In this document: positions 1 to 64,000 of the stretch, one piece after another
Layout: each line of letters opens with the position of its first letter
Numbering within the stretch: position 1 is the first letter of the stretch
From: Pseudofrankia inefficax
GTDB taxonomy: Bacteria; Actinomycetota; Actinomycetes; Frankiales; Frankiaceae
Assembly (NCBI RefSeq): GCF_000166135.1
Contig: NC_014666.1
Coordinates: 372,001 to 436,000, forward strand
Length of the DNA: 64,000 nucleotides
Direction: 5' to 3'
Position numbers and translations under genes: made by a program
Notes under the pieces: model-generated
Databases searched by the model: none
What the model was told of the DNA's origin: nothing
The model's input: the letters and a program-made list of their open reading frames with translations, nothing else

Positions 1-189
1 GTGCCCGAATGGGTGGCTTGGCGGCTCCAGCTCGACGCGCCGGCCAGGTTCCCCGACTGCCGACTTGGCGCCGCCGGTCTAGTATTCAGGCCTGGGAGAT
101 CATGTTCTTCCGAAGATCGATATTATTCACTCTGTCATTGCCGGTGGCGGGTACTTGATGTTGAGCGCGCCGCGGAGGAAGTAGGAGCA

Positions 190-402
190 ATGGAGCTCGT
201 GCCGCTTGCCCAGTCCAGCTGCGGGACGTCGACGTGCCCAGGCGTCTTCGAGGCGTCTGACGGGTCCGTGGTCGTTCAGGGTTATGTTGTGCCTACGCAG
301 CGCTACGCTGACGGGGTGCCAGACGGGGAGGCCCGAGTGCAGATTCCTCGCGACCTGCTCATCAGAGCGGCGCGCAGTCTGCCAGACTGGGATGGACAGT
401 AG
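190..402 (+). CDS. Small conserved protein beside XRE/DUF5753 regulator
   Basis: This 70-residue protein has no recognised enzymatic motif. It carries a short Cys-x(5)-Cys-Pro segment near the N-terminus, a DGSVVVQGY segment and a C-terminal IPRDLLIRAARSL helix. The ATG at 190 is preferred because GGAGGA at 174-179 lies ten bases upstream; the frame is open to the window start, but the extra N-terminal residues look non-coding. It lies 83 bp upstream of an XRE-DUF5753 regulator on the same strand. Short proteins commonly accompany such regulators in actinomycetes (the DUF397-type partner arrangement). This one is not a clear DUF397 protein, but the position suggests it is the regulator's partner. 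Function is otherwise unknown. Confidence 0.65.
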   Translation: MELVPLAQSSCGTSTCPGVFEASDGSVVVQGYVVPTQRYADGVPDGEARVQIPRDLLIRAARSLPDWDGQ

Positions 403-485
403 TCGGGCCGGGTAGCTGCGCCATCGGGCCTGGTGTACTGGGTCTCGACCCGGCGTAATTGTTCTCGCGGAAGCGGAGGGCTGTC

Positions 486-1400
486 GTGGCGGACGATATT
501 GTCGATGTCGTTCCGTCACTTGGCGTTCCCGCGCTTGGTGCGGAGCCGGGCTCCTCGACATTGGCTGGGGAGCTCGGTCGCGCGCTTGCTGGGTTGCGCA
601 AGCGCAAGGGGATGACGGGGGAGGAACTCGGCCGGGCGATCGGCGCGAGTCAGGCGAAGATCTCGAAGATCGAGCGGGGAGCGCTGCGGCCGAGCCCGTT
701 GGACGTTGAGAAGATCGTGTTGGCCCTGGACGGTTCGAAGGACGCCCTGCACGAGTTGGTGGGGCAGGCGACCGAGTTGCAGGCTCTGAGTAGCCGCCCG
801 CGGTTGCCGCGTCGTGGCCCGGTTAACCAGCAGGACTATGCCGATCTTGAGAGTCGCGCCACGCTGGTGCGTGACTTCGAGCCGATCACCGTTCCAGGCC
901 TGATGCAGATCAGTGAGTACACCCGCCGGGTGATCAACGCGTTCCATGCGGTCGACATTGGTGACCATGAGTCGAAGTGGGCCGAGACTGCGGCGAAGGT
1001 GACGCAGCGGCTCCAGCGCCAGGAGCGGCTCTACGACACCAACAAGACGTTTGAGTTCATCCTGCTGGAGAACCTGCTCAACAACATGTATGTCACTCCG
1101 GGGTACATGCTGGCGCAGGTCGACCGAATCGAGCAGATCGCGAAGCTGCCGAACGTGACGGTGCGGATCGTCCCGATGACGGCCCAGCTCGGCCTGCCAC
1201 CGAGCCACGGATTCATGATCTTTGACGACGATGTGGTCGTCACCGAATCCCTGGACGCGACCGTCTACCAGGACCGGCGCAGTGTCGAGTTCTACACCCA
1301 CTTCTTCGAGAGCTACCGCGAGCTCGCGAATGCCGACCTCTTCGAGGTCCTCGAGCGCTACAAGGCGCGCTACGCCGACATGGCGATGCCCAAGCCCTGA
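486..1400 (+). CDS. XRE-family transcriptional regulator with DUF5753
   Basis: The 304-residue protein has an N-terminal helix-turn-helix of the XRE/Cro type at about residues 29-85 (LGRAIGASQAKISKIERG is the recognition region). A DUF5753 domain follows at about 112-300, with the typical ITVPGLMQISEYTRRVI start and YQDRRSVEFYTHFFESYREL end. The GTG at 486 is chosen because GGAGGG at 475-480 is correctly spaced; an earlier in-frame start at 459 has no such site. Members of this family (WhiJ-like regulators of streptomycetes) control development or antibiotic production, often with a small partner protein. The 70-residue protein just upstream may play that part. The target genes cannot be inferred. 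Confidence 0.9.
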   Translation: MADDIVDVVPSLGVPALGAEPGSSTLAGELGRALAGLRKRKGMTGEELGRAIGASQAKISKIERGALRPSPLDVEKIVLALDGSKDALHELVGQATELQALSSRPRLPRRGPVNQQDYADLESRATLVRDFEPITVPGLMQISEYTRRVINAFHAVDIGDHESKWAETAAKVTQRLQRQERLYDTNKTFEFILLENLLNNMYVTPGYMLAQVDRIEQIAKLPNVTVRIVPMTAQLGLPPSHGFMIFDDDVVVTESLDATVYQDRRSVEFYTHFFESYRELANADLFEVLERYKARYADMAMPKP

Positions 1401-1442
1401 TCGACCCGAGCCCTGAACAAGGCTGAGGGCTTGCCCGTCGCC

Positions 1443-1519
1443 ATGATCGCTGTTTCGGCCCTCTGGTGGCTGCGAAACAGCCCCGGGCACGACCATCCGA
1501 GGGCTGAAACAGCGATCAT
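1443..1519. repeat. 77-bp palindromic intergenic element, copy A
   Basis: The 21-base arms at 1443-1463 and 1499-1519 are inverted copies with 20 of 21 positions matching, flanking a 35-base centre. The same architecture (21 + 35 + 21) recurs at 38853-38929 and 61856-61932 with closely related arms. Here it sits in the convergent gap between the XRE regulator and the HAD phosphatase, so it could form a bidirectional transcript-ending hairpin. It could equally be a REP- or MITE-like mobile palindrome. The function is inferred. Confidence 0.85.
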
Positions 1520-1621
1520 CGGGCTGCCGAGCTGCCGGGGGACCGGGGCGCGACCTTGCGGGAGCCGGCGTTGGCCCGGCGCGGAAGGTCCGGGGTGCGG
1601 TCGATCTCGGACTGGGTGGCC

Positions 1622-2410
1622 TCAGTCGAAGAGGCGTTCCAGAACGAGGGCGACGCCGTCCTGGTCGTTGGAGGCGGTAATCTCGTCGGCGGCCGCGAGG
1701 ACCTGCGGGTGGGCGTTGGCCACGGCGACGGCGTGGCCGGCCCAGGCGAGCATCGGCAGGTCGTTGAGCATGTCGCCGAAGGCGACGACGTCCGCCGCGG
1801 TGACCCCGCGGGCGGTGGCGACCTCGGCCAGCGCGACCGCCTTGGAGACGCCGGCGCCGGCGATCTCGATCAGCGTCTCGGTGGACCGGGTCACCACCGC
1901 CTCGGCGCCCGCGAGGTCCACGACCTTCTCGTAGACGTCGGCGAGCGACTCTCCGCTGCGGCGAACGAGCAGCTTGATGGGTGGCAGCGTCACCAGCAGG
2001 TCGGCGAGGTCGGCGACCAGCTCCAGCGGGTCGGGCCACATCGTGCGGAACCCGGGCTCCCGCCCGAACCTCAGCCCGCTCTCTACCGCGAACGCGACGT
2101 CCGGCACCATCTCCCGGATGGCCTGGGCCAGCCGTAGCGCCGCCCGCTGGTCGAGCTCGCGATGGTTGACCGTCGTCTGCGCGTCCAGGTCGTAGACGAG
2201 GGCACCGTTCGCGCAGACGGCGATGCCGGCGACCGAGGTCTTCGCGACGACGTCCGCCATCACCCGGATCGGTCGGCCGGTCACGAACACGACGGTCGCG
2301 CCGTGCTCGCGCACCCGGCGCAGGGCTCGACGGGTGCGCTCCGACACGGTGCCGTCCGACCGGATCAGGGTTCCGTCCAGATCGGTGGCGACGATCGCGG
2401 GAGGGGACAC
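1622..2410 (-). CDS. Cof-type HAD-superfamily phosphatase
   Basis: This 262-residue haloacid-dehalogenase hydrolase is of the Cof/IIB type. Motif I is TDLDGTL with the nucleophile Asp10 and acid Asp12. Motif II is VVFVTGRP. Motif IV is GDMLNDLPML at about residues 212-221, holding the Mg-binding aspartates. The C2B cap lies between them. Such enzymes dephosphorylate sugar phosphates or related metabolites, in the cytosol and with broad specificity, so the substrate is not predictable. The GTG at 2410 was chosen because it leaves three residues before motif I; the open frame runs further upstream but has no recognisable domain. It is divergent from hisE, 228 bp apart. Confidence 0.88.
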   Translation of the reverse strand: MSPPAIVATDLDGTLIRSDGTVSERTRRALRRVREHGATVVFVTGRPIRVMADVVAKTSVAGIAVCANGALVYDLDAQTTVNHRELDQRAALRLAQAIREMVPDVAFAVESGLRFGREPGFRTMWPDPLELVADLADLLVTLPPIKLLVRRSGESLADVYEKVVDLAGAEAVVTRSTETLIEIAGAGVSKAVALAEVATARGVTAADVVAFGDMLNDLPMLAWAGHAVAVANAHPQVLAAADEITASNDQDGVALVLERLFD

Positions 2411-2638
2411 AGCGACCCAGTCAACCAGCGCTGGGCCGTTTTCACCATGGTCATGTCGGGGCGCGGACCCAGGTCGCTCCGCGTGACGGCGCCGTGCGTC
2501 TGTGCCGCTGGGACAGCGGGGCCCGGGACCGCGGGCCCGCCCAGGTAACATGCGGTTCATGAGGTCTGTCGGCTGCACGCGCGCGTGCCTGGGCGCATGT
2601 GGTGGCGTCACCGCTTCCGCTGCCGAGGGTCGCCGGCC

Positions 2639-2902
2639 GTGAAGACCTTTGACGAGCTGTTCGTCGAGCTGTCCGCGAAGTGGCAGGACAAGACCCCGGG
2701 CTCCGGCTCCGTCGCCGCGCTCGAGGCCGGCGTGCACCACATCGGCAAGAAGCTGGTCGAAGAGGCTGCCGAGAGCTGGATGGCGGCCGAGTACGAGACC
2801 GGCGAGCGGGCCGCCGAGGAGCTCTCTCAGCTGATCTACTGGATTCAGCTCATGATGATCTCCCGTGGCCTCACCCCGGACGACGTCTACCTCCATCTCT
2901 GA
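2639..2902 (+). CDS. hisE: Phosphoribosyl-ATP pyrophosphatase HisE
   Basis: The 87-residue HisE hydrolyses phosphoribosyl-ATP to phosphoribosyl-AMP and pyrophosphate, the second step of histidine biosynthesis. The all-alpha MazG-like fold is recognisable by [17 protein letters not shown] and a second acidic helix ([13 protein letters not shown]), whose glutamates bind Mg. The length matches actinobacterial HisE. The GTG at 2639 gives the usual VKTFDELF start; an upstream in-frame ATG at 2585 would add 18 atypical residues. hisG follows after 112 bp on the same strand, the actinobacterial hisE-hisG pairing, so the two are probably co-transcribed. Confidence 0.95.
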
Positions 2903-3014
2903 CCCCGCACCCGGGTGTCGTATGCCCCTGGGGTGGCGCGGGTTCCGGCGACGTCAGACCACGTCGCGCCCCTTGCCCTGTGAGCGGCCACCATCGGCCT
3001 GAGATGACACGGAC

Positions 3015-3866
3015 ATGATCATGCTGCGTATCGCGGTACCGAACAAGGGCGCGCTCTCCGCCGCCTCCAGCCAGCTGCTCGGCGACGCCGGGTACCACGT
3101 GAAGCGGGACGGCGCCGAGCTCGTCGTCGCCGACGTCGAGAACGACATCGAGTTCTTCTTCCTGCGCCCGCGCGACATCGCGGTCTACGTCGGCGCTGGC
3201 CGCCTCGACGTCGGCATCACGGGCCGCGATCTGCTGCTGGACAGCGGGGTGCCGGCTCGGGAGCTCGTCGCGCTCGGCTTTGGGCACTCGACGTTTCGTT
3301 ACGCGGCGCCGAAGGGCGCCATCGCCGACGTCGCGGAGCTGGACGGGTTGCGTATCGCCACCTCGTTCCCCGGGCTGGTCCGCGCGGACTTCGCGGCTCG
3401 GGGGCTGACCGCGCAGGTGGTCACCCTGGACGGCGCGGTCGAGACCGCGGTGCGCCTGGGCGTCGCGGACGCCGTCGCCGACGTCGTGGAGACCGGGCGC
3501 ACGCTGCGCGCCGCGGGGCTGGAGCTCGTCGGTGAGCCGGTCATGCGGTCCGAGGCCATTATGATCACCAAGCAGGGCGCGGAGCTCGGGTCGGCGCAGG
3601 AGCGGCTGCTGCGCCGGGTCCAAGGTGTCCTCGTCGCCCGCCGATACGTGATCATGGACTATGACGCGCCGACCGACGTGCTGGAAAAGGCGTGCGAGAT
3701 CACCCCGGGCTTCGAGTCACCCACGATCTCGCCGCTGGCTCGGGAGGGCTGGGTCGCGGTCCGGGCCATGGTGCTGAAGGACGACGTCAACCGCACGATG
3801 GACGACCTGTGGGACCTCGGTGCCCGCGGCATCCTCGTCTCCGCGATCCAGGCCTGCCGCCTCTAG
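3015..3866 (+). CDS. hisG: ATP phosphoribosyltransferase HisG (long form)
   Basis: HisG condenses ATP with PRPP in the first committed step of histidine biosynthesis. At 283 residues it is the long form. A two-lobed catalytic region (LRIAVPNKGALS at the start; PRDIAVYVGAGRLDVGITGRDLL; the PRPP loop near ADAVADVVETGRTL) is followed by the C-terminal ACT-like domain for histidine feedback inhibition (about residues 210-283). The long form does not need HisZ, consistent with none being nearby. The ATG at 3015 is used; a second ATG at 3021 is equally possible. It is followed by a strong hairpin terminator shared with folE. Confidence 0.95.
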   Translation: MIMLRIAVPNKGALSAASSQLLGDAGYHVKRDGAELVVADVENDIEFFFLRPRDIAVYVGAGRLDVGITGRDLLLDSGVPARELVALGFGHSTFRYAAPKGAIADVAELDGLRIATSFPGLVRADFAARGLTAQVVTLDGAVETAVRLGVADAVADVVETGRTLRAAGLELVGEPVMRSEAIMITKQGAELGSAQERLLRRVQGVLVARRYVIMDYDAPTDVLEKACEITPGFESPTISPLAREGWVAVRAMVLKDDVNRTMDDLWDLGARGILVSAIQACRL

Positions 3867-4013
3867 GGCGTGCGCTGCGCGCCCGCCGTCGGGCGCTGGG
3901 GCGCCCGACAATGCGGATCTTGGCTGAGGTATTTGGCGTCGTTAGCCCGATACTGCCTGGCGAGGTGGTTGCGTTGGCGCCGCGCTGATGCGCCGTCACC
4001 TCTGACGGAGACA

Positions 4014-4053
4014 ACGACGAAAGCCCCCGGGCGAACCCGGGGGCTTTCGTCGT
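4014..4053. terminator. Bidirectional terminator between hisG and folE
   Basis: A perfect 18-bp stem (arms 4014-4031 and 4036-4053) closes a CGAA tetraloop. The arms begin ACGACGAAAG and end CTTTCGTCGT, so each strand has a run of A before and T after the GC core. It sits between convergent hisG and folE and can end transcripts from both sides. Confidence 0.92.
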
Positions 4054-4067
4054 GACTGGCTGAGCGG

Positions 4068-4768
4068 CTACCGGCGGTGGCTGCTCAGGATGAGGCTCAT
4101 GCCCTCGTTGCGGGTCGCGGGGGAGAGGAACTGGCCCCGGACCGCGGACGTGACCGTGCAGGCGCCAGGCTTGCGGACCCCGCGCATCGACATGCACAGG
4201 TGCTCCGCCTCGACGACCACCATGACCCCGCGCGGCTGGAGCACGTCCACCAGCGCGTCGGCGACCTGCGAGGTCAGCCGCTCCTGTACCTGCGGCCGGC
4301 GGGCATACAGGTCGACCAGCCGGGCCAGCTTCGACAGGCCGGTGATCTGGCCGTTCTCGTTCGGGATGTAGGCGACATGCGCCTTCCCTGAGAAGACGAC
4401 CAGGTGGTGCTCGCACAGCGACGAGAAGTCGATGTCGCGCACCAGCACCATCTCGTCGTGACCCTCGTCGAAGACGGTGGTCAGCACGTCGGCGGGGTCG
4501 CGGCCCAGCCCCTCGACCGCCTCCGCGTAGGCACGGGCGACCCGGTCGGGCGTCTTGCGCAGGCCCTCCCGATCCGGGTCCTCCCCGATGCCGATCAGCA
4601 GCTCACGCACCGCAGCGGCGACGCGGTCGTGGTCGAACGGGCGTATCCGACCGTTGCCCGGCCGGAACTCCGCGACGGCGGCGCCGGAACCTGACCCAGT
4701 CTCCGCCGCCGAGCCGCCCTCGTCATCGAGGTGGTCGAGGTCGGCGGACAGGAGGTCGGTCTCGGACG

Positions 4769-4772
<4 letters not shown>
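4068..4772 (-). CDS. folE: GTP cyclohydrolase I FolE
   Basis: FolE converts GTP to 7,8-dihydroneopterin triphosphate, the first step of tetrahydrofolate synthesis. The protein (234 residues from the chosen start) shows [20 protein letters not shown] with the zinc ligands Cys and His, and [16 protein letters not shown] with the third ligand Cys. The first 45 or so residues are a variable acidic extension. The TTG at 4772 is chosen because it overlaps the ftsH stop as TTGA and has AAAGGAAA just upstream; an ATG at 4817 inside ftsH is the alternative. The overlap implies translational coupling with ftsH, the usual actinobacterial order. Confidence 0.93.
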
Positions 4773-6925
<2,153 letters not shown>

Positions 6926-7336
6926 CTGCCTGGAGCGCTGGACACGCGCGCTCCACCCTCCTGACGTGTGTGCTGCCCTCGATCGGGATTCCCTTGTGCC
7001 GAGGGTACCGCCGGCACGCGCATGTCACCCACGCGTACAGCTGAGGAACGGTTCGCCAGCCCGCCGTGTTCCGTACGCGGCGGTCGGCCGGAACCGGGCG
7101 CGGAGCGCCCTTCGCGGACCTGCCGGATCGACTCCGTCGATCCGGCAGGAACCCCGGCTCCGCCTGGTCGGGCGCTGCGCGCCCTCCCCAGCGCTTGCTG
7201 TCCTGGCACCCTGAAGTCTGGGGTCGGAGTGAATCTAGGTCGGGTCCGTGGTTGGTTCACGCTGCCACCGATCTGGGAGGTTCGGAGCACGGAGGGCAGC
7301 CTTCCCAAGCGAGACGGGACGACGCGGAGCCGCCGG
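6926..7336. other. Intergenic region tilS/hpt to ftsH
   Basis: No gene is supported in these 411 bases. They contain the perfect palindrome at 7119-7149 and presumably the ftsH promoter on the minus strand. No RNA gene is recognisable. Confidence 0.6.
7119..7149. terminator. Perfect hairpin downstream of tilS-hpt
   Basis: The arms 7119-7132 and 7136-7149 are perfectly complementary (14 bp, CCTGCCGGATCGAC and its inverse) around a 3-base loop. It lies 188 bp beyond the Hpt stop and 194 bp before ftsH, both on the minus strand. It could terminate tilS-hpt transcripts or be a regulator site for ftsH; no T-run follows. Confidence 0.5.
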
Positions 7337-9157
7337 TCAGGACGGGCGGGGGCCTCGGGCGATTGCTTCGGGGGTGAGTGTCCCCACGAACGGCAAGGTT
7401 CGGTAGTGCTCGGCATAGTCGAGGCCGTAGCCGACCACAAAGGCGCTCGGGATGTCGAAACCGACATATCGGACGTCGACGTCGACGGTGATGGCCTCCG
7501 GCTTCCGGAACAGCGCCAGCACCTCAAGCGAGCCCGGGTTACGCGAACGCAGGTTCTTGAGTAGCCAGGACAGGGTCAGCCCGGAGTCGATGATGTCCTC
7601 GACTACCAGGACGTCGCGTCCCTCGATCGACCGGTCCAGATCCTTGAGGATGCGGACCACTCCGGACGAGGAACTCGCCGAGCCGTAGGACGACACGGCC
7701 ATGAACTCCATGGTCACGGGGGTACGCAGCGCCCGCGAGAGGTCGGCCATGACCATGACAGCGCCCTTGAGCACGCCCACCAGCAGCAGCTCGCGCCCGG
7801 CGTAGTCGGCGTCGACCTGCGCGGCGAGGGCGGCGATGCGGGTGGCGATCTCCTCCTCGCTGACGAGGACCTCGCCGATGTCCCCGTCGTGCCAGGGCGG
7901 CGTGTCGGCGGGCGCCGAGCCGGGTTTGCTCTGATCGGGCGAGCCGGTTGTGCTTTGATCAGCGGAGTCGGGTGCGCTCACTTCGGCCTGGCTCACCGGC
8001 ATGCCCTCCTCGGCGTCGGGCCGCGCGGCGTCAGGCCGGCGCGGCGATGGTCGCGGGCCGGTCGGCCCTGATGCAGCGTCGCCACCGTCCGCCGTCCCGC
8101 GGCGCCCGGACCTGGTCTCGCCCGGTCCGGCCACGCTGATCCTGTCACCTCGACGCCGGGCGGTGACGCCGGACGGCAGCGGGACCGGCTGCTGCCCGCG
8201 CCATCGGGTCACCAGCTCCTCCATCGCCCAGACGTGCTCGGCGCGCAGCGCGGACGCCGATGCGCCCAGCGCGAGCGCGGCCCGGCGCAGCACCCGGGTC
8301 CGCAGCGCGCTGGGTAACGACCCGAGCGCCTCGACGGCGAGTTCGACCGAACCAGCGCCGGCCGGTGAACCGGCGGTGGCCTGGGCATAGGCGTCATCCG
8401 TCAGCGCGTCGAGCGCCTCGGCATCGGCGCGCAGCAGGTCGGCGCTGCGGGACAACGACTCGGCGATACCAGGACCGAGCTGTTCCTCCAGCGCCGGCAG
8501 CAGGGCGTGCCGGACGCGGGCTCTGGCGAAGGCCGCGTCGGCGTTCGTCGGGTCCTCCCACACGTCTAGACCCTCGGCGCGGCAGGCGGCCCTGGTCTGC
8601 TCCTTGCGCAGTCCCAGCAGCGGCCGGCGCAGCAGTCCGTCGCGCGGCGACATGGCGCCCAGCGAGCGGGCCCCGGCGCCGCGGGCGAGCCTCAGCAGCA
8701 CGGTCTCGGCCTGGTCGTCCAAGGTGTGGCCGAGCAGCAGCGCCGCGGCGCCCAACCGTTCGGCGGCGGCCGCGAGCGCCGCCCGCCGGGCGTCCCGCGC
8801 GGCTCCCTCGGACCGGGCCGAGTGCGCGACCAACAGCTCCACCGGGTCCAACCGCAGCGCCCGGCCCTGCGCGACGACGGACTCGGCCCGCTGGTCGGAG
8901 GCGCCGTCCCAGCCGTGGTCGACCGTGAGCAGCCCGGCGCGCAGGGCGCGGCGCGGCGCGACGAACGCCGTCGCGGCGGCCAGCGCCAACGAGTCCGGCC
9001 CCCCCGAGCAGGCGACCAGCACCAGCGCTCCGGGCGGCAGATCGGCGACGGCGTGCCGCACGGCCAACCGGATGGCGGCCACGGCCGGCGCCGGCGACCC
9101 CGACGGGTGGATCCGCTGCCCGCTGGCGGGGCTCGCGGAACCGGTCACCCGCGGCAC
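7337..9157 (-). CDS. tilS-hpt: Fused tRNA-Ile lysidine synthetase TilS and hypoxanthine phosphoribosyltransferase
   Basis: One 606-codon frame encodes two enzymes. Residues about 40-340 are TilS, which makes lysidine at the wobble base of tRNA-Ile(CAU); the PP-loop motif SGGPDS is at 51-56. Residues about 435-606 are hypoxanthine phosphoribosyltransferase, a purine-salvage enzyme, with the PRPP motif [14 protein letters not shown] at 516-529. A Pro/Ser/Asp-rich linker joins them. In most actinomycetes these are adjacent separate genes. A Met codon at 8002 and a Val codon at 7996 follow a GAGGAGG sequence inside the linker, so free Hpt might also be made. The GTG start at 9157 directly follows the stop of the upstream metalloprotease gene. 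Confidence 0.92.
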
Positions 9158-10357
9158 CTAGGCGGAGATGGACGGACGGCTACCCAGGACGCGAGCCATC
9201 CAGGCCCCTGGGTCGGCGATCTCGGCCTGGCTCGGCAGCGTAGCGGGCGACTGCCAGACCAGGTTGAACCCGTCGACACCCGCCTCGGCGACGACCGCGC
9301 GCACGAACGCGCCGCCCTGCCGGTACTGGCGCAGCTTCATGTCCAGGCCGAGCAGCCGGCGCACGAACCGGTCCAGCGGCGAGCCGCCGGAGCGACGGGT
9401 GTCGAACCTCGCGCGAATGTCGGCGACGGTCGGCACCACCTGCGGGCCGACGGCGTCCATCACCTGGTCGGCGTGGCCCTCCAACAGCGTCATGAGCGCC
9501 TGCAACCGGTCGAGCACCGACCGTTGGGCCGGCGTCTGGAGTGCCTCGACCACGCTCGGGGCGTCCGGGCCGCGGTCGCGCACGGCGCCGCGCAGCGCTC
9601 CGACGGCCGAGCGCAGCCGGTCCGCGAGCACGTCAGGGTCCAGGTCGGTGGCCTCGATGAAGGCGCCGATCTCGGACTCGAGGTGGGCGCGCAGCCACGG
9701 CACGGCGGTGAACTGGCTGCGGTGGGTCTGCTCGTGCAGGCACACCCACAGCCGGAAGTCACGCGGGACGACGCCCAACTGGCGCTCGGCGTGCGCGATG
9801 TTCGGCGCGACCAGGCTCAGCCGGCCCACCGGCCCCGCGCCGTCGGCCCAGTCGGACCGCGCCGGCGTGGCGGTCGGCCCGTACTCCTCGGGCGGGAGGA
9901 AGACCTCGTACTGGCCGAGAACCTTGCCCGCGAGGTAGGCGAGCGCCGAGCCGAGCTGCACGCCGGTGACGCGGCGGCCGACGGCCGTCGACAGCGAGCC
10001 CTTGGCGTTGTCGGCCAGCCGGTCGAGCAGCGGGGTAGTGATCATGCGAAGGCCGGCGACGTTGGAACGGGCCCATTCGGGCCGGTCGACGACGGCGATC
10101 GGCGTCACCGCTGCGGCCGGCCGCAGGTGGGTGTAGTCCTCGACGTGCCGCTCGGCGTCCACCGCGAGCCTGCGCAGGCTGCTGACGACCTCGTCGGCCT
10201 CGGCGCGGGTGAGCTGCGGGCCGGGCCGGACCAGCTTGCGGGCCGTCGCGACCGCCAGATCCCAGTCGACGGGCTGCTGGTCGGCGTGTTGCCCGTCGTC
10301 GGGCCGCTTGTCCTCGGGTTCGCTGTCCTGGGGCTGCGCGTCCACCACGGGGACCAC
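9158..10357 (-). CDS. Zinc-dependent metalloprotease-like protein (DUF2342)
   Basis: The 399-residue protein belongs to the actinobacterial DUF2342 (zincin-2) family, sometimes labelled coenzyme F420-associated. It has the zinc-binding HEQTH at 208-212 and a downstream EGHADQVMDAVG segment (about 297) that supplies the remaining ligand. No signal peptide or membrane segment is apparent, so it is probably cytosolic. Its substrate is unknown in the family. Several GTG codons (10357, 10348, 10345) are possible starts. The stop codon abuts the GTG start of tilS-hpt, so they are one operon. Confidence 0.85.
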   Translation of the reverse strand: MVPVVDAQPQDSEPEDKRPDDGQHADQQPVDWDLAVATARKLVRPGPQLTRAEADEVVSSLRRLAVDAERHVEDYTHLRPAAAVTPIAVVDRPEWARSNVAGLRMITTPLLDRLADNAKGSLSTAVGRRVTGVQLGSALAYLAGKVLGQYEVFLPPEEYGPTATPARSDWADGAGPVGRLSLVAPNIAHAERQLGVVPRDFRLWVCLHEQTHRSQFTAVPWLRAHLESEIGAFIEATDLDPDVLADRLRSAVGALRGAVRDRGPDAPSVVEALQTPAQRSVLDRLQALMTLLEGHADQVMDAVGPQVVPTVADIRARFDTRRSGGSPLDRFVRRLLGLDMKLRQYRQGGAFVRAVVAEAGVDGFNLVWQSPATLPSQAEIADPGAWMARVLGSRPSISA

Positions 10358-10456
10358 GCTACCCGCTCAGGGCTATTCGATCTTGAGAACCGCCACCCCG
10401 CCGATTCGCCGTGCGCCGGTCCGTGGCATCGCCCCGGATGCTGGCCGCGGGTGCGG

Positions 10457-11941
10457 TCAGTGCCCGCGCTGGGTGGCTGCCTGCGGCTCGCCGCCCTTGT
10501 CGGGCTGGACGGGCGCCGTGCCGGCGGACGTGGAGGCCGGCGGCCCGGCGGCGGAACAGCCGCAGCCGGCGAGGGCAGCGGCGACCCGGTCGAGGCTCGC
10601 CTTCGCGGCCGTCGACTCGTTGACCGGCGCGAAGAAGCCGAACAGCAACAGCCGCCCGTCCGCGTCGACGAGCTGGCCGGCGAGGCTGGTGACGGTGCTC
10701 AGGCTGCCGGTCTTCGCCCGCACGTCGCCGGCGGCCGGCGCGGTGTCGGTGCCGCCGTACCGGTCGCCGAGCGTGCCGGAGAATCCCGCGATCGGCAGGC
10801 CGGTGATCAGCGGGCGCAGCTCGGGATGGCCGGGCAGCGTCGCGGTCCGCAGAATCGCCACCAGCGTCCTCGGCATGATCGCGTCCGTCACCGACAGGCC
10901 GCTCACATCGGCCAGTGACATCCCGGCGGTGTCGATACCGAGCTGTGTCAGCACCTTTCCGACGGCGGCGGTCGCGCCGGCGAACGTCGGCGGCAGCCCG
11001 TGGGCGCGCGCGACGAGCCGGCCGAGGCTCTCGGCGATGTCGTTGTCCGAGTCGGTCAGCATTCGCTCGACCAGCACCGGGATCGGGGGGCTCGCGGCCG
11101 TGGCGACCGTCTTGGCCGCGGGGTCGGCCGGCCCGGTGCCCAGGCCGCCCACGGCGACGCCCGCGGTGTGCAGCGCGGCCGCGAACGCGCCGGCCGCGGC
11201 GGCGTCCGGGGTACCGGTTCTCGGCCCGACAGCCCCCGGCGTGGGCCGGCCCGCGTCGACCTCCAGCGCCGAGACCGGTGTGACGTCGCCTTCGGACACG
11301 TAGACGTCCTTCCAGCCGGGCGCGGTGGCCGGACCCTGGTAGAGCGTCCCGTCGCCGATCAGCCGGCTGACCGAGGTGATCCCCGCGGCGTGGACCTGGG
11401 CGGCCAGCTCCGAGAGCTTCGCGCTGATGCTGGCCGGGTAGCCGGCCGGGCCGGTCGCGGCGGTCAGCGTCGGGTCGCCCGCGCCGACCAGCCAGAGCGT
11501 GCCGCCCTGGCGGACGCCCGGGCCCGGGGTGGACGGCCCGGCGGGGGGCGGCAGGTAGACCACCCGGGTCGTCAGCCGGGTGCCGGCGGAGAAGGTACGC
11601 AGCGCGGCGGCGGCCACGGCGGTCTTCAGCGTCGAGGCGGGCGCGGTCGGCACCGAGGCCCGTTGGTCGAACAGGACCTTCCCCGTCAGGCCGTCGACCA
11701 CCAGGCCCGCCGGGCTGCCCAGCAGCGGGTTCGCGAAGGGCCCGGCCAGGCGGCCGGAAAGAGCGGCCGGATCCGGGAGCGGGCGGTTCGCGGCCAGGCC
11801 TGCCAGAGGCGCCGCGCTGACCGGGGGTACCGTCGGGCCGGGCGCCTTGTCTCCTCCGGGCCCGGGGGAGATCGTCAGCGATCCGGCGAGCAGCGCGCCG
11901 GCCAGCGCGGTGAGGCCGCCGACCCGGGCACCTGCTGTCAC
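10457..11941 (-). CDS. dacB: D-alanyl-D-alanine carboxypeptidase DacB (PBP4 family)
   Basis: This serine-type DD-carboxypeptidase/endopeptidase (peptidase S13) trims peptidoglycan stem peptides outside the membrane. The 494-residue chain opens with a hydrophobic signal or anchor (GLTALAGALLAGSLTI, about 9-24) and a Pro-rich stretch. The active-site motifs are S103-T-L-K106, SDN at 298-300 and KTG at 410-412. The large insertion between the first two motifs is typical of the family. The GTG start at 11941 faces ppa divergently across about 500 bp. The gene continues the conserved ppa-dacB-metalloprotease-tilS-hpt-ftsH-folE order. Confidence 0.93.
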   Translation of the reverse strand: MTAGARVGGLTALAGALLAGSLTISPGPGGDKAPGPTVPPVSAAPLAGLAANRPLPDPAALSGRLAGPFANPLLGSPAGLVVDGLTGKVLFDQRASVPTAPASTLKTAVAAAALRTFSAGTRLTTRVVYLPPPAGPSTPGPGVRQGGTLWLVGAGDPTLTAATGPAGYPASISAKLSELAAQVHAAGITSVSRLIGDGTLYQGPATAPGWKDVYVSEGDVTPVSALEVDAGRPTPGAVGPRTGTPDAAAAGAFAAALHTAGVAVGGLGTGPADPAAKTVATAASPPIPVLVERMLTDSDNDIAESLGRLVARAHGLPPTFAGATAAVGKVLTQLGIDTAGMSLADVSGLSVTDAIMPRTLVAILRTATLPGHPELRPLITGLPIAGFSGTLGDRYGGTDTAPAAGDVRAKTGSLSTVTSLAGQLVDADGRLLLFGFFAPVNESTAAKASLDRVAAALAGCGCSAAGPPASTSAGTAPVQPDKGGEPQAATQRGH

Positions 11942-12438
11942 GGATGGAGCCTACGGTCGCTCGCTCCGGTCCGGCTGCCGGGGCGACCCCTTCGATGACC
12001 TTTGGCGGGGATATCCCAGGCGGGCTCGTGTGTGGCTGGTCCGGGCGCTCCGGCAGGATATCGGCGGGGGCTGGACCTGGAACGCCGACTGACAGAGGTT
12101 CCGGGGTCAACCGCCCGTGGAACAGGTACTGAAGGTTATGAAGAGGTCACTGCGGCGGCGGTCGGGTGGGGCCGGGCAACGAGGTCGGAACCTCGGGGTG
12201 GGGTAGGCCACATCGCCGGAGCTGCGGACGGTCCGATGTCCGTCGACACTGGACGAAGGCACGATTCACGAACCTGGTGTGATCAGACGGCTTGTTCTGG
12301 TCGCCGCCGGGCGAACGCAGGTCGGTCCTGGGCCGACCGGGCACCGAGCCGGAATCCGACCCGCGGAAACCGGCTGACTGGAGAGAAGCCGCGCCCATTC
12401 GGGGCTCGGCTGTCAATAAGAAGGAGACAGGGAGCGGC
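11942..12438. other. Divergent intergenic region dacB/ppa
   Basis: These 497 bases separate the divergent starts of dacB and ppa and should hold both promoters. I see no convincing gene, RNA or strong inverted repeat here. Weak open frames lack a ribosome binding site and have atypical composition. Confidence 0.55.
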
Positions 12439-12987
12439 GTGGACCTCGAGTTCGACGTGACCATCGAGATCCCCAAGGGGCAGCGCAACAAGTACGAGAT
12501 GGATCACCACACGGGGCGGATCCGGCTGGACCGGATGCTGTTCACCTCCACCCACTACCCGTCCGACTACGGGTTCATCGAGGGCACGCTCGGCCGCGAC
12601 GGTGACCCGCTGGACGCGCTCGTGCTGCTGGAGGAGCCGACCTTCCCGGGCTGCCTGGTGCGCTGCCGGACGATCGGCATGTTCCAGATGACCGACGAGA
12701 AGGGCCCGGACGACAAGGTCCTGTGCGTGCCCGTGGCCGACATCCGCCAGGAGCACCTGCGCGACATCCGGCACCTGCCGGAGTTCGACCGGCTGGAGAT
12801 CCAGCACTTCTTCGAGGTCTACAAGGACCTCGAGCCCGGCAAGTCGGTCGAGGGCGCCAGCTGGGTCGGCCGCGCCGACGCCGAGCGCGAGATCCTCGCG
12901 TCGATCAAGCGTCTGGAGACCGACGGGGCGGAGCACGCTCCCGTCGTCGACGAGGTCGAGACCGAGGCGGAGACCGAGACCGCCTGA
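12439..12987 (+). CDS. ppa: Inorganic pyrophosphatase (family I)
   Basis: The soluble pyrophosphatase hydrolyses PPi to drive biosynthetic reactions. It has 182 residues, near the usual 165-175. It shows [13 protein letters not shown] with substrate-binding Lys and Glu, the signature DGDPLDALV with three metal-binding Asp, and [16 protein letters not shown] near the C-terminus. A Glu-rich tail closes the protein. The GTG at 12439 is preceded by AAGGAG and GGGAG; the open frame upstream of it is not conserved protein. The membrane pyrophosphatase hppA is also in this window. Confidence 0.96.
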
Positions 12988-13021
12988 ACTCCCCGCGGCC
13001 CGACCGGGCCGCACACATCGC

Positions 13022-13057
13022 AAGGCCCCGGCAGGTTCGCGAACCAGCCGGGGCCTT
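13022..13057 (+). terminator. Terminator downstream of ppa
   Basis: The arms AAGGCCCCGGC (13022-13032) and GCCGGGGCCTT (13047-13057) pair perfectly. The inner AGGTTCGCGAACCA adds a second small hairpin. It lies 35 bp after the ppa stop and is followed by TCTCG. Confidence 0.85.
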
Positions 13058-13156
13058 CTCGATGTCTCGGGTCTCGTGGCTGTCGTGGCCTGGCGCGGCC
13101 TGCGCGGGGCCGGCCGGCTGGCCCGGCCGCCGAGCGAGGCGACGTACGATCCGGTC

Positions 13157-13408
13157 GTGTCGTCGCGACTCGACAGATCGTGGTTGGTTCTCGCCAGCCA
13201 CCAGACGGCCGAGGCTGATCGCTGCGTCGACATCTTCAGACGCCCCGAGGGGACCTTCGGGTTCGAAGAGTTCCGCAAAGACCCAGAAGACATGGGCAGA
13301 TGGACGCCGGTCAGCTACTTCTCAGGCTGGCAGTACCCAACGGAAGACGAGACCCTCGACGCCGCCTGCGCGACAGTGCCCTGGCTCGGCCCGCTCGTAG
13401 GCCGCTGA
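13157..13408 (+). CDS. Small conserved hypothetical protein
   Basis: An 83-residue cytosolic protein contains the recognisable segment CVDIFRRPEGTFGFEEFRKD, then WTPVSYFSGWQYPTEDE and a closing VPWLGPLVG. Small bacterial proteins of this pattern are widespread but uncharacterised. The GTG at 13157 is preferred because the residues upstream of it (from an in-frame GTG at 13076) overlap the ppa terminator region and look non-coding. It stands alone between ppa and tRNA-Thr. Confidence 0.7.
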   Translation: MSSRLDRSWLVLASHQTAEADRCVDIFRRPEGTFGFEEFRKDPEDMGRWTPVSYFSGWQYPTEDETLDAACATVPWLGPLVGR

Positions 13409-13498
13409 CCGCTTCGATCCCGGGACGTCAGCAATCAAGCTGGCCTGTCCGGACTGATCGTGCCTGACGGGCGACTGCCCTGGTCGGCGGGGGTCTGA

Positions 13499-13569
13499 GC
13501 CGAAGGCGGGGATTGAACCCGCGACCTATCGCTTACGAGGCGATTGCTCTGCCACTGAGCTACTTCGGC
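13499..13569 (-). tRNA. tRNA-Thr (anticodon CGT)
   Basis: Read on the minus strand the 71-base gene folds into a full cloverleaf. It has a 7-bp acceptor stem GCCGAAG/CTTCGGC, a D-arm with GCTC/GAGC, an anticodon stem ATCGC/GCGAT with loop CTCGTAA, and a T-arm GCGGG-TTCAATC-CCCGC. The anticodon CGT reads ACG. CCA is not encoded. Confidence 0.96.
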
Positions 13570-14210
13570 GTACGCACCAGCAGGACCTACTGGTTGGCGC
13601 GGCTCCGAGTATGCCAGATGGGATGACCTGCTGACCGGTGCGCCTCGGGGGTAAACAGTGCCCGCTGGGCACCGGCTCCGTCGGGTGGTTCGGCCCGCGG
13701 GGAGATCGGCTTGGGGCAGCGGCCGGGGCTCCGGCGTGGGCGATCTCCTCCGGCTCCTCCGGCCAGGTAGCCAGCCGATCACCGCGTCCCGCGGAACGCG
13801 AAGATCGGCCGGCTACCTGGCCCGCGGAGATCGCGCCAACGCCTGACTCTCCGTCCGGCTGCCTCTTCCTGTGGCACATGGGCGGACACCGGATCCGTCG
13901 CGCGCGGCGGGGGCTGGCCGGTCGTCCGCGTCTGCCGGCTCGGTGTCTGGTTGGGAGCACGTACGGCATCTGGGGGGCTTGTGGTGTCTGTGTGTGCTCC
14001 TAAGGTGCCCGCGAGCGCGGATTTGGCGTTGGGCTTCCGGATCGTGTGGTGACGGACTGATGGGTGACTAGGGGTACAGGTGAGGGTTTGGTGACCGGAG
14101 GCTTTGGTCCGGTTACGACCGTGTGTCGAGATGGCCTCCTCCGTGGCCCGAATTTCGTCAAATGCGACCCCGCTCGCAGTGGCACCGGAGAGGTTGCGTA
14201 GGGTTTCGGC
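13570..14210. other. Gene-free region upstream of tRNA-Thr and the response regulator
   Basis: No credible coding sequence is seen in these 641 bases. They hold the large imperfect palindrome at 13738-13837 and, presumably, promoters for tRNA-Thr (minus) and the OmpR-type regulator (plus). The stretch 13980-14190 is less GC-rich than its surroundings. Confidence 0.55.
13738..13837. repeat. Long imperfect palindrome
   Basis: The inner arms 13761-13780 and 13803-13822 match at 19 of 20 positions, with a 22-base centre that itself can pair (CGCGTCCCGCGGAACGCG). Outer segments GCGATCTCC (from 13739) and GGAGATCGC (from 13826) extend the symmetry. It lies in a gene-free stretch, so it may be a terminator-like or regulator-binding structure. 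The role is unknown. Confidence 0.7.
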
Positions 14211-14936
14211 ATGACCGGGGAAGCAGTCGCGACGACGACGCGGGGAGCATCGCTCCTCGTCGCCGAGGACGACGAAGCATCGCGCGTCGCACTCGCGCGC
14301 AGTCTGGAACGTTTCGGATACCGCGTTCTGGAGGCGGCGGACGGCGAGACCGCGCTGCGCCTGTTCCAGACCACAGAGATCGACTTGGTCGTGCTCGATG
14401 TCGCGATGCCGCGCATGGACGGCTTTGCCGTGCTCAGCCGGCTGCGGCAGACGAGCGAGGTCCCGGTGATCATGCTCACCGGCCGGGCCGAGGAAGTCGA
14501 CCGGGTGGTCGGCCTGGAGCTCGGGGCGGACGACTACGTCGTCAAGCCGTACTCGCTGCGCGAGCTGGTCGCCCGGGTCAGGGCCCGGCTGCGCCGCCGT
14601 CCCGTGGAGGCGCCGCCTCAGCGGTCCGGGGACGGCAACGAGCCGCTGATCTACGGCGACGTGTCGATCGACCTGCGCGCCCGGGAGGTGGCCGTCGCCG
14701 GCGAGCGGATCGATCTGACCGCTCGCGAGTACGAGCTGCTGGCCTTCCTCGCCCGGCACCCGCGCCGCGTCTTCAGCCGCGAGGAGCTGTTGGAACAGGT
14801 CTGGGGCACGCGCTTCCAGGACCCGGCCACGGTGACCGAGCACGTCCGGCGGGTCCGGACGAAGGTCGAGGGGCGGCCCCCGCAGCGTCGCCTCGTCACC
14901 ACCCTGCGCGGCATGGGCTACCGCTTCGACCCGTGA
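14211..14936 (+). CDS. OmpR/PhoB-family response regulator (orphan)
   Basis: The 241-residue protein has a receiver domain (about 14-130) with acidic pocket Asp20-Asp21, phospho-acceptor Asp63 in VLDVAMPRMDG, Thr90 and Lys112. A winged-helix Trans_reg_C domain follows (about 146-240, REYELLAFLARHPRRVFSREELLEQVWG and TVTEHVRRVRTKVE). It would bind DNA after phosphorylation by a sensor kinase. No kinase gene lies on either side, so it is an orphan here. The ATG at 14211 has no strong ribosome binding site, so translation may be leaderless. Confidence 0.93.
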   Translation: MTGEAVATTTRGASLLVAEDDEASRVALARSLERFGYRVLEAADGETALRLFQTTEIDLVVLDVAMPRMDGFAVLSRLRQTSEVPVIMLTGRAEEVDRVVGLELGADDYVVKPYSLRELVARVRARLRRRPVEAPPQRSGDGNEPLIYGDVSIDLRAREVAVAGERIDLTAREYELLAFLARHPRRVFSREELLEQVWGTRFQDPATVTEHVRRVRTKVEGRPPQRRLVTTLRGMGYRFDP

Positions 14937-15017
14937 TCCGTTGATCGCTGGCCCTGAGCTGGGGGCGCCTCCGTCCGGTCGGGCGGAACGGGGTCCCCAG
15001 TTGAGGGCCGTCCACGG

Positions 15018-16106
15018 TTAGGCCGGGCCGGCGGGGCGGGAACGTCGCCGCCGAATCCGATGGTGACCCCCTTCGCCCGAGTCGGTCTGGCCCGCCGCGG
15101 TTTCCGCGTCGGGCCGTTCGGCGTTGCCCGCCCCGCCGGGCCCCGGGCCTCGGCTCACGGCCTCCGTCGCGACGCCCGCCGCGGTCGAGCCCGCGCCGAC
15201 CTGGGCGGCGTCGCGGCCGGCGTCGGCCTCAATCTGGCCGGGACCCGCACCGGCGAGGACGGCGGAGTCGCAGCCGGAGGACGCGGTCGCCGGGTAGGCG
15301 GCGTCGTGAGCGCGGCGGGACGAACAGACGTCGGACCGGTCGCACGCCTTGCGGCCCCCCGCGTCGAGCGCGACGACGACCTGTTGGCGCGGTACGTCAT
15401 GGGCGATCACCCGGCCGGGGCCGTCGGGCGTGCGCGCCTTTGCGCCGACCGCCGGGACGGCGGCGGTGAACTCCTCGTACAACGGGTGTTCGTAGCGCAG
15501 GCAGCACATCAGTCGCCCGCAGGCACCGCTGATCTTCAATGGGTTCAGGGCCAGGTTCTGGTCCTTCGCCATCCGGATGCTCACCGGCTCGAAGTCGGTG
15601 AGGAACGTCGAGCAACACAGGTCTCGGCCGCAGGAGCCGATCCCACCCTGAAGCTTCGCGCTGTCCCGCGCGGACAGCTGGCGTAGGTGGACCCGGGTGT
15701 CCAACGTCCGGTTGAGGTCACGGACGAGCGCGCGGAAGTCGACCCGCCCCTCGGCGGTGAAGTAGATCGTGAAGGTGTCGGCGGAGCTGACGTGGTCGAC
15801 TCCGACGATCTTCATCGGCAGTCCGTGGTCGCGGACCAGGCGCCTGGCGGCGACCCTCGCCTGGGCGCGCCGCCGCCGCGAGGCCGCCTCACGCTCCACG
15901 TCGTGGTCGGCCGCGAGCCCTACCAGCACCGGCAGGTGCCCGATGTCCTCGCTGACCCACTGGGGCGCCCACATGCAGGTGGCCACCTCGGCGCCGTCAT
16001 CGGTCGGGACGAGCACCCGGTCGCCGACCTTCGGCGTGAGTGACCCGGGATCGGCGTAGTAGAGCTTCCCTCGAGGGGAGAAAGCCACCGCGCACATCAT
16101 CGGCAT
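15018..16106 (-). CDS. ricT: PSP1 C-terminal domain protein (RicT/YaaT-like)
   Basis: This 362-residue protein is homologous to RicT (YaaT), in Bacillus a subunit of a Fe-S complex acting on RNA processing and development. The PSP1 domain covers about residues 60-245. Its cysteine signature is C159-GRDL-CC165 and C196-GRLM-CC202, which would bind Fe-S clusters. The tail (about 270-362) is low-complexity Gly/Ala/Arg. An ATG at 16106 begins the conserved region; codons upstream to 16460 are open but unlike the family. holB is its normal neighbour in actinomycetes; here a peptide gene and a monooxygenase gene on the opposite strand intervene. Confidence 0.88.
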   Translation of the reverse strand: MPMMCAVAFSPRGKLYYADPGSLTPKVGDRVLVPTDDGAEVATCMWAPQWVSEDIGHLPVLVGLAADHDVEREAASRRRRAQARVAARRLVRDHGLPMKIVGVDHVSSADTFTIYFTAEGRVDFRALVRDLNRTLDTRVHLRQLSARDSAKLQGGIGSCGRDLCCSTFLTDFEPVSIRMAKDQNLALNPLKISGACGRLMCCLRYEHPLYEEFTAAVPAVGAKARTPDGPGRVIAHDVPRQQVVVALDAGGRKACDRSDVCSSRRAHDAAYPATASSGCDSAVLAGAGPGQIEADAGRDAAQVGAGSTAAGVATEAVSRGPGPGGAGNAERPDAETAAGQTDSGEGGHHRIRRRRSRPAGPA

Positions 16107-16668
16107 GGGTGCCCGCGCCTTCCGTGTCGCTGCCGGCGACCGCGCCTGCCGCGACAAGCCTCGGCGTCGGCGGGGCAGGGAACCCGTCGTGTCCGCGCCG
16201 ATCGGGAGATCGGCACCGAACGTGGTCATCCAGGCCGTGGCCGGAAATCGGGCGGAGGAACCGGCGGGAATCGCCCTGCGGGCCAGAGCGTACGTCCGGT
16301 GCCGTCCCCGGGCATCAGGTTCGCCGGGTCCTGGGCGGTTCGTCCTCAACCTGCTGGTAACGGCGGGATCTGCGCAGCGTGCTGAACCGTCGGTGAACCG
16401 GCCGGTGGCATCCTGGTAACCGGTTGACTTCGGACGGTAATCCGCGACGACCGTTCCCACCTTTGGATAAAGATTCGCGACGCCCGGAGTCGCCGAGGTA
16501 TGTGCACGCTGAGTAATGAACGGCGGATGAATCCTCAGGTGGGAGGCTAGTGACTGGTCGGATGCGGGCGGTTATTACGCCTGATCGACGCGTCGGTGCT
16601 TAGCCGATGGCCGTCGGCTTGTTCGGCCGAGGGCGCCTAGGAGCGCACTTACAGGGGGAGGAAACATC
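16107..16668. other. Divergent intergenic region ricT / RiPP precursor
   Basis: These 562 bases separate the divergent starts of ricT and the precursor peptide gene. The ricT frame stays open to 16460 but lacks family features there. A possible plus-strand promoter is at 16550-16578. Base composition drops between 16420 and 16600, as expected of a regulatory region. Confidence 0.55.
16550..16578 (+). promoter_or_regulatory. Possible promoter for the RiPP precursor gene
   Basis: GTGACT (16550-16555) and TATTAC (16573-16578) each match four of six bases of the vegetative -35 and -10 consensus, with a 17-base spacer. It lies 90 bp upstream of the precursor ATG. This is a weak pattern match only. 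Confidence 0.3.
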
Positions 16669-16854
16669 ATGAAGGCTACGTATCAGGCCCCGACCCTCCA
16701 GGATGCCGGGTCCTTCCGCGACCTCACCGGGTACGGCTTCGTCGGCGTCGGCGGCTTCGGCGGCTGGGGCGGCGGCGGCTGGGGCGGCTGGGGCGGCGGC
16801 TGGGGCGGCTGGGGCGGCGGCGGCGGCTGGGGTGGCTGGGGCGGCGGCTGGTAA
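16669..16854 (+). CDS. RiPP precursor peptide: lasso-type leader, Gly/Trp-rich core
   Basis: The gene encodes 61 residues. The leader, residues 1-21, contains Y5-x-x-P8-x-L10-x3-G14-x-F16-x3-T20. This is the YxxPxLxxxG...T pattern by which actinobacterial lasso-peptide leaders bind their recognition element. The rest, from Y22, is 27 Gly, 8 Trp (33, 38, 41, 45, 48, 54, 57, 61), 2 Phe, 2 Val and 1 Tyr. WGGWGGGW occurs twice (38-45, 54-61). The core has no Asp, Glu, Cys, Ser, Thr or Lys, so macrolactam, lanthionine or azole formation is impossible. A strong GGGGGAGGA (16654-16662) stands seven bases before the ATG. A VioD-like flavin monooxygenase gene follows. That the aromatic side chains are modified is an inference. 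Confidence 0.87.
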   Translation: MKATYQAPTLQDAGSFRDLTGYGFVGVGGFGGWGGGGWGGWGGGWGGWGGGGGWGGWGGGW

Positions 16855-16924
16855 GACAGCGGCCCTGGCGCCCGTTGAGGTCGTGGACGCCTCGATTCGA
16901 GACAGCCTCACATGCAGGACCCGT

Positions 16925-16959
16925 CGGTGGCGGTGGTCGTTCGATGACCACCGCCACCG
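16925..16959 (+). terminator. Strong hairpin between precursor and monooxygenase
   Basis: The arms CGGTGGCGGTGGTC (16925-16938) and its inverse (16946-16959) form a perfect 14-bp stem around GTTCGAT. It lies 70 bp after the precursor stop and about 130 bp before the monooxygenase start. No T-run follows, so partial termination or 3'-end protection of the precursor mRNA is more likely than full termination. Such structures are common behind abundantly expressed RiPP precursors. Confidence 0.7.
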
Positions 16960-17087
16960 GCGTTCGCTGGGACGGGCCTGGCGGGCTGAGCTGTCCGGCC
17001 GGCGGGCCGCCGCGTCGGTGGCGCCGGGAGTGGGTACCCACACTGCAACACGTGGTGACTGAACCCTCACGGAAGGCGACGGCTCGG

Positions 17088-18359
17088 ATGAGGATTGTTT
17101 GTGTCGGCGGCGGGCCCGCCGGGCTGTACTTCGCGATCTGCGCCAAGCGGCGCAACCCCGACCACGAGATCACCGTGCTGGAGCGGGACCCGGCTGGAGC
17201 GACCCACGGCTGGGGGGTCGCCTACTGGGAGCCGTTGATCGACAACATGTTTCACAACGACCCGGTCTGCGCGCTGGCAGTGCAGGACGCCGCGGCGCTG
17301 TGGCAGGAGCACCGGCTCGCCGTCGGCACTCGGACGGCCTACCTGCCCGGCCACGGCTACGGCATCCAGCGGTCGGTCCTGCTCGACGTGTTCGCGCGGC
17401 GCGCGACCGAGCTCGGTGTCCGGCTGCACTACCGCCAGGGCATCGTCGACGAGGCGGAGCTGCGCGCGTTGTGCGCGGAGAACGACCTGGTGGTCGCGGC
17501 GGACGGCGGGCGCAGCCAGGTGCGGCGGCTGGCCGGGACGGACGTCTTCGGCACCCGTCTCGAAGAGGGCCTGAACCCGTATATCTGGCTGGGCACCGAC
17601 CAGCGGTTCACGGACTTCCGATTCGCGTTCCAGCGCACGCCACATGGCTGGATCTGGTTCCACGCCTACCCGTCAGCGTCGGATGTCGGGACCTGCGTGT
17701 TCGAGTGCGCGCCGACGACCTGGACCGGGCTCGGTCTGGACCGACTCGACGACGCGGCGGGGCGCGAGCTGCTGGAGACGATCTTCGCCGACCAGCTCGC
17801 CGGCCACCGGCTCCTCGGCGGCGGCGAAGGCGACCGGGGCACGAGTCGGCCGGCCCACTGGCAGCGGTTCACCCATGTCAGCAATCGCTCGTGGCGGCAC
17901 GACAACATCGTGCTGATCGGCGACGCCGCGCACACCACTCACTTCACCTTCGGGTCCGGAACCGCGCTGGCGATGATGGACGCCGTCATGCTCGCCCGGT
18001 TCCTGCGCCGGCACGACGGCGACCTCCCGGCGGCGCTGACGGCGTTCGACACCGCCGGGCGCAAGGCACTCGGCCGGGTGCAGGCGCACGCGCGCAGGGG
18101 ATCGGACTGGTTCGAACGGATCGACGACCTCTTCGACAACGAGCTGGCCAGCCCGCAGGACAGTATCGACGGGCCCGATCCGGTGACGGTCGCCGCGGCG
18201 CTGTCCAGCCGCCATGGCGGCGGTATCCAGCCGCTGCGCCGCCGCGTGCTGCGCTCGAACCAGGTCCCGGCGGTGCGCCGGGTGCGCCGGGAGGCCAGCA
18301 CGGGCGGCCGCTGGCTGCGCGAGCGCCGCCGCGCCCGCGAGCTGACCCGAGCCGGCTAG
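17088..18359 (+). CDS. FAD-dependent aromatic monooxygenase (VioD/salicylyl-CoA hydroxylase type)
   Basis: The 423-residue protein is a class A flavoprotein hydroxylase, using FAD and NAD(P)H to hydroxylate an aromatic ring. It has the N-terminal dinucleotide motif GGGPAGLYFA (7-16), HGWGVAYWEP resembling VioD, NPYIWLGTDQRF in the substrate domain, and the FAD motif with GDAAHTTHFTFGSG at 278-291. From about 370 the tail is Arg-rich. Overall it resembles VioD, which hydroxylates an indole ring, and salicylyl-CoA 5-hydroxylases. It follows the Trp-rich peptide gene, which makes peptide tryptophan a plausible substrate (inference). ATG 17088 has GGAAGG upstream; GTG 17055 is an alternative. The 3' end overlaps convergent holB by four bases. 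Confidence 0.88.
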   Translation: MRIVCVGGGPAGLYFAICAKRRNPDHEITVLERDPAGATHGWGVAYWEPLIDNMFHNDPVCALAVQDAAALWQEHRLAVGTRTAYLPGHGYGIQRSVLLDVFARRATELGVRLHYRQGIVDEAELRALCAENDLVVAADGGRSQVRRLAGTDVFGTRLEEGLNPYIWLGTDQRFTDFRFAFQRTPHGWIWFHAYPSASDVGTCVFECAPTTWTGLGLDRLDDAAGRELLETIFADQLAGHRLLGGGEGDRGTSRPAHWQRFTHVSNRSWRHDNIVLIGDAAHTTHFTFGSGTALAMMDAVMLARFLRRHDGDLPAALTAFDTAGRKALGRVQAHARRGSDWFERIDDLFDNELASPQDSIDGPDPVTVAAALSSRHGGGIQPLRRRVLRSNQVPAVRRVRREASTGGRWLRERRRARELTRAG

Positions 18360-19612
18360 GGCTCTCGAAGCGTCAGGGCGAGGGACTCGACGGTGAGCTG
18401 GGCGACCAGCCCAGGGTTGGCCGCCAGGGCGTCGCGGGTGGCGAGCACCGCCTCCAGGCGCTGCAGCGTGCGCTCCGGCGTCGCCCTGGCCGCCAGGCTC
18501 GCGATCTCGCGGGTGGCGTCCGGATTGACCGGGTCGACGGTTGCGCCGAGCTGTCGGGCGAGGACGTCGCGGTACAGGCCGGCGAGGTCGAGCAGGGCCC
18601 GGTCGAGCGAGTCCAGGACGGTGCGCCGGCCCCGGCTCTTCTGCGACTTCTCCAGGTCCTTGAGGGCGCCGGCCGCGCCGCGCACCATCATCGTCTTCGC
18701 CTTCGGGGCGGCCTTCGTGACACGTTTGGTCCGGCCGGTGCCCCCGGACGAGGTGGCGCCCATGCCGAGCGCGGTGCGCAGCGCGCCGGCCTCCGCCTCG
18801 TCGCGCTCGGAGTTCGCGGTCTGGGCGTCGGCGTTCGCGGCGGCGACGAGGTCGCCGGCCGCCGCCAGGCACTCGGCGACCCGTCCGAGCCGGCTCGGGA
18901 GCGCCAGCACCTGAGCCCGGCGGCCCCGGGTCTCGTCGTCGGTGGCCAGCAGCCGCGCCCGGCCGAGGTGGCCTTGCGCCGCCCTGGCCGCGACCTGGGC
19001 CGTCGCCTCGTCGACCCCGTCGCGCCGCAGCGCTCCGACCAGGTCGTCGACGGTCGGCAGCCGCAGCGCCACCACCCGGCAGCGGGACCGGATCGTCGGC
19101 ATGACGTCGTCAACGGAGGGCGCGCACAGCAGGAACACCGAACGCTGCGCCGGCTCCTCCAGCGCCTTCAGCAGCGCGTTCGCGGCCGAGTCGGTCAGCC
19201 GGTCGGCCTCCTCGATGAGCAGGATCCGGTACCGGCCGCTGGTCGGCGCGCTCGCCGCGTCGCGGACCAGCGCCCGGACGTCCTGGACCCCGAGTGAGAG
19301 CCCCTCGGCCCGCACCGTGCGCAGGTCGGCCGCGGTGTCGGTGAGCACCGTGTGGCAGCCGACGCACTCCCCGCAGCCTGGCCGCGCGCTGGTGCCGTCG
19401 GCGCGCACGCAGCTCAGCGCGGCGGCGAAGGCCCGAGCCGCGTCCGTCCGGCCAGCGCCGGCAGGACCGGTGAACAGCCACGAGTGGGTCATCCCGGCGC
19501 GGGCGGCCGCGAGCGCTCCCTGCGGACCGCCGACGAGTGTCGCGGCGGCAGCCGCCGCCTCCAGGGTCTCGACCACCGCGTCCTGGCCGACGAGCGCGTC
19601 CCAGACGGTCAT
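18356..19612 (-). CDS. holB: DNA polymerase III subunit delta'
   Basis: This 418-residue clamp-loader subunit helps load the beta sliding clamp on DNA. It has a degenerate Walker A GPAGAGRT at 49-56 (Arg for Lys, as usual for delta', which does not hydrolyse ATP). A Cys-rich zinc module CGECVGC is near residue 78, and SRYRILL-type and ALLKALEEP segments follow. A Lys-rich region around 305-325 is an actinobacterial addition. The ATG overlaps the upstream MFS-Tmk stop as ATGA, indicating translational coupling. Its stop region overlaps the end of the plus-strand monooxygenase. Confidence 0.93.
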   Translation of the reverse strand: MTVWDALVGQDAVVETLEAAAAAATLVGGPQGALAAARAGMTHSWLFTGPAGAGRTDAARAFAAALSCVRADGTSARPGCGECVGCHTVLTDTAADLRTVRAEGLSLGVQDVRALVRDAASAPTSGRYRILLIEEADRLTDSAANALLKALEEPAQRSVFLLCAPSVDDVMPTIRSRCRVVALRLPTVDDLVGALRRDGVDEATAQVAARAAQGHLGRARLLATDDETRGRRAQVLALPSRLGRVAECLAAAGDLVAAANADAQTANSERDEAEAGALRTALGMGATSSGGTGRTKRVTKAAPKAKTMMVRGAAGALKDLEKSQKSRGRRTVLDSLDRALLDLAGLYRDVLARQLGATVDPVNPDATREIASLAARATPERTLQRLEAVLATRDALAANPGLVAQLTVESLALTLREP

Positions 19613-22071
19613 GCCGACCCCTCAGGCCCCGCTCCGTCGACGGAGCCGGCCGGGCGGCCGGCGCCGTTCGCCCTGCCGGGGTAGGCGGCGTCGTACAGCG
19701 CGTCGTCGTAGACCGGGTCGTGATCGGTGGCGGCTGTCGCGGTGGCCGCCGTCGCGGGCTCGGTGAGCCGGCGTTGGACGGCCTGCCTGATGCGGCCGCG
19801 CAGCTCACTGGCCGGGGCCGTCCCGTCGAGAACCAGGTAGCGGTGCGGCTCGTCGTCGGCGAGCTGTAGGAGCGCCGCCCGCACGCGTTGGTCGAACAGC
19901 CCGCCATGGCCGTTCGCGCGGGCGCCGTTCGTGGACGTGCCGTTCGCGGGAGTGCCGGGCGCGGACGGGTTCCTGGGCTCGACGTCGAGCAGGATCGTCA
20001 CGTCGGGCACCAGCGACCTGGTGGCCCAGTGCGACAGGATGGTCAGCTCGTCCAGGGCGGCACAGGCCTCGGCGCTCTGACGGGCTATCTCCGCGTCGAC
20101 GTACGAGTCGGTGAGCACCACCGCGCCGCGGGCGAGGGCTGGCTCGATCACCCGGGCCACGTGCTCGGCGTGGATCGCCGCCGTGAGCAGTGCCGTGGTC
20201 CGCGGGTGCAGCCCGGCGGCCGGGTCGGGCTGCACGGTGCGCAGCGCGGCCTCCAGCTCGGAGGTGTCGGCCGGGCTCTCCGCGGTGACCAGCACCTCGC
20301 GGCCCGCCTCCAGCAGCCACCGACGCAGTGACTCCAGTTGGTCGGCCCGGCTCCTGAAGTCGGCGCCCTCGATGGCGACGAAAAGCCCGGCGTGGCGCGG
20401 CCGGCGGACCCCGCGGCGGCCGCGCAGCGCGTTCCACAGCTCCGGCAGCACCGGAACGCCCGAATGATCGTCCATCTGCCGGTAGGCGAACAGGCCGACC
20501 ACGATGGCCAGGGCACCGCCGGCCAGGAGCACCACCGTCACGCCATCGGCGCGGACGTTGACCTCGCCCCAGAGGTGAATCTGATGGGTGCCGATCAGGC
20601 CGACCAGCGCCGGCGCGACCGCCAGCACCAGCAGCAGGTCGACCCGGACCAGCGACTGCACCAGCGCGAACGTGCGCCCGCGCAGCTCGTCGGCCACCTC
20701 CGCCTGCAGCAGCGTGTTCCCGGTGACCCAGGCGACCCCGGCGAACATCCCGACCAGCACGACCAGGATGCAGGCCAGCACCAGGTTCGGGATGATCGCG
20801 ACGAACACGAGCGTGATGCCGGCGCCGGTGACGCAGACGCCGAACAGGCGGGTACGGCTGTAGTCGCCGAGCAGCCTCGGCCCCGCCGCCATCCCGGCCG
20901 CCAGGCCCACGAACACCGCGCCGAACAGCACGCCGTAGGCCGAGTCGCCGCCGCCGAGAATGTGCACGTAGAGCCGGCCCAGCGCGATCACACAGCCGGC
21001 GCCGGCGAACCCGCCGAGGATGCCGACGACCAGGCCGCGTACCAGCCGGTCCTGGCCGACGAACTTCCAGCCCTCGGTGATCGAGGCGAAGAAGCCCGGC
21101 TCCGGGCCCTGGTCCGGCCGCTGGGCCTTGCCGATCGAGCGCAGTCCCCAGATCACGATCGCCGAGAGCAGGAAGGTGACCGCGTTGAAGTAGAGGGCGA
21201 GGTCGACGGGCGAGTCCCGGAACCACGGGTAGCTGGGCGCCAGGCTGCGGGCCAGTGTGGCCAGCAGCGCGAAGATCGCCGCGGCCACCGGCGCGCTGCC
21301 GTAGGTGGTGATGAGGCTCAGCGTGTTCGCGGCCGCCAGCCGCTCCTTGGGCACGAGGTGCGGGACGCTCGCCTCCTTGGCCGGCGCCCACAGCAGCGTC
21401 ACGCACTCGACCAGGAACGACGCGATGAACAGCCAGGCCAGCGTCCCGACGATCGGGATCGAGGCGAACAGCGCGAAACGCATCAGGTCGGTGACGACCA
21501 TGGTGCGGCGCCGGTCGAGCTTGTCCGCGACCGCGCCCGCGATCGGGCCGAAGATCAGCGCCGGCATCAGCCTGATGATCAGCAAGGAGCCGATCCCGTA
21601 AGCCTGCCCGGAGAAGCTGTGCGCCAGCTCGGCGACCATCGCCGTCGTGGCCAGCAGGCCCATCCAGTCCCCGAGGCTGGACAGCCCGAGCTGGATCCAC
21701 AGCCGGCGGAACTCCGGGATGCGAAGGACCGCGCGGACGTCGCCTTCGTCCGAGCTTGCCGGGGCTCGCCGCTCCGGTGGCTCGGGGACGCTGGTGACCG
21801 GGTGCTGCCCGACCGACCGGTGTGCCCAGCCCGCCCGGCGCGCGCGCCGCACGACTAACGCCGTGTCCGCGCCCTCCGGCCCGTCGGCGGGCAGCTCGGC
21901 GCGCCCGTTGGGGGCCGTGGCTCCCGACGGGCCGTCCGGGCCGTGCGCCGCCCTGGAGGGCGCGGCGGCCTGTGGGCCCGGGGAGCCGGTCCCCGGCTGG
22001 TCATCGCGGGCGTCCTGGAAGCCGAGCTGCGCTCGGCGAACGGAGCCTTCCGCCTCGTCCGCCGTCGACAT
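19609..22071 (-). CDS. MFS transporter fused to a degenerate thymidylate-kinase domain
   Basis: The 820-residue protein has a Pro/Gly-rich N-terminus, a major-facilitator domain with about 12 membrane segments (about 110-540) and a C-terminal Tmk-like domain (about 562-760). MFS-Tmk fusions at this locus (topA-tmk-holB) are normal in actinomycetes, where Tmk phosphorylates dTMP. Here the P-loop, normally EGxDGxGKSTQ, reads EGADFRSRADQ at 568-578, losing the catalytic Lys and the Ser/Thr. The DRY/F motif reads DSY. The kinase activity is therefore probably lost. The ATG at 22071 overlaps the topA stop (TGATG); a TTG at 22074 is an alternative. Confidence 0.88.
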   Translation of the reverse strand: MSTADEAEGSVRRAQLGFQDARDDQPGTGSPGPQAAAPSRAAHGPDGPSGATAPNGRAELPADGPEGADTALVVRRARRAGWAHRSVGQHPVTSVPEPPERRAPASSDEGDVRAVLRIPEFRRLWIQLGLSSLGDWMGLLATTAMVAELAHSFSGQAYGIGSLLIIRLMPALIFGPIAGAVADKLDRRRTMVVTDLMRFALFASIPIVGTLAWLFIASFLVECVTLLWAPAKEASVPHLVPKERLAAANTLSLITTYGSAPVAAAIFALLATLARSLAPSYPWFRDSPVDLALYFNAVTFLLSAIVIWGLRSIGKAQRPDQGPEPGFFASITEGWKFVGQDRLVRGLVVGILGGFAGAGCVIALGRLYVHILGGGDSAYGVLFGAVFVGLAAGMAAGPRLLGDYSRTRLFGVCVTGAGITLVFVAIIPNLVLACILVVLVGMFAGVAWVTGNTLLQAEVADELRGRTFALVQSLVRVDLLLVLAVAPALVGLIGTHQIHLWGEVNVRADGVTVVLLAGGALAIVVGLFAYRQMDDHSGVPVLPELWNALRGRRGVRRPRHAGLFVAIEGADFRSRADQLESLRRWLLEAGREVLVTAESPADTSELEAALRTVQPDPAAGLHPRTTALLTAAIHAEHVARVIEPALARGAVVLTDSYVDAEIARQSAEACAALDELTILSHWATRSLVPDVTILLDVEPRNPSAPGTPANGTSTNGARANGHGGLFDQRVRAALLQLADDEPHRYLVLDGTAPASELRGRIRQAVQRRLTEPATAATATAATDHDPVYDDALYDAAYPGRANGAGRPAGSVDGAGPEGSA

Positions 22072-25049
22072 CAACCCTCGCCGGCGCCGTCAGCGCCGGA
22101 CGCGGACCGCTTCGTCGCGCGCGTGCCGGTCTTCGTGGTCGTCTTCGCCGTGGCCTTGGCGGCGGACGACGCGCGTGCCGAGGACTTCGCCTTGGCGGTG
22201 CTCCCAGCCTTCGCCGGCGCCTTGGAGCCGGCCCGAGCGTTGGCGCGGCGCGGGGTCGCCGGGCCCCGGGCCCGCCGGTCGGCGAGCAGCTCGGCGGCGC
22301 GCTCGATCGTCAGGGTGTCGATCTCGTCGCCCTTGCGCAGGCTGGCGTTGGTCTCGCCGTCGGTGACGTACGGGCCGAACCGGCCCTCCTTGAGCACCAT
22401 CGGCTTACCGGTCGCCGGGTCCGCGCCGAGCTCGCGCAGCGGCGGGATCTCGGCCGCGCTGCGCCGGCCCCGCGTCTTCGGCTGGGCCAGCAGGTCAAGC
22501 GCCTCCTGGAGCGTCACCGTGAACAGCTGCTCCTCGTTCGCCAGCGAGCGGCTCTGAGTCCCGTGCTTGACGTAGGGGCCGTAGCGGCCGTTCTGGGCGG
22601 TGATCTCCTCACCGTCCTCGCCGGCGCCGAGCACCCGGGGCAGGGTGAGCAGCTTGCGGGCGTCGTCGAGGGTCAGCGTCTCCAGCGACATGGTCGACAG
22701 CAGGCTCGCGGTGCGCGGCGGCTCGGTGTCGGTGGTGACGTAGGGGCCGTAGCGGCCCGCCTTGGCGGTGATCGTGGCGCCGTTGTCAGGGTCGGTGCCG
22801 AGCACCCGGTCGCCCGACGGCGCGTCGAGCAGCTCCAGCGCCTTCGGGATCGTCAGCTCGTCCGGTGGCAGGTCCTCGGGCACGCTGGCCCGGCCCTCGC
22901 CGTGCTGGACGTAGGGGCCGTACCGGCCGACCCGGACGACGACCGGAACCCCGTCCTCGGCGGCGCCGAGCGGGATCGAGTTGACCTCACGGGCGTCGAT
23001 CTCGCCGAGCCGCTCGCTGACGAGGTGCTTCAGGCCCGGGTCGGGGGTGGCGCTCTTGCCGTTCGCGGCCGATGACGCCACCGGGGCGGCGGCGTCATCG
23101 CCGAAGTAGAACCGGGTGAGCCAGTCGGTCGATCCGGACGAACCGGACGCGATGGCGTCGAGGTCGTCCTCCATCGTCGCGGTGAACCGGTAGTCGACCA
23201 GCCGGCCGAAGTGGTCCTCCAACAGCCCGACGACGGCGAACGCGACGAAGCTGGGGATGAGCGCTGAGCCCTTCTTCCAGACGTAGCCGCGGTCCTGGAT
23301 CGTGCCGATGATCGACGCGTAGGTCGACGGGCGGCCGATGCCCAGCTCCTCCAGCGTCTTGACCAGGCTCGCCTCGGTGAACCGGGGCGGCGGGCTGGTC
23401 GAGTGGCCGCGTGGGGTGAGGTCGCGGGTGGCCAGCGGGTCGCCCTGGCGGACGTCGGGCAGCCGGGTCTCGCGGTCCTCGAGCTCCGCGTCCGGGTCGT
23501 CGGCGCCCTCGACGTAGGCCCGCAGGAAGCCGGGGAAGGTGATGACCTTGCCGGTCGCGGCGAACTCGGCGTCCTCGTTCGTGCTGGACTTGCCGCCGAG
23601 CCGGACGGTCGCGCTGGTGCCGCGGGCGTCGGCCATCTGGCTGGCGACCGTGCGCTGCCAGATCAGCTCGTAGAGGCGGAAGCCGTCGGCGTCGAGCTCG
23701 CGGCGGACCTCGCCCGGGGTGCGGAACGTGTCGCCGGAGGGGCGGATCGCCTCGTGCGCCTCCTGGGCGTTCTTGACCTTCTTCGTGTAGACCCGGGGCT
23801 TGTCCGGCACGTACTCCGACCCGTAGAGCTGCCGGGCCTGCTCGCGGGCCGCCGCCAGCGCCGTCTCGGACAGGTTCGTCGAGTCGGTTCGCATGTAGGT
23901 GATGTAGCCGTTCTCGTACAGCTTCTGCGCGATCTGCATCGTGCGCTGGCTGGAGAACCGCAGCTTGCGGCCCGCCTCCTGCTGCAGCGTGGAGGTCATG
24001 AAGGGCGGGTACGGCGAGCGCTTGTACGGCTTGGTCTCGACCGAGCGGACCGCGAACGCGGTGGCGGCCAGCCGTTCGGCGAGGCCCCGGGCCGCGGCCT
24101 CGTCGAGCCGGACGACCTCGGCCGAGGTCAGGTTGCCGGTGGCGTCGAAGTCGCGGCCGGTCGCCAGCCGACGGCCGTCGAGGGCCACCAGGTTCGCCGG
24201 CAGCGGCGTCGTGTCGGGTGCCTTGCCGTCGTGGCCGACGGTGGCGACGAACCGGCCCTCGATGTTCCAGTAGTCAGCGGAGCGGAACCGCATCCTGGCC
24301 CGCTCGCGCTCGACCAGGATGCGCGTCGCGACGCTTTGCACCCGGCCGGCCGAAAGGCGCGGCATGACCTTCTTCCACAGCACGGGGGAGACCTCGTAGC
24401 CGTAGAGCCGGTCCAGGATGCGCCGGGTCTCCTGGGCGTTGACGAGGTTCTCGTCGATCTCGCGCGGGCTGTCGACCGCGCGCCGGATCGCCTGCGGGGT
24501 GATCTCGTGGAAGACCATCCGCTTGACCGGGACCGTCGGCTTGAGCGTCTGCAGCAGGTGCCAGGCGATCGCCTCGCCCTCGCGGTCCTCGTCTGTCGCG
24601 AGGTAGAGCTCGCTCGCGTCCTTGACCAGCTCCTTGAGCTTGGACACCTGCGGGCGCTTGTCCGGGGTGACGATGTAGAGCGGCGCGAAGCCGTTGTCCA
24701 CGTCCACCCCGAGCCGGGCCCACGGCTTGCCCTTGTGCGCGGCCGGCACGTCCGCGGCGCTGCGCGGCAGGTCGCGGATGTGGCCGATGCTCGACTCGAC
24801 CTGCCAGCCCGGCCCGAGGTAGCCCGCGATCGTCTTCGCCTTCGCGGGCGACTCGACGATCACCAGTCGGTTGCCGGTGCCCGCCGGTGCCCGCCTGCGC
24901 CCGCCGCCGCGGGTGGTACCGGACGACGGCTCGGCGTCGTCGACCTGCTCGGCCAGGTCGACGATCTCGGCGTCGAGGTCGAGCGGTTCGGCTAGCGGTG
25001 TGGACGACCGGGACGGGGTCCGGGCCGTCGTCTTCGCGCGCGGTGGCAC
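22071..25049 (-). CDS. topA: DNA topoisomerase I
   Basis: This type IA topoisomerase relaxes negative supercoils. The 992-residue protein begins with a charged extension, then the Toprim domain (VIVESPAKAKTI from about 62; DEDREGEAIAWHLL). The catalytic Tyr385 is in YITYMRTDS. The C-terminal half carries four GRYGPYV-type repeats followed by an Ala/Lys-rich basic tail, both typical of actinobacterial TopA, which lacks zinc fingers. It is the first gene of the topA-tmk-holB set, joined by overlapping stop/start codons. The ATG at 25049 is used. Confidence 0.97.
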   Translation of the reverse strand: MPPRAKTTARTPSRSSTPLAEPLDLDAEIVDLAEQVDDAEPSSGTTRGGGRRRAPAGTGNRLVIVESPAKAKTIAGYLGPGWQVESSIGHIRDLPRSAADVPAAHKGKPWARLGVDVDNGFAPLYIVTPDKRPQVSKLKELVKDASELYLATDEDREGEAIAWHLLQTLKPTVPVKRMVFHEITPQAIRRAVDSPREIDENLVNAQETRRILDRLYGYEVSPVLWKKVMPRLSAGRVQSVATRILVERERARMRFRSADYWNIEGRFVATVGHDGKAPDTTPLPANLVALDGRRLATGRDFDATGNLTSAEVVRLDEAAARGLAERLAATAFAVRSVETKPYKRSPYPPFMTSTLQQEAGRKLRFSSQRTMQIAQKLYENGYITYMRTDSTNLSETALAAAREQARQLYGSEYVPDKPRVYTKKVKNAQEAHEAIRPSGDTFRTPGEVRRELDADGFRLYELIWQRTVASQMADARGTSATVRLGGKSSTNEDAEFAATGKVITFPGFLRAYVEGADDPDAELEDRETRLPDVRQGDPLATRDLTPRGHSTSPPPRFTEASLVKTLEELGIGRPSTYASIIGTIQDRGYVWKKGSALIPSFVAFAVVGLLEDHFGRLVDYRFTATMEDDLDAIASGSSGSTDWLTRFYFGDDAAAPVASSAANGKSATPDPGLKHLVSERLGEIDAREVNSIPLGAAEDGVPVVVRVGRYGPYVQHGEGRASVPEDLPPDELTIPKALELLDAPSGDRVLGTDPDNGATITAKAGRYGPYVTTDTEPPRTASLLSTMSLETLTLDDARKLLTLPRVLGAGEDGEEITAQNGRYGPYVKHGTQSRSLANEEQLFTVTLQEALDLLAQPKTRGRRSAAEIPPLRELGADPATGKPMVLKEGRFGPYVTDGETNASLRKGDEIDTLTIERAAELLADRRARGPATPRRANARAGSKAPAKAGSTAKAKSSARASSAAKATAKTTTKTGTRATKRSASGADGAGEG

Positions 25050-25633
25050 TGGTCTCCTCGGTACTGCGTGTGCTCGGCTCTGCGTTTGGTGAGCGTCGTG
25101 GGGCCCGGGAGCTACCCCGGCTCGATAGTGCGGCCCTCCGGGACGCTGCCAGAAGGTCAGCGACCACGGTAGGCCGGCTCGGTTGTCCGGAGTCGCGTCC
25201 TGGCAGCGGCCTCGGCTGCCGCGTGTCGTGCTGCACGGTACGCCGCGCCGTCGCGGTCGGCTGCTCGCCGCCCGGCCGGGTGAGGCCGGCGCAGGTTCGA
25301 TCGTGGCACGCTCGCGACCGCGAGGGACGAGTCCCCCCGGTCACAGGCCGCCCGCCGGACTCCCGATCCCACCACTACCAGTGAACCCGAGATATCGCGA
25401 GAGTAGGGCCCGGCGCTCTGGGGGCCAGGTTACGGACCTGCCGGCGGGAGCCCAGGGGGCGCGCCGCCGGAGGTCCCGCTCCGACCGGCGGGGCACCCCC
25501 GATGGGGCCTCGGACGACAACGACCACCCGCCTCCGGCTGAGCCGGCGACGGGTGGTCGTTGGATGCGGACGCCTGGCCTGGCGGCGGTCAGGACCGCCG
25601 ACTGGTCAGGACTGCCGGTCGGTCACGTCCCCG
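25050..25633. other. Intergenic region hppA to topA
   Basis: No gene is supported in these 584 bases. The part near 25519-25561 is the hppA terminator. The remainder up to the topA start should hold its promoter and possibly a supercoiling-responsive leader, but no specific motif is certain. Confidence 0.55.
25519..25561 (-). terminator. Terminator downstream of hppA
   Basis: AACGACCACCCG (25519-25530) pairs perfectly with CGGGTGGTCGTT (25550-25561). The centre contains a further CCGGCT/AGCCGG hairpin. It lies 73 bp beyond the hppA stop on the minus strand. Confidence 0.75.
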
Positions 25634-28018
25634 TCAGACGTTCACCTGGTCGGGGGCGGTCGCCGGCTGGCCAGCCGCCGTCGCCACGACGACGTTCGAC
25701 GAGACCGCGGTCCCGCTGTCTCCCGGAACGGCGTCGAGCGCCGAGCCGCGCCGCTTCGAGATCGTGATCACCGTCGCGATCACGGCGAGCGCCACGATCG
25801 CGATGAGAACCCGCAGCCAGGTGTTCTTGTCCTGGCCGACGGAGAACTTGACCACAGTTGGCGCGATCAGCAGGCTGACCAGGTTCATCACCTTGATCAA
25901 CGGGTTGATCGCCGGGCCGGCCGTGTCCTTGAACGGGTCCCCGACGGTGTCGCCGATGACCGTGGCGGCGTGGACGTCGGAGCCCTTCCCGCCGTGCATG
26001 CCGTCCTCGACCAGCTTCTTGGCGTTGTCCCAGGCACCGCCCGAGTTCGCGAGGAAGACGGCCATGAGCACACCACCGGCGATCGCGCCGGCGAGGTAGC
26101 AGCCCAGGGGCGGGTAGCCGAGACCGAAGCCGACCGCGATCGGTGCCATCACGGCGAGCGTGCCGGGTGTCACCAGCTCCCGCAGCGAGTCACGGGTGCA
26201 GATGTCGACGACCGCGCCGTAGTCGGGCTTCTCGGTGCCCTCCATGATCCCCGGGTGGTCCTGGAACTGCTTGCGCACCTCCCAGACGACCCGCCCGGCG
26301 GCCCGGCCGACGGCGTTGATCGCGAGGCCGGAGAACAGGAACACGACGGCGGCGCCGAGGATCAGGCCGACCAGCGCGTCCGGGTAGGCGACGTTCAGGC
26401 CGCCGATGGTGCCGCGGGTGGTGCTCGGGTTGACGCCCGCCTTGGCGAGAGCCTCGGTGATGGTGTCGGTGAACGACCCGAACAGCGCCGTCGCGGCGAA
26501 CACCGCGGTGGCGATCGCGATGCCCTTGGTGATGGCCTTCGTGGTGTTGCCGACCGCGTCGAGCGAGGTGAGGATCGTTGCCCCCTCCTCGGTGACCTCG
26601 CCGGACATCTCGGCGATGCCCTGCGCGTTGTCGCTCACCGGCCCGAAGGTGTCCATCGAGATGATGACGCCGACGGTGGTCAGCAGGCCGGTTCCGGCCA
26701 TCGCGACAGCGAACAGCGCGACGGTGATGCTCCCGGAGCCGAGCAGGTAGGCGCCGAACACCGCCGCGCTGATCAGGACCGCCGAGTAGACCGCCGATTC
26801 CAGGCCAACCCCGATGCCAGCCAGGATGTTGGTGGCGGGGCCGGTGGTGGAGGCGTCCACCACGCTGCGGACCGGCTTGCGCTTCGTCTCGGTGAAATAG
26901 CCGGTGAGCAGCTGGATCGCCGCCGCCAGCACGATTCCGATGAGGCAGGCGCTGATGGCGATGACCCGCGGGTCACCCTTCGGGACGCCGCCGGCCAGGT
27001 CGTGGAAGCCCTTGAAGCTGCCCGGCAGGTAGACGAGCGCGACCACCACGACGCCGATCGCGGAGATGACGGCCGAGATGAAGAACCCGCGGTTGATCGC
27101 GGCCATCCCGTCCCGGTCACCCGACCGCGGGGCCACCGCGAAGATCCCGATGACGGCGGTGATGACGCCGATCGCCGGGATCAGCAGCGGGAACACCAGC
27201 CCGTGCGAGCCGAAGGCCTTGATCCCGAGAATGAGCGCGGCCACCAGGGTGACCGCGTACGACTCGAAGAGGTCGGCCGCCATGCCGGCGCAGTCGCCGA
27301 CGTTGTCCCCGACGTTGTCCGCGATCGTCGCCGCGTTACGGGGGTCGTCCTCGGGGATGCCCTTCTCCACCTTGCCGACCAGGTCGGCGCCGACGTCCGC
27401 GGCCTTGGTGAAGATGCCGCCGCCGACCCGCATGAACATCGCGAGCAGCGCGGCGCCGAAGCCGAATCCCTCCAGTACCTGCGGCGCGGTGTGCTTGAAG
27501 ATCAGCACCACCACCGCGGCACCGAGCAGGCCGAGGCCGACGGTGAACATGCCGACGACGCCGCCGGTGCGGAAGGCCAGCCGAAGCGCGGCCTTCTCAC
27601 CGCGCTCGTTGGCGGCCGCCGCGGTCCTGGTGTTCGCCCTGGTCGCCAGCGACATGCCGACGAAGCCGACGAGCGCGGAGAACACCGCACCCACGACGAA
27701 GAACGCCGACCGTCCGATCCGGGCGCCCAGGTCGTCGGCCGGCAGGGCCAGCAACACGAACGGGATGACGACGACGAACGCGGCCAGGGTTTTGAACTGT
27801 CGACTGAGGTAGGCCGCGGCACCCTCCTGGACGGCCTTTCCTACCTCGATCATCTTGGGGCCGCCCTGGCTCGCCGCGAGCACTTCGCGGACCAGATAAC
27901 CGGCCACCAGCAGGGCCAACGCTGCGATGAGCGCCACACCGGCGACCAATCCCAGTTGCCCGCCAGTAAGGTCGATCCCAGTGCCCGCGGGTGACTCCGC
28001 GGCCTGGATCGGGGGCAT
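25634..28018 (-). CDS. hppA: K+-independent proton-pumping membrane pyrophosphatase
   Basis: HppA couples PPi hydrolysis to proton export across the cytoplasmic membrane. The 794-residue protein is strongly hydrophobic with about 16 membrane segments. It has the catalytic loops DVGADLVGKVEKGIPEDDPR and NVGDNVGDCAGMAADLFE, and near the end GDTVGDPFKDTAGPAINPLI. Lys494 in GNTTKAITKG marks the K+-independent subfamily; K+-dependent enzymes have Ala there. The order hppA, anti-sigma kinase, bldG is shared with Streptomyces. The ATG at 28018 lies behind a 715-bp gene-free leader. Confidence 0.96.
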   Translation of the reverse strand: MPPIQAAESPAGTGIDLTGGQLGLVAGVALIAALALLVAGYLVREVLAASQGGPKMIEVGKAVQEGAAAYLSRQFKTLAAFVVVIPFVLLALPADDLGARIGRSAFFVVGAVFSALVGFVGMSLATRANTRTAAAANERGEKAALRLAFRTGGVVGMFTVGLGLLGAAVVVLIFKHTAPQVLEGFGFGAALLAMFMRVGGGIFTKAADVGADLVGKVEKGIPEDDPRNAATIADNVGDNVGDCAGMAADLFESYAVTLVAALILGIKAFGSHGLVFPLLIPAIGVITAVIGIFAVAPRSGDRDGMAAINRGFFISAVISAIGVVVVALVYLPGSFKGFHDLAGGVPKGDPRVIAISACLIGIVLAAAIQLLTGYFTETKRKPVRSVVDASTTGPATNILAGIGVGLESAVYSAVLISAAVFGAYLLGSGSITVALFAVAMAGTGLLTTVGVIISMDTFGPVSDNAQGIAEMSGEVTEEGATILTSLDAVGNTTKAITKGIAIATAVFAATALFGSFTDTITEALAKAGVNPSTTRGTIGGLNVAYPDALVGLILGAAVVFLFSGLAINAVGRAAGRVVWEVRKQFQDHPGIMEGTEKPDYGAVVDICTRDSLRELVTPGTLAVMAPIAVGFGLGYPPLGCYLAGAIAGGVLMAVFLANSGGAWDNAKKLVEDGMHGGKGSDVHAATVIGDTVGDPFKDTAGPAINPLIKVMNLVSLLIAPTVVKFSVGQDKNTWLRVLIAIVALAVIATVITISKRRGSALDAVPGDSGTAVSSNVVVATAAGQPATAPDQVNV

Positions 28019-28733
28019 GGTTCCTCCCGGTCTGCACTTTTTGTCCCCTGCCTGATCGGCAGCGCGTACCTCGTCATCGCTCGACGAAGCACGCGCGTCC
28101 GACGGTCACAGCGCGGCGCCGCATCTGACGACGCCGTGGGTGGTGACTCGGGGATGTTGTGGACTCGCGGTTTCCGCGGGTGGCGGCGCGCAGGCGACAT
28201 CGCCCCGCGGGACCGGCTGCAACCGATCCCGCAGGCAGTTCCAGTCGGGGTCGCGGTGCCCTTTTCGGGGGCGTCACGAGTGAACCGACCGGGTCGGCGC
28301 CTGCGTGGCCGTTCCTAGCGGAAGCTCCTGCGTCCCCACCTCCACCGCACTCCACCGGGAGCACCAACGGGGTCACGGCCGGTCAGTTGCGACCGTCCGT
28401 GAGATGCGGCGGAGTCTATCCACACGTCTGCGGCGTGCGCTCGTTTTTGAGCCTCCCGCCCCGTGACATGTTTGGCCAACTGCGGGCCTACCTGCGGGTA
28501 CGTAGCCACTATGTGGCGAGCGGCGTTCCCCGGACGCGCCGCGCAAACGGGGTTGAAAAGCCAAAGATCAGCGGGCGGATTTTCCGCAAATGTCACTCAG
28601 CTGTCGCCGAAAGGCCGTGCTGCCACGGTCGGCTGCCGCCGGATCGCGGCTTCTCGCCGACGCGGTCCGGCGGCGCCCTGGACCGCCCGCGCCGGATCCG
28701 GCGCGGGCGCCGTGAGAGCTACCCAGAGCTACC
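28019..28733. other. Long gene-free region upstream of hppA
   Basis: No convincing gene is found in 715 bases between the anti-sigma kinase stop and hppA. It contains the terminator palindrome at 28684-28709. It should include the hppA promoter and leader. No riboswitch could be recognised by eye. Confidence 0.55.
28684..28709. terminator. 26-bp perfect palindrome after the bldG/anti-sigma genes
   Basis: The 26 bases from 28684 are perfectly self-complementary (CGCCCGCGCCGGA and its inverse) with no loop bases. They lie 24 bp beyond the anti-sigma kinase stop on the minus strand, so a terminator is likely, although no T-run follows. Confidence 0.65.
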
Positions 28734-29327
28734 TCAGAGGGCGGACGCCAGGCCTCCGTCGACCAGGGACGTGGTGTCCCAGGTCATCGTGACGACGGTG
28801 CCGACGCCGTCCGGGCGGCGTCGGACCTCGACGTCGTCGACGAGCCCCTCGATGAGGGCCAGCCCGATGCCGGGCGGCAGCGCCGACCCGGCGCCCGCGG
28901 AGTCCGCGTCACCGGGCAGGTACTCGGCACCAGGGCCGCCTCCGGCGGTCTCCGTGCCGTAGCCGGCCACGCCGAACAGGGCGGGCAGGCCGAGCGGCCC
29001 GCCGTCGGGGCCAGGAGCCGCGTCGTCGCCCGGCTCGCCGGAGTCGGCGACCGAGACGGTGAAGACGCCGTCGGCGCTGGTCATCCTCACGACGACCAGG
29101 TCCTCGGGGGCGCGAAGGCGGTTCACGTTCACGGCCCGCAGGCAGGCCTCGCCTACCGCGAACCTGATCTCGTCGAGCGCGTCCGTCGGCACCAGGGACC
29201 GCCGGGCGACCGCCGTCGCGATCATGCGGGCGGTGCGGACATGTCCTGGCAGGGCGGCGATGCGCAGCTCCACGGTGGACGTGCCGAGAGCGGGTGGGTC
29301 GACGGTGGATGTGTCGACGGTGGACAT
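28734..29327 (-). CDS. Anti-sigma factor ATPase (RsbW-like), BldG partner
   Basis: This 197-residue HATPase_c kinase is of the anti-sigma type, encoded next to bldG as in Streptomyces (the SCO3548/ApgA position). It should phosphorylate BldG and sequester a sigma factor. The N-box region reads EIRFAVGEACLRAVNVNR; the usual Mg-coordinating Asn appears replaced by Arg, although an Asn lies close by. The G1 box is VSVADSGEP and the G2 region GIGLALIEGLVDDVEV, with a long Gly/Asp-rich insert between them. ATG 29327 has GGGAGG upstream. Kinase activity is uncertain because of the altered N-box. Confidence 0.85.
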   Translation of the reverse strand: MSTVDTSTVDPPALGTSTVELRIAALPGHVRTARMIATAVARRSLVPTDALDEIRFAVGEACLRAVNVNRLRAPEDLVVVRMTSADGVFTVSVADSGEPGDDAAPGPDGGPLGLPALFGVAGYGTETAGGGPGAEYLPGDADSAGAGSALPPGIGLALIEGLVDDVEVRRRPDGVGTVVTMTWDTTSLVDGGLASAL

Positions 29328-29649
29328 GCGGCGCCTCCCACCGATCTGCTTCTCCGGCGACACGAGGCCGCCCGCACGGGTCCGGGGCGCAGATCGGCGG
29401 GTCCCCGGCCAGGGGCACATTCTGGTCGTTCGAGGTAGAGCTTGTCCTGTTTCGCTCCTCCACCTGCCCGTCGCTCACGGCGACGAGTGCTGAGGTGGGC
29501 GAGGCCGGGCACCAGATCCCCGCCGGCTCCGGTGCGAGCCGGCGGGGACGGCAGCCGTGACAGCCCGACCGGCCGCCTCGGCGAAGCGACCCGTGAGAGC
29601 CCAGGCCCGCGTCGAGGCGACGCGAGCACGGACCAGCCGATCTCCCCGG
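29328..29649. other. bldG to anti-sigma intergenic region
   Basis: The 322 bases between bldG and the anti-sigma kinase contain the 13-bp hairpin at 29517-29548 and no gene I can support. Part of it may hold a separate promoter for the kinase gene. Confidence 0.55.
29517..29548 (-). terminator. Hairpin between bldG and the anti-sigma gene
   Basis: TCCCCGCCGGCTC (29517-29529) and its perfect inverse (29536-29548) enclose CGGTGC. It lies about 100 bp downstream of the bldG stop. Partial termination here would make more BldG than kinase. Confidence 0.65.
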
Positions 29650-29991
29650 TCAGTCGGTGGCGGCGAGCGCTTCCTCGACGGAGGCGTGGATCGGGAAGAC
29701 CTTGGTCAGGCCGGTGATCCGGAAGATCTTGAGGATTCGCTCCTGCGTGCACACGAGGCGCAGCGAGCCGTCGTGCGCGCGGACCCGCTTCAGGCCCCCG
29801 ACCAGGACGCCGAGGCCGGTGGAGTCGAGGAACTCGACACCCTCCATGTCGACGACCAGGTGGTAGGAGCCGGCGGAGACCAGGTCGATGAGCTGCTCGC
29901 GCAGCTTCGGCGCGGTGTAGACGTCGATCTCGCCGCCCACGACGACGACCGTGTGGTCGCCTTCCTGGCGGGTCGTGAGGGACAGGTCCAC
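29650..29991 (-). CDS. bldG: Anti-sigma factor antagonist BldG
   Basis: The 113-residue STAS-domain protein is nearly identical in pattern to Streptomyces BldG ([43 protein letters not shown]). BldG is needed for aerial growth and antibiotic production and works by partner-switching with its anti-sigma kinase. The phospho-acceptor is Ser57 in [13 protein letters not shown]. The GTG at 29991 is preceded by AGGAGG. The gene lies just before the anti-sigma kinase and faces the helicase gene across a 567-bp regulatory gap. Confidence 0.96.
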
Positions 29992-30558
29992 GGGGGTCCT
30001 CCTGGGTGTTGCGTCGTCGGCGGTGCTACGTCGTCACGGAGCGTCTGGTGGTCGTCCGGCTGCGCGGTGGCCGGCCCGGCAGGTCCGGTTTCAGGCGCCA
30101 CTACCCCACCAGACGGAGAATCAATCCGCCTGGCTCGGGCACAACCAGCCGTTGCCGCCGCGCCGGGATGACCCCGCGCGCCGGACCTGACGCGTACCGA
30201 CGCCACCGGAAATCTACGCCGGATCTTGCGGCTTCGGGTGCGACTGTCGGTGACCGAGCTTCGTTCGGTTGTCAGAAGACACCGCAGTGGCTTCCACGGC
30301 CCCGTCCTGTCACCTTTCGGCGCCCGTTTGCGTGATATGTCGGATGCGTGTGGGTTGTCCGCCAGATTGTCGCGCCCGCCTGGTCCGTCGCGACGTCCTG
30401 GGCCGCGGGGGCGGATGTTGGCCGTTTCCGTGATTTCCTGGCTGTCACGCGGGTCGCTCGCCGAATCGGCTCGCCCGGCACGGTCCGGGTGTGACCAGCG
30501 ACCGGCCCGGCCCGCTATGCCGCCCTGTCCTGACCGGGGGCGCACTATCCTGACTCGG
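29992..30558. other. Divergent regulatory region bldG/helicase
   Basis: These 567 bases lie between divergent bldG and the helicase. A frame open from 30226 runs into the helicase but lacks conserved sequence. TATCCT at 30546-30551 is a good -10 hexamer for the helicase. BldG homologues have multiple promoters, which could explain the length. Confidence 0.55.
30546..30551 (+). promoter_or_regulatory. -10 element of the helicase gene, probable leaderless start
   Basis: TATCCT at 30546-30551 ends seven bases before the GTG at 30559. Transcription would therefore begin at or next to the start codon, giving a leaderless mRNA. No ribosome binding site precedes the GTG. Confidence 0.45.
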
Positions 30559-33093
30559 GTGATTCCGACGGTGGGGACCGACCGGGGCTCCGAGATCCTT
30601 TCCCGGCTGCGGGCGGACCGTCGGCGCGACCGCTGCGTCACCCACGTCGAGCGGGTCCCGGCCCGCCTGGGGTCCCCGGTCGACTGGCCGGACTGGGTGG
30701 ACCCGCTGCTGCTGGGCCGGCTGCGGGCCGCGGGCGTGACGGCGCCGTGGAGCCACCAGGCGGCGGCGGCGACAACCGCGCACGCCGGCCGCAGCGTCGT
30801 GCTGGCCACCGGGACGGCGTCGGGAAAGTCGCTCGGCTATCTGCTTCCGGTGCTCAGCGCGCTGCTCGCGGATCCCGGCGCGCGGGCGCTGTACCTGGCG
30901 CCGACCAAGGCCCTCGCGCACGACCAGCTGCGGGCGATCCGGGCGCTGACCCTGACCGCGGTCCGGGCCGCGAGCTACGACGGCGACACGCCCGCCGCCG
31001 AACGCGAGTGGGTGCGTGCGCACGCCAACTTCGTGCTGACGAACCCGGACATGCTGCATCGGGGGATCCTGCCGGGACACCGTCGGTTCGGCCCGTTCCT
31101 GCGGGGCCTGCGCTTCGTCGTCGTCGACGAGTGCCACGGCTATCGCGGGGTGTTCGGCGCGCACGTCGCCCAGGTACTGCGCCGGCTGCGCCGGGTCTGC
31201 GCCCGCTATGGGGCGGACCCGGTCTTCGTGCTGGCCTCGGCGACGGTCGCCGACCCGGGCGTCGCGGCCGGCCGCCTGACCGGGGTCGACGTGGACGTGG
31301 TCGACGAGGACGGCTCGCCGCGTGGCGCCACGGACTTCGTCCTCTACGAGCCGCCCCTGTTCCTCACCGCGCCTCGGGACCAGCCGGGCACTGCCGCGGC
31401 CGGGATCAGCCGTCAGCGGACGCCACAGGGCGGTGGGGGGCCGGGCGACGGTGCGGGCCTTGAGACCCGTGGGGGCCTGGGTGCCGCTGGGGGACCAAGT
31501 GCCGAGCAGGGGCCAAATGCCGGCCAGGGGCCAAGTGCCGGAGCAGGGCCGGGTTCCGTGGCGGGGCCAGGTGGGAGCCAGGGGGTGGGTGCGGGGGAGA
31601 ACGGGGCGCCCGTGCGGCGATCGGCGACGGCCGAGGCGGCGGACCTGATGGCGGACCTGGTCGTCGACGGGGTGCGCACGCTGGTCTTCGTCCGGTCCCG
31701 TCGGGCCGCCGAGGTGGTCGCCAACTCGGCGCGCCGGGCGCTCGGCCTGGTGGCCCCCGAGCTCGGCGAGCAGATCGCCGCTTACCGGGCCGGCTACCTG
31801 GCCGAGGAGCGGCGCGAGCTGGAGGCGCGGCTGCGCTCCGGCGACCTGCTCGGCGTCGCCGCGACGTCCGCGCTCGAGCTCGGCGTCGACATCAGCGGGC
31901 TGGACGCGACAGTGATCGCCGGCTACCCGGGCACGCTGGCCTCGCTGTGGCAGCAGGCCGGGCGGGCCGGGCGGGCGGGCCAGGGCGCGCTGGCGGTGCT
32001 GGTCGCGAGGGACGACCCGCTGGACACCTACCTGGTGCACCACCCGGAGGCGGTGTTCGGCCGGCCGGTCGAGGCGACGGTGTTCGACCCGGACAACCCC
32101 TACGTCCTCGGCCCCCAGCTGGAATGTGCCGCCGCGGAGCTGCCCGTCACCGAGGCCGACCTGGCCCTGTTCGGCCCGTCGGCCAGGGCGGTGCTCGACG
32201 ATCTGGTCCGCCGCGGCAGGCTGCGTCGGCGCCCGAACGGCTGGTACTGGACGCAGCGGTCGCGCCCGGACGTCGACATCCGGGGCGTCGGCGGCACGCC
32301 GGTGCGGATTGTCGAGGCCGACACGGGCCGTCTGCTCGGCACCGTCGACGCGGCCACCTCCCACTCCACCGTTCATGCCGGCGCGGTCTACCTGCACCAG
32401 GGCGTGAGCTTCGTCGTCGACGAGTTGGACCTGGACGAATCGGTCGCGTTCGTCGTCCGCGCCGCGCCGGACTGGACCACGACCGCCCGCGATCACACCG
32501 ACATCCGCATCGTCGAGTCCAGCCGTTCCAGGCCGGTCGACGACGACCTGACGGTGTTCTTCGGCACCGTCGAGGTGACCAGCCAGGTCGTCGGCTACCA
32601 GCGACGGCTGATCACGACCGGCGAGGTTCTCGGCGACGTGCCGCTCGACCTGCCGCCGCGCCACCTGCGCACGCGCGGCGTCTGGTATACGGTCTCGGAC
32701 CGGCTGCTGGAGCAGGCGGCGATCGAGCCGGCGGACGTGCCCGGCGCGGTCCATGCCGCGGAACACGCCGCGATCGGCCTGCTCCCGCTGTTCGCCACCT
32801 GTGACCGGTGGGACATCGGCGGCGTCTCGACCGCGCTGCATCCGGACACCGGCCAGACGACGATCTTCGTCTACGACGGCCACCCGGGCGGCGCCGGCTT
32901 CGCCGAGCGGGGGTATGGGCGGTTCGAGCCGTGGCTGACCGCCACCCGGGACGCGGTCGTGGCGTGTGAATGCCCCGCGGGCTGCCCGTCCTGCGTCCAG
33001 TCACCCAAGTGCGGCAACGGCAACGACCCGCTGGACAAGGCCGCGGCTGTCCGCCTGCTCGACTCCGTCCTGGAGCGGATCCGCTCGGCCTGA
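30559..33093 (+). CDS. DEAD/DEAH-box helicase with DUF1998 (MrfA/YprA family)
   Basis: This 844-residue superfamily-2 helicase belongs to the group with a C-terminal DUF1998 zinc domain. In Bacillus such a protein (MrfA) repairs mitomycin crosslinks. Walker A ATGTASGKS is at about 83-91, and the DECH box is at 190-193. Helicase_C motifs include SALELGVDISGLD and QQAGRAGRAGQG. The zinc cysteines are in CECPAGCPSC and CGNGND near 803-821. A low-complexity Gly/Pro/Ala insert (about 278-354) separates the two helicase lobes. The GTG at 30559 is chosen by the nearby -10 element. In actinomycetes the neighbouring tad genes are named after this helicase. Confidence 0.94.
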   Translation: MIPTVGTDRGSEILSRLRADRRRDRCVTHVERVPARLGSPVDWPDWVDPLLLGRLRAAGVTAPWSHQAAAATTAHAGRSVVLATGTASGKSLGYLLPVLSALLADPGARALYLAPTKALAHDQLRAIRALTLTAVRAASYDGDTPAAEREWVRAHANFVLTNPDMLHRGILPGHRRFGPFLRGLRFVVVDECHGYRGVFGAHVAQVLRRLRRVCARYGADPVFVLASATVADPGVAAGRLTGVDVDVVDEDGSPRGATDFVLYEPPLFLTAPRDQPGTAAAGISRQRTPQGGGGPGDGAGLETRGGLGAAGGPSAEQGPNAGQGPSAGAGPGSVAGPGGSQGVGAGENGAPVRRSATAEAADLMADLVVDGVRTLVFVRSRRAAEVVANSARRALGLVAPELGEQIAAYRAGYLAEERRELEARLRSGDLLGVAATSALELGVDISGLDATVIAGYPGTLASLWQQAGRAGRAGQGALAVLVARDDPLDTYLVHHPEAVFGRPVEATVFDPDNPYVLGPQLECAAAELPVTEADLALFGPSARAVLDDLVRRGRLRRRPNGWYWTQRSRPDVDIRGVGGTPVRIVEADTGRLLGTVDAATSHSTVHAGAVYLHQGVSFVVDELDLDESVAFVVRAAPDWTTTARDHTDIRIVESSRSRPVDDDLTVFFGTVEVTSQVVGYQRRLITTGEVLGDVPLDLPPRHLRTRGVWYTVSDRLLEQAAIEPADVPGAVHAAEHAAIGLLPLFATCDRWDIGGVSTALHPDTGQTTIFVYDGHPGGAGFAERGYGRFEPWLTATRDAVVACECPAGCPSCVQSPKCGNGNDPLDKAAAVRLLDSVLERIRSA

Positions 33094-33341
33094 GGGAACC
33101 CGTTGTGCCTGAGGCGGATATGTCCGCGCCAGGTGGGTACTTCGCGATCGTCAGGGTGATCTAGGCCGTCGCCGGGCTTGCCCGGCCGGCGGACGAGCGC
33201 CCGGCAGGATCGCCCGTCCCTTCGCGAGGGGCTCCGCCGGTCCGTCGTAGCGGATCGACGGAGCGGGCCTCGGGAGACTGGCGATCTTCTGTCCGACGAC
33301 CACGAGGAAATCCGAACTAGTCGGGGGATCTGGAGGTCAGG

Positions 33342-34163
33342 GTGTTCACCCTTGGCGTGGTGCTGCTCGTCATCGCGGGCGGGCTCACCGCGGACATCGT
33401 GCTGGAGAGCAACGACGTGACACAGGTCGCGCTCTTCGGTCACGAGTTCGCATTCGACAACTGGCGACTGTTCGCCTTCGGGCTGCTCACCGGTGTGCTC
33501 ACCGTGATCGCCCTTCAGCTGATGTGGGGTGGCCTCGTCCGTGGTGGCCGCCGCCGTCGGACCCTGCGGGTTCAGCGGCGCGAGCTCGCTGCCGCGGGAC
33601 TGGCGACCGGGTCGACCGTCCCGCAGGCGACCACTCCGGCCCCGCAGGCCACGGTTCCGCAGGCCACGGTTCCCCGGGCCACCGTTCCCTCGGCCACCGT
33701 TCCGCAGGCCGCGGCTCCGCAGCCGGCTACGGCTCCGCGGCCGAGGGTCCCGCAGGCGGCCGTTCCCCAGCCGACAGGTCCGACCCCGCAGGCCACGGCT
33801 CCGGTCCGGTCGAGGTTCGGCCGCCGCTCGACCGATGGCACGTTGATCGGGTCCGGCCGTGAAACTCCGGCGGGTGCCGCGACCGTGGCCTCGGCTGAAG
33901 GCGCCCGCACCGGCCCGGCGCCGGTCGTCACCGCGGACGACTCGGCGACTGCGACGATGCCCTTCCGGCGCTTCCGTCGGCCGGTGGGCAAGCCCGCCGA
34001 CTCCGACGGTGCGGCCGCCGACCGGGGCGACGCCGTCCCCGCGCAGTCGACGAGCAGGACCGGCGCGGGCGCGGTCTACCCGTCGGACCGCCCCAAGGAC
34101 CGGGTGGTTGCCCGTGCCCGCGGCGCGCGCGACACCGTTGGTCAGGACACCGCTCGCGACTGA
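33342..34163 (+). CDS. Two-helix membrane protein with Pro/Thr-rich repeats
   Basis: The 273-residue protein has two membrane segments near the N-terminus (about 2-18 and 43-62) joined by a short loop with FGHEFAFDNWRLF. A basic stretch follows (RGGRRRRTLRVQRRELAA), then a long disordered tail. The tail begins with tandem VPQAT-like five-residue repeats (about residues 90-130). The N-terminal pattern resembles small actinobacterial membrane proteins of unknown function. GTG 33342 has TGGAGG upstream. It is converging on the tad operon, with a shared terminator. I do not recognise a function. Confidence 0.72.
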   Translation: MFTLGVVLLVIAGGLTADIVLESNDVTQVALFGHEFAFDNWRLFAFGLLTGVLTVIALQLMWGGLVRGGRRRRTLRVQRRELAAAGLATGSTVPQATTPAPQATVPQATVPRATVPSATVPQAAAPQPATAPRPRVPQAAVPQPTGPTPQATAPVRSRFGRRSTDGTLIGSGRETPAGAATVASAEGARTGPAPVVTADDSATATMPFRRFRRPVGKPADSDGAAADRGDAVPAQSTSRTGAGAVYPSDRPKDRVVARARGARDTVGQDTARD

Positions 34164-34207
34164 CATCCCGGGCGTGCGAACACCCCGACTTCTGTCCGCT
34201 GTCCAGG

Positions 34208-34252
34208 ACGGCCCACGGCCGAGACCGTTAGCCCGGTCCGGTCGTGGGCCGT
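34208..34252. terminator. Bidirectional terminator at the end of the tad operon
   Basis: ACGGCCCACG (34208-34217) pairs with CGTGGGCCGT (34243-34252); the inner GAGACCG/CGGTCC extends the stem. It lies between the convergent membrane-protein gene and the last TadE-like gene, whose stop lies inside it. Confidence 0.75.
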
Positions 34253-34686
34253 TGGGCCGCGCCGATCCAGGGCCCCGCCCGCGCGGTCGCCGCGAGCGGG
34301 CCGAACCCGCCTAGCGCGGGCGGCAGCCGCGCCGCCGCCACGACCTCAACCGTGCCGCCGCCCACCCGGCAGGCGATCAGATCCGTGCCGTTGCGTGCCG
34401 CGAACGTCCGGGCCTGGGCACAGACGGCCGCCGGGTCTCCCGTTCGGTCCATCGCCCCGGCCAGCGCCGCGAGGTCCGCGCCGGTGGCCGCCTGCCGCCG
34501 GGCCAGCGTCACCGCTCCGACGGCGAGCAGAATTCCTCCCACCGTCGCGACGACGAGCAGCCAGCCCAGCAGCAGGACTGTCGCGGAGCCACGATCCCCG
34601 TTCCGGTTCGCCTGCGGCGCAGACCATTGACCCGGGGGCGCGGACCGTGCCCGTCGCCGTCGTTCTGGCCTGGTCCCCGCGCTCAT
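34228..34686 (-). CDS. TadE-like protein of helicase/secretion neighbourhood
   Basis: The 152-residue protein has a basic N-terminus, then GDRGSATVLLLGWLLVV ATVGG with a single membrane helix (about 35-60) and ARRQAATGADLAALAGA, the pattern of TadE/TadG-like minor pilins found beside DUF1998 helicases in actinomycetes (Rv3654c type). An exported domain with two Cys residues follows. Minor pilins of this type are needed for assembly of Flp-type pili or a related secretion apparatus. Its ATG overlaps the stop of the upstream TadE gene (ATGA). Confidence 0.85.
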   Translation of the reverse strand: MSAGTRPERRRRARSAPPGQWSAPQANRNGDRGSATVLLLGWLLVVATVGGILLAVGAVTLARRQAATGADLAALAGAMDRTGDPAAVCAQARTFAARNGTDLIACRVGGGTVEVVAAARLPPALGGFGPLAATARAGPWIGAAQRPTTGPG

Positions 34687-35276
34687 CGTCTGTTCTCGCC
34701 GTCCGGCGGGAGTGGCGTCGCGTCGACCTCGGCCGGAGTAGCGACGTCCGCCGATGCCGCGTCGGTGATCGCCTGTTCGGACGGGGCCGTCGCCGTGGCG
34801 GTGAGCGCGACGGGCGTCACCAGTGGGCCGGCCGCGGCGAGCCGATAGTGCACCGTGACCGCGACCCGGTCGTCCTGGCGGCTGATCTTCACCGTCGCGC
34901 CGGCCGGCGCCGCGTCACGGACCCACGCGGCGACCTGCCCGTCGGCCTCGCCGCGGGCTGCGGCCCGCGCACCGATCCTTGCTGCCTCGTCCACGCGTGC
35001 CTGCGCCCCGACGGCCGCGAGCAGCCACAAGGCCACGATGATGATCGCGCCCAGGGTCGGCAGACCGAGGGCGAGCTCCGCGGTGGCCTGACCCCGGTCG
35101 GGCCGGCGGTTCCCTCGGTGGCGCGCCGGCGCAGCCGGGTCCGACTGACCGCGCTCATGGGCCGCCTGCTCACCGGGCCTCGCCGCTGGCGGTCGTCGCG
35201 GGTCGGGTGGCGTGACGACAGAGGAGCCGAGACCGCGAGCGGCCGGCGTCGCGAATGTGCTCCGGGACCGGTACAT
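34683..35276 (-). CDS. TadE-family pilus assembly protein
   Basis: The recognisable part is RGQATAELALGLPTLGAII IVALWLLAA, the TadE prepilin-like segment with a processing site before a membrane helix. An exported domain with a TVHYRLAA strand and an acidic Pro-rich tail follows. The frame is open far upstream; the ATG at 35276 is chosen because it immediately follows the stop of the DUF4244 gene. This gives 197 residues with a rather long charged N-terminus (about 85). A non-ATG start nearer the helix is possible. Confidence 0.78.
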   Translation of the reverse strand: MYRSRSTFATPAARGLGSSVVTPPDPRRPPAARPGEQAAHERGQSDPAAPARHRGNRRPDRGQATAELALGLPTLGAIIIVALWLLAAVGAQARVDEAARIGARAAARGEADGQVAAWVRDAAPAGATVKISRQDDRVAVTVHYRLAAAGPLVTPVALTATATAPSEQAITDAASADVATPAEVDATPLPPDGENRR

Positions 35277-35278
35277 GG

Positions 35279-35572
35279 TCAGAAGGGGAGCGTCAGCGCG
35301 CGGCGGACCACCGACATGATCAGGTCGTGGGTCGCCGAACTGCTGACGACCGCGTAGAGCACTCCCGCGAACGCCACCGCGGCGACCGTGCCGACGGCGT
35401 ACTCGGCCGTCGACATGCCGGCGTCGCCGGGCCGGTCCTCCCGGCGGAGCTGACCGGGCCGGCCCGGCGTGGCGTGCCGGTCCTCGGCTGGGCGCCGCGC
35501 CAGGCCGTGGGCCAGGACGGCGCAGCCCGCCACCATCGCGGCCAGTGAGACGACTGTGGGCAGCAGGGACAT
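35279..35572 (-). CDS. DUF4244 Flp-pilin-like protein
   Basis: The 97-residue protein ends with GMSTAEYAVGTVAAVAFAGV and a membrane helix, the DUF4244 pattern of actinobacterial Flp-pilin-like proteins at tad loci. The STAEYA motif mimics the prepilin cleavage/Glu5 region, so it is probably the main pilin. A separate hydrophobic stretch begins the protein (about 5-24). ATG 35572 has GGAGG eight bases upstream. It sits between the TadB-TadC fusion and TadE as in the mycobacterial Rv3654c-Rv3658c locus. Confidence 0.87.
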   Translation of the reverse strand: MSLLPTVVSLAAMVAGCAVLAHGLARRPAEDRHATPGRPGQLRREDRPGDAGMSTAEYAVGTVAAVAFAGVLYAVVSSSATHDLIMSVVRRALTLPF

Positions 35573-35839
35573 CGCTGAGACCTCCGTGGTCGGGGCGGGG
35601 AGCCACCTGGCCCACCGCGTCGCCGGCTGAATGCGGGCCCGCCGACGAGCCGCGTGGTCGGCGAGCAGGGAGATCGTGACCGGGCGGCACTCGTCGTGTC
35701 AGGCCGGACGAGCCGTCTGTGGAGAACGTCCGACTGTCCACAGGGCCGCCCCCAAGGCTGCGAGGCCGACGCGATGTCCAGAGCCCAGGGGCAGGCCCGG
35801 AACAACCCAGGAAGCGACTCGCGGGGAGGCGGGGCGCCT

Positions 35840-37345
35840 TCACGGGGCCGGAACCAGGCCGTGGAACGAGCCGAGAATCGTCGGAACCACGCCGAGCAAC
35901 AGGAACGCTGGCAGGAAGCACAGGCCGAGCGGGGCGACGGCCGCGACACCGGCCCGACGAGCCGCGCCGATCGCCTCGTCGTGGGACTGCGCGCGGGCCC
36001 GGGAGGCGATGCTGGTGAGCGCGTCGGCAAGCCGGGCGCCGCTGCTCTCCACCCGGCCAAGCGCTTGCGCCGCGGCCGCCAGCGGCTGCCCACGGCCTGT
36101 GCCGCGATGGCCCGTCACTCGACGCAACGGCCCGGGGAACGGCCCGGGTGGTCCCTGGCCGGCCGCTATCAGCCGGGTGGTCGTGTGGCCGGCAGGCGCG
36201 CCGAGCCGGAGGCCTCGGGCGGTCGCCCGCAGCTCGGCGCCGAGCGGTCCGCCGACGCCGTCCCCGGTCGCCTCCAGCGCCGCAGGGACCGTCGCTCCCG
36301 CCACCAGGCAGGCGGCGACGAGGTCGAGGGCCAGCGGCAGGTCGGCCAGGAGCCGTTCCCGTCGCGCCCGATCCGGATCGGTGCGCATCCCCGCGCCGAC
36401 CAGCGCGGCGACCGCCCCGGTGGCCAGCAGCACCCCGAACCCACGCTGGCCGTGGCTCACGAGCGCCGCCGCGCCCGCGCACAGCCCACCGGCCGCGATG
36501 ACCAGCGCGATTGGCCGGCCTGGCCGTCGGCCGGCGGAGCTGGGCGGGCGCCGAGACTGATCGGTGCCGGACCGCCGTGGCCGTCTGCCGGGCGCGGCCC
36601 TCCGCCCAGGCCGGAAGGAGGCAGCCGACGCGCCTCCGGATGACAGCGACCGACGATGGGACGCCTGATCGGCCCACCTTGTCGGCGGCTCGGCCCGTCG
36701 CGCGACCCGGTCGCCGGTCCAGCGCAGCCACCGCAGGCCCAGGAGGTCGAGCAGCACCCCGCCGGCCAGGCAGGCCGAGCCGGCCGACGTGCCCAGCAGG
36801 ACGTGCACCGGTCCGGCGCCCAGCAGGGCCGCGAATCCGAGGCCGACCAGCGGCAGCCCGGCCACCAGCCGCCCGGACGACCGTGGCCCGGCCAGCGCTG
36901 CGGCCAGTTCACCGGCCCGTCGAGCGTCCGCCTGGGCCTGCCCGGCCAGCGCCCGGGCGACCGGCGCGAGTCGAGCCCCGCCCGCCCGGCAGACCTGCAA
37001 CGCGATCCCCAGCTGCCGCAGCATGGGCGTCCGGCAGCCGGCGAGTAGTCCGGCCGGGTCCGTCCCGGCCGCCAGCCCGGCGGCCACCGCGTCCAGCTCG
37101 CCGTCGCGGGACGCGGACGGTCCGGTCGCGGTTTCGACGGGCCCGGTGCCGGCCGCGCGGGACGCCGTGACCGCCGAGCGCAGGGCCACGGCCGGCTCCG
37201 CCCCGGCGTCGAGCTCGGCCGCGAAGGCCACCAGCAGATCCTCGGCGACGGCACGGTCGTCGGCCGATCGCCAGCGCCGCGCGGCTCGCCGCGCCGACCG
37301 GACGGCCGAGACCAGGACGACGATGCCGAGCGCCACGGCGATCAC
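35840..37345 (-). CDS. TadB-TadC fusion (tandem T2SSF domains)
   Basis: The 501-residue membrane protein contains two type II secretion F domains. The first (about 35-170) has AAELDAGAEPAVALRSA and LGIALQVCRAGGARLAPVA. The second (about 340-490) has ADLPLALDLVAACLVAGATV and ends with LCFLPAFLLLGVVPTILGSF. Hydrophobic pairs and an Arg/Pro-rich linker lie between. In most tad loci TadB and TadC are separate inner-membrane platform proteins that work with the TadA ATPase; here they are one chain. The GTG start overlaps the tadA stop (GTGA). Confidence 0.85.
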   Translation of the reverse strand: MIAVALGIVVLVSAVRSARRAARRWRSADDRAVAEDLLVAFAAELDAGAEPAVALRSAVTASRAAGTGPVETATGPSASRDGELDAVAAGLAAGTDPAGLLAGCRTPMLRQLGIALQVCRAGGARLAPVARALAGQAQADARRAGELAAALAGPRSSGRLVAGLPLVGLGFAALLGAGPVHVLLGTSAGSACLAGGVLLDLLGLRWLRWTGDRVARRAEPPTRWADQASHRRSLSSGGASAASFRPGRRAAPGRRPRRSGTDQSRRPPSSAGRRPGRPIALVIAAGGLCAGAAALVSHGQRGFGVLLATGAVAALVGAGMRTDPDRARRERLLADLPLALDLVAACLVAGATVPAALEATGDGVGGPLGAELRATARGLRLGAPAGHTTTRLIAAGQGPPGPFPGPLRRVTGHRGTGRGQPLAAAAQALGRVESSGARLADALTSIASRARAQSHDEAIGAARRAGVAAVAPLGLCFLPAFLLLGVVPTILGSFHGLVPAP

Positions 37346-38589
37346 GAGGCGGCCCCGAACGGGGGCGGCAGGGTTACGCCGCGGTCGCGCAGCAGGTCAC
37401 GCAGCGCGGACAGGCCGTCGGCCGCCAGCAGGGCGCCCGGCCAACCGTTTCCCGCCGGAGCCGTGACCAACGCGGGCCGGACCCGCACGAGACCGTCCGA
37501 CTCGGTGCGCAGCACGCCGATCGCGGCGACGGCCCGCCGCCCGCCGCTGTCCCGACGCAGGTGGACGGTCACCTGTACGGCCGCCGCCAGCTGGCTGTGG
37601 ACCGCCGCCCGGGACAGGCCGGCGAGCGCGCCAAGCGCCTCGACCCGTGCGGGCAGCGCCCCGGCGGCGTTCGCGTGAATGGTCGTCAGGCCGCCGTCAT
37701 GGCCGGTGTTGAAGGCGACCAGCAGGTCGAGCACCTCCGGGCCGCGGACCTCGCCGACGACCAGCCGGTCCGGCCGCATCCGCAGTGCCTGGCGGACCAG
37801 GTCCCGCTGGGTGATCGCGCCGGCTCCCTCGATGTTCGCGGGCCGGCCCTGCAGCCGGACCAGGTTCTCCCGCGCGAGCACCAGCTCGGAGGTGTCCTCG
37901 ACGATGACGACCCGTTCCGCGGGGTGCGCACAGCCGAGCAGCGCCGCGAGCAGCGTCGTCTTGCCGGTGCCCGTGCCGCCGGTGACCACGACCGCGAGCC
38001 GGCCGGCGACCAGCGCCCGCAGTACCCCAGGCAGCGCGACGTCCTGCCCGTCGACGCACTCGGTGAGGGTGAGCGGCACCCGGCGCGGCCGGCGCAGCGA
38101 CAGGCAGGTCCCGTCGGCCGCCACCGGGGCCAGCACCGCGTGCAGCCGGCTGCCGTCCGGCAGGCGGGCGTCGGCGAACGGCGCGGCCGCGTCGAGGCGC
38201 CGGCCGGCCGCGGCGGCGAGCCGGGTCGCGAGCCGCCGGACCGCCTCCTCGTCGGCGAAGCGGACCTCGGTTCGCTCCAGGCCGGCTCCGCGGTCGACCC
38301 AGACTCGGGCCGGGCCGTTGACCAGCACGTCCGTCACGTCCGGGTCCGCGAGCAGCGCCTCCAACGGGCCGGTGCCGAGCAGCTCGGCGGTGACGGCCCG
38401 CCGGGCGGCCTCCTGATCGGCCGCGGGCAGCGGCCCGGCGACCTGGGCCAGGGCTCGGGCGACGTCCGCGGGCGTCGGCGGGTGTGCCGTGTCGGTCAGC
38501 CGGTCGCGCACCGCGTCGACCAGGGGCGGGCCCGCGGCAAGCGCGGCGGCCGGGATCCGCGCGGTGCGGGTGGTGGGGGCAGGGGGCAT
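37342..38589 (-). CDS. tadA: Flp pilus assembly ATPase TadA (CpaF)
   Basis: The 415-residue secretion ATPase of the TadA/CpaF type powers Flp pilus assembly at the inner membrane. The N-terminal domain has DVLVNGPARVWVDRGAGLE. The ATPase core has Walker A GGTGTGKTTL (Lys210), the Asp box RVVIVEDTSEL, and MRPDRLVVGEVRGPEVLDLL followed by NTGHDGGLTTIHANAA with the His box. It is first in the tad operon. A preceding septum-site-like gene, found upstream of tadA in some relatives, is absent here. Confidence 0.95.
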   Translation of the reverse strand: MPPAPTTRTARIPAAALAAGPPLVDAVRDRLTDTAHPPTPADVARALAQVAGPLPAADQEAARRAVTAELLGTGPLEALLADPDVTDVLVNGPARVWVDRGAGLERTEVRFADEEAVRRLATRLAAAAGRRLDAAAPFADARLPDGSRLHAVLAPVAADGTCLSLRRPRRVPLTLTECVDGQDVALPGVLRALVAGRLAVVVTGGTGTGKTTLLAALLGCAHPAERVVIVEDTSELVLARENLVRLQGRPANIEGAGAITQRDLVRQALRMRPDRLVVGEVRGPEVLDLLVAFNTGHDGGLTTIHANAAGALPARVEALGALAGLSRAAVHSQLAAAVQVTVHLRRDSGGRRAVAAIGVLRTESDGLVRVRPALVTAPAGNGWPGALLAADGLSALRDLLRDRGVTLPPPFGAAS

Positions 38590-38802
38590 GGCACCCGCGT
38601 CCCTTCGGTCCGGAGGGCGAGTTCCCGCCTACCGTGCCCCAGCGAGCGCCCTGTGGATGAACGTCATCCACAGGCGCCTGATGCGCTACAAGGGAGGGTT
38701 GACCGCGGCCCGCTGATCATGGACGGGCGGCTGTTCGCGACGACGCGGCCGGGATCACACCATCGCGCCGACGGTCGGGAGCGAGCCGGCCGCATCCGCG
38801 TG

Positions 38803-38830
38803 GGCGCCGATCTCCGTCGAGATCGGCGCC
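38803..38830. terminator. 12-bp hairpin with CGTC loop
   Basis: GGCGCCGATCTC (38803-38814) and its exact inverse (38819-38830) enclose CGTC. It lies just beyond repeat copy B on the minus strand, so transcripts of the Fic-like gene meet both structures. It could also be a dyad operator in front of tadA. Confidence 0.6.
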
Positions 38831-38852
38831 GTCCGCGGCGTCGCCTGCCGGT

Positions 38853-38929
38853 TTGATCGCCGATTTGGCCCTCGCCTGGCTGTGATCAGGGCTTTTCTAC
38901 GACCACCCGAGGGCCAAGACGACGATCAT
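38853..38929. repeat. 77-bp palindromic intergenic element, copy B
   Basis: The arms 38853-38873 and 38909-38929 match in inverted orientation at 17 of 21 positions around a 35-base centre. The right arm ends in GATCAT as in copies A and C. The centre shares TGG near its left and ACGACCA near its right with the other copies. It lies between two same-strand genes. Confidence 0.8.
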
Positions 38930-38970
38930 GAGCCCGAAGGCGGTGGGTGGTTGGCCGGGTTGGTGGGGCG

Positions 38971-39843
38971 CTAGGACGCCGCCCGGCTGATCGCTTCGCA
39001 GACAGCGAGGGACTCGCGGGCGCCGAGCTCGGTGGCGCGGGCGCAGTGCAGCAGCCAGGCGCGCAGGCCGTCGGCGCCTCCGTGGACGTACCCGGCCGCG
39101 GCGGTCCGGTAGTCGGCGACGCCGTCGCCATCGACGCCGGCCTCCAGATGGCCCACGTCGGTGGCGGTGACCGCCTTGGGGTCCAGCCCGCGGCCGATGA
39201 GCACCAGCCGGGCGGCAGCTCGGCCGATCATCCCGTCCAGGCTCCCGAACGGCCGCAGCGCGAGGAGCTCGCCGTGCACGATCGCGCTGACGACGATCGC
39301 GGGTGCCGTCGTCTTCTCGACCAGGAGGCCGACCAGGCCGTCCAGCCGGGCCGACACCTCGGCCGGGCCGGGTGGTGTACCCAGCCCGAGTGGGTCGGCG
39401 GCGGACGCGTCGGCGCGCGGCCGGCCGAGCTCGCCGTCGGGGACGATGCCCCGGCCGAGCAGGGTGTGCATGCGGGCCAACGCCTGCCGCGGGGCCCGCT
39501 CCCAGGCGCCGGCCAGGCTGCCCAGCTCCGCGTACAGCCGGACCGCGCCCAGCGTCACCGCCAGCTCGTCCCCGCCCTGGGCCGCCGACTCGCCGGCGGT
39601 CAGCCGGGCCCGCAGCGTCTCGAGGCCGAGGTCGTGGCCCTCCAGGGCGGCGCTGGCCCGGGCGGAGCGCAACGACGCCTCGGCCGTCACCTCGGCGCTC
39701 TGCCGGCGCAACACCCGGTGGCGCAACAGGGTGTCCACGGCCGAACGGGCCGTCGTGACGGCCTCGGCGACGCCGGGCAGGGCGGCGACCCGGGCGAACG
39801 GGTCGAGCGCGGGACCGGCCTGGGTGCTGGGCGCTGTCGACAC
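38971..39843 (-). CDS. Fic-fold protein with degenerate active site
   Basis: The 290-residue protein has the Fic fold. The inhibitory helix motif (S/T)xxxE(G/N) is present as S64-AAL-E68-G69. The catalytic loop, normally HPFxDGNGRxxR, reads R197-PFGSLDGMIGR with the essential His replaced by Arg and the GNGR lost. AMP transfer is therefore unlikely, although the fold appears intact (IVVSAIVHGELLALRPF). Relatives are encoded near tad and bldG in other actinomycetes, annotated as Fic family or oxidoreductase. The GTG at 39843 begins the conserved protein; the frame is open to 40062. Confidence 0.8.
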   Translation of the reverse strand: MSTAPSTQAGPALDPFARVAALPGVAEAVTTARSAVDTLLRHRVLRRQSAEVTAEASLRSARASAALEGHDLGLETLRARLTAGESAAQGGDELAVTLGAVRLYAELGSLAGAWERAPRQALARMHTLLGRGIVPDGELGRPRADASAADPLGLGTPPGPAEVSARLDGLVGLLVEKTTAPAIVVSAIVHGELLALRPFGSLDGMIGRAAARLVLIGRGLDPKAVTATDVGHLEAGVDGDGVADYRTAAAGYVHGGADGLRAWLLHCARATELGARESLAVCEAISRAAS

Positions 39844-40044
39844 CCGGCCGACGCTACACCGGCCCTGCCGACGGCTCGGCCGGGCGCGAACCCCGCCACA
39901 TAACGGCCCACTTATCGCTACGCGCCGCGCTCGGGCGTCGCTGCCGGCACACTCGACGTGGGGCGGGAAGTCCGGGGGCGCGGGTGGCCGCCGGACCCAG
40001 GGGCAGGCGCGGTGCCGACAACCGCGGGGATGTGGGAGGGACCT

Positions 40045-40650
40045 GTGGCGGTGTTCGGACACGGCGATCGGCGCCTGGGGCGGGACGCGTCCCTGGGTGA
40101 GCTGGTCGCGCTCGCGACCAAGGACGTGTCGCTGCTCGTCCGCCAGGAGATCGAGCTGGCCAAGGCAGAGGTGGGGCGCCAGGTGGCGTCGGCCGCGGTG
40201 GGCATCGGGCTGCTCGGTGTCGCGGCCGGCCTGGTGCTGGGCGCGCTGCTCGCTCTGATGATCTTCTTCGGTGAGCTGTTCGCCTGGCTGGGCCTGGAGC
40301 GGTTCTGGGCCTTCCTGCTGACGGCCGGGCTGTTGTTCGTGCTCGCCGGGGTGTTGGCGCTGCTGGCGGCCCTTCGCCTGCGCAAGCTACAGCCGCCGCG
40401 CCGGACCGTTGCCTCGGTCCGTGAGGACGTCGCCCTGTTGCGCCACGCGACGGGCGGCGCGGGCGACGCCAGGGGCGGGTCCCCGGCGAAGTCGGGCCCC
40501 CCAACCGGGCAGACGACCCCGGTAGGGGCCGAGACACGCTCGGCCAGGCCGGTCGTCGCGCCGATCCCGCAGTCCCGGGACGCCGCCCCGCCGGCCGGCC
40601 GCCGGCCCGCCGAGTTCGACCGGCCCGGGGCCGTCGAGCCGCGCGCCTGA
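40045..40650 (+). CDS. Phage-holin-superfamily (Holin-X-like) membrane protein
   Basis: The 201-residue protein has the pattern of actinobacterial PHA/holin-like Phage_holin_3_6 proteins. It has an amphipathic LGELVALATKDVSLLVRQEIELAKAEVG segment and then two membrane helices (about 52-78 and 84-112). A charged segment with a Pro-rich tail follows. Such proteins are chromosomal, not phage genes, and their role is unknown. GTG 40045 has GGGAGGG (40034-40040) upstream. It stands between the Fic-like protein (divergent) and an epoxide hydrolase (same strand). Confidence 0.82.
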   Translation: MAVFGHGDRRLGRDASLGELVALATKDVSLLVRQEIELAKAEVGRQVASAAVGIGLLGVAAGLVLGALLALMIFFGELFAWLGLERFWAFLLTAGLLFVLAGVLALLAALRLRKLQPPRRTVASVREDVALLRHATGGAGDARGGSPAKSGPPTGQTTPVGAETRSARPVVAPIPQSRDAAPPAGRRPAEFDRPGAVEPRA

Positions 40651-40774
40651 GCCGTCGAGCGGCCCGTTACCGGCGGGTGAGCGTCCCGGCCGGCGACGCC
40701 GGATCCACCGGTCAGCGGGCCTCCGGCGGCGACCGGCCGGACCAGCGGCCGCCCGGTCTGCGATTCTCGTGGGA

Positions 40775-41698
40775 ATGGACGAGGCCGCACCGGATCCCGC
40801 CAGCGTCCTGATCGACGGGCCCTGGCGGCATCGCGACGTCTCCGCGAACGGCACCCGGCTGCACGTGGCCGAGCTGGGCCAGGGGCCGTTGGTGCTGCTG
40901 CTGCACGGATTTCCGCAGTTCTGGTGGGCCTGGCGCCACCAGCTGGTGGCGCTCGCCGCAGCCGGTTACCGGGTTGTCGCGCCGGACCTGCGCGGCTACG
41001 GCGCCAGCGACAAGCCGCCTCGGGGCTACGACGCCTTCACGCTCGCCGACGACGTCGCCGGGCTGATCCGCGCGCTGGGGGAGCGCGACGCGGTCCTGGT
41101 CGGCCACGACTGGGGCGGGCTCGCCAGCTGGACGGCGGCGGCGGTCTGGCCGCGCCAGGTCCGCCGGATCGCCGTTCTCGGGATGCCCCACCCGCTGCGG
41201 ATTCGGCACGAGTACGCCGTCGACCCGCGCGGGCAGGGCCTCGCCGGCGCGCACCTGTTCGGCTTCCAGCTGCCCTGGCGCCCGGAGCGCCAGCTCGTCG
41301 CCGACGACGCGGCCCGGGTCGGCGGCTACCTGCGCGCCTGGGGCGGTCCCGGTTTCCCCAGCGACGACGAGGACCGGCGGTACCGGGCGGCGATGCGGAT
41401 CCCGGGGGTGGCGCACAGCTCGCTGGAGTACCACCGCTGGGTGTTCCGGTCGCTGTTCCGGCCGGACGGGGCCCGGTTCGCCCAGGCGCTGCGCCGGGCG
41501 GTGAACTGCCCGGTGCTGCACCTGCACGGCGGCGCCGACCCGTTCCTGCTGCCGGACACCGCGCAGGGCTCGGGCCGCTTCGTCAGCGGGCCCTACGCCT
41601 GGCAGTTGCTGCCAGGCGTAGGGCATTTCCTGCCCGAGGAGGCGCCTGACCAGGTCAGCGACGTCCTGCTGCGCTGGCTGGACGCCCCGACGCCCTGA
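40775..41698 (+). CDS. Alpha/beta hydrolase, epoxide-hydrolase type
   Basis: The 307-residue cytosolic hydrolase has the oxyanion segment HGFPQFWWAWR. The nucleophile Asp112 lies in VGHDWGG, a pattern of epoxide hydrolases and dehalogenases. His284 in PGVGHFLPEE is the general base, with an acid in between. The substrate is likely an epoxide or haloalkane, but many members remain unassigned. The ATG at 40775 was chosen over GTG 40769. A perfect 15-bp inverted repeat lies in the codons just before the catalytic His. Confidence 0.9.
   Translation: MDEAAPDPASVLIDGPWRHRDVSANGTRLHVAELGQGPLVLLLHGFPQFWWAWRHQLVALAAAGYRVVAPDLRGYGASDKPPRGYDAFTLADDVAGLIRALGERDAVLVGHDWGGLASWTAAAVWPRQVRRIAVLGMPHPLRIRHEYAVDPRGQGLAGAHLFGFQLPWRPERQLVADDAARVGGYLRAWGGPGFPSDDEDRRYRAAMRIPGVAHSSLEYHRWVFRSLFRPDGARFAQALRRAVNCPVLHLHGGADPFLLPDTAQGSGRFVSGPYAWQLLPGVGHFLPEEAPDQVSDVLLRWLDAPTP
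41591..41623. repeat. Perfect 15-bp inverted repeat inside the epoxide-hydrolase gene
   Basis: CCCTACGCCTGGCAG (41591-41605) is followed after TTG by its exact inverse (41609-41623). It encodes PYAWQLLPGVGH, close to the 3' end of the gene. Confidence 0.85.
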
Positions 41699-42880
41699 TC
41701 AGCGGCAACCGCTGGTGCTGACGGGAGTGGTCGCGGTCGCGGCGGCCTGTGCCGAGGCGTTGACCTCATCGGCGGTCAGCGCGTAGCCGGTGTCGTTGTC
41801 GTCGGTGGCCGCCGCGAAGATCACGCCGTAGACCGTTCCCGAGGCCGACAGCAGCGGGCCGCCCGAGTTGCCCGGCAGGACCGTGCCCCGGATGGCGAAG
41901 ATGTCCCGCAGGACGCTGCCGCGCGAGTAGATGTCCGGCGCCTTGGCCTCCTGCCGGTCACGGATGCGGGCCGCGACCATCTGGTACGGCCCGTCCTCCG
42001 GATAGCCGGCGATGACCGCGCTGTCGTCGGCGCCTCCGTCGGGCGAGCTCTGCAGCCGCAGCGGCGCCCGGTTGAGGTCCGGAACGTAGAGCACCGCGAT
42101 GTCACGCGCCGGGTCGAACAGCACCACCCGGGCCGGGAGCTGCCGGCCACCGACCTCGACGGCCGGCTCCCGGACGCCGGCGACGACGTGGGCGTTGGTC
42201 ATGACGTGCTGCGGGGCGAAGACGAAGCCACTGCCCTCGATCTGACGGGAGCAGGAGGGCGCGATCCCGCGGACCTTCAGCACGCTCGCCGCCGCGTCGA
42301 GCACCGCCGGGTTCTGCACGACGGTCGGGTCGGGCGGGTCGGTCGCGACGATCGAGCCGCCGCCGATGCCGGAGAACACCGCGGGGAAGCCGCTCCCGTC
42401 GGCGAGCCTGCGCAGGCTGGAGAACGCGTCCCGCACGGCCGACGGCATGCCGGCGTCGACCGTCGTCAGCACGGCGGAGCCGCGGACCTCGCGGGCCGCG
42501 GTCGGGTAGGGCGAGCGCTCCACCGCGGTCGCCAGCAGCCAGGCGACCAGGAGCACCGAGAGGCCAGCCAGCACCGCGCCGGCGAGCGAGTCCACGGTCT
42601 CCCCTGGCCGCCAGGTGAGCCGGCTGCGCAGCGCGACCCCGGCGGCCGTGCCGGCGACCTGGCCGAGGCAGGCGAGCACGATGACGACGGCCAGCGCGAT
42701 CAGCGCGCCGTGCTGGCGCTGTCCGATCAGCTGGGCGAACGGGTAGGCGATCTGCGCGCCGATCATGCCGCCGCCGAGGAAGCCGACGAAGGACAGCGCG
42801 CCCACCAGGAAGCCCTGGCGGTAGCCGGAGGCCGCGAAGAGCAGCGCGACGAGCAGCAGGATGACGTCGAGGAGGTTCAT
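41699..42880 (-). CDS. MarP-like membrane serine protease
   Basis: The 393-residue protein matches MarP (Rv3671c), a membrane protease that helps mycobacteria survive acid and oxidative stress. The N-terminal half is a CvpA-like domain with four membrane helices (about 1-125). The periplasmic half is a trypsin-like domain with His231 (TNAHVV), Asp260 (ARDIAVLYV) and Ser339 (GNSGGPLL). Two Cys near the domain boundaries could form a redox disulfide, as in MarP. It starts the operon that continues with the cupredoxin, Nudix and nth genes in reverse order. Confidence 0.92.
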   Translation of the reverse strand: MNLLDVILLLVALLFAASGYRQGFLVGALSFVGFLGGGMIGAQIAYPFAQLIGQRQHGALIALAVVIVLACLGQVAGTAAGVALRSRLTWRPGETVDSLAGAVLAGLSVLLVAWLLATAVERSPYPTAAREVRGSAVLTTVDAGMPSAVRDAFSSLRRLADGSGFPAVFSGIGGGSIVATDPPDPTVVQNPAVLDAAASVLKVRGIAPSCSRQIEGSGFVFAPQHVMTNAHVVAGVREPAVEVGGRQLPARVVLFDPARDIAVLYVPDLNRAPLRLQSSPDGGADDSAVIAGYPEDGPYQMVAARIRDRQEAKAPDIYSRGSVLRDIFAIRGTVLPGNSGGPLLSASGTVYGVIFAAATDDNDTGYALTADEVNASAQAAATATTPVSTSGCR

Positions 42881-42921
42881 CTAGTTCGTGGTCGTCCCGG
42901 GGTCGTCGAGGGCGCGCCGGG

Positions 42922-43395
42922 TCAGCCGACGTGCAGCGTTGCGGACATGCTTGGGTGCAGCGTGCAGATCACCGGGTAGTCGCCCGGTTCGGTGACCGCG
43001 AACGTCACCGACTGGGTCGACCCGGCGCCGATGATGTCCGTGCGCGCCGCCGGGATCTTCGGAATGACGAAGTCGTGGGACGCGGAGCCTCTCGCCACCG
43101 TGAAGTCGACCCTGATCTTGCCGGGTCTCGCCTCCAGGGTGCTGACGTCGAAGCGCAGGTCCGCGAGGCCGGTGACCTGAAAGACCTGGACGTCGCCCGA
43201 CATCGTCGGCGTCTCGATCGCGACGACCTTGGGCGCGACCGGCTCCTTGGCCGCGCAGCCCGCGGCCGTCACGCCCAGTGCCAGTGCCGCGGCGATGGCC
43301 ACGCGCCGGCCCCTCTGGACGCTGCCAGGACCTTCGCCAATGGGGCCGCCATGGAGCCGTGCCACGGTGTCCGAGCTGTTCCAGGCCCTGCTCAC
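42922..43395 (-). CDS. Cupredoxin-domain lipoprotein-like protein
   Basis: The 157-residue exported protein has a signal peptide (RRVAIAAALALGVTAAGC) with a possible but imperfect lipobox at Cys. It is followed by a plastocyanin-like domain. Type 1 copper ligands are likely His107 (SHDF), Cys144, His147 and Met150 (CTLHPSM). This suggests electron transfer or copper binding outside the membrane. GTG 43395 has GGAAGG upstream and overlaps the 3' end of the Nudix gene by four bases. Confidence 0.8.
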   Translation of the reverse strand: MSRAWNSSDTVARLHGGPIGEGPGSVQRGRRVAIAAALALGVTAAGCAAKEPVAPKVVAIETPTMSGDVQVFQVTGLADLRFDVSTLEARPGKIRVDFTVARGSASHDFVIPKIPAARTDIIGAGSTQSVTFAVTEPGDYPVICTLHPSMSATLHVG

Positions 43396-44267
43396 GCCGC
43401 CGACCCTTCCTCGGTGGAGTCGGCACCGGTCCCGGTGCCGACCGGGCCGCCGTCTGGCGCGCTGGCCGGCGCGGGGACGCCCAGATCCCGTACCGGTAGG
43501 TCGGCCGGGTCGATCTCGCCTGGGCCGGCCTCGGGCAGCTGGGCCGCCGACAGGGCGATCGACGCGTTGACGGTCGCGTCCTCGACCGGTGGCCCCTCGC
43601 CCCACGGCCGCTCCAGGCCGGCGAGGCGCAGCAGCGCGTCGAGGATGCCCGCCGTGAAGCCCCAGACCGTGGCCGTCAGGCCGGCGACCCGGAACGCGGG
43701 GCTCGGCAGCGCGGTGCGTGGGTGGCTCAGCCGCACCCGGTTCGCCGGGTCGACCAGCTCCGCGATCGGCACTCTGGCGACGGCGGACGTCTCTCCCGCG
43801 TCGACGGCGAAGACCCGCGACGGCACCCGCCACCAGGCCAGCACCGGGGTGACCAGGTAGTTGCTGTGCGGGACGTAGAGCGGCGGGCCGACGCCCAGGA
43901 TGTCGACGCCGGCCGGATCGAGGCCGACCTCCTCGCGGGCCTCGCGCAGCGCGGTCTCGGCCGGCGAGCCGTCGCTCGGGTCGGAACCGCCACCTGGGAA
44001 GGCCGGCTGACCCGCGTGTTTGCGCAGGTCGGCGGACCGCTCCAGCAGTAGCACCTCGGTGCCGCGCTCGCCGGCGCCGAACAGGATGAGCACGGCGGCG
44101 GGCCGGGCGTGCGAGGGCGGCCCCGGCCAGTCCTCCGGGTGGAACGACAGCCCGCCGTCGGCGACCGTCGCGACCACCGCCGTCAGCCAGCCGGGCGGCC
44201 CGTCCGCGGGCTGCTCGGCCGGATCAGGCTGCTCGGTCGGATCAGGCCCGCCGTCGGGTCCGGTCAT
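43392..44267 (-). CDS. Nudix hydrolase, CoA pyrophosphatase type
   Basis: The 291-residue enzyme has a Nudix box [12 protein letters not shown] followed by [13 protein letters not shown]. The upstream AGQPAFPGG segment is of the CoA-hydrolysing NUDT7/8 pattern. It probably cleaves CoA or related nucleotide-diphosphate compounds in the cytosol. The C-terminal 50 residues are Pro/Gly/Asp-rich. The ATG at 44267 overlaps the nth stop (ATGA), and the gene's end overlaps the cupredoxin start. The same neighbours (nth, Nudix, MarP) are found around crp in many actinomycetes. Confidence 0.9.
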
Positions 44268-45079
44268 CGGGCCGCTTCGACGTCGCCGCGGACCAGCTTG
44301 GCCGCCTCGATCTCGGACGTCGGGCCCGTGCCGTACGACGGGCACAGCTTCGCGACGGCGCACGCCCCGCAGGCCGGCCGCCGGGCATGGCAGATCCGCC
44401 GACCGTGGAAGATCATGCGGTCGGAGGCGATCGTCCAGTCCTTGCGCTCGATCAGCGCGGCCAGGTCGGCCTCGACCTTGACCGGGTCGTCCTGGGTGGT
44501 CAGGCCGAACCGGCGGGAGAGCCGCCCGACATGCGTGTCGACCGTGATGCCCGGCGTGTCGAACGCGTGCCCGAGCACGACGTTCGCGGTCTTGCGCCCG
44601 ACGCCGGGGAGCGTGACCAGCTCCTCGAGGGTCCGCGGGACCTCGCCGCCGAACCGGTCGACCAGCGCGGCGCCCAGGCCGATCACCGAGTTCGCCTTGG
44701 CCCGGAAGAAGCCGGTCGGCCGCAGGATCGTCTCCAGCTCGGCCCGGTCGGCACCGGCATAGGCCGCCGCGGAGGGGTACCGGGCGAAGACGGTGGGAGT
44801 GACCTCGTTGACCTTCTTGTCCGTGCACTGCGCCGAGAGCACGGTCGCGACGATCAGTTCCAGCGGCGTCGTGAAGTTCAGGGCGATCCGGGCGTCCGGG
44901 TGCACCTCACCCAGGATGCGCACGATCCGCCGTGCCCGCCGGGTCCGCGCCAGCGGCGTCTCCGACGGCTGCGCCTGTGCCTGCCGTGTCTGTGCCTGCC
45001 GTGTCTGTGCCTGCCGTGTCTGTGCCTGCCGTGTCGGGGGCCCGGGAGTCTCCGGGGACGGGTCGACGGTGGCTGGCAT
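44264..45079 (-). CDS. nth: Endonuclease III
   Basis: Nth is a base-excision-repair DNA glycosylase/AP lyase for oxidised pyrimidines. The helix-hairpin-helix motif [12 protein letters not shown] holds catalytic Lys163, and Asp181 is in VDTHVGR. The Fe-S ligands are in [17 protein letters not shown]. The length is 271 residues, about 50 longer than Escherichia coli Nth because of an N-terminal tail containing (TRQAQ)4, encoded by a perfect 15-bp tandem repeat. The ATG at 45079 is used; an internal start after the repeat cannot be excluded. Confidence 0.95.
44976..45035. repeat. Four perfect 15-bp tandem repeats in nth
   Basis: The unit TGTGCCTGCCGTGTC occurs four times without mismatch from 44976 to 45035, encoding TRQAQ repeats on the minus strand. 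A multiple of three, it can change length without shifting the frame. Confidence 0.92.
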
Positions 45080-45214
45080 GAGCCGAGCCTATTCCTCCGT
45101 GCCGACAGGTTCCGACACGTGGGGCACCCGGGCGGCTACCGGACAGCCCGGACGGACCGGTCGGTCAGCGACCGCCTGACCTGCGCGCAAGCGCCCCAGG
45201 CGGTGGTCGGGAGC

Positions 45215-45451
45215 CTAGGCCGCCCGGTGTTTGCCGGGAGGGGTCCGGCGAATCCGGCGGCGGTAGCGCTCGAGCGCGGCGGCCAGGCCCTGGTTGACGA
45301 AGGTGTTGACCTCGTCGGGCCGGGCGTTGTCGAGGAAGCCCTCGAGGCCCTTGCGGGTGTCGGCGGCGTTGAGTGGGCGCTCGACCCGCTCCATCGCCAG
45401 CAACAGCCCGAGCAGCACCACAGGGAACGCGATGGCGGCAAAGAGAAACAT
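45215..45451 (-). CDS. Small membrane protein next to crp
   Basis: The 78-residue protein starts with a single hydrophobic helix (FLFAAIAFPVVLLGLLLAME, about 2-21). A charged segment follows, ARPDEVNTFVNQGLAAALERYRRRIRR. Small proteins of this pattern are conserved beside crp in actinomycetes. Function is unknown; it is probably inner-membrane anchored. It is divergent from crp, 218 bp away. Confidence 0.75.
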   Translation of the reverse strand: MFLFAAIAFPVVLLGLLLAMERVERPLNAADTRKGLEGFLDNARPDEVNTFVNQGLAAALERYRRRIRRTPPGKHRAA

Positions 45452-45669
45452 GACGGGTACATGGTGGACGACGCACCCACGGTCGTGGAAGTGGGGTCCG
45501 GCGTGTCGTGGGCGAGGGGTGTCGCCGACCGCCGGCGGACCCCGCCAGCCGTCTCAGGCGACTACTCTGTGCAACATCTTTGGGCTGATCTGGTCATTTT
45601 GAGCGGCCGCGAGGGGTCTCCAGGTGCCCTGGTCGTGCTCGACGGGCGCTGGACTGGCATGCTCACTCC

Positions 45670-46359
45670 GTGGACGATCTGCTTGCCCGCGTTCCGTTGT
45701 TCGTCGGGCTGTCCGACCTGGACCGCCAGGCGCTCTCCAGTCACCTCGAACGGAGGGACGTCACCCGTGGTGACGTGCTCTTCCGGGAAGGGGAGCCTGG
45801 CGACCGCGTCTTCGTGGTCCTATCCGGCAAGGTGAAGATAGGACGCCAGTCGGCCGACGGGCGCGAGAACCTCTTGTATGTCATGGGCCCAGGGGACATC
45901 TTCGGAGAATTGTCGCTCTTCGACCCAGGCCCTCGGACCGCGACCGCGACGGCCGTGACAGACGCCTCACTGGTGTCGCTGGAGCACTCGGCGCTGCGAC
46001 CGTGGCTGCGGGCCCGGCCGGACGCCGGGTCGCTGCTGCTGCGGGTGCTGGCCGCCCGGTTGCGCCGGACCAACGACGCCATGGCCGACATGGTGTTCAC
46101 CGACGTGCCCGGCCGAGTCGCCAAGGCGCTGCTCGACCTCGCCGGACGGTTCGGTGAGCCCGCGCAGCCTGGCAACGAGGCCGCCGGGGTCCGCGTCGAG
46201 CATGGCCTGACCCAGGAGGAACTGGCCCAGCTGGTCGGCGCCTCCCGGGAGACGGTCAACAAGGCGCTGGCCGACTTCGCCACCCGAGGGTGGCTGCGGC
46301 TGGACTCCCGCGCGGTCGTGCTGCTTGACCGCGACCGGCTGGCCCGCCGCGCCCGGTGA
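45670..46359 (+). CDS. crp: CRP-family transcriptional regulator Crp
   Basis: The 229-residue protein is a cyclic-nucleotide-binding regulator with the actinobacterial Crp pattern. The cNMP-binding domain (about 1-120) holds GDIFGELSLFDPGPRTATATAVT with the ribose-phosphate Glu and Arg. The HTH_Crp domain (about 150-225) has LTQEELAQLVGASRETVNKALADF. In Streptomyces Crp controls germination and secondary metabolism. The GTG at 45670 has no strong ribosome binding site. A cyclase-domain giant gene converges on it. Confidence 0.94.
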   Translation: MDDLLARVPLFVGLSDLDRQALSSHLERRDVTRGDVLFREGEPGDRVFVVLSGKVKIGRQSADGRENLLYVMGPGDIFGELSLFDPGPRTATATAVTDASLVSLEHSALRPWLRARPDAGSLLLRVLAARLRRTNDAMADMVFTDVPGRVAKALLDLAGRFGEPAQPGNEAAGVRVEHGLTQEELAQLVGASRETVNKALADFATRGWLRLDSRAVVLLDRDRLARRAR

Positions 46360-46408
46360 TCGGGCCGGCCGGGCCCGGCCGGCGGTTCCGCTCCGCGGCC
46401 CCGTTCGG

Positions 46409-49400
46409 TTAGGCGCTGGTGACGGTGGCGCCGTCGGGGATCGCGGGTTCGTCGCCACCAGTCCGTGATCCGTCCTGGTCGTCGGCGACCAGTCCCGTGG
46501 CGTCGGCGGGCACGGTGTGTTCGGCGAGCACCGTGTGTTCGGCGAGCCCGTTGCCGGTCGGACGGGCCGACAGGGCCGGTGCGTGGTACCCGCGCGCGTC
46601 CGAGGGCTCCATGCCCGGTTCGGGCAGTGCCGCGAGCAGCCGGCGGGTCTGGGCCGCCTCGCTGACCGCCTCGGTCGCGGTCGCCGCCCGCAGCGCGCGC
46701 AGGTAGGCGTCCCGGCCGCCTTCCAGGTCGCCGCTGGAGGCCAGGCAGGTCCCCAGTGCGCGCCAGGCGAGCACCTGGGCCCGCACGTCCTCCGCGTCCA
46801 CCGCGACCGCCCGGCGGGCCACGGCGAGGGCCTCCTCAGGCTGGCCCGCGTCCAGCAGGGTCCCGGCCAGATGCGCGTACGCCTGGCGGCGGGGGAACAG
46901 CAGCGTCGCCGGCTCGCTCGCGGACAGCGCCTCGCGCAGCAGGGCGATCGCCTCGCCGAGCCGGCCGCGGGCGCGGGCGATCTGAGCACTGAGGACCTTC
47001 GCGCCCAACTGGGCGTGGGGGCGCAGGTCGAGGCTGCCCAGCTCGGCCATCGAGGCCTCGGCCGCCTTCTCGGCCTCGTCGACCCGGCCCGCGTCCAGCA
47101 GTGTCAGCCCGAGCATCAGCGACGCGAGCGCGCCGACGAGCGTCTGGCCGGCCTCGTTCGCGTCCGCGCAGGCCGCGGCCAGGAACTCCGCGCCGGCGTC
47201 CGGTTCGCCGGCCCCGCGAGCGGCCAAGCCCTGGGCGACCTTCGCGAGGATGCGTCCCCAGCTGTCACCGCCGCTCTCGAACAGGGCCGCGGCGCGGGTC
47301 GCGTCGGTGCGCGCGGCGCTGATGTCGCCGAGTTCCGCGGCGGCGATCGCGCCGATCGTCAGGCAGACCGCCATCCCCCAGCGCTCGCCCATCGACTCGC
47401 CCGCGTCGACCAGCCCGCGCGCCAGCGCCCGCGCCCTGGCCAGCTGGCCGCTCAGCAGCAGTACCAGCGCCTCGGTGCCGCTGCACCAGCCGATGCCGCC
47501 GGCGTCCTCCAGCCGCTCGAAGACCTCAGTGGCCTGGCGCAGGTGGCGTTCGGCCTGCGGGTAGTCGCCCCGGGTCGTCGCCGACCAGGCCAGGTGCTGC
47601 AGCGCCCAGCCGACACCGCGCGGGTCGTCGACCCGGCGGGCCAGCTCCAGGGCCTCCCGGTAGAGCTCCTCGGCGACCCGGATCCGAGCGGCGCCGTACT
47701 CCAGCGTTCCCAGCCGGCGCAGCGCGGCGGCCGCGGCCCGGTCGTCGCCGGCGGCGCGGGCCGCGTCCAGGGCCGTGCGCAGCGCCCGGGTGGCGAGCTC
47801 CGTGCGGCCCTGCTTCTGGCGCAGCTCGCCGAGGACGGCGTAGGCGGACGCCCGGCGAGCCGGCTGCGTCACCCGCAGGGCCGGGCGCAGCGTCCGCTCG
47901 GCCTCCTCCAGCCGCCGCAGCGACACGAGAGCCTCGGCGTGCAGCACCCGGGCGACGTTCTCGTCGTCGTCATCGATCACGCCGCGGCCCAGCCGACGGG
48001 CGTCGGCGAGCTGGTCGGCCGCGGTGCGGTGGTCGTCGCGGGCCAGGGCGGCTCGGGCCAGTCGCAGCAGCGCCCGGAAGCCTGGCTCGCGCGCCGACCA
48101 GGCCGGATCGGTCGGCGGCAGCGCCATCGACGACGCCAGGTCGAACGCCCGCAGGGCGTGGGTGGCGACGAAGTTCGACACCTCGCGGGACGAGCCGGTC
48201 ATCGCCGTGACGCCCCAGCGGGCGGCGGTCGAGTGGCGCCGCGCCCGTTCGACCTTCGGCAGCCCGGCGTAGGCCACGTCGCGGGCCATCGGGTGGACGA
48301 AGCGCCACAACTGCTCGCCGGCCCGCGGTGAGCGGACCAGCTGGCGTTCGGTCAGCCGGTCCAGCGCGCTGGCGACCTCGGGTCCCGGCAGCTCCTCGAC
48401 GGACGGCAGCGCGGCGGCCGGGAATCGGCTGCCGAGCACGGCGGCGGCCCGGAGCACGGCCTTGTCGGTCTGTTCGAGGTCGTCGATCCGGGCCGCGAGC
48501 ACCGACTGGACCCCGGCCGGCATCGCGGTCTCCGACAGCTGGCCCTCCAGCACCCAGCGCGGGCCGTCCTGGCCGGTCGGCTCGGCCGTGGCCTGCCTGC
48601 GCAGCTGGTCACGGTCGATCAGCAGGTTCAGCAGCTCGGCGAGGAAGAACGGGTTCCCGTGCACCCGGTTGAGCAGGGCGGCCCTGGTCTGCGCGCCGAG
48701 CGCCGCTCCGCCGAGGAAGTCGTTGAGCAGCCGGGACGCGGCCTCCTCCGGTAGCGGCGCGAGCGCCATCCAGTGCGCGCCGGGAAGGTCGGTCAGCCGC
48801 GGGCCCTCCCGGTCCAGCAGCGTCAGCATGATCGGGCCGACGATCCGCGCCGCCAGTCGGCGCAGCGCGGCGGTCAGCGGGCTGGACGCCCATTCCAGGT
48901 CGTCGATCACGACGATGAGCGGGTGCTCGACGGCGAGGGCCGACAACATCAGGGCGACGGTGTCGACCGCGAGGTCGAAGGAACGTTCGCCGGTGGACGT
49001 CTCGCCCTGGTCGTTCTGCCGGCCGGCGGGGTCGCCGGGAGGCGCCTCGGCCGGGGAGGTGGCCCGCCGGTCGGTCGGGACGCCGAGCATGCCGAGCAGC
49101 CGGTCGGCGAGCCCGGCGGGCAGCCTGGCCCCGGTGATCGGGTGTGCGAGCCTTCCGACGGTGCGTCGCACCCGGTCGGCGACCCGGTCGAGGCTGTCGC
49201 CGTCGACGACTCCGCAGGCGCCGCGGATCACGTCGGCCAGCGGCGCCAGGCTGCGCCCGTCGCCGTGGCGGACCGTGCGCCCCCACAGCACCTGGGCGCC
49301 GCCCTCGTCACGGGCCCTGGCCGCGAGCTCGCCGGCGACGCGGGTCTTGCCGATGCCGGCCTCGCCGGTGACCACGGCGATCGTCGGCGCGCCGGACTCG

Positions 49401-50176
49401 ACGGTCTCGACGAACCAGGAGTACAGCTCGGTGAGCTCCCGGTCGCGCCCGACGAAGGTCGCGTCGTCGCCGAGGCCCGGCCGGGCCACGTTGGACGGGC
49501 GCAGGCTGACCAGCTCGTAGGCCGGGACCGGCTCGCGCTTGCCCTTGAGGGTCAGGTCCGGCAGCTCCCGCCAGGTCGCGACCGAGCGGGTGGCGTGCAT
49601 GGTCTCGCGGCCGGCGTAGACCGCGCCGACGGCGGCCGCCCCGGACAGGCGCGCGGCGGTGTTCACGGTGTCGCCGACGACCGTGTAGGTCATTGAGGCC
49701 TGGACACCGGCGAGCACCTCGCCGGTGTTGATCCCGACCCGCAGGCCCAGGGGGCTGGAGTCGTCCTCGCTGTCGGTGACCAGGCGGCGGACGGTCTCCT
49801 GCATCGCGGCGGCGGCCCGCACGGCGCGCTCGGGGTCGTCCTCGTGCGCGGTCGGCGCGCCGAAGACCGCCATGATCCCGTCACCGGCGAGGTTGTCCAC
49901 CCGGCCGCCGACGTCGTCGACCTCCTTGGACAGCGCGGCGAGCACCAGGTCGGTCACCTCGCCGACCCGCTCCGGGTCGCGGTCCTCGGCCCACGAGGTG
50001 AAGTCGGACAGGTCACCGAACAGGACGGTGACCACCCGGCGCTCAGCCGACTCCGGCCCGGACGCGAGCTGGGTGAACCGCAGGCCGCAGTGGAAGCAGT
50101 AGCGCGCGGCCGGCACGGCCGGCGTCCCGCACCGCGGGCACCGCAGCGTCCCCCCATGGGTCGGGACGATCACCAT
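46409..50176 (-). CDS. Large regulator: zinc ribbon, class III cyclase, AAA ATPase, TPR
   Basis: The 1255-residue cytosolic protein begins with a zinc ribbon (C13, C16, C27, C30). A class III nucleotide cyclase domain follows (about 46-225) with metal-binding Asp55 and Asp99 and the transition-state Asn and Arg in GDTVNTAARL. The purine-selecting Lys and Asp are Asn95 and Thr in this protein, so the product is uncertain. An AAA/STAND ATPase follows with Walker A GEAGIGKTR (Lys277). From about 690 to 1190 a TPR-rich superhelix follows. The tail repeats LAEHTV. Convergent with crp, it could supply its ligand (inference). Confidence 0.9.
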   Translation of the reverse strand: MVIVPTHGGTLRCPRCGTPAVPAARYCFHCGLRFTQLASGPESAERRVVTVLFGDLSDFTSWAEDRDPERVGEVTDLVLAALSKEVDDVGGRVDNLAGDGIMAVFGAPTAHEDDPERAVRAAAAMQETVRRLVTDSEDDSSPLGLRVGINTGEVLAGVQASMTYTVVGDTVNTAARLSGAAAVGAVYAGRETMHATRSVATWRELPDLTLKGKREPVPAYELVSLRPSNVARPGLGDDATFVGRDRELTELYSWFVETVESGAPTIAVVTGEAGIGKTRVAGELAARARDEGGAQVLWGRTVRHGDGRSLAPLADVIRGACGVVDGDSLDRVADRVRRTVGRLAHPITGARLPAGLADRLLGMLGVPTDRRATSPAEAPPGDPAGRQNDQGETSTGERSFDLAVDTVALMLSALAVEHPLIVVIDDLEWASSPLTAALRRLAARIVGPIMLTLLDREGPRLTDLPGAHWMALAPLPEEAASRLLNDFLGGAALGAQTRAALLNRVHGNPFFLAELLNLLIDRDQLRRQATAEPTGQDGPRWVLEGQLSETAMPAGVQSVLAARIDDLEQTDKAVLRAAAVLGSRFPAAALPSVEELPGPEVASALDRLTERQLVRSPRAGEQLWRFVHPMARDVAYAGLPKVERARRHSTAARWGVTAMTGSSREVSNFVATHALRAFDLASSMALPPTDPAWSAREPGFRALLRLARAALARDDHRTAADQLADARRLGRGVIDDDDENVARVLHAEALVSLRRLEEAERTLRPALRVTQPARRASAYAVLGELRQKQGRTELATRALRTALDAARAAGDDRAAAAALRRLGTLEYGAARIRVAEELYREALELARRVDDPRGVGWALQHLAWSATTRGDYPQAERHLRQATEVFERLEDAGGIGWCSGTEALVLLLSGQLARARALARGLVDAGESMGERWGMAVCLTIGAIAAAELGDISAARTDATRAAALFESGGDSWGRILAKVAQGLAARGAGEPDAGAEFLAAACADANEAGQTLVGALASLMLGLTLLDAGRVDEAEKAAEASMAELGSLDLRPHAQLGAKVLSAQIARARGRLGEAIALLREALSASEPATLLFPRRQAYAHLAGTLLDAGQPEEALAVARRAVAVDAEDVRAQVLAWRALGTCLASSGDLEGGRDAYLRALRAATATEAVSEAAQTRRLLAALPEPGMEPSDARGYHAPALSARPTGNGLAEHTVLAEHTVPADATGLVADDQDGSRTGGDEPAIPDGATVTSA

Positions 50177-50575
50177 TGCTGACTGGCCTTACGGACTGTG
50201 CGCTGCACTGGCGGGCCCCCTCCAGTCGGCAATTCTAGTGGGCGGGTTTCGACCCACTTGCGCGCTCGCCGTCCCTGCGTTGTCGGACGCCTGACCGGCC
50301 GACACCCCAGGTTGGCCACGTCCAAGCCCTCAGCGGAGGGAGCGACGGGTCGCCGCTTCTCGGGTACAAGGTCCCGGCGACTGTCGGATCGAGGCTTTCC
50401 CACTGTGATGCCGCTCACACCATCTTGCTCCCGGTCAGTCCGTCAGGTTCCGGGGGCCCCGCCTTGGGCGTCCTGAGTCGCATGACGAAGAGGCCTCTGG
50501 TCCCCGCCTCGGGGGGGGGACCGGCGTTGGGAGGGCGCGCAACGCCCCCGGCGGACCGAGTCGCGGGTGGCGCGG
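50177..50575. other. Intergenic region upstream of the large cyclase gene
   Basis: No gene is supported in these 399 bases. They contain a hairpin at 50499-50522 with a run of nine G, and presumably the promoter for the cyclase gene on the minus strand. Confidence 0.55.
50499..50522 (-). terminator. Possible terminator with nine-G run
   Basis: GGTCCCC (50499-50505) can pair with GGGGACC (50516-50522); the loop includes part of a nine-G tract (50511-50519). It lies 54 bp past the MBL hydrolase stop. The pairing is short, so confidence is limited. Confidence 0.45.
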
Positions 50576-51424
50576 TCAGGCGTTGTCGCGGAGGTATTCC
50601 AGTTGGGCGCGGACGGAGAGCTCGGCGGCCGGCCAGAGGACGCGGTCGACGTCGGCGTAGACGCGCTCGACGACGGCCCGGGGGGAGGCTTGCGCCGGGC
50701 CGACGCCCGCGGCCGTGAGGGCGGCCCTGACCTGGTCGAGCCGCTCGGCCCGGTGGGCCAGGTAGTACGTCGCCGCCGCCCGGGCGTCAGCCAGCTCGGG
50801 TCCGTGACCGGGCAGCACCCCGAGGCCGGTGGGCAGGTCGGCCAGTCGGTGCAGGCTGGCGAGGTAGTCGGCCAGCCGGCCGTCCGGATGGGCCACGACG
50901 GTGGTGCCGCGGCCGAGGATCGTGTCGCCGGTCAGCACGGCGACGGCCTCGTCGCCGTCCGGGACGTCCCCGAACAGCAGGAAGGACAGCGAGTCGGCCG
51001 AGTGGCCCGGCGTCGCCAGCACCCGCAGCTCGATCCCGGCGGCCGCCACGACGTCGCCCTCGACCAGGCCCTCCGAACCGAGCCGGTGCGTCGGGTCCAG
51101 GGCCCGGACCGGGGCTCCGGTGAGCTCGTGCAGCGCCGCGGCGCCCTCGCTGTGGTCCGGGTGGCCGTGGGTCAACAGGATCGTGGTGACGGGGCCGGCG
51201 GCGGCGATCGCGGCCAGGTGCTCGGGGTAGTCCGGGCCCGGGTCGATGACGACGCAGCCGTCGTGGCCGGGCGCGCGCAGTACCCAGCTGTTGGTGCCCT
51301 CCAGGGTCATCGGGCCCGGGTTCGGGGCGAGCACGACGGCGGCCAGCGGGTTGACCTGCCGCGGGGCGGAGGCGGGGGGCGGCGGCCCCGCCGGGCGCGG
51401 GCTCGGCTGGCTTCCGGCGGTCAT
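50576..51424 (-). CDS. MBL-fold metallohydrolase (LACTB2/Rv3677c type)
   Basis: The 282-residue metallo-beta-lactamase-fold hydrolase has the metal motif THGHPDHSEGA, a further His in PGHSADSLSFLL, and Asp in LTGDTILGRGTTVV. The NPGPMTLEGTNSWVL start and the DRVLWPAAELSVRAQLEYL tail are typical of LACTB2-like proteins, some of which are RNA endonucleases; the substrate here is not known. ATG 51424 overlaps the Nudix stop (ATGA). It ends an operon with the upstream Nudix gene and perhaps RidA. Confidence 0.88.
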   Translation of the reverse strand: MTAGSQPSPRPAGPPPPASAPRQVNPLAAVVLAPNPGPMTLEGTNSWVLRAPGHDGCVVIDPGPDYPEHLAAIAAAGPVTTILLTHGHPDHSEGAAALHELTGAPVRALDPTHRLGSEGLVEGDVVAAAGIELRVLATPGHSADSLSFLLFGDVPDGDEAVAVLTGDTILGRGTTVVAHPDGRLADYLASLHRLADLPTGLGVLPGHGPELADARAAATYYLAHRAERLDQVRAALTAAGVGPAQASPRAVVERVYADVDRVLWPAAELSVRAQLEYLRDNA

Positions 51425-52422
51425 ACCTGCTCCGGCGTGGTCGACGGGGTTGTGAGGGCAGCGTCGTTCGGGCCGTGGGTCCAGGCGCTGTGGCCGGGCC
51501 CCGCGGCGGTGGCCGCGATGATCGCCGTGGCGCTCGCGGGGTCGGCGGGTGGCGCGGCGGTGGCGTACTCGGGGTCGTGCGGCAGCAGGAAGTGCACGGC
51601 GCCGTCGGCGATCACGATCTTCGGCATGATCGGGGCGATCGCGCGGCCGGGCGCCGCGGCGAGCACGTCGGCGACCGTGGCGTAGTCGAGCAGATCGGCC
51701 AGCATGGAGGCCGTCGGCGGCAGCATGGCCATCAGGCCGGCGGTGTGCCGCTCCAGCGCCTCGGCCGGGCGGATCCACTCCATCCGGTCGGCCTCGCCGG
51801 ACAGCTCGCCCGGCGTCTGGCCCGGCGGCAGCGCGGCCATGAAGAACCGGGTGTCGTAGCGGCGGGGCTCGACCTCCGGGGTGATCCAGCGAGCCCAGGG
51901 GGCGAGCAGCTGCGCCCGCAGCGCCAGCTCATGGCGGGCCAGCAGCTCGCCGAGGCCCAGCTCGCGGCGCTCCATCGCCCACCGGTCGGCGATCCAGCCG
52001 GGTCCGGTCAGGTCCAGCGGCCGCTCGGCGCCCTCGGCCGGGCCGGCGAGCAGTACCCCGCACTCCTCGAACGTCTCCCGGACCGCCGCGCTGACCAGGG
52101 CGCGGGCCAGCTCGGGGTCCGGCTCCAGCGTGCCCATCAGCGCGCCGACGGGCGGGCCGCTCCAGCGCACGTCGACGGCGCTGTCCGCCGGGTCCACCCG
52201 GCCGCCAGGGAACGCGAACACCCCACCGGCGAAGGCCATCGTCCGGACCCGCTTGACGACGTACGCCTCGATGCCGCCCGGCGCGTCGCGCAGCAGCACG
52301 ACCGTGGACGCGTCCCGCAGCGGCGCCACCGGGCCCGCGTTCGCCGCCAGCACCCCGCGCGGCGACGACAGTGGCATCGGCCGCCGGAGCAGGGCGATCA
52401 GCGCCGCTTTGTGATCAACCAC
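51421..52422 (-). CDS. Nudix hydrolase (NUDT19-like)
   Basis: The 333-residue protein has a Nudix fold with RTMAFAGGVFAFPGGRVDPAD and a Nudix helix separated by an insert, AAVRETFEECGVLL. This NUDT19-like layout with an inserted loop is known for CoA-hydrolysing enzymes. RRYDTRFFMAALPPGQ and EWIRPAEAL follow. The C-terminus (about 280-333) is Ala/Pro/Thr-rich. The GTG at 52422 is used. It is coupled to the MBL hydrolase gene by overlapping codons. Confidence 0.87.
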   Translation of the reverse strand: MVDHKAALIALLRRPMPLSSPRGVLAANAGPVAPLRDASTVVLLRDAPGGIEAYVVKRVRTMAFAGGVFAFPGGRVDPADSAVDVRWSGPPVGALMGTLEPDPELARALVSAAVRETFEECGVLLAGPAEGAERPLDLTGPGWIADRWAMERRELGLGELLARHELALRAQLLAPWARWITPEVEPRRYDTRFFMAALPPGQTPGELSGEADRMEWIRPAEALERHTAGLMAMLPPTASMLADLLDYATVADVLAAAPGRAIAPIMPKIVIADGAVHFLLPHDPEYATAAPPADPASATAIIAATAAGPGHSAWTHGPNDAALTTPSTTPEQV

Positions 52423-52476
52423 GTCTTCGATGGTAGGGACCGCCAGGCCGACGTGCCCCCGGTTGGTACCCGCGGG

Positions 52477-52956
52477 TCAGTCGCCGTGGGTCAGCGCGAC
52501 CAGCTCGACCTCGACGGGCGCGCCGAGTGGCAGGGCCGCGACGCCCACCGCGGAGCGGGCGTGCCGCCCCGCGTCACCGAAGATCTGGCCGACCAGCTCG
52601 GAGGCCCCGTTGACCACCGCGGGCTGGGCGGTGAAACCTGGGGCGCTCGCGACGAACCCGACGAGCTTGACGACGCGGCGGATCCGGTCCAGCCCGCCGG
52701 CCGCCTCGGCCGCGGCTGCCAGCGCGTTCAGGGCGCAGATCCGGGCCAGCACGGCCGCGCGCTCCGGCGTCACCTCGGCACCGACCAGGCCGGTCTCCGG
52801 CAGGGTGCCGCCGACGAGCGGCAGCTGCCCGGCGGTCCACACCGTCTCGCCGTCGCGGACGGCCGGCACGTACGCGCCGGCCGGCACCGGGACGGGCGGC
52901 AGCTCAAGGCCGAGCTCGCGCAGCCGCTCGCTGGGGGCGCCTGTGGTATCGCTCAC
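52477..52956 (-). CDS. RidA-family protein
   Basis: The 159-residue protein belongs to the RidA (YjgF/YER057c) group, which hydrolyses reactive enamines and imines. The N-terminal WTAGQLPLVGG, LNALAAAAEAAGGLDRIRRVVKL and GRHARSAVGVAALPLGAPVEVEL segments include the active-site Arg. It is longer than typical RidA (about 130) and resembles the Rv3678c type found at this locus. The GTG at 52956 precedes SDTTGAPSERL. It lies between the Nudix and DUF4177 genes on the same strand. Confidence 0.9.
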   Translation of the reverse strand: MSDTTGAPSERLRELGLELPPVPVPAGAYVPAVRDGETVWTAGQLPLVGGTLPETGLVGAEVTPERAAVLARICALNALAAAAEAAGGLDRIRRVVKLVGFVASAPGFTAQPAVVNGASELVGQIFGDAGRHARSAVGVAALPLGAPVEVELVALTHGD

Positions 52957-52993
52957 GATGCCTCGCCGTCGCCTGGTCGGCCTGCCCGCGCGC

Positions 52994-53161
52994 TCACGCC
53001 GTCGGCTCGCCCTTCGGGCGCTTGAAGTAGGCGACCAGACTCTCCGGGTTCGGCCCCTGGATGACCTGCACGAGCTCCCAGCCGTCCTCGCCCCAGTTGT
53101 CGAGGATCATCTTGGTCGAGTGGATCAAGACTGGGACGGTGACGTACTCCCACTTCTGCAT
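52994..53161 (-). CDS. DUF4177 small protein
   Basis: The 55-residue protein reads MQKWEYVTVPV, then ILDNWGEDGWELVQVI and LVAYFKRP: the DUF4177 pattern of very small beta-rich proteins. The function is unknown. Homologues sit between the RidA-like and ArsA-like genes in actinomycetes. The ATG at 53161 is used. Confidence 0.88.
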   Translation of the reverse strand: MQKWEYVTVPVLIHSTKMILDNWGEDGWELVQVIQGPNPESLVAYFKRPKGEPTA

Positions 53162-53283
53162 GGTCCCGGACTCTAGTGGGGACCCCACTCGCGGCCGTGG
53201 CGCGGGACTGGCGCGGCCGGGCGAGGCTGTGAAGTCGCGGCGTCGGGGCGGAAGGTGCGGGCCGTCCCGGGTACGTTCGAGCC

Positions 53284-54408
53284 GTGAGGGCCTCGGATCG
53301 CGACCGGACCGACAGCCACCGGGCCGACGGTGAGCCCACCGCCCGGCGAGGGCCAGCCGCCCGACCGGGGTCATCGGTGGCCAGGCAGGCATCGGAGGCC
53401 GGACGGGTAGCGGAGGCCAGACAGGGGCCATGGCTGCGCCGGCTGCACGTGGTGACCGGCAAGGGTGGCACCGGGAAGACGACGGTCGCCAGCGCGCTGG
53501 CGCTCGCCCTGGCGACCGGCGGGCAGCGGGTGCTGCTCACCGAGGTCGAGGGCCGCCAGCAGATCGCGCAGGTCTTCGACACGCCCCCGCTGGCCTACCG
53601 CGAGCGGCGGGTGGCCAGCGCCCCGGGCGGCGGCGAGGTGTACGCGCTCGCCGTCGACGCCGAGGAGGCGTTGCTCGAGTACCTGGAGATGTTCTACAAC
53701 CTGCGCGGCGCGGGGAAGGTCCTCGGCAAGATCGGCGCCATCGACTTCGCGACCACGATCGCTCCTGGCGTGCGGGACGTGCTGCTCACCGGCAAGATCA
53801 AGGAGGCGGTGAACCGCCCGGACGGTACCCGCCCGAGCGGCCTCGCCTATGACGCCGTCGTCCTGGACGCGCCGCCGACGGGCCGGGTGACCCGGTTTCT
53901 GAACGTCGCGCACGAGGTCGCCGGACTCGCGAAGATGGGGCCGATCCGGTCCCAGGCCGACGGCGTGCTCAAGGTGCTGCACTCCGGGCAGACCGCCGTG
54001 CACCTGGTGACGTTGCTGGAGGAGATGCCGGTCCAGGAGACCGTCGACGCGGTCGAGGAGCTGCGCGCCGCGAACCTCCCGGTCGGCGCGGTCGTCGTGA
54101 ACATGATCCGCCCGCCGATGCTCGGTCAGGCCGACCTGACCGCCGCCCGCGCCGGGACGCTCGATCTGGAGGAGCTCGCCGCCGGGATCAAGGAGACCGG
54201 CGTCGAGCCGACCGCCGAGCTGGTCGGCGAGCTCGCCCGGGAGGCCGCGCAGCACGCGGAGCGGGTCGCGCTGGAGGCGGCCCAGCGGATCGCGGTCGAG
54301 GCGCTGGACCGGCCGGTCTACGAGCTTCCGCTGGCGGCTGACGGGATGGACATGGGGATGCTCTATCGCTTCGCGGAGATGCTGCGCGCGCAGCGGATGG
54401 TCGCGTGA
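53284..54408 (+). CDS. ArsA-family ATPase (first of pair)
   Basis: The 374-residue cytosolic P-loop ATPase of the ArsA/GET3 type has a deviant Walker A KGGTGKTTVAS at about 58-68, the switch region LDAPPTGRVTRFL and a C-terminal VYELPLAADGMDMGML. The first 45 residues are a variable Arg-rich extension; the GTG at 53284 is the longest start, and a later one is possible. Two adjacent ArsA-like genes before wblA is a fixed actinobacterial arrangement (SCO3577-SCO3578). There is no arsenic-resistance context. It overlaps the second gene as GTGA. Confidence 0.9.
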   Translation: MRASDRDRTDSHRADGEPTARRGPAARPGSSVARQASEAGRVAEARQGPWLRRLHVVTGKGGTGKTTVASALALALATGGQRVLLTEVEGRQQIAQVFDTPPLAYRERRVASAPGGGEVYALAVDAEEALLEYLEMFYNLRGAGKVLGKIGAIDFATTIAPGVRDVLLTGKIKEAVNRPDGTRPSGLAYDAVVLDAPPTGRVTRFLNVAHEVAGLAKMGPIRSQADGVLKVLHSGQTAVHLVTLLEEMPVQETVDAVEELRAANLPVGAVVVNMIRPPMLGQADLTAARAGTLDLEELAAGIKETGVEPTAELVGELAREAAQHAERVALEAAQRIAVEALDRPVYELPLAADGMDMGMLYRFAEMLRAQRMVA

Positions 54409-55742
54409 GCCCGGCCGCGAACGGCGACGGCGGCCCGCCCGCGCGGCCGAAGCGGTCCGCGCCGCCCACCGGCCGGGCGAAGACCCCGGCGGCGAAGAAG
54501 CCAGCGACGAAGGGGACCGGTACCGCCAAGGAACGTTCGGGCAAGGACGAGCCGGCCCCCGTCGTCCGGATTCACGCGCGGGTGCGCCCGCAGCCGGCGG
54601 GAGTACCGCGCCTCGACATCGACGAGCTGCTGGCCACCGAGCGGATCATCGTCTGCTGCGGATCCGGCGGGGTGGGCAAGACGACGACCGCCGCCGCGCT
54701 CGCGTTGCGGGCCGCCGAGCAGGGCCGGGCCGTGGTCGTCCTGACGATCGACCCTGCGCGCCGGCTCGCGCAGTCGATGGGCCTCACCGAGCTGGACAAC
54801 ACCCCGCGGGAGGTGCTCGGTGTCGACCGGTCGGCCGGCGGGCGCCTCGACGCGATGATGCTGGACATGAAGCGGACGTTCGACGAGATCGTCCTGGCGC
54901 ACGCCACGCCGGACCGGGCGGAGCAGCTGCTCGCGAACCCCTTCTACCAGTCGCTGTCGTCGTCCTTCTCCGGCACGCAGGAGTACATGGCGATGGAGAA
55001 GCTGGGCCAGCTGGACGCGGCCGACGACTGGGACCTGATCGTCGTCGACACCCCGCCGACCCGCTCGGCCCTGGACTTCCTGGACGCCCCGAGCCGGCTG
55101 GGCGCGTTCCTGGACGGCCGGCTGCTGCGGCTGATGCTGGCGCCGGCGAAGGCGGGCGGGCGGGCGTACGCGAAGGTGCTCGGTGTCGGGTTCGGCGTGT
55201 TCACCAGGGTGCTGACCAAGGTCATCGGAACCCAGCTGCTGACCGACCTCAGCCAGTTCGTGACGGCGCTGGAGACGATGTTCGGCGGTTTCCGCCAGCG
55301 GGCGGAGAAGACCTACCGCCTGCTCGGCGCTCCCGGTACGTCGTTCGTCGTGGTCGCGGCCCCCGAGGTCGCGGCGCTGCGGGAGGCGAGCTACTTCGTC
55401 GACCGGCTCGACGCGGACGGCATGCCCCTGGCCGGCCTGGTGATCAACCGGATGCACCAGAGCGACGGCAGGGTGCTGACGACGGAGCGGAGCCTGGCCG
55501 CCGCGGAGAACCTGACCGAGCACGGGGAGCATCCGCTGGCAGCCGCGGTGCTTCGGGTGCACGCGGACCGGCTGCGGCTGGCGGAGCGGGAGTCGAGGCT
55601 GCGCGAGCGGTTCACCTCGGTCCACCCCGACACGCCTCTGGTCGAGGTCGAGGCGCTGGCCGAGGACGTCCATGACCTGGCCGGCCTGCGCGAGATCGGC
55701 GATGCGCTCGCGGGTGACGTGCGTCTCACTCGCGCGATCTGA
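54405..55742 (+). CDS. ArsA-family ATPase (second of pair)
   Basis: The 445-residue partner has a Lys/Ala/Pro-rich N-terminus (about 1-70), then VCCGSGGVGKTTTAAALAL (P-loop near 80-95), DPARRLAQSMGL and VVDTPPTRSALDFLDAP (switch II). Membrane-targeting-type helices lie around 235-300. Its Streptomyces counterpart (SCO3578) influences sporulation and antibiotic output. It probably forms a heterodimer with the first ArsA, since the two genes overlap by four bases (inference). The end converges on wblA. Confidence 0.92.
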   Translation: MSPAANGDGGPPARPKRSAPPTGRAKTPAAKKPATKGTGTAKERSGKDEPAPVVRIHARVRPQPAGVPRLDIDELLATERIIVCCGSGGVGKTTTAAALALRAAEQGRAVVVLTIDPARRLAQSMGLTELDNTPREVLGVDRSAGGRLDAMMLDMKRTFDEIVLAHATPDRAEQLLANPFYQSLSSSFSGTQEYMAMEKLGQLDAADDWDLIVVDTPPTRSALDFLDAPSRLGAFLDGRLLRLMLAPAKAGGRAYAKVLGVGFGVFTRVLTKVIGTQLLTDLSQFVTALETMFGGFRQRAEKTYRLLGAPGTSFVVVAAPEVAALREASYFVDRLDADGMPLAGLVINRMHQSDGRVLTTERSLAAAENLTEHGEHPLAAAVLRVHADRLRLAERESRLRERFTSVHPDTPLVEVEALAEDVHDLAGLREIGDALAGDVRLTRAI

Positions 55743-55907
55743 GAAACCTGGCGCCCGCCTGACTCAAACGTGTTATTGCGTCGGCGGCGCATTTGTGAAT
55801 TGTCCGCGCACGGCTACTTACGGTGAGCAGTCTCGCGGACGTGCCCCCGGATCCCGCGCGCGACGCTGCGCCGGGGTCCGTCGGGACGGTGTTCGGGCGT
55901 GGTGCTG

Positions 55908-56264
55908 TCAGCCGGTCGAGGTGGTCCGGTGGTCCGCCTGGGCGTCAGCGAGCAGCTTCCGCCAGGAGCGGACGTCCGGGCGGCGTCGCAGCAGCGCGCG
56001 GCGTTCCCGTTCGGTCATGCCACCCCACACGCCGAACTCGACGTGATTGTCGAGGGCGTCGGCGAGGCACTGGGTCCGCACGAGGCAGCCGAAGCAGCGG
56101 GTCTTCACCCGGTTCTGCGCGGCGCCCTGCACGAACAGCTCATCCGGGTCGACGTCGCGACACGCGGCGAGCGCGGTCCAGTCGCCATCGGCGATGCCGC
56201 TGACGAGACGGGTGGTTCCGCCACGGCGAGCCGTGGAGACGGCCGGAGTTGGGCTTCTGGTCAT
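55908..56264 (-). CDS. wblA: WhiB-family Fe-S regulator WblA (WhiB4 type)
   Basis: The 118-residue Wbl protein has four Fe-S cluster cysteines C35, C57, C60 and C66 and the GVWGGMTERERRALLRR motif (78-93). The segment DELFVQGAAQ and the tail RPDVRSWRKLL match the WblA/WhiB4 group. In Streptomyces WblA represses antibiotic genes and is needed for sporulation; in mycobacteria WhiB4 is a redox sensor. The position between ArsA pair and class A PBP supports the assignment. ATG 56264 follows an AGGCAGG site. The upstream gap is long, as usual for regulated wblA. Confidence 0.94.
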   Translation of the reverse strand: MTRSPTPAVSTARRGGTTRLVSGIADGDWTALAACRDVDPDELFVQGAAQNRVKTRCFGCLVRTQCLADALDNHVEFGVWGGMTERERRALLRRRPDVRSWRKLLADAQADHRTTSTG

Positions 56265-56882
56265 GCCACCTGCCTTTCGAGAGAGACCGTGGTCAAGGGA
56301 CCCGTGCGGGTGACGTGGCGTCGTTGGCGTCGTGCGAAACCGTACGGAGTGCGGTGGCCACGGCACAGACCCCACTCGGGTGGTTATCTGGATGACTAGT
56401 CCGGGCCATTGATGTCGAACCAGACTGTAGGTCCGTCGATGACATCCACGTGTCGTTCGTGTGACAGGACGGTCCTGTTCTGAGTTCGTTCGTTTCTCGC
56501 CTGTTGCCTCACCTCCCACCGGTCTCGTCGGCGCTGCCTCGGTGGCACGTCCGGGCGTTGACCTGCCCGAATGCACACCGTCGGCGACCGGTCGACCGCC
56601 GACGCGGGCGCCGGGGACGCGGTTCGTGACCGGCCGGCGGCCGTTGGGCGCAAGGTGTTGATTGCCGCGGAATGGGGGTGAGACCGCCGCGGCGTGCCGT
56701 CGCGAGCGTGCGCGCGTCACTGGTTGGACAGTCGGGCGAGGTAACCTCAGCCCGCCGCCCGCTGGCAGCGCGCGCCACTGGTCCGTGCATGGGTGGAACG
56801 ATGAGGCCTGCGGACGTCGATGGGCAAGTGGTGTGCATCCGTGGGGGATCGGTCTGGGGGGCGGACGGAGGTTCCGAACCAT
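56265..56882. other. Divergent region wblA/PBP
   Basis: About 618 bases lie between the divergent starts of wblA and the PBP gene, some of it (56340-56500) clearly less GC-rich than coding DNA. I see no gene. It should hold both promoters and regulator sites for wblA. Confidence 0.55.
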
Positions 56883-59363
56883 GTGGGCACACGCGTGAAG
56901 CCCCGCGCGAAGACCGGCGGCAGTTCTCAACGCCCGGTCCGCGCTGATCGACGGGTCACTATTCGACGCCTTTCCGGCGCGCTGTTCGCAAGTGCCGCCG
57001 CCGGCCTCGTCATCGCGCTTCTCGCGGCGCCGTTCGTCGGACTGGTCGGCATTTCGGCGAAGTCCGGGGCCGATGAGTTTCTTGCCCTGCCGGAGAATCT
57101 GACCGTCGGCCCACTGGTCGAGCCGTCGACGATTCTCGACGCCCGCGGCAACGTCATCGCGACCCTCGTCGGCGACCAGTACCGCGAGGTCGTGCCGCTG
57201 TCGCAGGTGCCGCAGGTGATGCGCAACGCCATCATCGACATCGAGGACGCGCGTTTTTACCAGCATTCCGGCGTCGACTACAAGGGCATGATCCGCGCCT
57301 ACGTCGCCAACCGGAACAACGGTTCGGTCACCCAGGGCGCGAGCACAATCACCCAGCAGTACGTGAAGAACGTCCTGCTGCAGGCGGCGACCACTCCGGA
57401 GGAACGCAAGGCGGCGACCGCCCAGACCGTCGACCGGAAGCTGCGCGAGGCGCGGTACGCGCTCTACCTCGACCAGCACCTGCCCAAGGACAAGATTCTC
57501 GAGGGCTACCTGAACATCGCCTACTTCGGTGACGGGGCCTATGGCATTCAGGCCGCCGCCAAGCGGTACTTCAACGTCGATGTCTCCCAGCTGACGCTGC
57601 CGCAGGCCGCGATGCTCGCCGGGCTGGTGAAGAATCCGACGGCCTATGACCCGATCCAGCACCCCCAGTCCGCCCAGGATCGGCGCGGCCTCGTCCTGGA
57701 CGCCATGCAGACACACGGCCACATCAGCGCCGCCGACCTCGTGGCCGCGAAGGCGGCCCCGCTCGGGCTCAACCTGCGGCCGCACTCGGCGGACTCCTGC
57801 GCCGACTCGACCACGCCGTTCTTCTGTGACCAGATCCGGCAGATGCTGCTGGCCGACCGGACCTTCGCGCCGAGCAGCGAGGCAGCCAGCAAGCTGCTGT
57901 TCGACGGCGGGCTGACCATCCACACGACGCTTGACCCGGTGGCGCAGGCGGCAGCCGACTCGTCCGCCCGCACGATCGTGCCACCGGGCAACCGGGTCGC
58001 CGCGGGTGTGGCGATGGTGCAGCCGGGTACCGGCGCCGTGCTCGCGCTGACCGAGAACCGCGACTACGGCTCGACCGACGACGGCCAGCCGCCGGCGACG
58101 ACGACCGACTTCGTGCACACGAAGGAGGTCTACCCGACCAAGGAGACGTCGTTCTCGCCCGGCTCGACGTTCAAGATGTTCGCGCTCGCCTCGGCGCTGG
58201 AGCAGGGGCTGCCGCTGTCGACGACGTTCATGTCGCCGGCCTGCTACCACTCCGACCAGTTCCCCAACCCCAAGCCGAACGACTGCTATGCGAACGCCGA
58301 CCCGAGCGAGGCCGGGCCCTACTCGCTGACCACCGCGACCTGGAACTCGGTCAACACCTACTACGTGCAGCTCGAGCAGAAGATCGGCGTTCTGAAGATC
58401 GCAGAGATGGCCCGCCGGCTCGGCGTGAGCTCGTGTCGGGTGCAGCCGCAGACCGCCAACCTGCAGACCAACTCGCCCTGCCACAAGTTCGAGGGGGTCG
58501 GCTCGGTCGACGGCTCGTTCGTGATCGGCTCGAACGAGATCAGCACGCTGGACCTGGCCACCGCGTACGCGACGATCGCCGCGCACGGCGAGCGCTGTGA
58601 CCCGGTGTTCATCACCTCGATCACCCAGCAGATCGGCGGCGCGGACCGCCTGGTGAACTACACCAAGCCGGGCAGCTGCGAGCAGGTCCTCAACCCGACG
58701 GTCGCCGACACCGTGACCTCGGTGCTCGAAGGCGTGATCAGCCATGGCACCGCGACCGCCAACGGGCAGATCGGCCGCCCGGCCGCCGGCAAGACCGGTA
58801 CCGCCGAGGACTTCACCACCGCCTCGTTCGTCGGCTTCGTCCCGCAGCTGGCCACGGCGGTCACCCTGGCCGACCCGCGCGGCCCGCAGTCCCATCCGCT
58901 GCGCAACGTCCTGGGCTACGCGCACGTCTACGGCGGCGACCTACCGACGAAGATCTGGTCGAGCACGATGCGCCAGACCCTCGACGGGCTGAAGCTCCCG
59001 GTCGAGGCGCTGCCGCCACCGGACAACACCCAGCCGGTGCTGCCGAACGTGGTCGTGCCGAACGTCGTCGGCGCGCTCGCCCCGGCCGCGGTGGCGTTCC
59101 TCCAGTCGCAGGGATTCTCGGCCCAGGTCCGGGGGAACCCGAACAGCGTCGTGCTGCTGCAGTACCCGTCGGCGGGCAGCCAGGTTCCCGCCGGGCAGAC
59201 GATCGCGCTGGTCACGCCCGGCGGCTCCATCGCCGGCCTGGCCGCGCTGGACCCCGGCGGGACCCAGACCCAGGGCCAGGACCCGAGCCAGAACCCGACT
59301 CCGCCGGCCGGTACCGGCACCGGCCGGCGAGGCGGTCGGCCCCCGACCGCGAACTCCGGCTAG
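56883..59363 (+). CDS. Class A penicillin-binding protein with PASTA domain
   Basis: This bifunctional peptidoglycan synthase (826 residues) has an N-terminal membrane anchor (about 32-55). A GT51 transglycosylase domain follows with EDARFYQHSGVDYKG and QGASTITQQYVKNVLL. The transpeptidase has S428-TFK, a SVN motif and K637-TG. One PASTA domain follows (VVVPNVVGALAPAAVAFLQ), then a Gly/Pro/Gln-rich tail. It makes glycan strands and crosslinks, and PASTA binds cell-wall muropeptides. The GTG at 56883 has GGAGG 11 bases upstream; an ATG at 56820 is possible. It adjoins wblA as in Streptomyces (SCO3580). Confidence 0.95.
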   Translation: MGTRVKPRAKTGGSSQRPVRADRRVTIRRLSGALFASAAAGLVIALLAAPFVGLVGISAKSGADEFLALPENLTVGPLVEPSTILDARGNVIATLVGDQYREVVPLSQVPQVMRNAIIDIEDARFYQHSGVDYKGMIRAYVANRNNGSVTQGASTITQQYVKNVLLQAATTPEERKAATAQTVDRKLREARYALYLDQHLPKDKILEGYLNIAYFGDGAYGIQAAAKRYFNVDVSQLTLPQAAMLAGLVKNPTAYDPIQHPQSAQDRRGLVLDAMQTHGHISAADLVAAKAAPLGLNLRPHSADSCADSTTPFFCDQIRQMLLADRTFAPSSEAASKLLFDGGLTIHTTLDPVAQAAADSSARTIVPPGNRVAAGVAMVQPGTGAVLALTENRDYGSTDDGQPPATTTDFVHTKEVYPTKETSFSPGSTFKMFALASALEQGLPLSTTFMSPACYHSDQFPNPKPNDCYANADPSEAGPYSLTTATWNSVNTYYVQLEQKIGVLKIAEMARRLGVSSCRVQPQTANLQTNSPCHKFEGVGSVDGSFVIGSNEISTLDLATAYATIAAHGERCDPVFITSITQQIGGADRLVNYTKPGSCEQVLNPTVADTVTSVLEGVISHGTATANGQIGRPAAGKTGTAEDFTTASFVGFVPQLATAVTLADPRGPQSHPLRNVLGYAHVYGGDLPTKIWSSTMRQTLDGLKLPVEALPPPDNTQPVLPNVVVPNVVGALAPAAVAFLQSQGFSAQVRGNPNSVVLLQYPSAGSQVPAGQTIALVTPGGSIAGLAALDPGGTQTQGQDPSQNPTPPAGTGTGRRGGRPPTANSG

Positions 59364-59413
59364 GAGACCGCCGTCCGGGGCCGGACCGGTCGCGCCGAGC
59401 GAGGCCCGTGGCG

Positions 59414-59869
59414 TCAGGCCGTCAGCCGCGCCTTGACGAGGCCGGCGACCTTGCCGCCGTCGGCGCGGCCGGCGACGATCGCCTGCACGGCCTTCATGGC
59501 CGGGCCGATCGCCTTCGGCCCGGCGAAGTCGCCGTCGGCGAGCACCTTGTCGACGATCGCGGCGAGCTCGTCGTCGCCGAGCTGCTTCGGCAGGTAGTCG
59601 GCCAGGACCTCGCCCTCGGAGCGCTCCCGGGCGGCCTGCTCGGCGCGGCCGGCGCCTGCGTAGGCGTCGGCAGCCTCGCGGCGCTTGCGGACCTCCCGGG
59701 TCAGCACCTTCTCCACTTCGTCGTCGGTGAGCTCGTGGGCCGACTTGCCGGCCACCTCGGCTTCCTTCACCGCCGAGATCGCGAGTCGCAGCGTCGACGT
59801 CCGCAGCTCGTCCCGGGCCTTCATCGCCGTCGTCAGGTCGGCGCGCAGCCGCTCCTTCAAGGTGTTCAT
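59414..59869 (-). CDS. GatB/YqeY-domain protein
   Basis: The 151-residue protein is a YqeY-like domain related to the tail of GatB, the tRNA-dependent amidotransferase. It has MNTLKERLRADLTTAMKARD, LTREVRKRREAADAYAGAGR, the YLPKQLGDDEL segment and the C-terminal GKVAGLVKARL. Stand-alone YqeY proteins have no known activity but may act on tRNA. It is convergent with the PBP gene and divergent from the phosphoesterase. Confidence 0.92.
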   Translation of the reverse strand: MNTLKERLRADLTTAMKARDELRTSTLRLAISAVKEAEVAGKSAHELTDDEVEKVLTREVRKRREAADAYAGAGRAEQAARERSEGEVLADYLPKQLGDDELAAIVDKVLADGDFAGPKAIGPAMKAVQAIVAGRADGGKVAGLVKARLTA

Positions 59870-60019
59870 GATTCCCGCAGCCTAGGTTCGTGCCCGAAGT
59901 CTGGTCACCTTCATTTTCGCCGCGGCCGCGGCGGGCGGCAGCGCGCAGGCCGGTTCGCGCGATGGCGGCCGGTCCGACCGCCCCCGGTTGGAGCGGCGAC
60001 GGTGGGTGAGACTGGACGA

Positions 60020-60958
60020 ATGCGAGGAGAAACGCGGACAGTCTGGCCAGCGGCGCGCCGGGTGGCCGGCGGGCTGGCGTTGCTGGGGGCCGCCACCGTC
60101 GGGTACGGCGTGTACGAGCGGGACGCCTACACGCTGACCAGGCGGGAGGTGCCCATCCTCGCTCCGGGCGCGGCTCCGCTGCGCCTCCTGCACCTGTCCG
60201 ACCTGCACGTGACGCCCGGTCAGACCCGCAAGTTCGACTGGCTGGGGGAGCTCGGCCGGCTGGTGCCCGACCTGGTCGCCATGACCGGCGACGTGCTGTC
60301 GCACCAGGACTCGTCCGCGCCGCTGCGCCGGGCACTCGCGCCGCTGTACGCCTTCCCCGGGGTCTTCATCCCGGGCAACAACGACTACTACGTGCCGAAG
60401 CCGCGCAGCCCGCACCACTACTTCAAACGCCACCCCGGCGGCCCGCACAAGGGGCCGGCGCTGGACTGGGACGGTTTCGCCAAGGACCTCGTCGCGGACT
60501 CCGGCTGGCGCGACATGACCCACGTGCACGACGTCCTCACGATCGGCGGGCGGCGCCTGGACGTCCGCGGGGTCGACGACGCCCGGTCACGGCGGGACCG
60601 GGTGGCCCTGGTGGCCGGTCCGCCCGAGCCGGGGGCCGACGTCGTGCTCGGCCTCTCGCACACGCCCGAGCCGCGGGTCCTGGACGCCTTCACGGCCGAC
60701 GGCGTGCAGCTGACGCTGTCCGGGCACACCCACGGCGGCCAGATCCGGCTGCCGTTCGTCGGGGCGCTGGTCACCAACTGCGGCCTGGACCCCAGCCGGG
60801 CCCGCGGCCTGTCCCGGTGGAGCGCCGCCGGCCCGGACGGCGCGCAGCGGATGTCCTGGCTGCACGTCTCGGCCGGTCTCGGCACGTCGCCGTACGCGCC
60901 CATCCGCCTCGGCTGTCGCCCCGAGGCGACCCTGCTCACCCTCGTCCCCGCCAGGTAG
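60020..60958 (+). CDS. Membrane-anchored metallophosphoesterase (YkuE-like)
   Basis: The 312-residue protein has an N-terminal membrane segment (about 14-31) and a calcineurin-like domain with LLHLSDLHV (Asp61, His63), MTGDVLS, PGNNDYY, LSHTPEP and SGHTHGGQIRLP. The order of metal ligands matches the YkuE group, which attacks phospholipid or other phosphoesters. The ATG at 60020 gives a clean anchor. Its partner gene is unknown. It precedes tRNA-Pro by 87 bp. Confidence 0.92.
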   Translation: MRGETRTVWPAARRVAGGLALLGAATVGYGVYERDAYTLTRREVPILAPGAAPLRLLHLSDLHVTPGQTRKFDWLGELGRLVPDLVAMTGDVLSHQDSSAPLRRALAPLYAFPGVFIPGNNDYYVPKPRSPHHYFKRHPGGPHKGPALDWDGFAKDLVADSGWRDMTHVHDVLTIGGRRLDVRGVDDARSRRDRVALVAGPPEPGADVVLGLSHTPEPRVLDAFTADGVQLTLSGHTHGGQIRLPFVGALVTNCGLDPSRARGLSRWSAAGPDGAQRMSWLHVSAGLGTSPYAPIRLGCRPEATLLTLVPAR

Positions 60959-61045
60959 ATCGCCGCGGGAATGGGTGGGCCAAGTCGGCGCGACCCATCG
61001 GCCTGGACCCAGGATCCATCGGGTATGCTGACCATCGTTGGTCAG

Positions 61046-61122
61046 CGGGGTGTGGCGCAGCTTGGTAGCGCGCTACGTTCGGGACGTAGAGGCCGTGGGT
61101 TCGAATCCCGCCACCCCGACCA
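61046..61122 (+). tRNA. tRNA-Pro (anticodon CGG)
   Basis: The 77-base gene has acceptor stem CGGGGTG/CACCCCG with an encoded ACCA end. The anticodon stem CTACG/CGTAG carries loop TTCGGGA. The T-arm contains GTGGG-TTCGAATC. The anticodon CGG reads CCG, the main Pro codon in this GC-rich DNA. Confidence 0.97.
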
Positions 61123-61160
61123 GCAAAGGATCGCGATCATCGGTCGCGGTCCTTTTTGCT
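61122..61160 (+). terminator. Terminator immediately after tRNA-Pro
   Basis: AGCAAAGGA (from 61122) pairs with TCCTTTTTGCT (to 61160), with GCGA/TCGC inside. The stem begins at the last base of the tRNA and includes a T5 run, so it ends the tRNA transcript. Confidence 0.8.
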
Positions 61161-61221
61161 GTTCGGGGCCCAGTTCCGGTGATCCTGCGGGCCGTGGCTC
61201 GTCGTGGGTCACAATCCCGGC

Positions 61222-61833
61222 ATGAGCCTGGCATTTCTGGTGACCTCGTTGGCGATCGTGGCGACGCCGGGGACCGGGGTGGTGCTGACCGTCGCGGCCG
61301 GCCTGCGCTCGGGGCGACGGGTGGCGGTGGTGACCGCGCTGGGGTGCACGCTGGGGATCGTGCCGCATCTCGCGGCGGCGGTCACCGGGACGGCGGCCCT
61401 GCTGCGGGCCGGCGGCCTCGCGTTCGAAGGACTGAAGATCGCGGGCGTGTGCTACCTGCTGTACATGGCCTGGTCGACCTGGCGTGACCAGGGGATTCTG
61501 GCCGTCGACGAAAGCGGGCCGCCGGTGTCGACGGCGCGGACCATCGGAAACGCGGTCCTGGCCAACCTGCTGAACCCGAAGCTGACCTTGTTCTTCTTCG
61601 CGTTCCTGCCCCAGTTCGTCAACCAGGGCGGCGCGGGCGCGACGACGCGGATGGTGGCGCTCGGCGGCATGTTCATGGCCATGACCCTGGTGGTGTTCAT
61701 CGGCTATGGCCTCTTCGCCAGCTACCTGCGCCGCCACCTGATCGACCGGCCGAACGCCGTCCGGCGGCTCCAGCGCTTCTTCTCGCTCAGCTACCTCGGC
61801 CTCGGCGCCAAACTCGCCACCACCCACCGCTGA
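61222..61833 (+). CDS. LysE/RhtB-family exporter
   Basis: The 203-residue membrane protein has the LysE fold with six hydrophobic segments. The N-terminal [19 protein letters not shown] has the conserved helix-1 Pro. [19 protein letters not shown] segment near 115-133 is the family signature. Members export amino acids or homoserine lactones; the substrate is unknown. The ATG at 61222 gives the typical start; an in-frame codon at 61204 is earlier. Confidence 0.9.
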
Positions 61834-61855
61834 TCGCGCCGGCCGGAAACCGCTC

Positions 61856-61932
61856 ATGATCGCCGTTTCGGCCCTCGGATGGTCGCAAAACGGCGCGGAC
61901 GACGACCACCGCAGGGCTCACACGGCGATCAT
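61856..61932. repeat. 77-bp palindromic intergenic element, copy C
   Basis: The arms 61856-61876 and 61912-61932 match at 17 of 21 positions around a 35-base centre. CGCTC before and GAGCG after extend the symmetry to 61851-61937. The left arm ATGATCGCCGTTTCGGCCCT differs from copy A at one base. It sits between the convergent LysE and lipoprotein genes. Confidence 0.85.
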
Positions 61933-61970
61933 GAGCGGAGAAACGCGATCAAGGGCGCCCGGGGGCGCGC

Positions 61971-62840
61971 CTAACTGGTGGGGGCGGGGAGGAAGGTGAA
62001 CAGGACCATCACGCGCCACGGGGTGAAGGTGTCGTCGCCCGCGTAGTTGATGTAGATCGGGTAGTTGTCCTGCCTCGTCGTGCCCGATGTCAGGTACGGC
62101 GACGGCGGGACGGTGAGAGTCGCGTGACCGGTCGCGTCCAGGGTTGCTTCGGCCGTGTCGAAGGCGAAGCTGGAGTCGTTAGTGACCTTCCCGGTCGGGA
62201 TGCCAGTCACGCCCGGGATCGGGCTCACCTGTATGTCGACGGTGATCGGCTGTCCCCAGACGACGGTGCCGCCCGGTACCGACGCGGTGATCGTGACGTT
62301 GGTGACGTCGATCTTGCCCGTGTCATGGGCCGGCTGGTAGCTGGCGTCGCCGCTGTAGTCGTAGGTGAACGTGTGCCGGCCGGGCGCGAGCGTGAGGTTG
62401 AAGTGGCCGCCGTAGTACCCGTCGGTCGGGTCGTAGGCGACGTTCACCTGGCCGATCAGGGTGCTTCCCTCGTGGATGAGGAACGTGCCGGTCAGCGCGG
62501 GGTTGGTGCTACCGCCGTACGGGATGACGCCCACGGAGAAGACGCCGTTCGAGTAGTTGCCGCCGAGGTAGACCGCCTTGCGGCTGTCAGCCGTCGGCGT
62601 CGGCGATGTGGATGCGGTGCTCCCGGTCGACGTCGGCTTGACGGTCGGGGTCGGCGTGGTCGCCGGGGTGCTGGTCGACGGGGTGGGCGTCGGGGACGAG
62701 GTGGCGACCGGGCCGCTGCCACCGGGGCCGGGGCCGGTCAGCGCGCAGCCCGTAAGCAGGGCGGCGCAGGTCGCGGCGGCGGCGACGCTGACCGCCGTCA
62801 GCCGGGCGTTCCGCTGGCGCGTGAGACGTCGCGACCGCAT
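61971..62840 (-). CDS. Lipoprotein with bacterial Ig-like domains
   Basis: The 289-residue exported protein has a signal peptide with lipobox LLTGC (Cys32). A Thr/Ser/Pro-rich spacer (about 42-88) likely crosses the peptidoglycan. Beta-rich Ig-like (Big_3-type) domains follow, with GTFLIHEGSTLIGQVNV and the repeated pattern G-H-x-L-T-V/F-T-Y (GRHTFTYDYSGDASYQPAHD; GHATLTVP). It would display surface domains; ligands are unknown. ATG 62840 has GGAGGT upstream. Confidence 0.85.
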   Translation of the reverse strand: MRSRRLTRQRNARLTAVSVAAAATCAALLTGCALTGPGPGGSGPVATSSPTPTPSTSTPATTPTPTVKPTSTGSTASTSPTPTADSRKAVYLGGNYSNGVFSVGVIPYGGSTNPALTGTFLIHEGSTLIGQVNVAYDPTDGYYGGHFNLTLAPGRHTFTYDYSGDASYQPAHDTGKIDVTNVTITASVPGGTVVWGQPITVDIQVSPIPGVTGIPTGKVTNDSSFAFDTAEATLDATGHATLTVPPSPYLTSGTTRQDNYPIYINYAGDDTFTPWRVMVLFTFLPAPTS

Positions 62841-63087
62841 GCATACCTCCAGGTCAACCGGTGGGAACCAGCGGACGCCTATGCGTCGCGGGCGGCTCGC
62901 GGACCGGGTCGAACCGGTCCGAATCGGCCCGGGGCGCACACGCTACTGATGGCCGTGCGCCATTCAAGACCGCGTGGGCAGGTTTGTGCCGCCGTGGTGT
63001 CGCGAACGGCCGTCGCGTTTGCGGGAGAGGGCGATTGTTCGGCTGGGCCCGCGCGTCAAGCGCGGCGGGCTCAGTCTCGCGGCGGGC

Positions 63088-63825
63088 TCAGCCGTCGTGG
63101 CGGGGCGGGTTGGCGGACGGGCGGATGAGGCCGGTCTCGTAGGCGAAGACGACGGCCTGGACGCGGTCGCGCAGCTCCAGCTTGGCCAGGATGCGGCCGA
63201 CGTGCGTCTTGACGGTCGCCTCGGACAGGACGAGCCGGGCCGCGATCTCGGCGTTCGACAGCCCGGCCGCGACCTCCCCGAGCACGTCGCGCTCCCGGTC
63301 GGTGAGGCGGTCGAGCCGATCGGTTCCGGCGGTGCGCCGGTTGGCGACACGGCCGGCCGGTCGGTCGGGACCGCCGTCCGCCGAGGCGTCCGGGTCGGGC
63401 AGATGGTGCGCGAAGGCGTCCAGAAGGCGTCGGGTGACGTTCGGAGCGACGACGGCGTCGCCCGCGGCGACCGTGCGGATCGCGGTGAGAAGGTCGGCCG
63501 GCGGCACGTCCTTGAGCAGGAAGCCGCTTGCCCCGGCGCGCAGGCCGGCCAGCACGTACTGGTCCAGGTCGAACGTCGTCAGGATCAGCACCCGGGACAC
63601 GCCGCCCGCGGCGGCGATCCGTCTGGTCGCCTCGATGCCGTCGACACCGGGCATCCGGACGTCCATCACCACGACGTCGGGGGAGAGTTCGGCGGCCAGC
63701 GCCGCGGCGGCGGCTCCGTCGCCGGCCTCGCCGACGACCCTCAGGTCCGGCTGCGACTCGATCACCATCCGGAATCCCATCCGCAGCAGCGGCTGGTCGT
63801 CCACGAGCAGCACGGTGATCGTCAT
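63088..63825 (-). CDS. NarL/LuxR-family response regulator
   Basis: The 245-residue regulator has a receiver domain (phospho-acceptor Asp55 in VVMDVRMPGVDG; acidic Asp9-Asp10; Lys in LLKDVPPADLL) and a C-terminal LuxR-type helix-turn-helix (LTDRERDVLGEVAAGLSNAEIAARLVLSEATVKTHVGRIL). The linker between (about 145-175) is long and Arg/Asp-rich. The ATG at 63825 overlaps the stop of an upstream kinase gene (ATGA), so this is a normal kinase-regulator pair. Confidence 0.95.
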   Translation of the reverse strand: MTITVLLVDDQPLLRMGFRMVIESQPDLRVVGEAGDGAAAAALAAELSPDVVVMDVRMPGVDGIEATRRIAAAGGVSRVLILTTFDLDQYVLAGLRAGASGFLLKDVPPADLLTAIRTVAAGDAVVAPNVTRRLLDAFAHHLPDPDASADGGPDRPAGRVANRRTAGTDRLDRLTDRERDVLGEVAAGLSNAEIAARLVLSEATVKTHVGRILAKLELRDRVQAVVFAYETGLIRPSANPPRHDG

Positions 63826-64000
63826 GGGCGCGGGGCTCCCTCGGAGTATCGACTCGCCTCAGTCCCCGGCGGCGTGGCGACCGCGCGTGCCGGCGGCACT
63901 TCAGGCGCCTGGCCGGTCGCCGCGACCGGTGGCGGTCCCGCCGGGGCGACGATGCGCGCGGCCACCCGCCACCCGCCGGCCCCGGGGCCGGCGACGAGCG
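63822..64000 (-). CDS. Histidine kinase, C-terminal part (partial at window end)
   Basis: The minus-strand frame from the window end to 63822 encodes the last 59 residues of a kinase. It reads LVAGPGAGGWRVAARI, the final strand of a HATPase_c domain in NarL-paired kinases, followed by a Pro/Ala-rich tail. The stop overlaps the regulator's ATG (ATGA). Catalytic boxes and sensor domain lie outside the window. Confidence 0.8.
   Translation of the reverse strand, partial: LVAGPGAGGWRVAARIVAPAGPPPVAATGQAPEVPPARAVATPPGTEASRYSEGAPRP

Follow-up and report, generated by a model that had tools for sequence, protein, structure and literature searches.

In violacein biosynthesis, VioD acts on the indole of a small bisindole substrate. 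AmmC1, from ammosamide biosynthesis, uses a flavin, and lasso peptides close their macrolactam through an Asp or Glu near core position 7–9. QhpG is a flavoprotein monooxygenase that dihydroxylates protein-bound Trp of quinohemoprotein amine dehydrogenase (PMC7876137), and AmmC1 trihydroxylates peptide-bound Trp (PMC12715798). The roles that B1, the RRE, and B2, a cysteine protease, have for lasso precursors are described in PMC13352647.

The window analyzed here is a stretch of 64,000 nucleotides (C1:372001–436000, 73% GC) from a genome of 8,815,781 bases. It contains a gene for a Gly/Trp-rich peptide with a lasso-type leader (Table 1), and the next gene on the same strand, 233 bp downstream and without overlap, encodes a VioD-like FAD monooxygenase. 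Considering the sequence evidence set out below, we propose, with a probability of roughly 0.6, that the two genes form a module in which a VioD-type FAD monooxygenase would oxidize the Trp residues of a ribosomally made Gly/Trp-repeat peptide. QhpG resembles the proposed enzyme in being a flavoprotein that acts on Trp inside a polypeptide, but it modifies one Trp of a pre-crosslinked protein (PMC7876137); no entry named QhpG is found among the PDB matches listed (60 of 85) for the monooxygenase. AmmC1 likewise hydroxylates peptide-bound Trp on a ribosomal scaffold, but there a PEARL appends the Trp, which is eventually cleaved away to give a small molecule, and the gene set is another one (PMC12715798). 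Given that both enzymes hydroxylate peptide-bound Trp, the original prediction went too far in stating that known RiPP chemistries do not fit this core.

Table 1. Coordinates of the precursor, its neighbors and the lasso operon of the same genome (window positions unless a locus is named)
Feature	Position	Strand	Basis or remark
Gly/Trp-rich precursor peptide gene, 61 aa	16669..16854	+	ORF; NF033521 and PF19397 over cut-off; conserved family
Lasso-type leader, residues 1-20	16669..16728	+	motif at residues 5-20; pN/pS 0.37 over 30 rows
Core, 41 residues (21-61): 28 Gly, 8 Trp, 2 Phe, 2 Val, 1 Tyr	16729..16851	+	
19-bp stem-loop between precursor and monooxygenase, without T-run	16922..16962	+	-38.9 kcal/mol
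VioD-like FAD monooxygenase, 423 aa, proposed Trp oxygenase	17088..18359	+	PF01494; VioD closest solved relative
RicT	15018-16229	opposite to precursor	neighbor (NCBIfam/Pfam)
DNA polymerase III delta'	18356-19612	opposite to precursor	neighbor (NCBIfam/Pfam)
Lasso operon L018 (precursor, asparagine-synthetase-like cyclase, B1, B2, ABC transporter)	L018 4409-9981		same genome (C1), about 65 kb upstream of the Gly/Trp precursor

The precursor gene and its family in Frankiaceae

Translation of positions 16669–16854 on the plus strand gives MKATYQAPTLQDAGSFRDLTGYGFVGVGGFGGWGGGGWGGWGGGWGGWGGGGGWGGWGGGW, ending in a stop codon, and a ribosome-site-like stretch, GGGGGAGGA, lies shortly 5' of the ATG; scans for sigma-70 promoters and T-run terminators returned nothing on this strand. 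Residues 5–20 read YxxPxLxxxGxFxxxT, and the leader passes both NCBIfam NF033521 (lasso_leader_L3; 29.1 bits, cut-off 19) and Pfam PF19397 (DUF5972; 27.7 bits, cut-off 22.6), in line with the lasso-type leader originally claimed. The predicted numbers of Trp, Phe, Val and Tyr in the core hold, and a recount gives 28 Gly instead of 27. WGGWGGGW occurs twice, as expected, and the 41 core residues include no Asp, Glu, Cys, Ser, Thr or Lys, a composition that agrees with the view that the only modifiable side chains are aromatic. A DNA pattern for W-G-G-W-G-G-G-W-G has one match in the 8.8-Mb genome, the precursor gene itself, and the reversed control pattern has none. At the level of sequence, the ORF is confirmed as a real gene. 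Elsewhere in the window, TilS (tRNA-lysidine synthetase) and hypoxanthine phosphoribosyltransferase share a single open frame of 606 aa (7337-9157, minus strand).

A peptide search of the eight genomes of the genus matched six, and inspection of the enzyme loci brought the number to eight, counting a contig-edge tail in G007; two tandem precursors are present in four of them (G001, G003, G004, G005). By hand tally, 25 of 35 Frankiaceae genomes carry a Gly/Trp precursor, whole or cut, a count that sets aside G013 and G014 (L172, L173), where lasso-like precursors have an Asp at the ring position and Gly/Trp tails. The leader profile matches 31 of the 35 genomes, ordinary lasso precursors included. 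On NF033521, the Frankiaceae Gly/Trp peptide L068 passes at 22.5 bits and the Frankia QA3 precursor (L066) scores 15.4, below the cut-off of 19. The set of distinct Frankiaceae peptides numbers 32 and includes the ordinary lasso precursor L061; over the 30 distinct rows whose leaders are of the MKxxY type, again including L061, the leader codons give a pN/pS of 0.37. Homologues with a conserved leader, on which the original prediction was staked, were thus found across Frankiaceae.

Gly makes up 55% and Trp 25% of the 32 collected cores; Asp contributes 0.3% and Glu is absent. Gly is encoded by GGC 512 times, GGT 144, GGA 47 and GGG 9, and Trp residues follow one another at a spacing of 2, 3 or 4 positions in 106, 82 and 59 of 291 intervals, respectively. 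Core length varies across Frankiaceae as Gly/Trp units are gained and lost, with the leader conserved, and such apparent unit gain and loss is as expected of a RiPP core. The predicted ribosomal precursor thus combines a conserved leader and a variable core, and it stands beside a candidate modifying enzyme.

Some precursors are remote from any enzyme gene (L020, L025, L213, L215, L216). Three Frankia genomes (G008, G012, G019; L213 9666-9854, L215 9106-9294, L153/L216) share a conserved second Gly/Trp precursor, which contains His and has no enzyme gene adjoining; by eye, a carotenoid-oxygenase-like gene and a gene for a secreted SurE-like protein lie near it in G008 and G012. Several Gly/Trp peptides from separate lineages have a Cys at or near the C-terminus (L022 10010-10294, L023 10287-10538, L024 9915-10214, L072, L073, L078, L221), which might allow disulfide pairing or anchoring. 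Draft contigs often stop inside or beside the Gly/Trp repeat (L007, L065, L070, L071, L072, L155, L158, L161, L163), so surveys based on short reads may find too few of these genes.

Co-occurrence with a VioD-like monooxygenase

Pfam assigns FAD_binding_3 (PF01494) and NAD_binding_8 to the monooxygenase, while Trp_halogenase reaches 19.4, below its cut-off of 21. The best NCBIfam models are PRK08255, a bifunctional salicylyl-CoA 5-hydroxylase, at 324 bits (cut-off 1078), and VioD at 156.9 bits (equivalog cut-off 620); the enzyme falls short of both, and its match to PRK08255 spans model positions 1–346 of 768, with the second half of the model missing. Profile and single-sequence searches alike give VioD (8gqr, 3c4a) as the closest solved structures, over residues 1–350, and in the enzyme-profile search VioD reaches 234 bits, far ahead of the next family (89 bits) among the PDB matches listed (60 of 85). 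The enzyme nevertheless lies outside the VioD equivalog by score, has about 70 extra C-terminal residues and stands beside a Gly/Trp peptide. From its kinship with VioD we infer that it would hydroxylate an indole ring.

Each of the eight genus genomes has one orthologue, to which G004 adds a 38% paralogue. In Frankiaceae, enzyme matches were obtained in 23 of 35 genomes, at 24 places; leaving out the G004 paralogue and the G021 enzyme, which is apparently L091 and lies outside the Gly/Trp group, yields 22 orthologues. All 22 are preceded by a Gly/Trp gene on their own strand, which is complete in 18, reduced to a tail at a contig edge in 3 and broken in 1. Of the 25 Frankiaceae genomes with a Gly/Trp precursor, 22 have the enzyme, and of the remaining 10 just 1 does (Fisher p 3e-5, an illustrative value because kinship is ignored); the first figure becomes 22 of 27 when G013 and G014 are counted in. 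The three precursor genomes with no enzyme match (G016, G018, G020) are drafts that are 95, 92 and 85% complete.

Named genomes were also searched with an enzyme profile, and the best 80 of 571 confirmed places form the locus set. The Gly/Trp test required at least 5 Trp and at least 14 Gly within 40 residues, in ORFs of at least 35 residues on either strand that do not overlap the enzyme, and was fixed only after a first look at the loci had shown such ORFs. In these best 80 of 571 loci, 21 ORFs in 21 loci passed, all 21 of them upstream and on the enzyme's strand, with none upstream on the other strand and none downstream on either strand (409 kb upstream and 445 kb downstream). They come from Nocardia (8 loci), Streptomycetaceae (5), Parafrankia (2), Pseudonocardiales MAGs (2), Frankia, Pseudonocardia, Saccharopolyspora and Geodermatophilus (1 each), which we take to represent five actinobacterial families, the family names being assigned from the genera. 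In another four loci (L065, L070, L071, L072), all that is visible of the peptide gene is a Gly/Trp tail where the contig begins. At least L065, L066, L068 and L069 are contigs of G007, G012, G024 and G028, so this count and the Frankiaceae count overlap. A looser test (at least 8 Trp in 60 residues, whatever the remaining residues) was uninformative, with 28 and 22 ORFs upstream on the same and the other strand and 13 and 11 downstream. The Streptomyces-type peptides of L075–L077 are sparse in Trp, reaching only about 5 per best window, and rich in His, Asp and Phe. No ORF of Streptomyces brasiliensis L067 passes the Gly/Trp test; its upstream frame has a signal-peptide-like start followed by W-G-S-S-S/D repeats, and to judge from these, Trp is a steadier element of the repeats than the rest.

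The enzyme tree comprised 65 rows: 57 of the 80 loci (23 of L113–L144 were omitted) and 8 genus rows. The latter were labelled as Gly/Trp loci by hand, including the broken gene of G006 and the contig-edge tail of G007 (the L065 gene), and L067 was labelled negative, the Trp repeats upstream of it having been read later. The labelled enzymes fall into one group of 39 (SH-aLRT 99), 29 with the gene, 4 with edge tails and 6 without, and none of the 26 tree rows outside the group has a Gly/Trp gene. For the unlabelled members L080 and L090, an upstream ABC gene reaches to or near the contig edge, which would hide any peptide gene lying farther out; the three Saccharopolyspora enzymes within the group that have no Gly/Trp gene (L079, L092, L102) are true negatives. 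With all 22 Frankiaceae orthologues, all 21 test ORFs and a single enzyme group in agreement, the anticipated co-occurrence with a VioD-like monooxygenase has strong support.

In a sample of 396 genomes of the phylum, 16 have an enzyme match at E 1e-90 or better, at 17 places. The window's own place has a Gly/Trp-like ORF within 1.5 kb and the 16 others have none, so the pair is not common. Of 120 plasmid records with an enzyme relative, two were inspected, from Pseudonocardia autotrophica and Nonomuraea gerenzanensis, and neither contains an ORF that passes the Gly/Trp test. Outside the group of 39, a FemAB/GNAT-like gene lies directly upstream of several VioD-like enzymes that have no Gly/Trp gene (L091, L093, L095, L101, L110, L111; PF13480 was tested in L093 and L111, and the others were assigned by eye). 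Among the items listed from the open-access literature, a scope in which subscription papers mostly do not fall, there was no account of Gly/Trp-repeat peptides beside a VioD-like enzyme and no mention of DUF5972; the pair is likely new to the literature.

Proximity of the two genes could also be explained if the peptide stayed unmodified and were secreted for a structural, adhesive or antimicrobial role, while the monooxygenase made or degraded a small aromatic that is merely co-regulated. The broader family of the enzyme does work on small aromatics, as the sub-threshold PRK08255 match illustrates, and Pfam finds no peptide-binding domain in it. However, no small-molecule pathway gene is widely common at the loci: besides the ABC gene, the largest neighbor cluster is a regulator-like gene in 6 of the 30 loci given, with a constant place only in four Streptomycetaceae. 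Moreover, the pair is kept across the five families, and the Trp-rich repeats remain where the N-terminus changes. We regard this explanation as unlikely, but one that retains appreciable weight.

The hairpin in the spacer

The stem-loop between the two genes, at −38.9 kcal/mol, lies below the minimum of 20 shuffles (−31.2 kcal/mol). The best hairpins in 14 other Frankiaceae spacers range from −27.7 to −41.6 kcal/mol, and in 12 of the 15 spacers the hairpin is lower than all 20 shuffles, a comparison that slightly favors the real sequences, which were scanned at every second base and the single-base shuffles at every fourth; a T-run terminator is absent from the precursor strand. We infer that the hairpin would serve as a stop or an mRNA stabilizer, yielding more peptide than enzyme, and it probably limits read-through into the enzyme gene.

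The hairpin could also suit an attenuator, with the Gly/Trp ORF as a Trp-sensing leader peptide on whose Trp codons a shortage of Trp would stall ribosomes, switching the hairpin and thereby controlling the monooxygenase gene. A Trp-dense ORF upstream of an indole-enzyme-like gene, combined with a strong hairpin in 12 of the 15 Frankiaceae spacers, is what such a switch would look like. Yet the amino acids of the leader are conserved, with the low pN/pS given above, the precursor occurs in tandem copies and its at least eight Trp codons far exceed the need. Further, lineages beyond Frankiaceae specify signal-peptide-like starts and products of more than 100 aa, with longer, signal-peptide-like products in Nocardia and Streptomycetaceae, and in five loci an ABC gene parts peptide and enzyme, so that the ORF does not directly precede the gene it would control. 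We rejected the attenuator on the conserved amino acids, the signal-peptide-like starts and the intervening ABC gene, and consider it quite improbable.

N-terminal addresses and the lasso machinery

The N-terminus of the peptide depends on the lineage. In Frankiaceae it is the lasso-type leader; in Nocardia and Streptomycetaceae it is basic, hydrophobic and Ala-rich, resembling by eye a Sec signal peptide; and Pseudonocardiales peptides have short, unrelated N-termini. Four peptides from outside Frankiaceae (L073, L074, L078, L085) were compared with the lasso leader models, and none matches. Given these other N-termini, the lasso leader and an RRE do not define the system, and on this point the original prediction is not supported as it was worded. 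Peptide and enzyme genes are separated by an ABC transporter gene in some Pseudonocardiales, one Saccharopolyspora and one Geodermatophilus: L078 and L083 (called by PF00664/PF00005), L072 and L081 (BLAST cluster; the L072 peptide is a contig-edge tail) and L089 (by eye). In L072, L078, L081 and L089 the end of the ABC gene overlaps the start of the enzyme gene by 4 bases. By this comparison, the conserved unit is the Trp-rich repeat plus the enzyme, and the export or processing element is exchanged.

Like lasso precursors (NF033521, PF19397), the Frankiaceae peptide carries the leader motif at scores above curated cut-offs; it differs in that its partner is an FAD monooxygenase and in that four related peptides elsewhere lack a lasso leader. 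No B (protease) or C (cyclase) gene lies beside the precursor, which is surrounded by RicT, the monooxygenase and DNA polymerase III delta', and the nearest PF13471 (B2) match is about 67 kb away. All 25 Frankiaceae genomes that carry a Gly/Trp precursor contain PF13471, versus 6 of the 10 others; with G013 and G014 counted, it is present in 26 of 27 Gly/Trp genomes. Because no B gene adjoins the precursor, we invoke B1 and B2 of the remote lasso operons; the chance that they act on it in trans seems about even. The genome of the window (G000) also contains a second pair of RRE and PF13471 genes (C1 6140545-6141230) and a third lasso-leader ORF at L003 (5.62 Mb).

Lasso precursors of the genus with the ring segment G-R-W/F-G-W-G-R-D occur in G000, G001, G003, G004 and G006. 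Their tails have Gly runs around III, and that of G001 ends in WGW. These tails resemble the VLIVGGGGGWG start of the Parafrankia Gly/Trp cores, a likeness that suggests descent of the Gly/Trp precursors from a lasso precursor.

A true lasso peptide, threaded and with its macrolactam closed by the genome's own cyclase, would account for a leader that passes lasso_leader_L3 and for a lasso operon 65 kb away. The core, however, offers no Asp or Glu for the ring, the collected cores are nearly devoid of acidic residues, and the adjacent B or C gene is missing; composition contradicts this reading, which we rejected as hardly credible. A chance ORF in GC-rich repetitive DNA, where at 73% GC the GGC/TGG repeats easily stay open, is refuted by the conservation of the leader, the curated-model matches, a repeat pattern that occurs once in this genome and the complete strand and position bias, and deserves next to no weight.

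We return to oxidation of the peptide by the monooxygenase as the preferred reading. The gene pair, its conservation, the kinship of the enzyme with VioD and the alternative N-termini are established at the sequence level; that the peptide is the substrate and Trp the site, that B1 and B2 act in trans and that the product has any particular function would follow by inference. In the proposed mechanism, the Gly/Trp-repeat peptide would be made on the ribosome, and the monooxygenase would oxidize, most simply hydroxylate, Trp indole rings in the cytoplasm ahead of export, with the N-terminal part acting as an exchangeable address. In Frankiaceae, the lasso-type leader would probably be bound by the RRE (B1) and removed by the cysteine protease (B2) encoded elsewhere. 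Export would proceed via the Sec-like signal peptide in Nocardia and Streptomycetaceae, and the intervening ABC transporter may export the peptide in the lineages that have one. The product would be a secreted, polymer-like peptide with many oxidized Trp residues, which might form cross-links, mediate adhesion, absorb light or have redox or antimicrobial activity. We see even odds for the wider proposal of an undescribed modification class, in which one VioD-type flavoenzyme would oxidize many or all Trp of a Gly/Trp-repeat peptide in several actinobacterial families, under three addresses (lasso leader, Sec signal peptide, short leader with ABC exporter), giving secreted oxidized-Trp polymers.

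If the preferred reading is true, the VioD-like family would join the enzymes that rewrite Trp inside peptides, with at least eight targets per chain, which would be unusual for a flavin monooxygenase. The lasso leader would be reusable for a peptide unable to become a lasso, and leader, signal peptide and exporter leader would be interchangeable around one modification. RiPP miners keyed to the leader or to known enzymes could then miss members of the family, and Frankia relatives, Nocardia and Streptomyces would be a source of oxidized-Trp materials.
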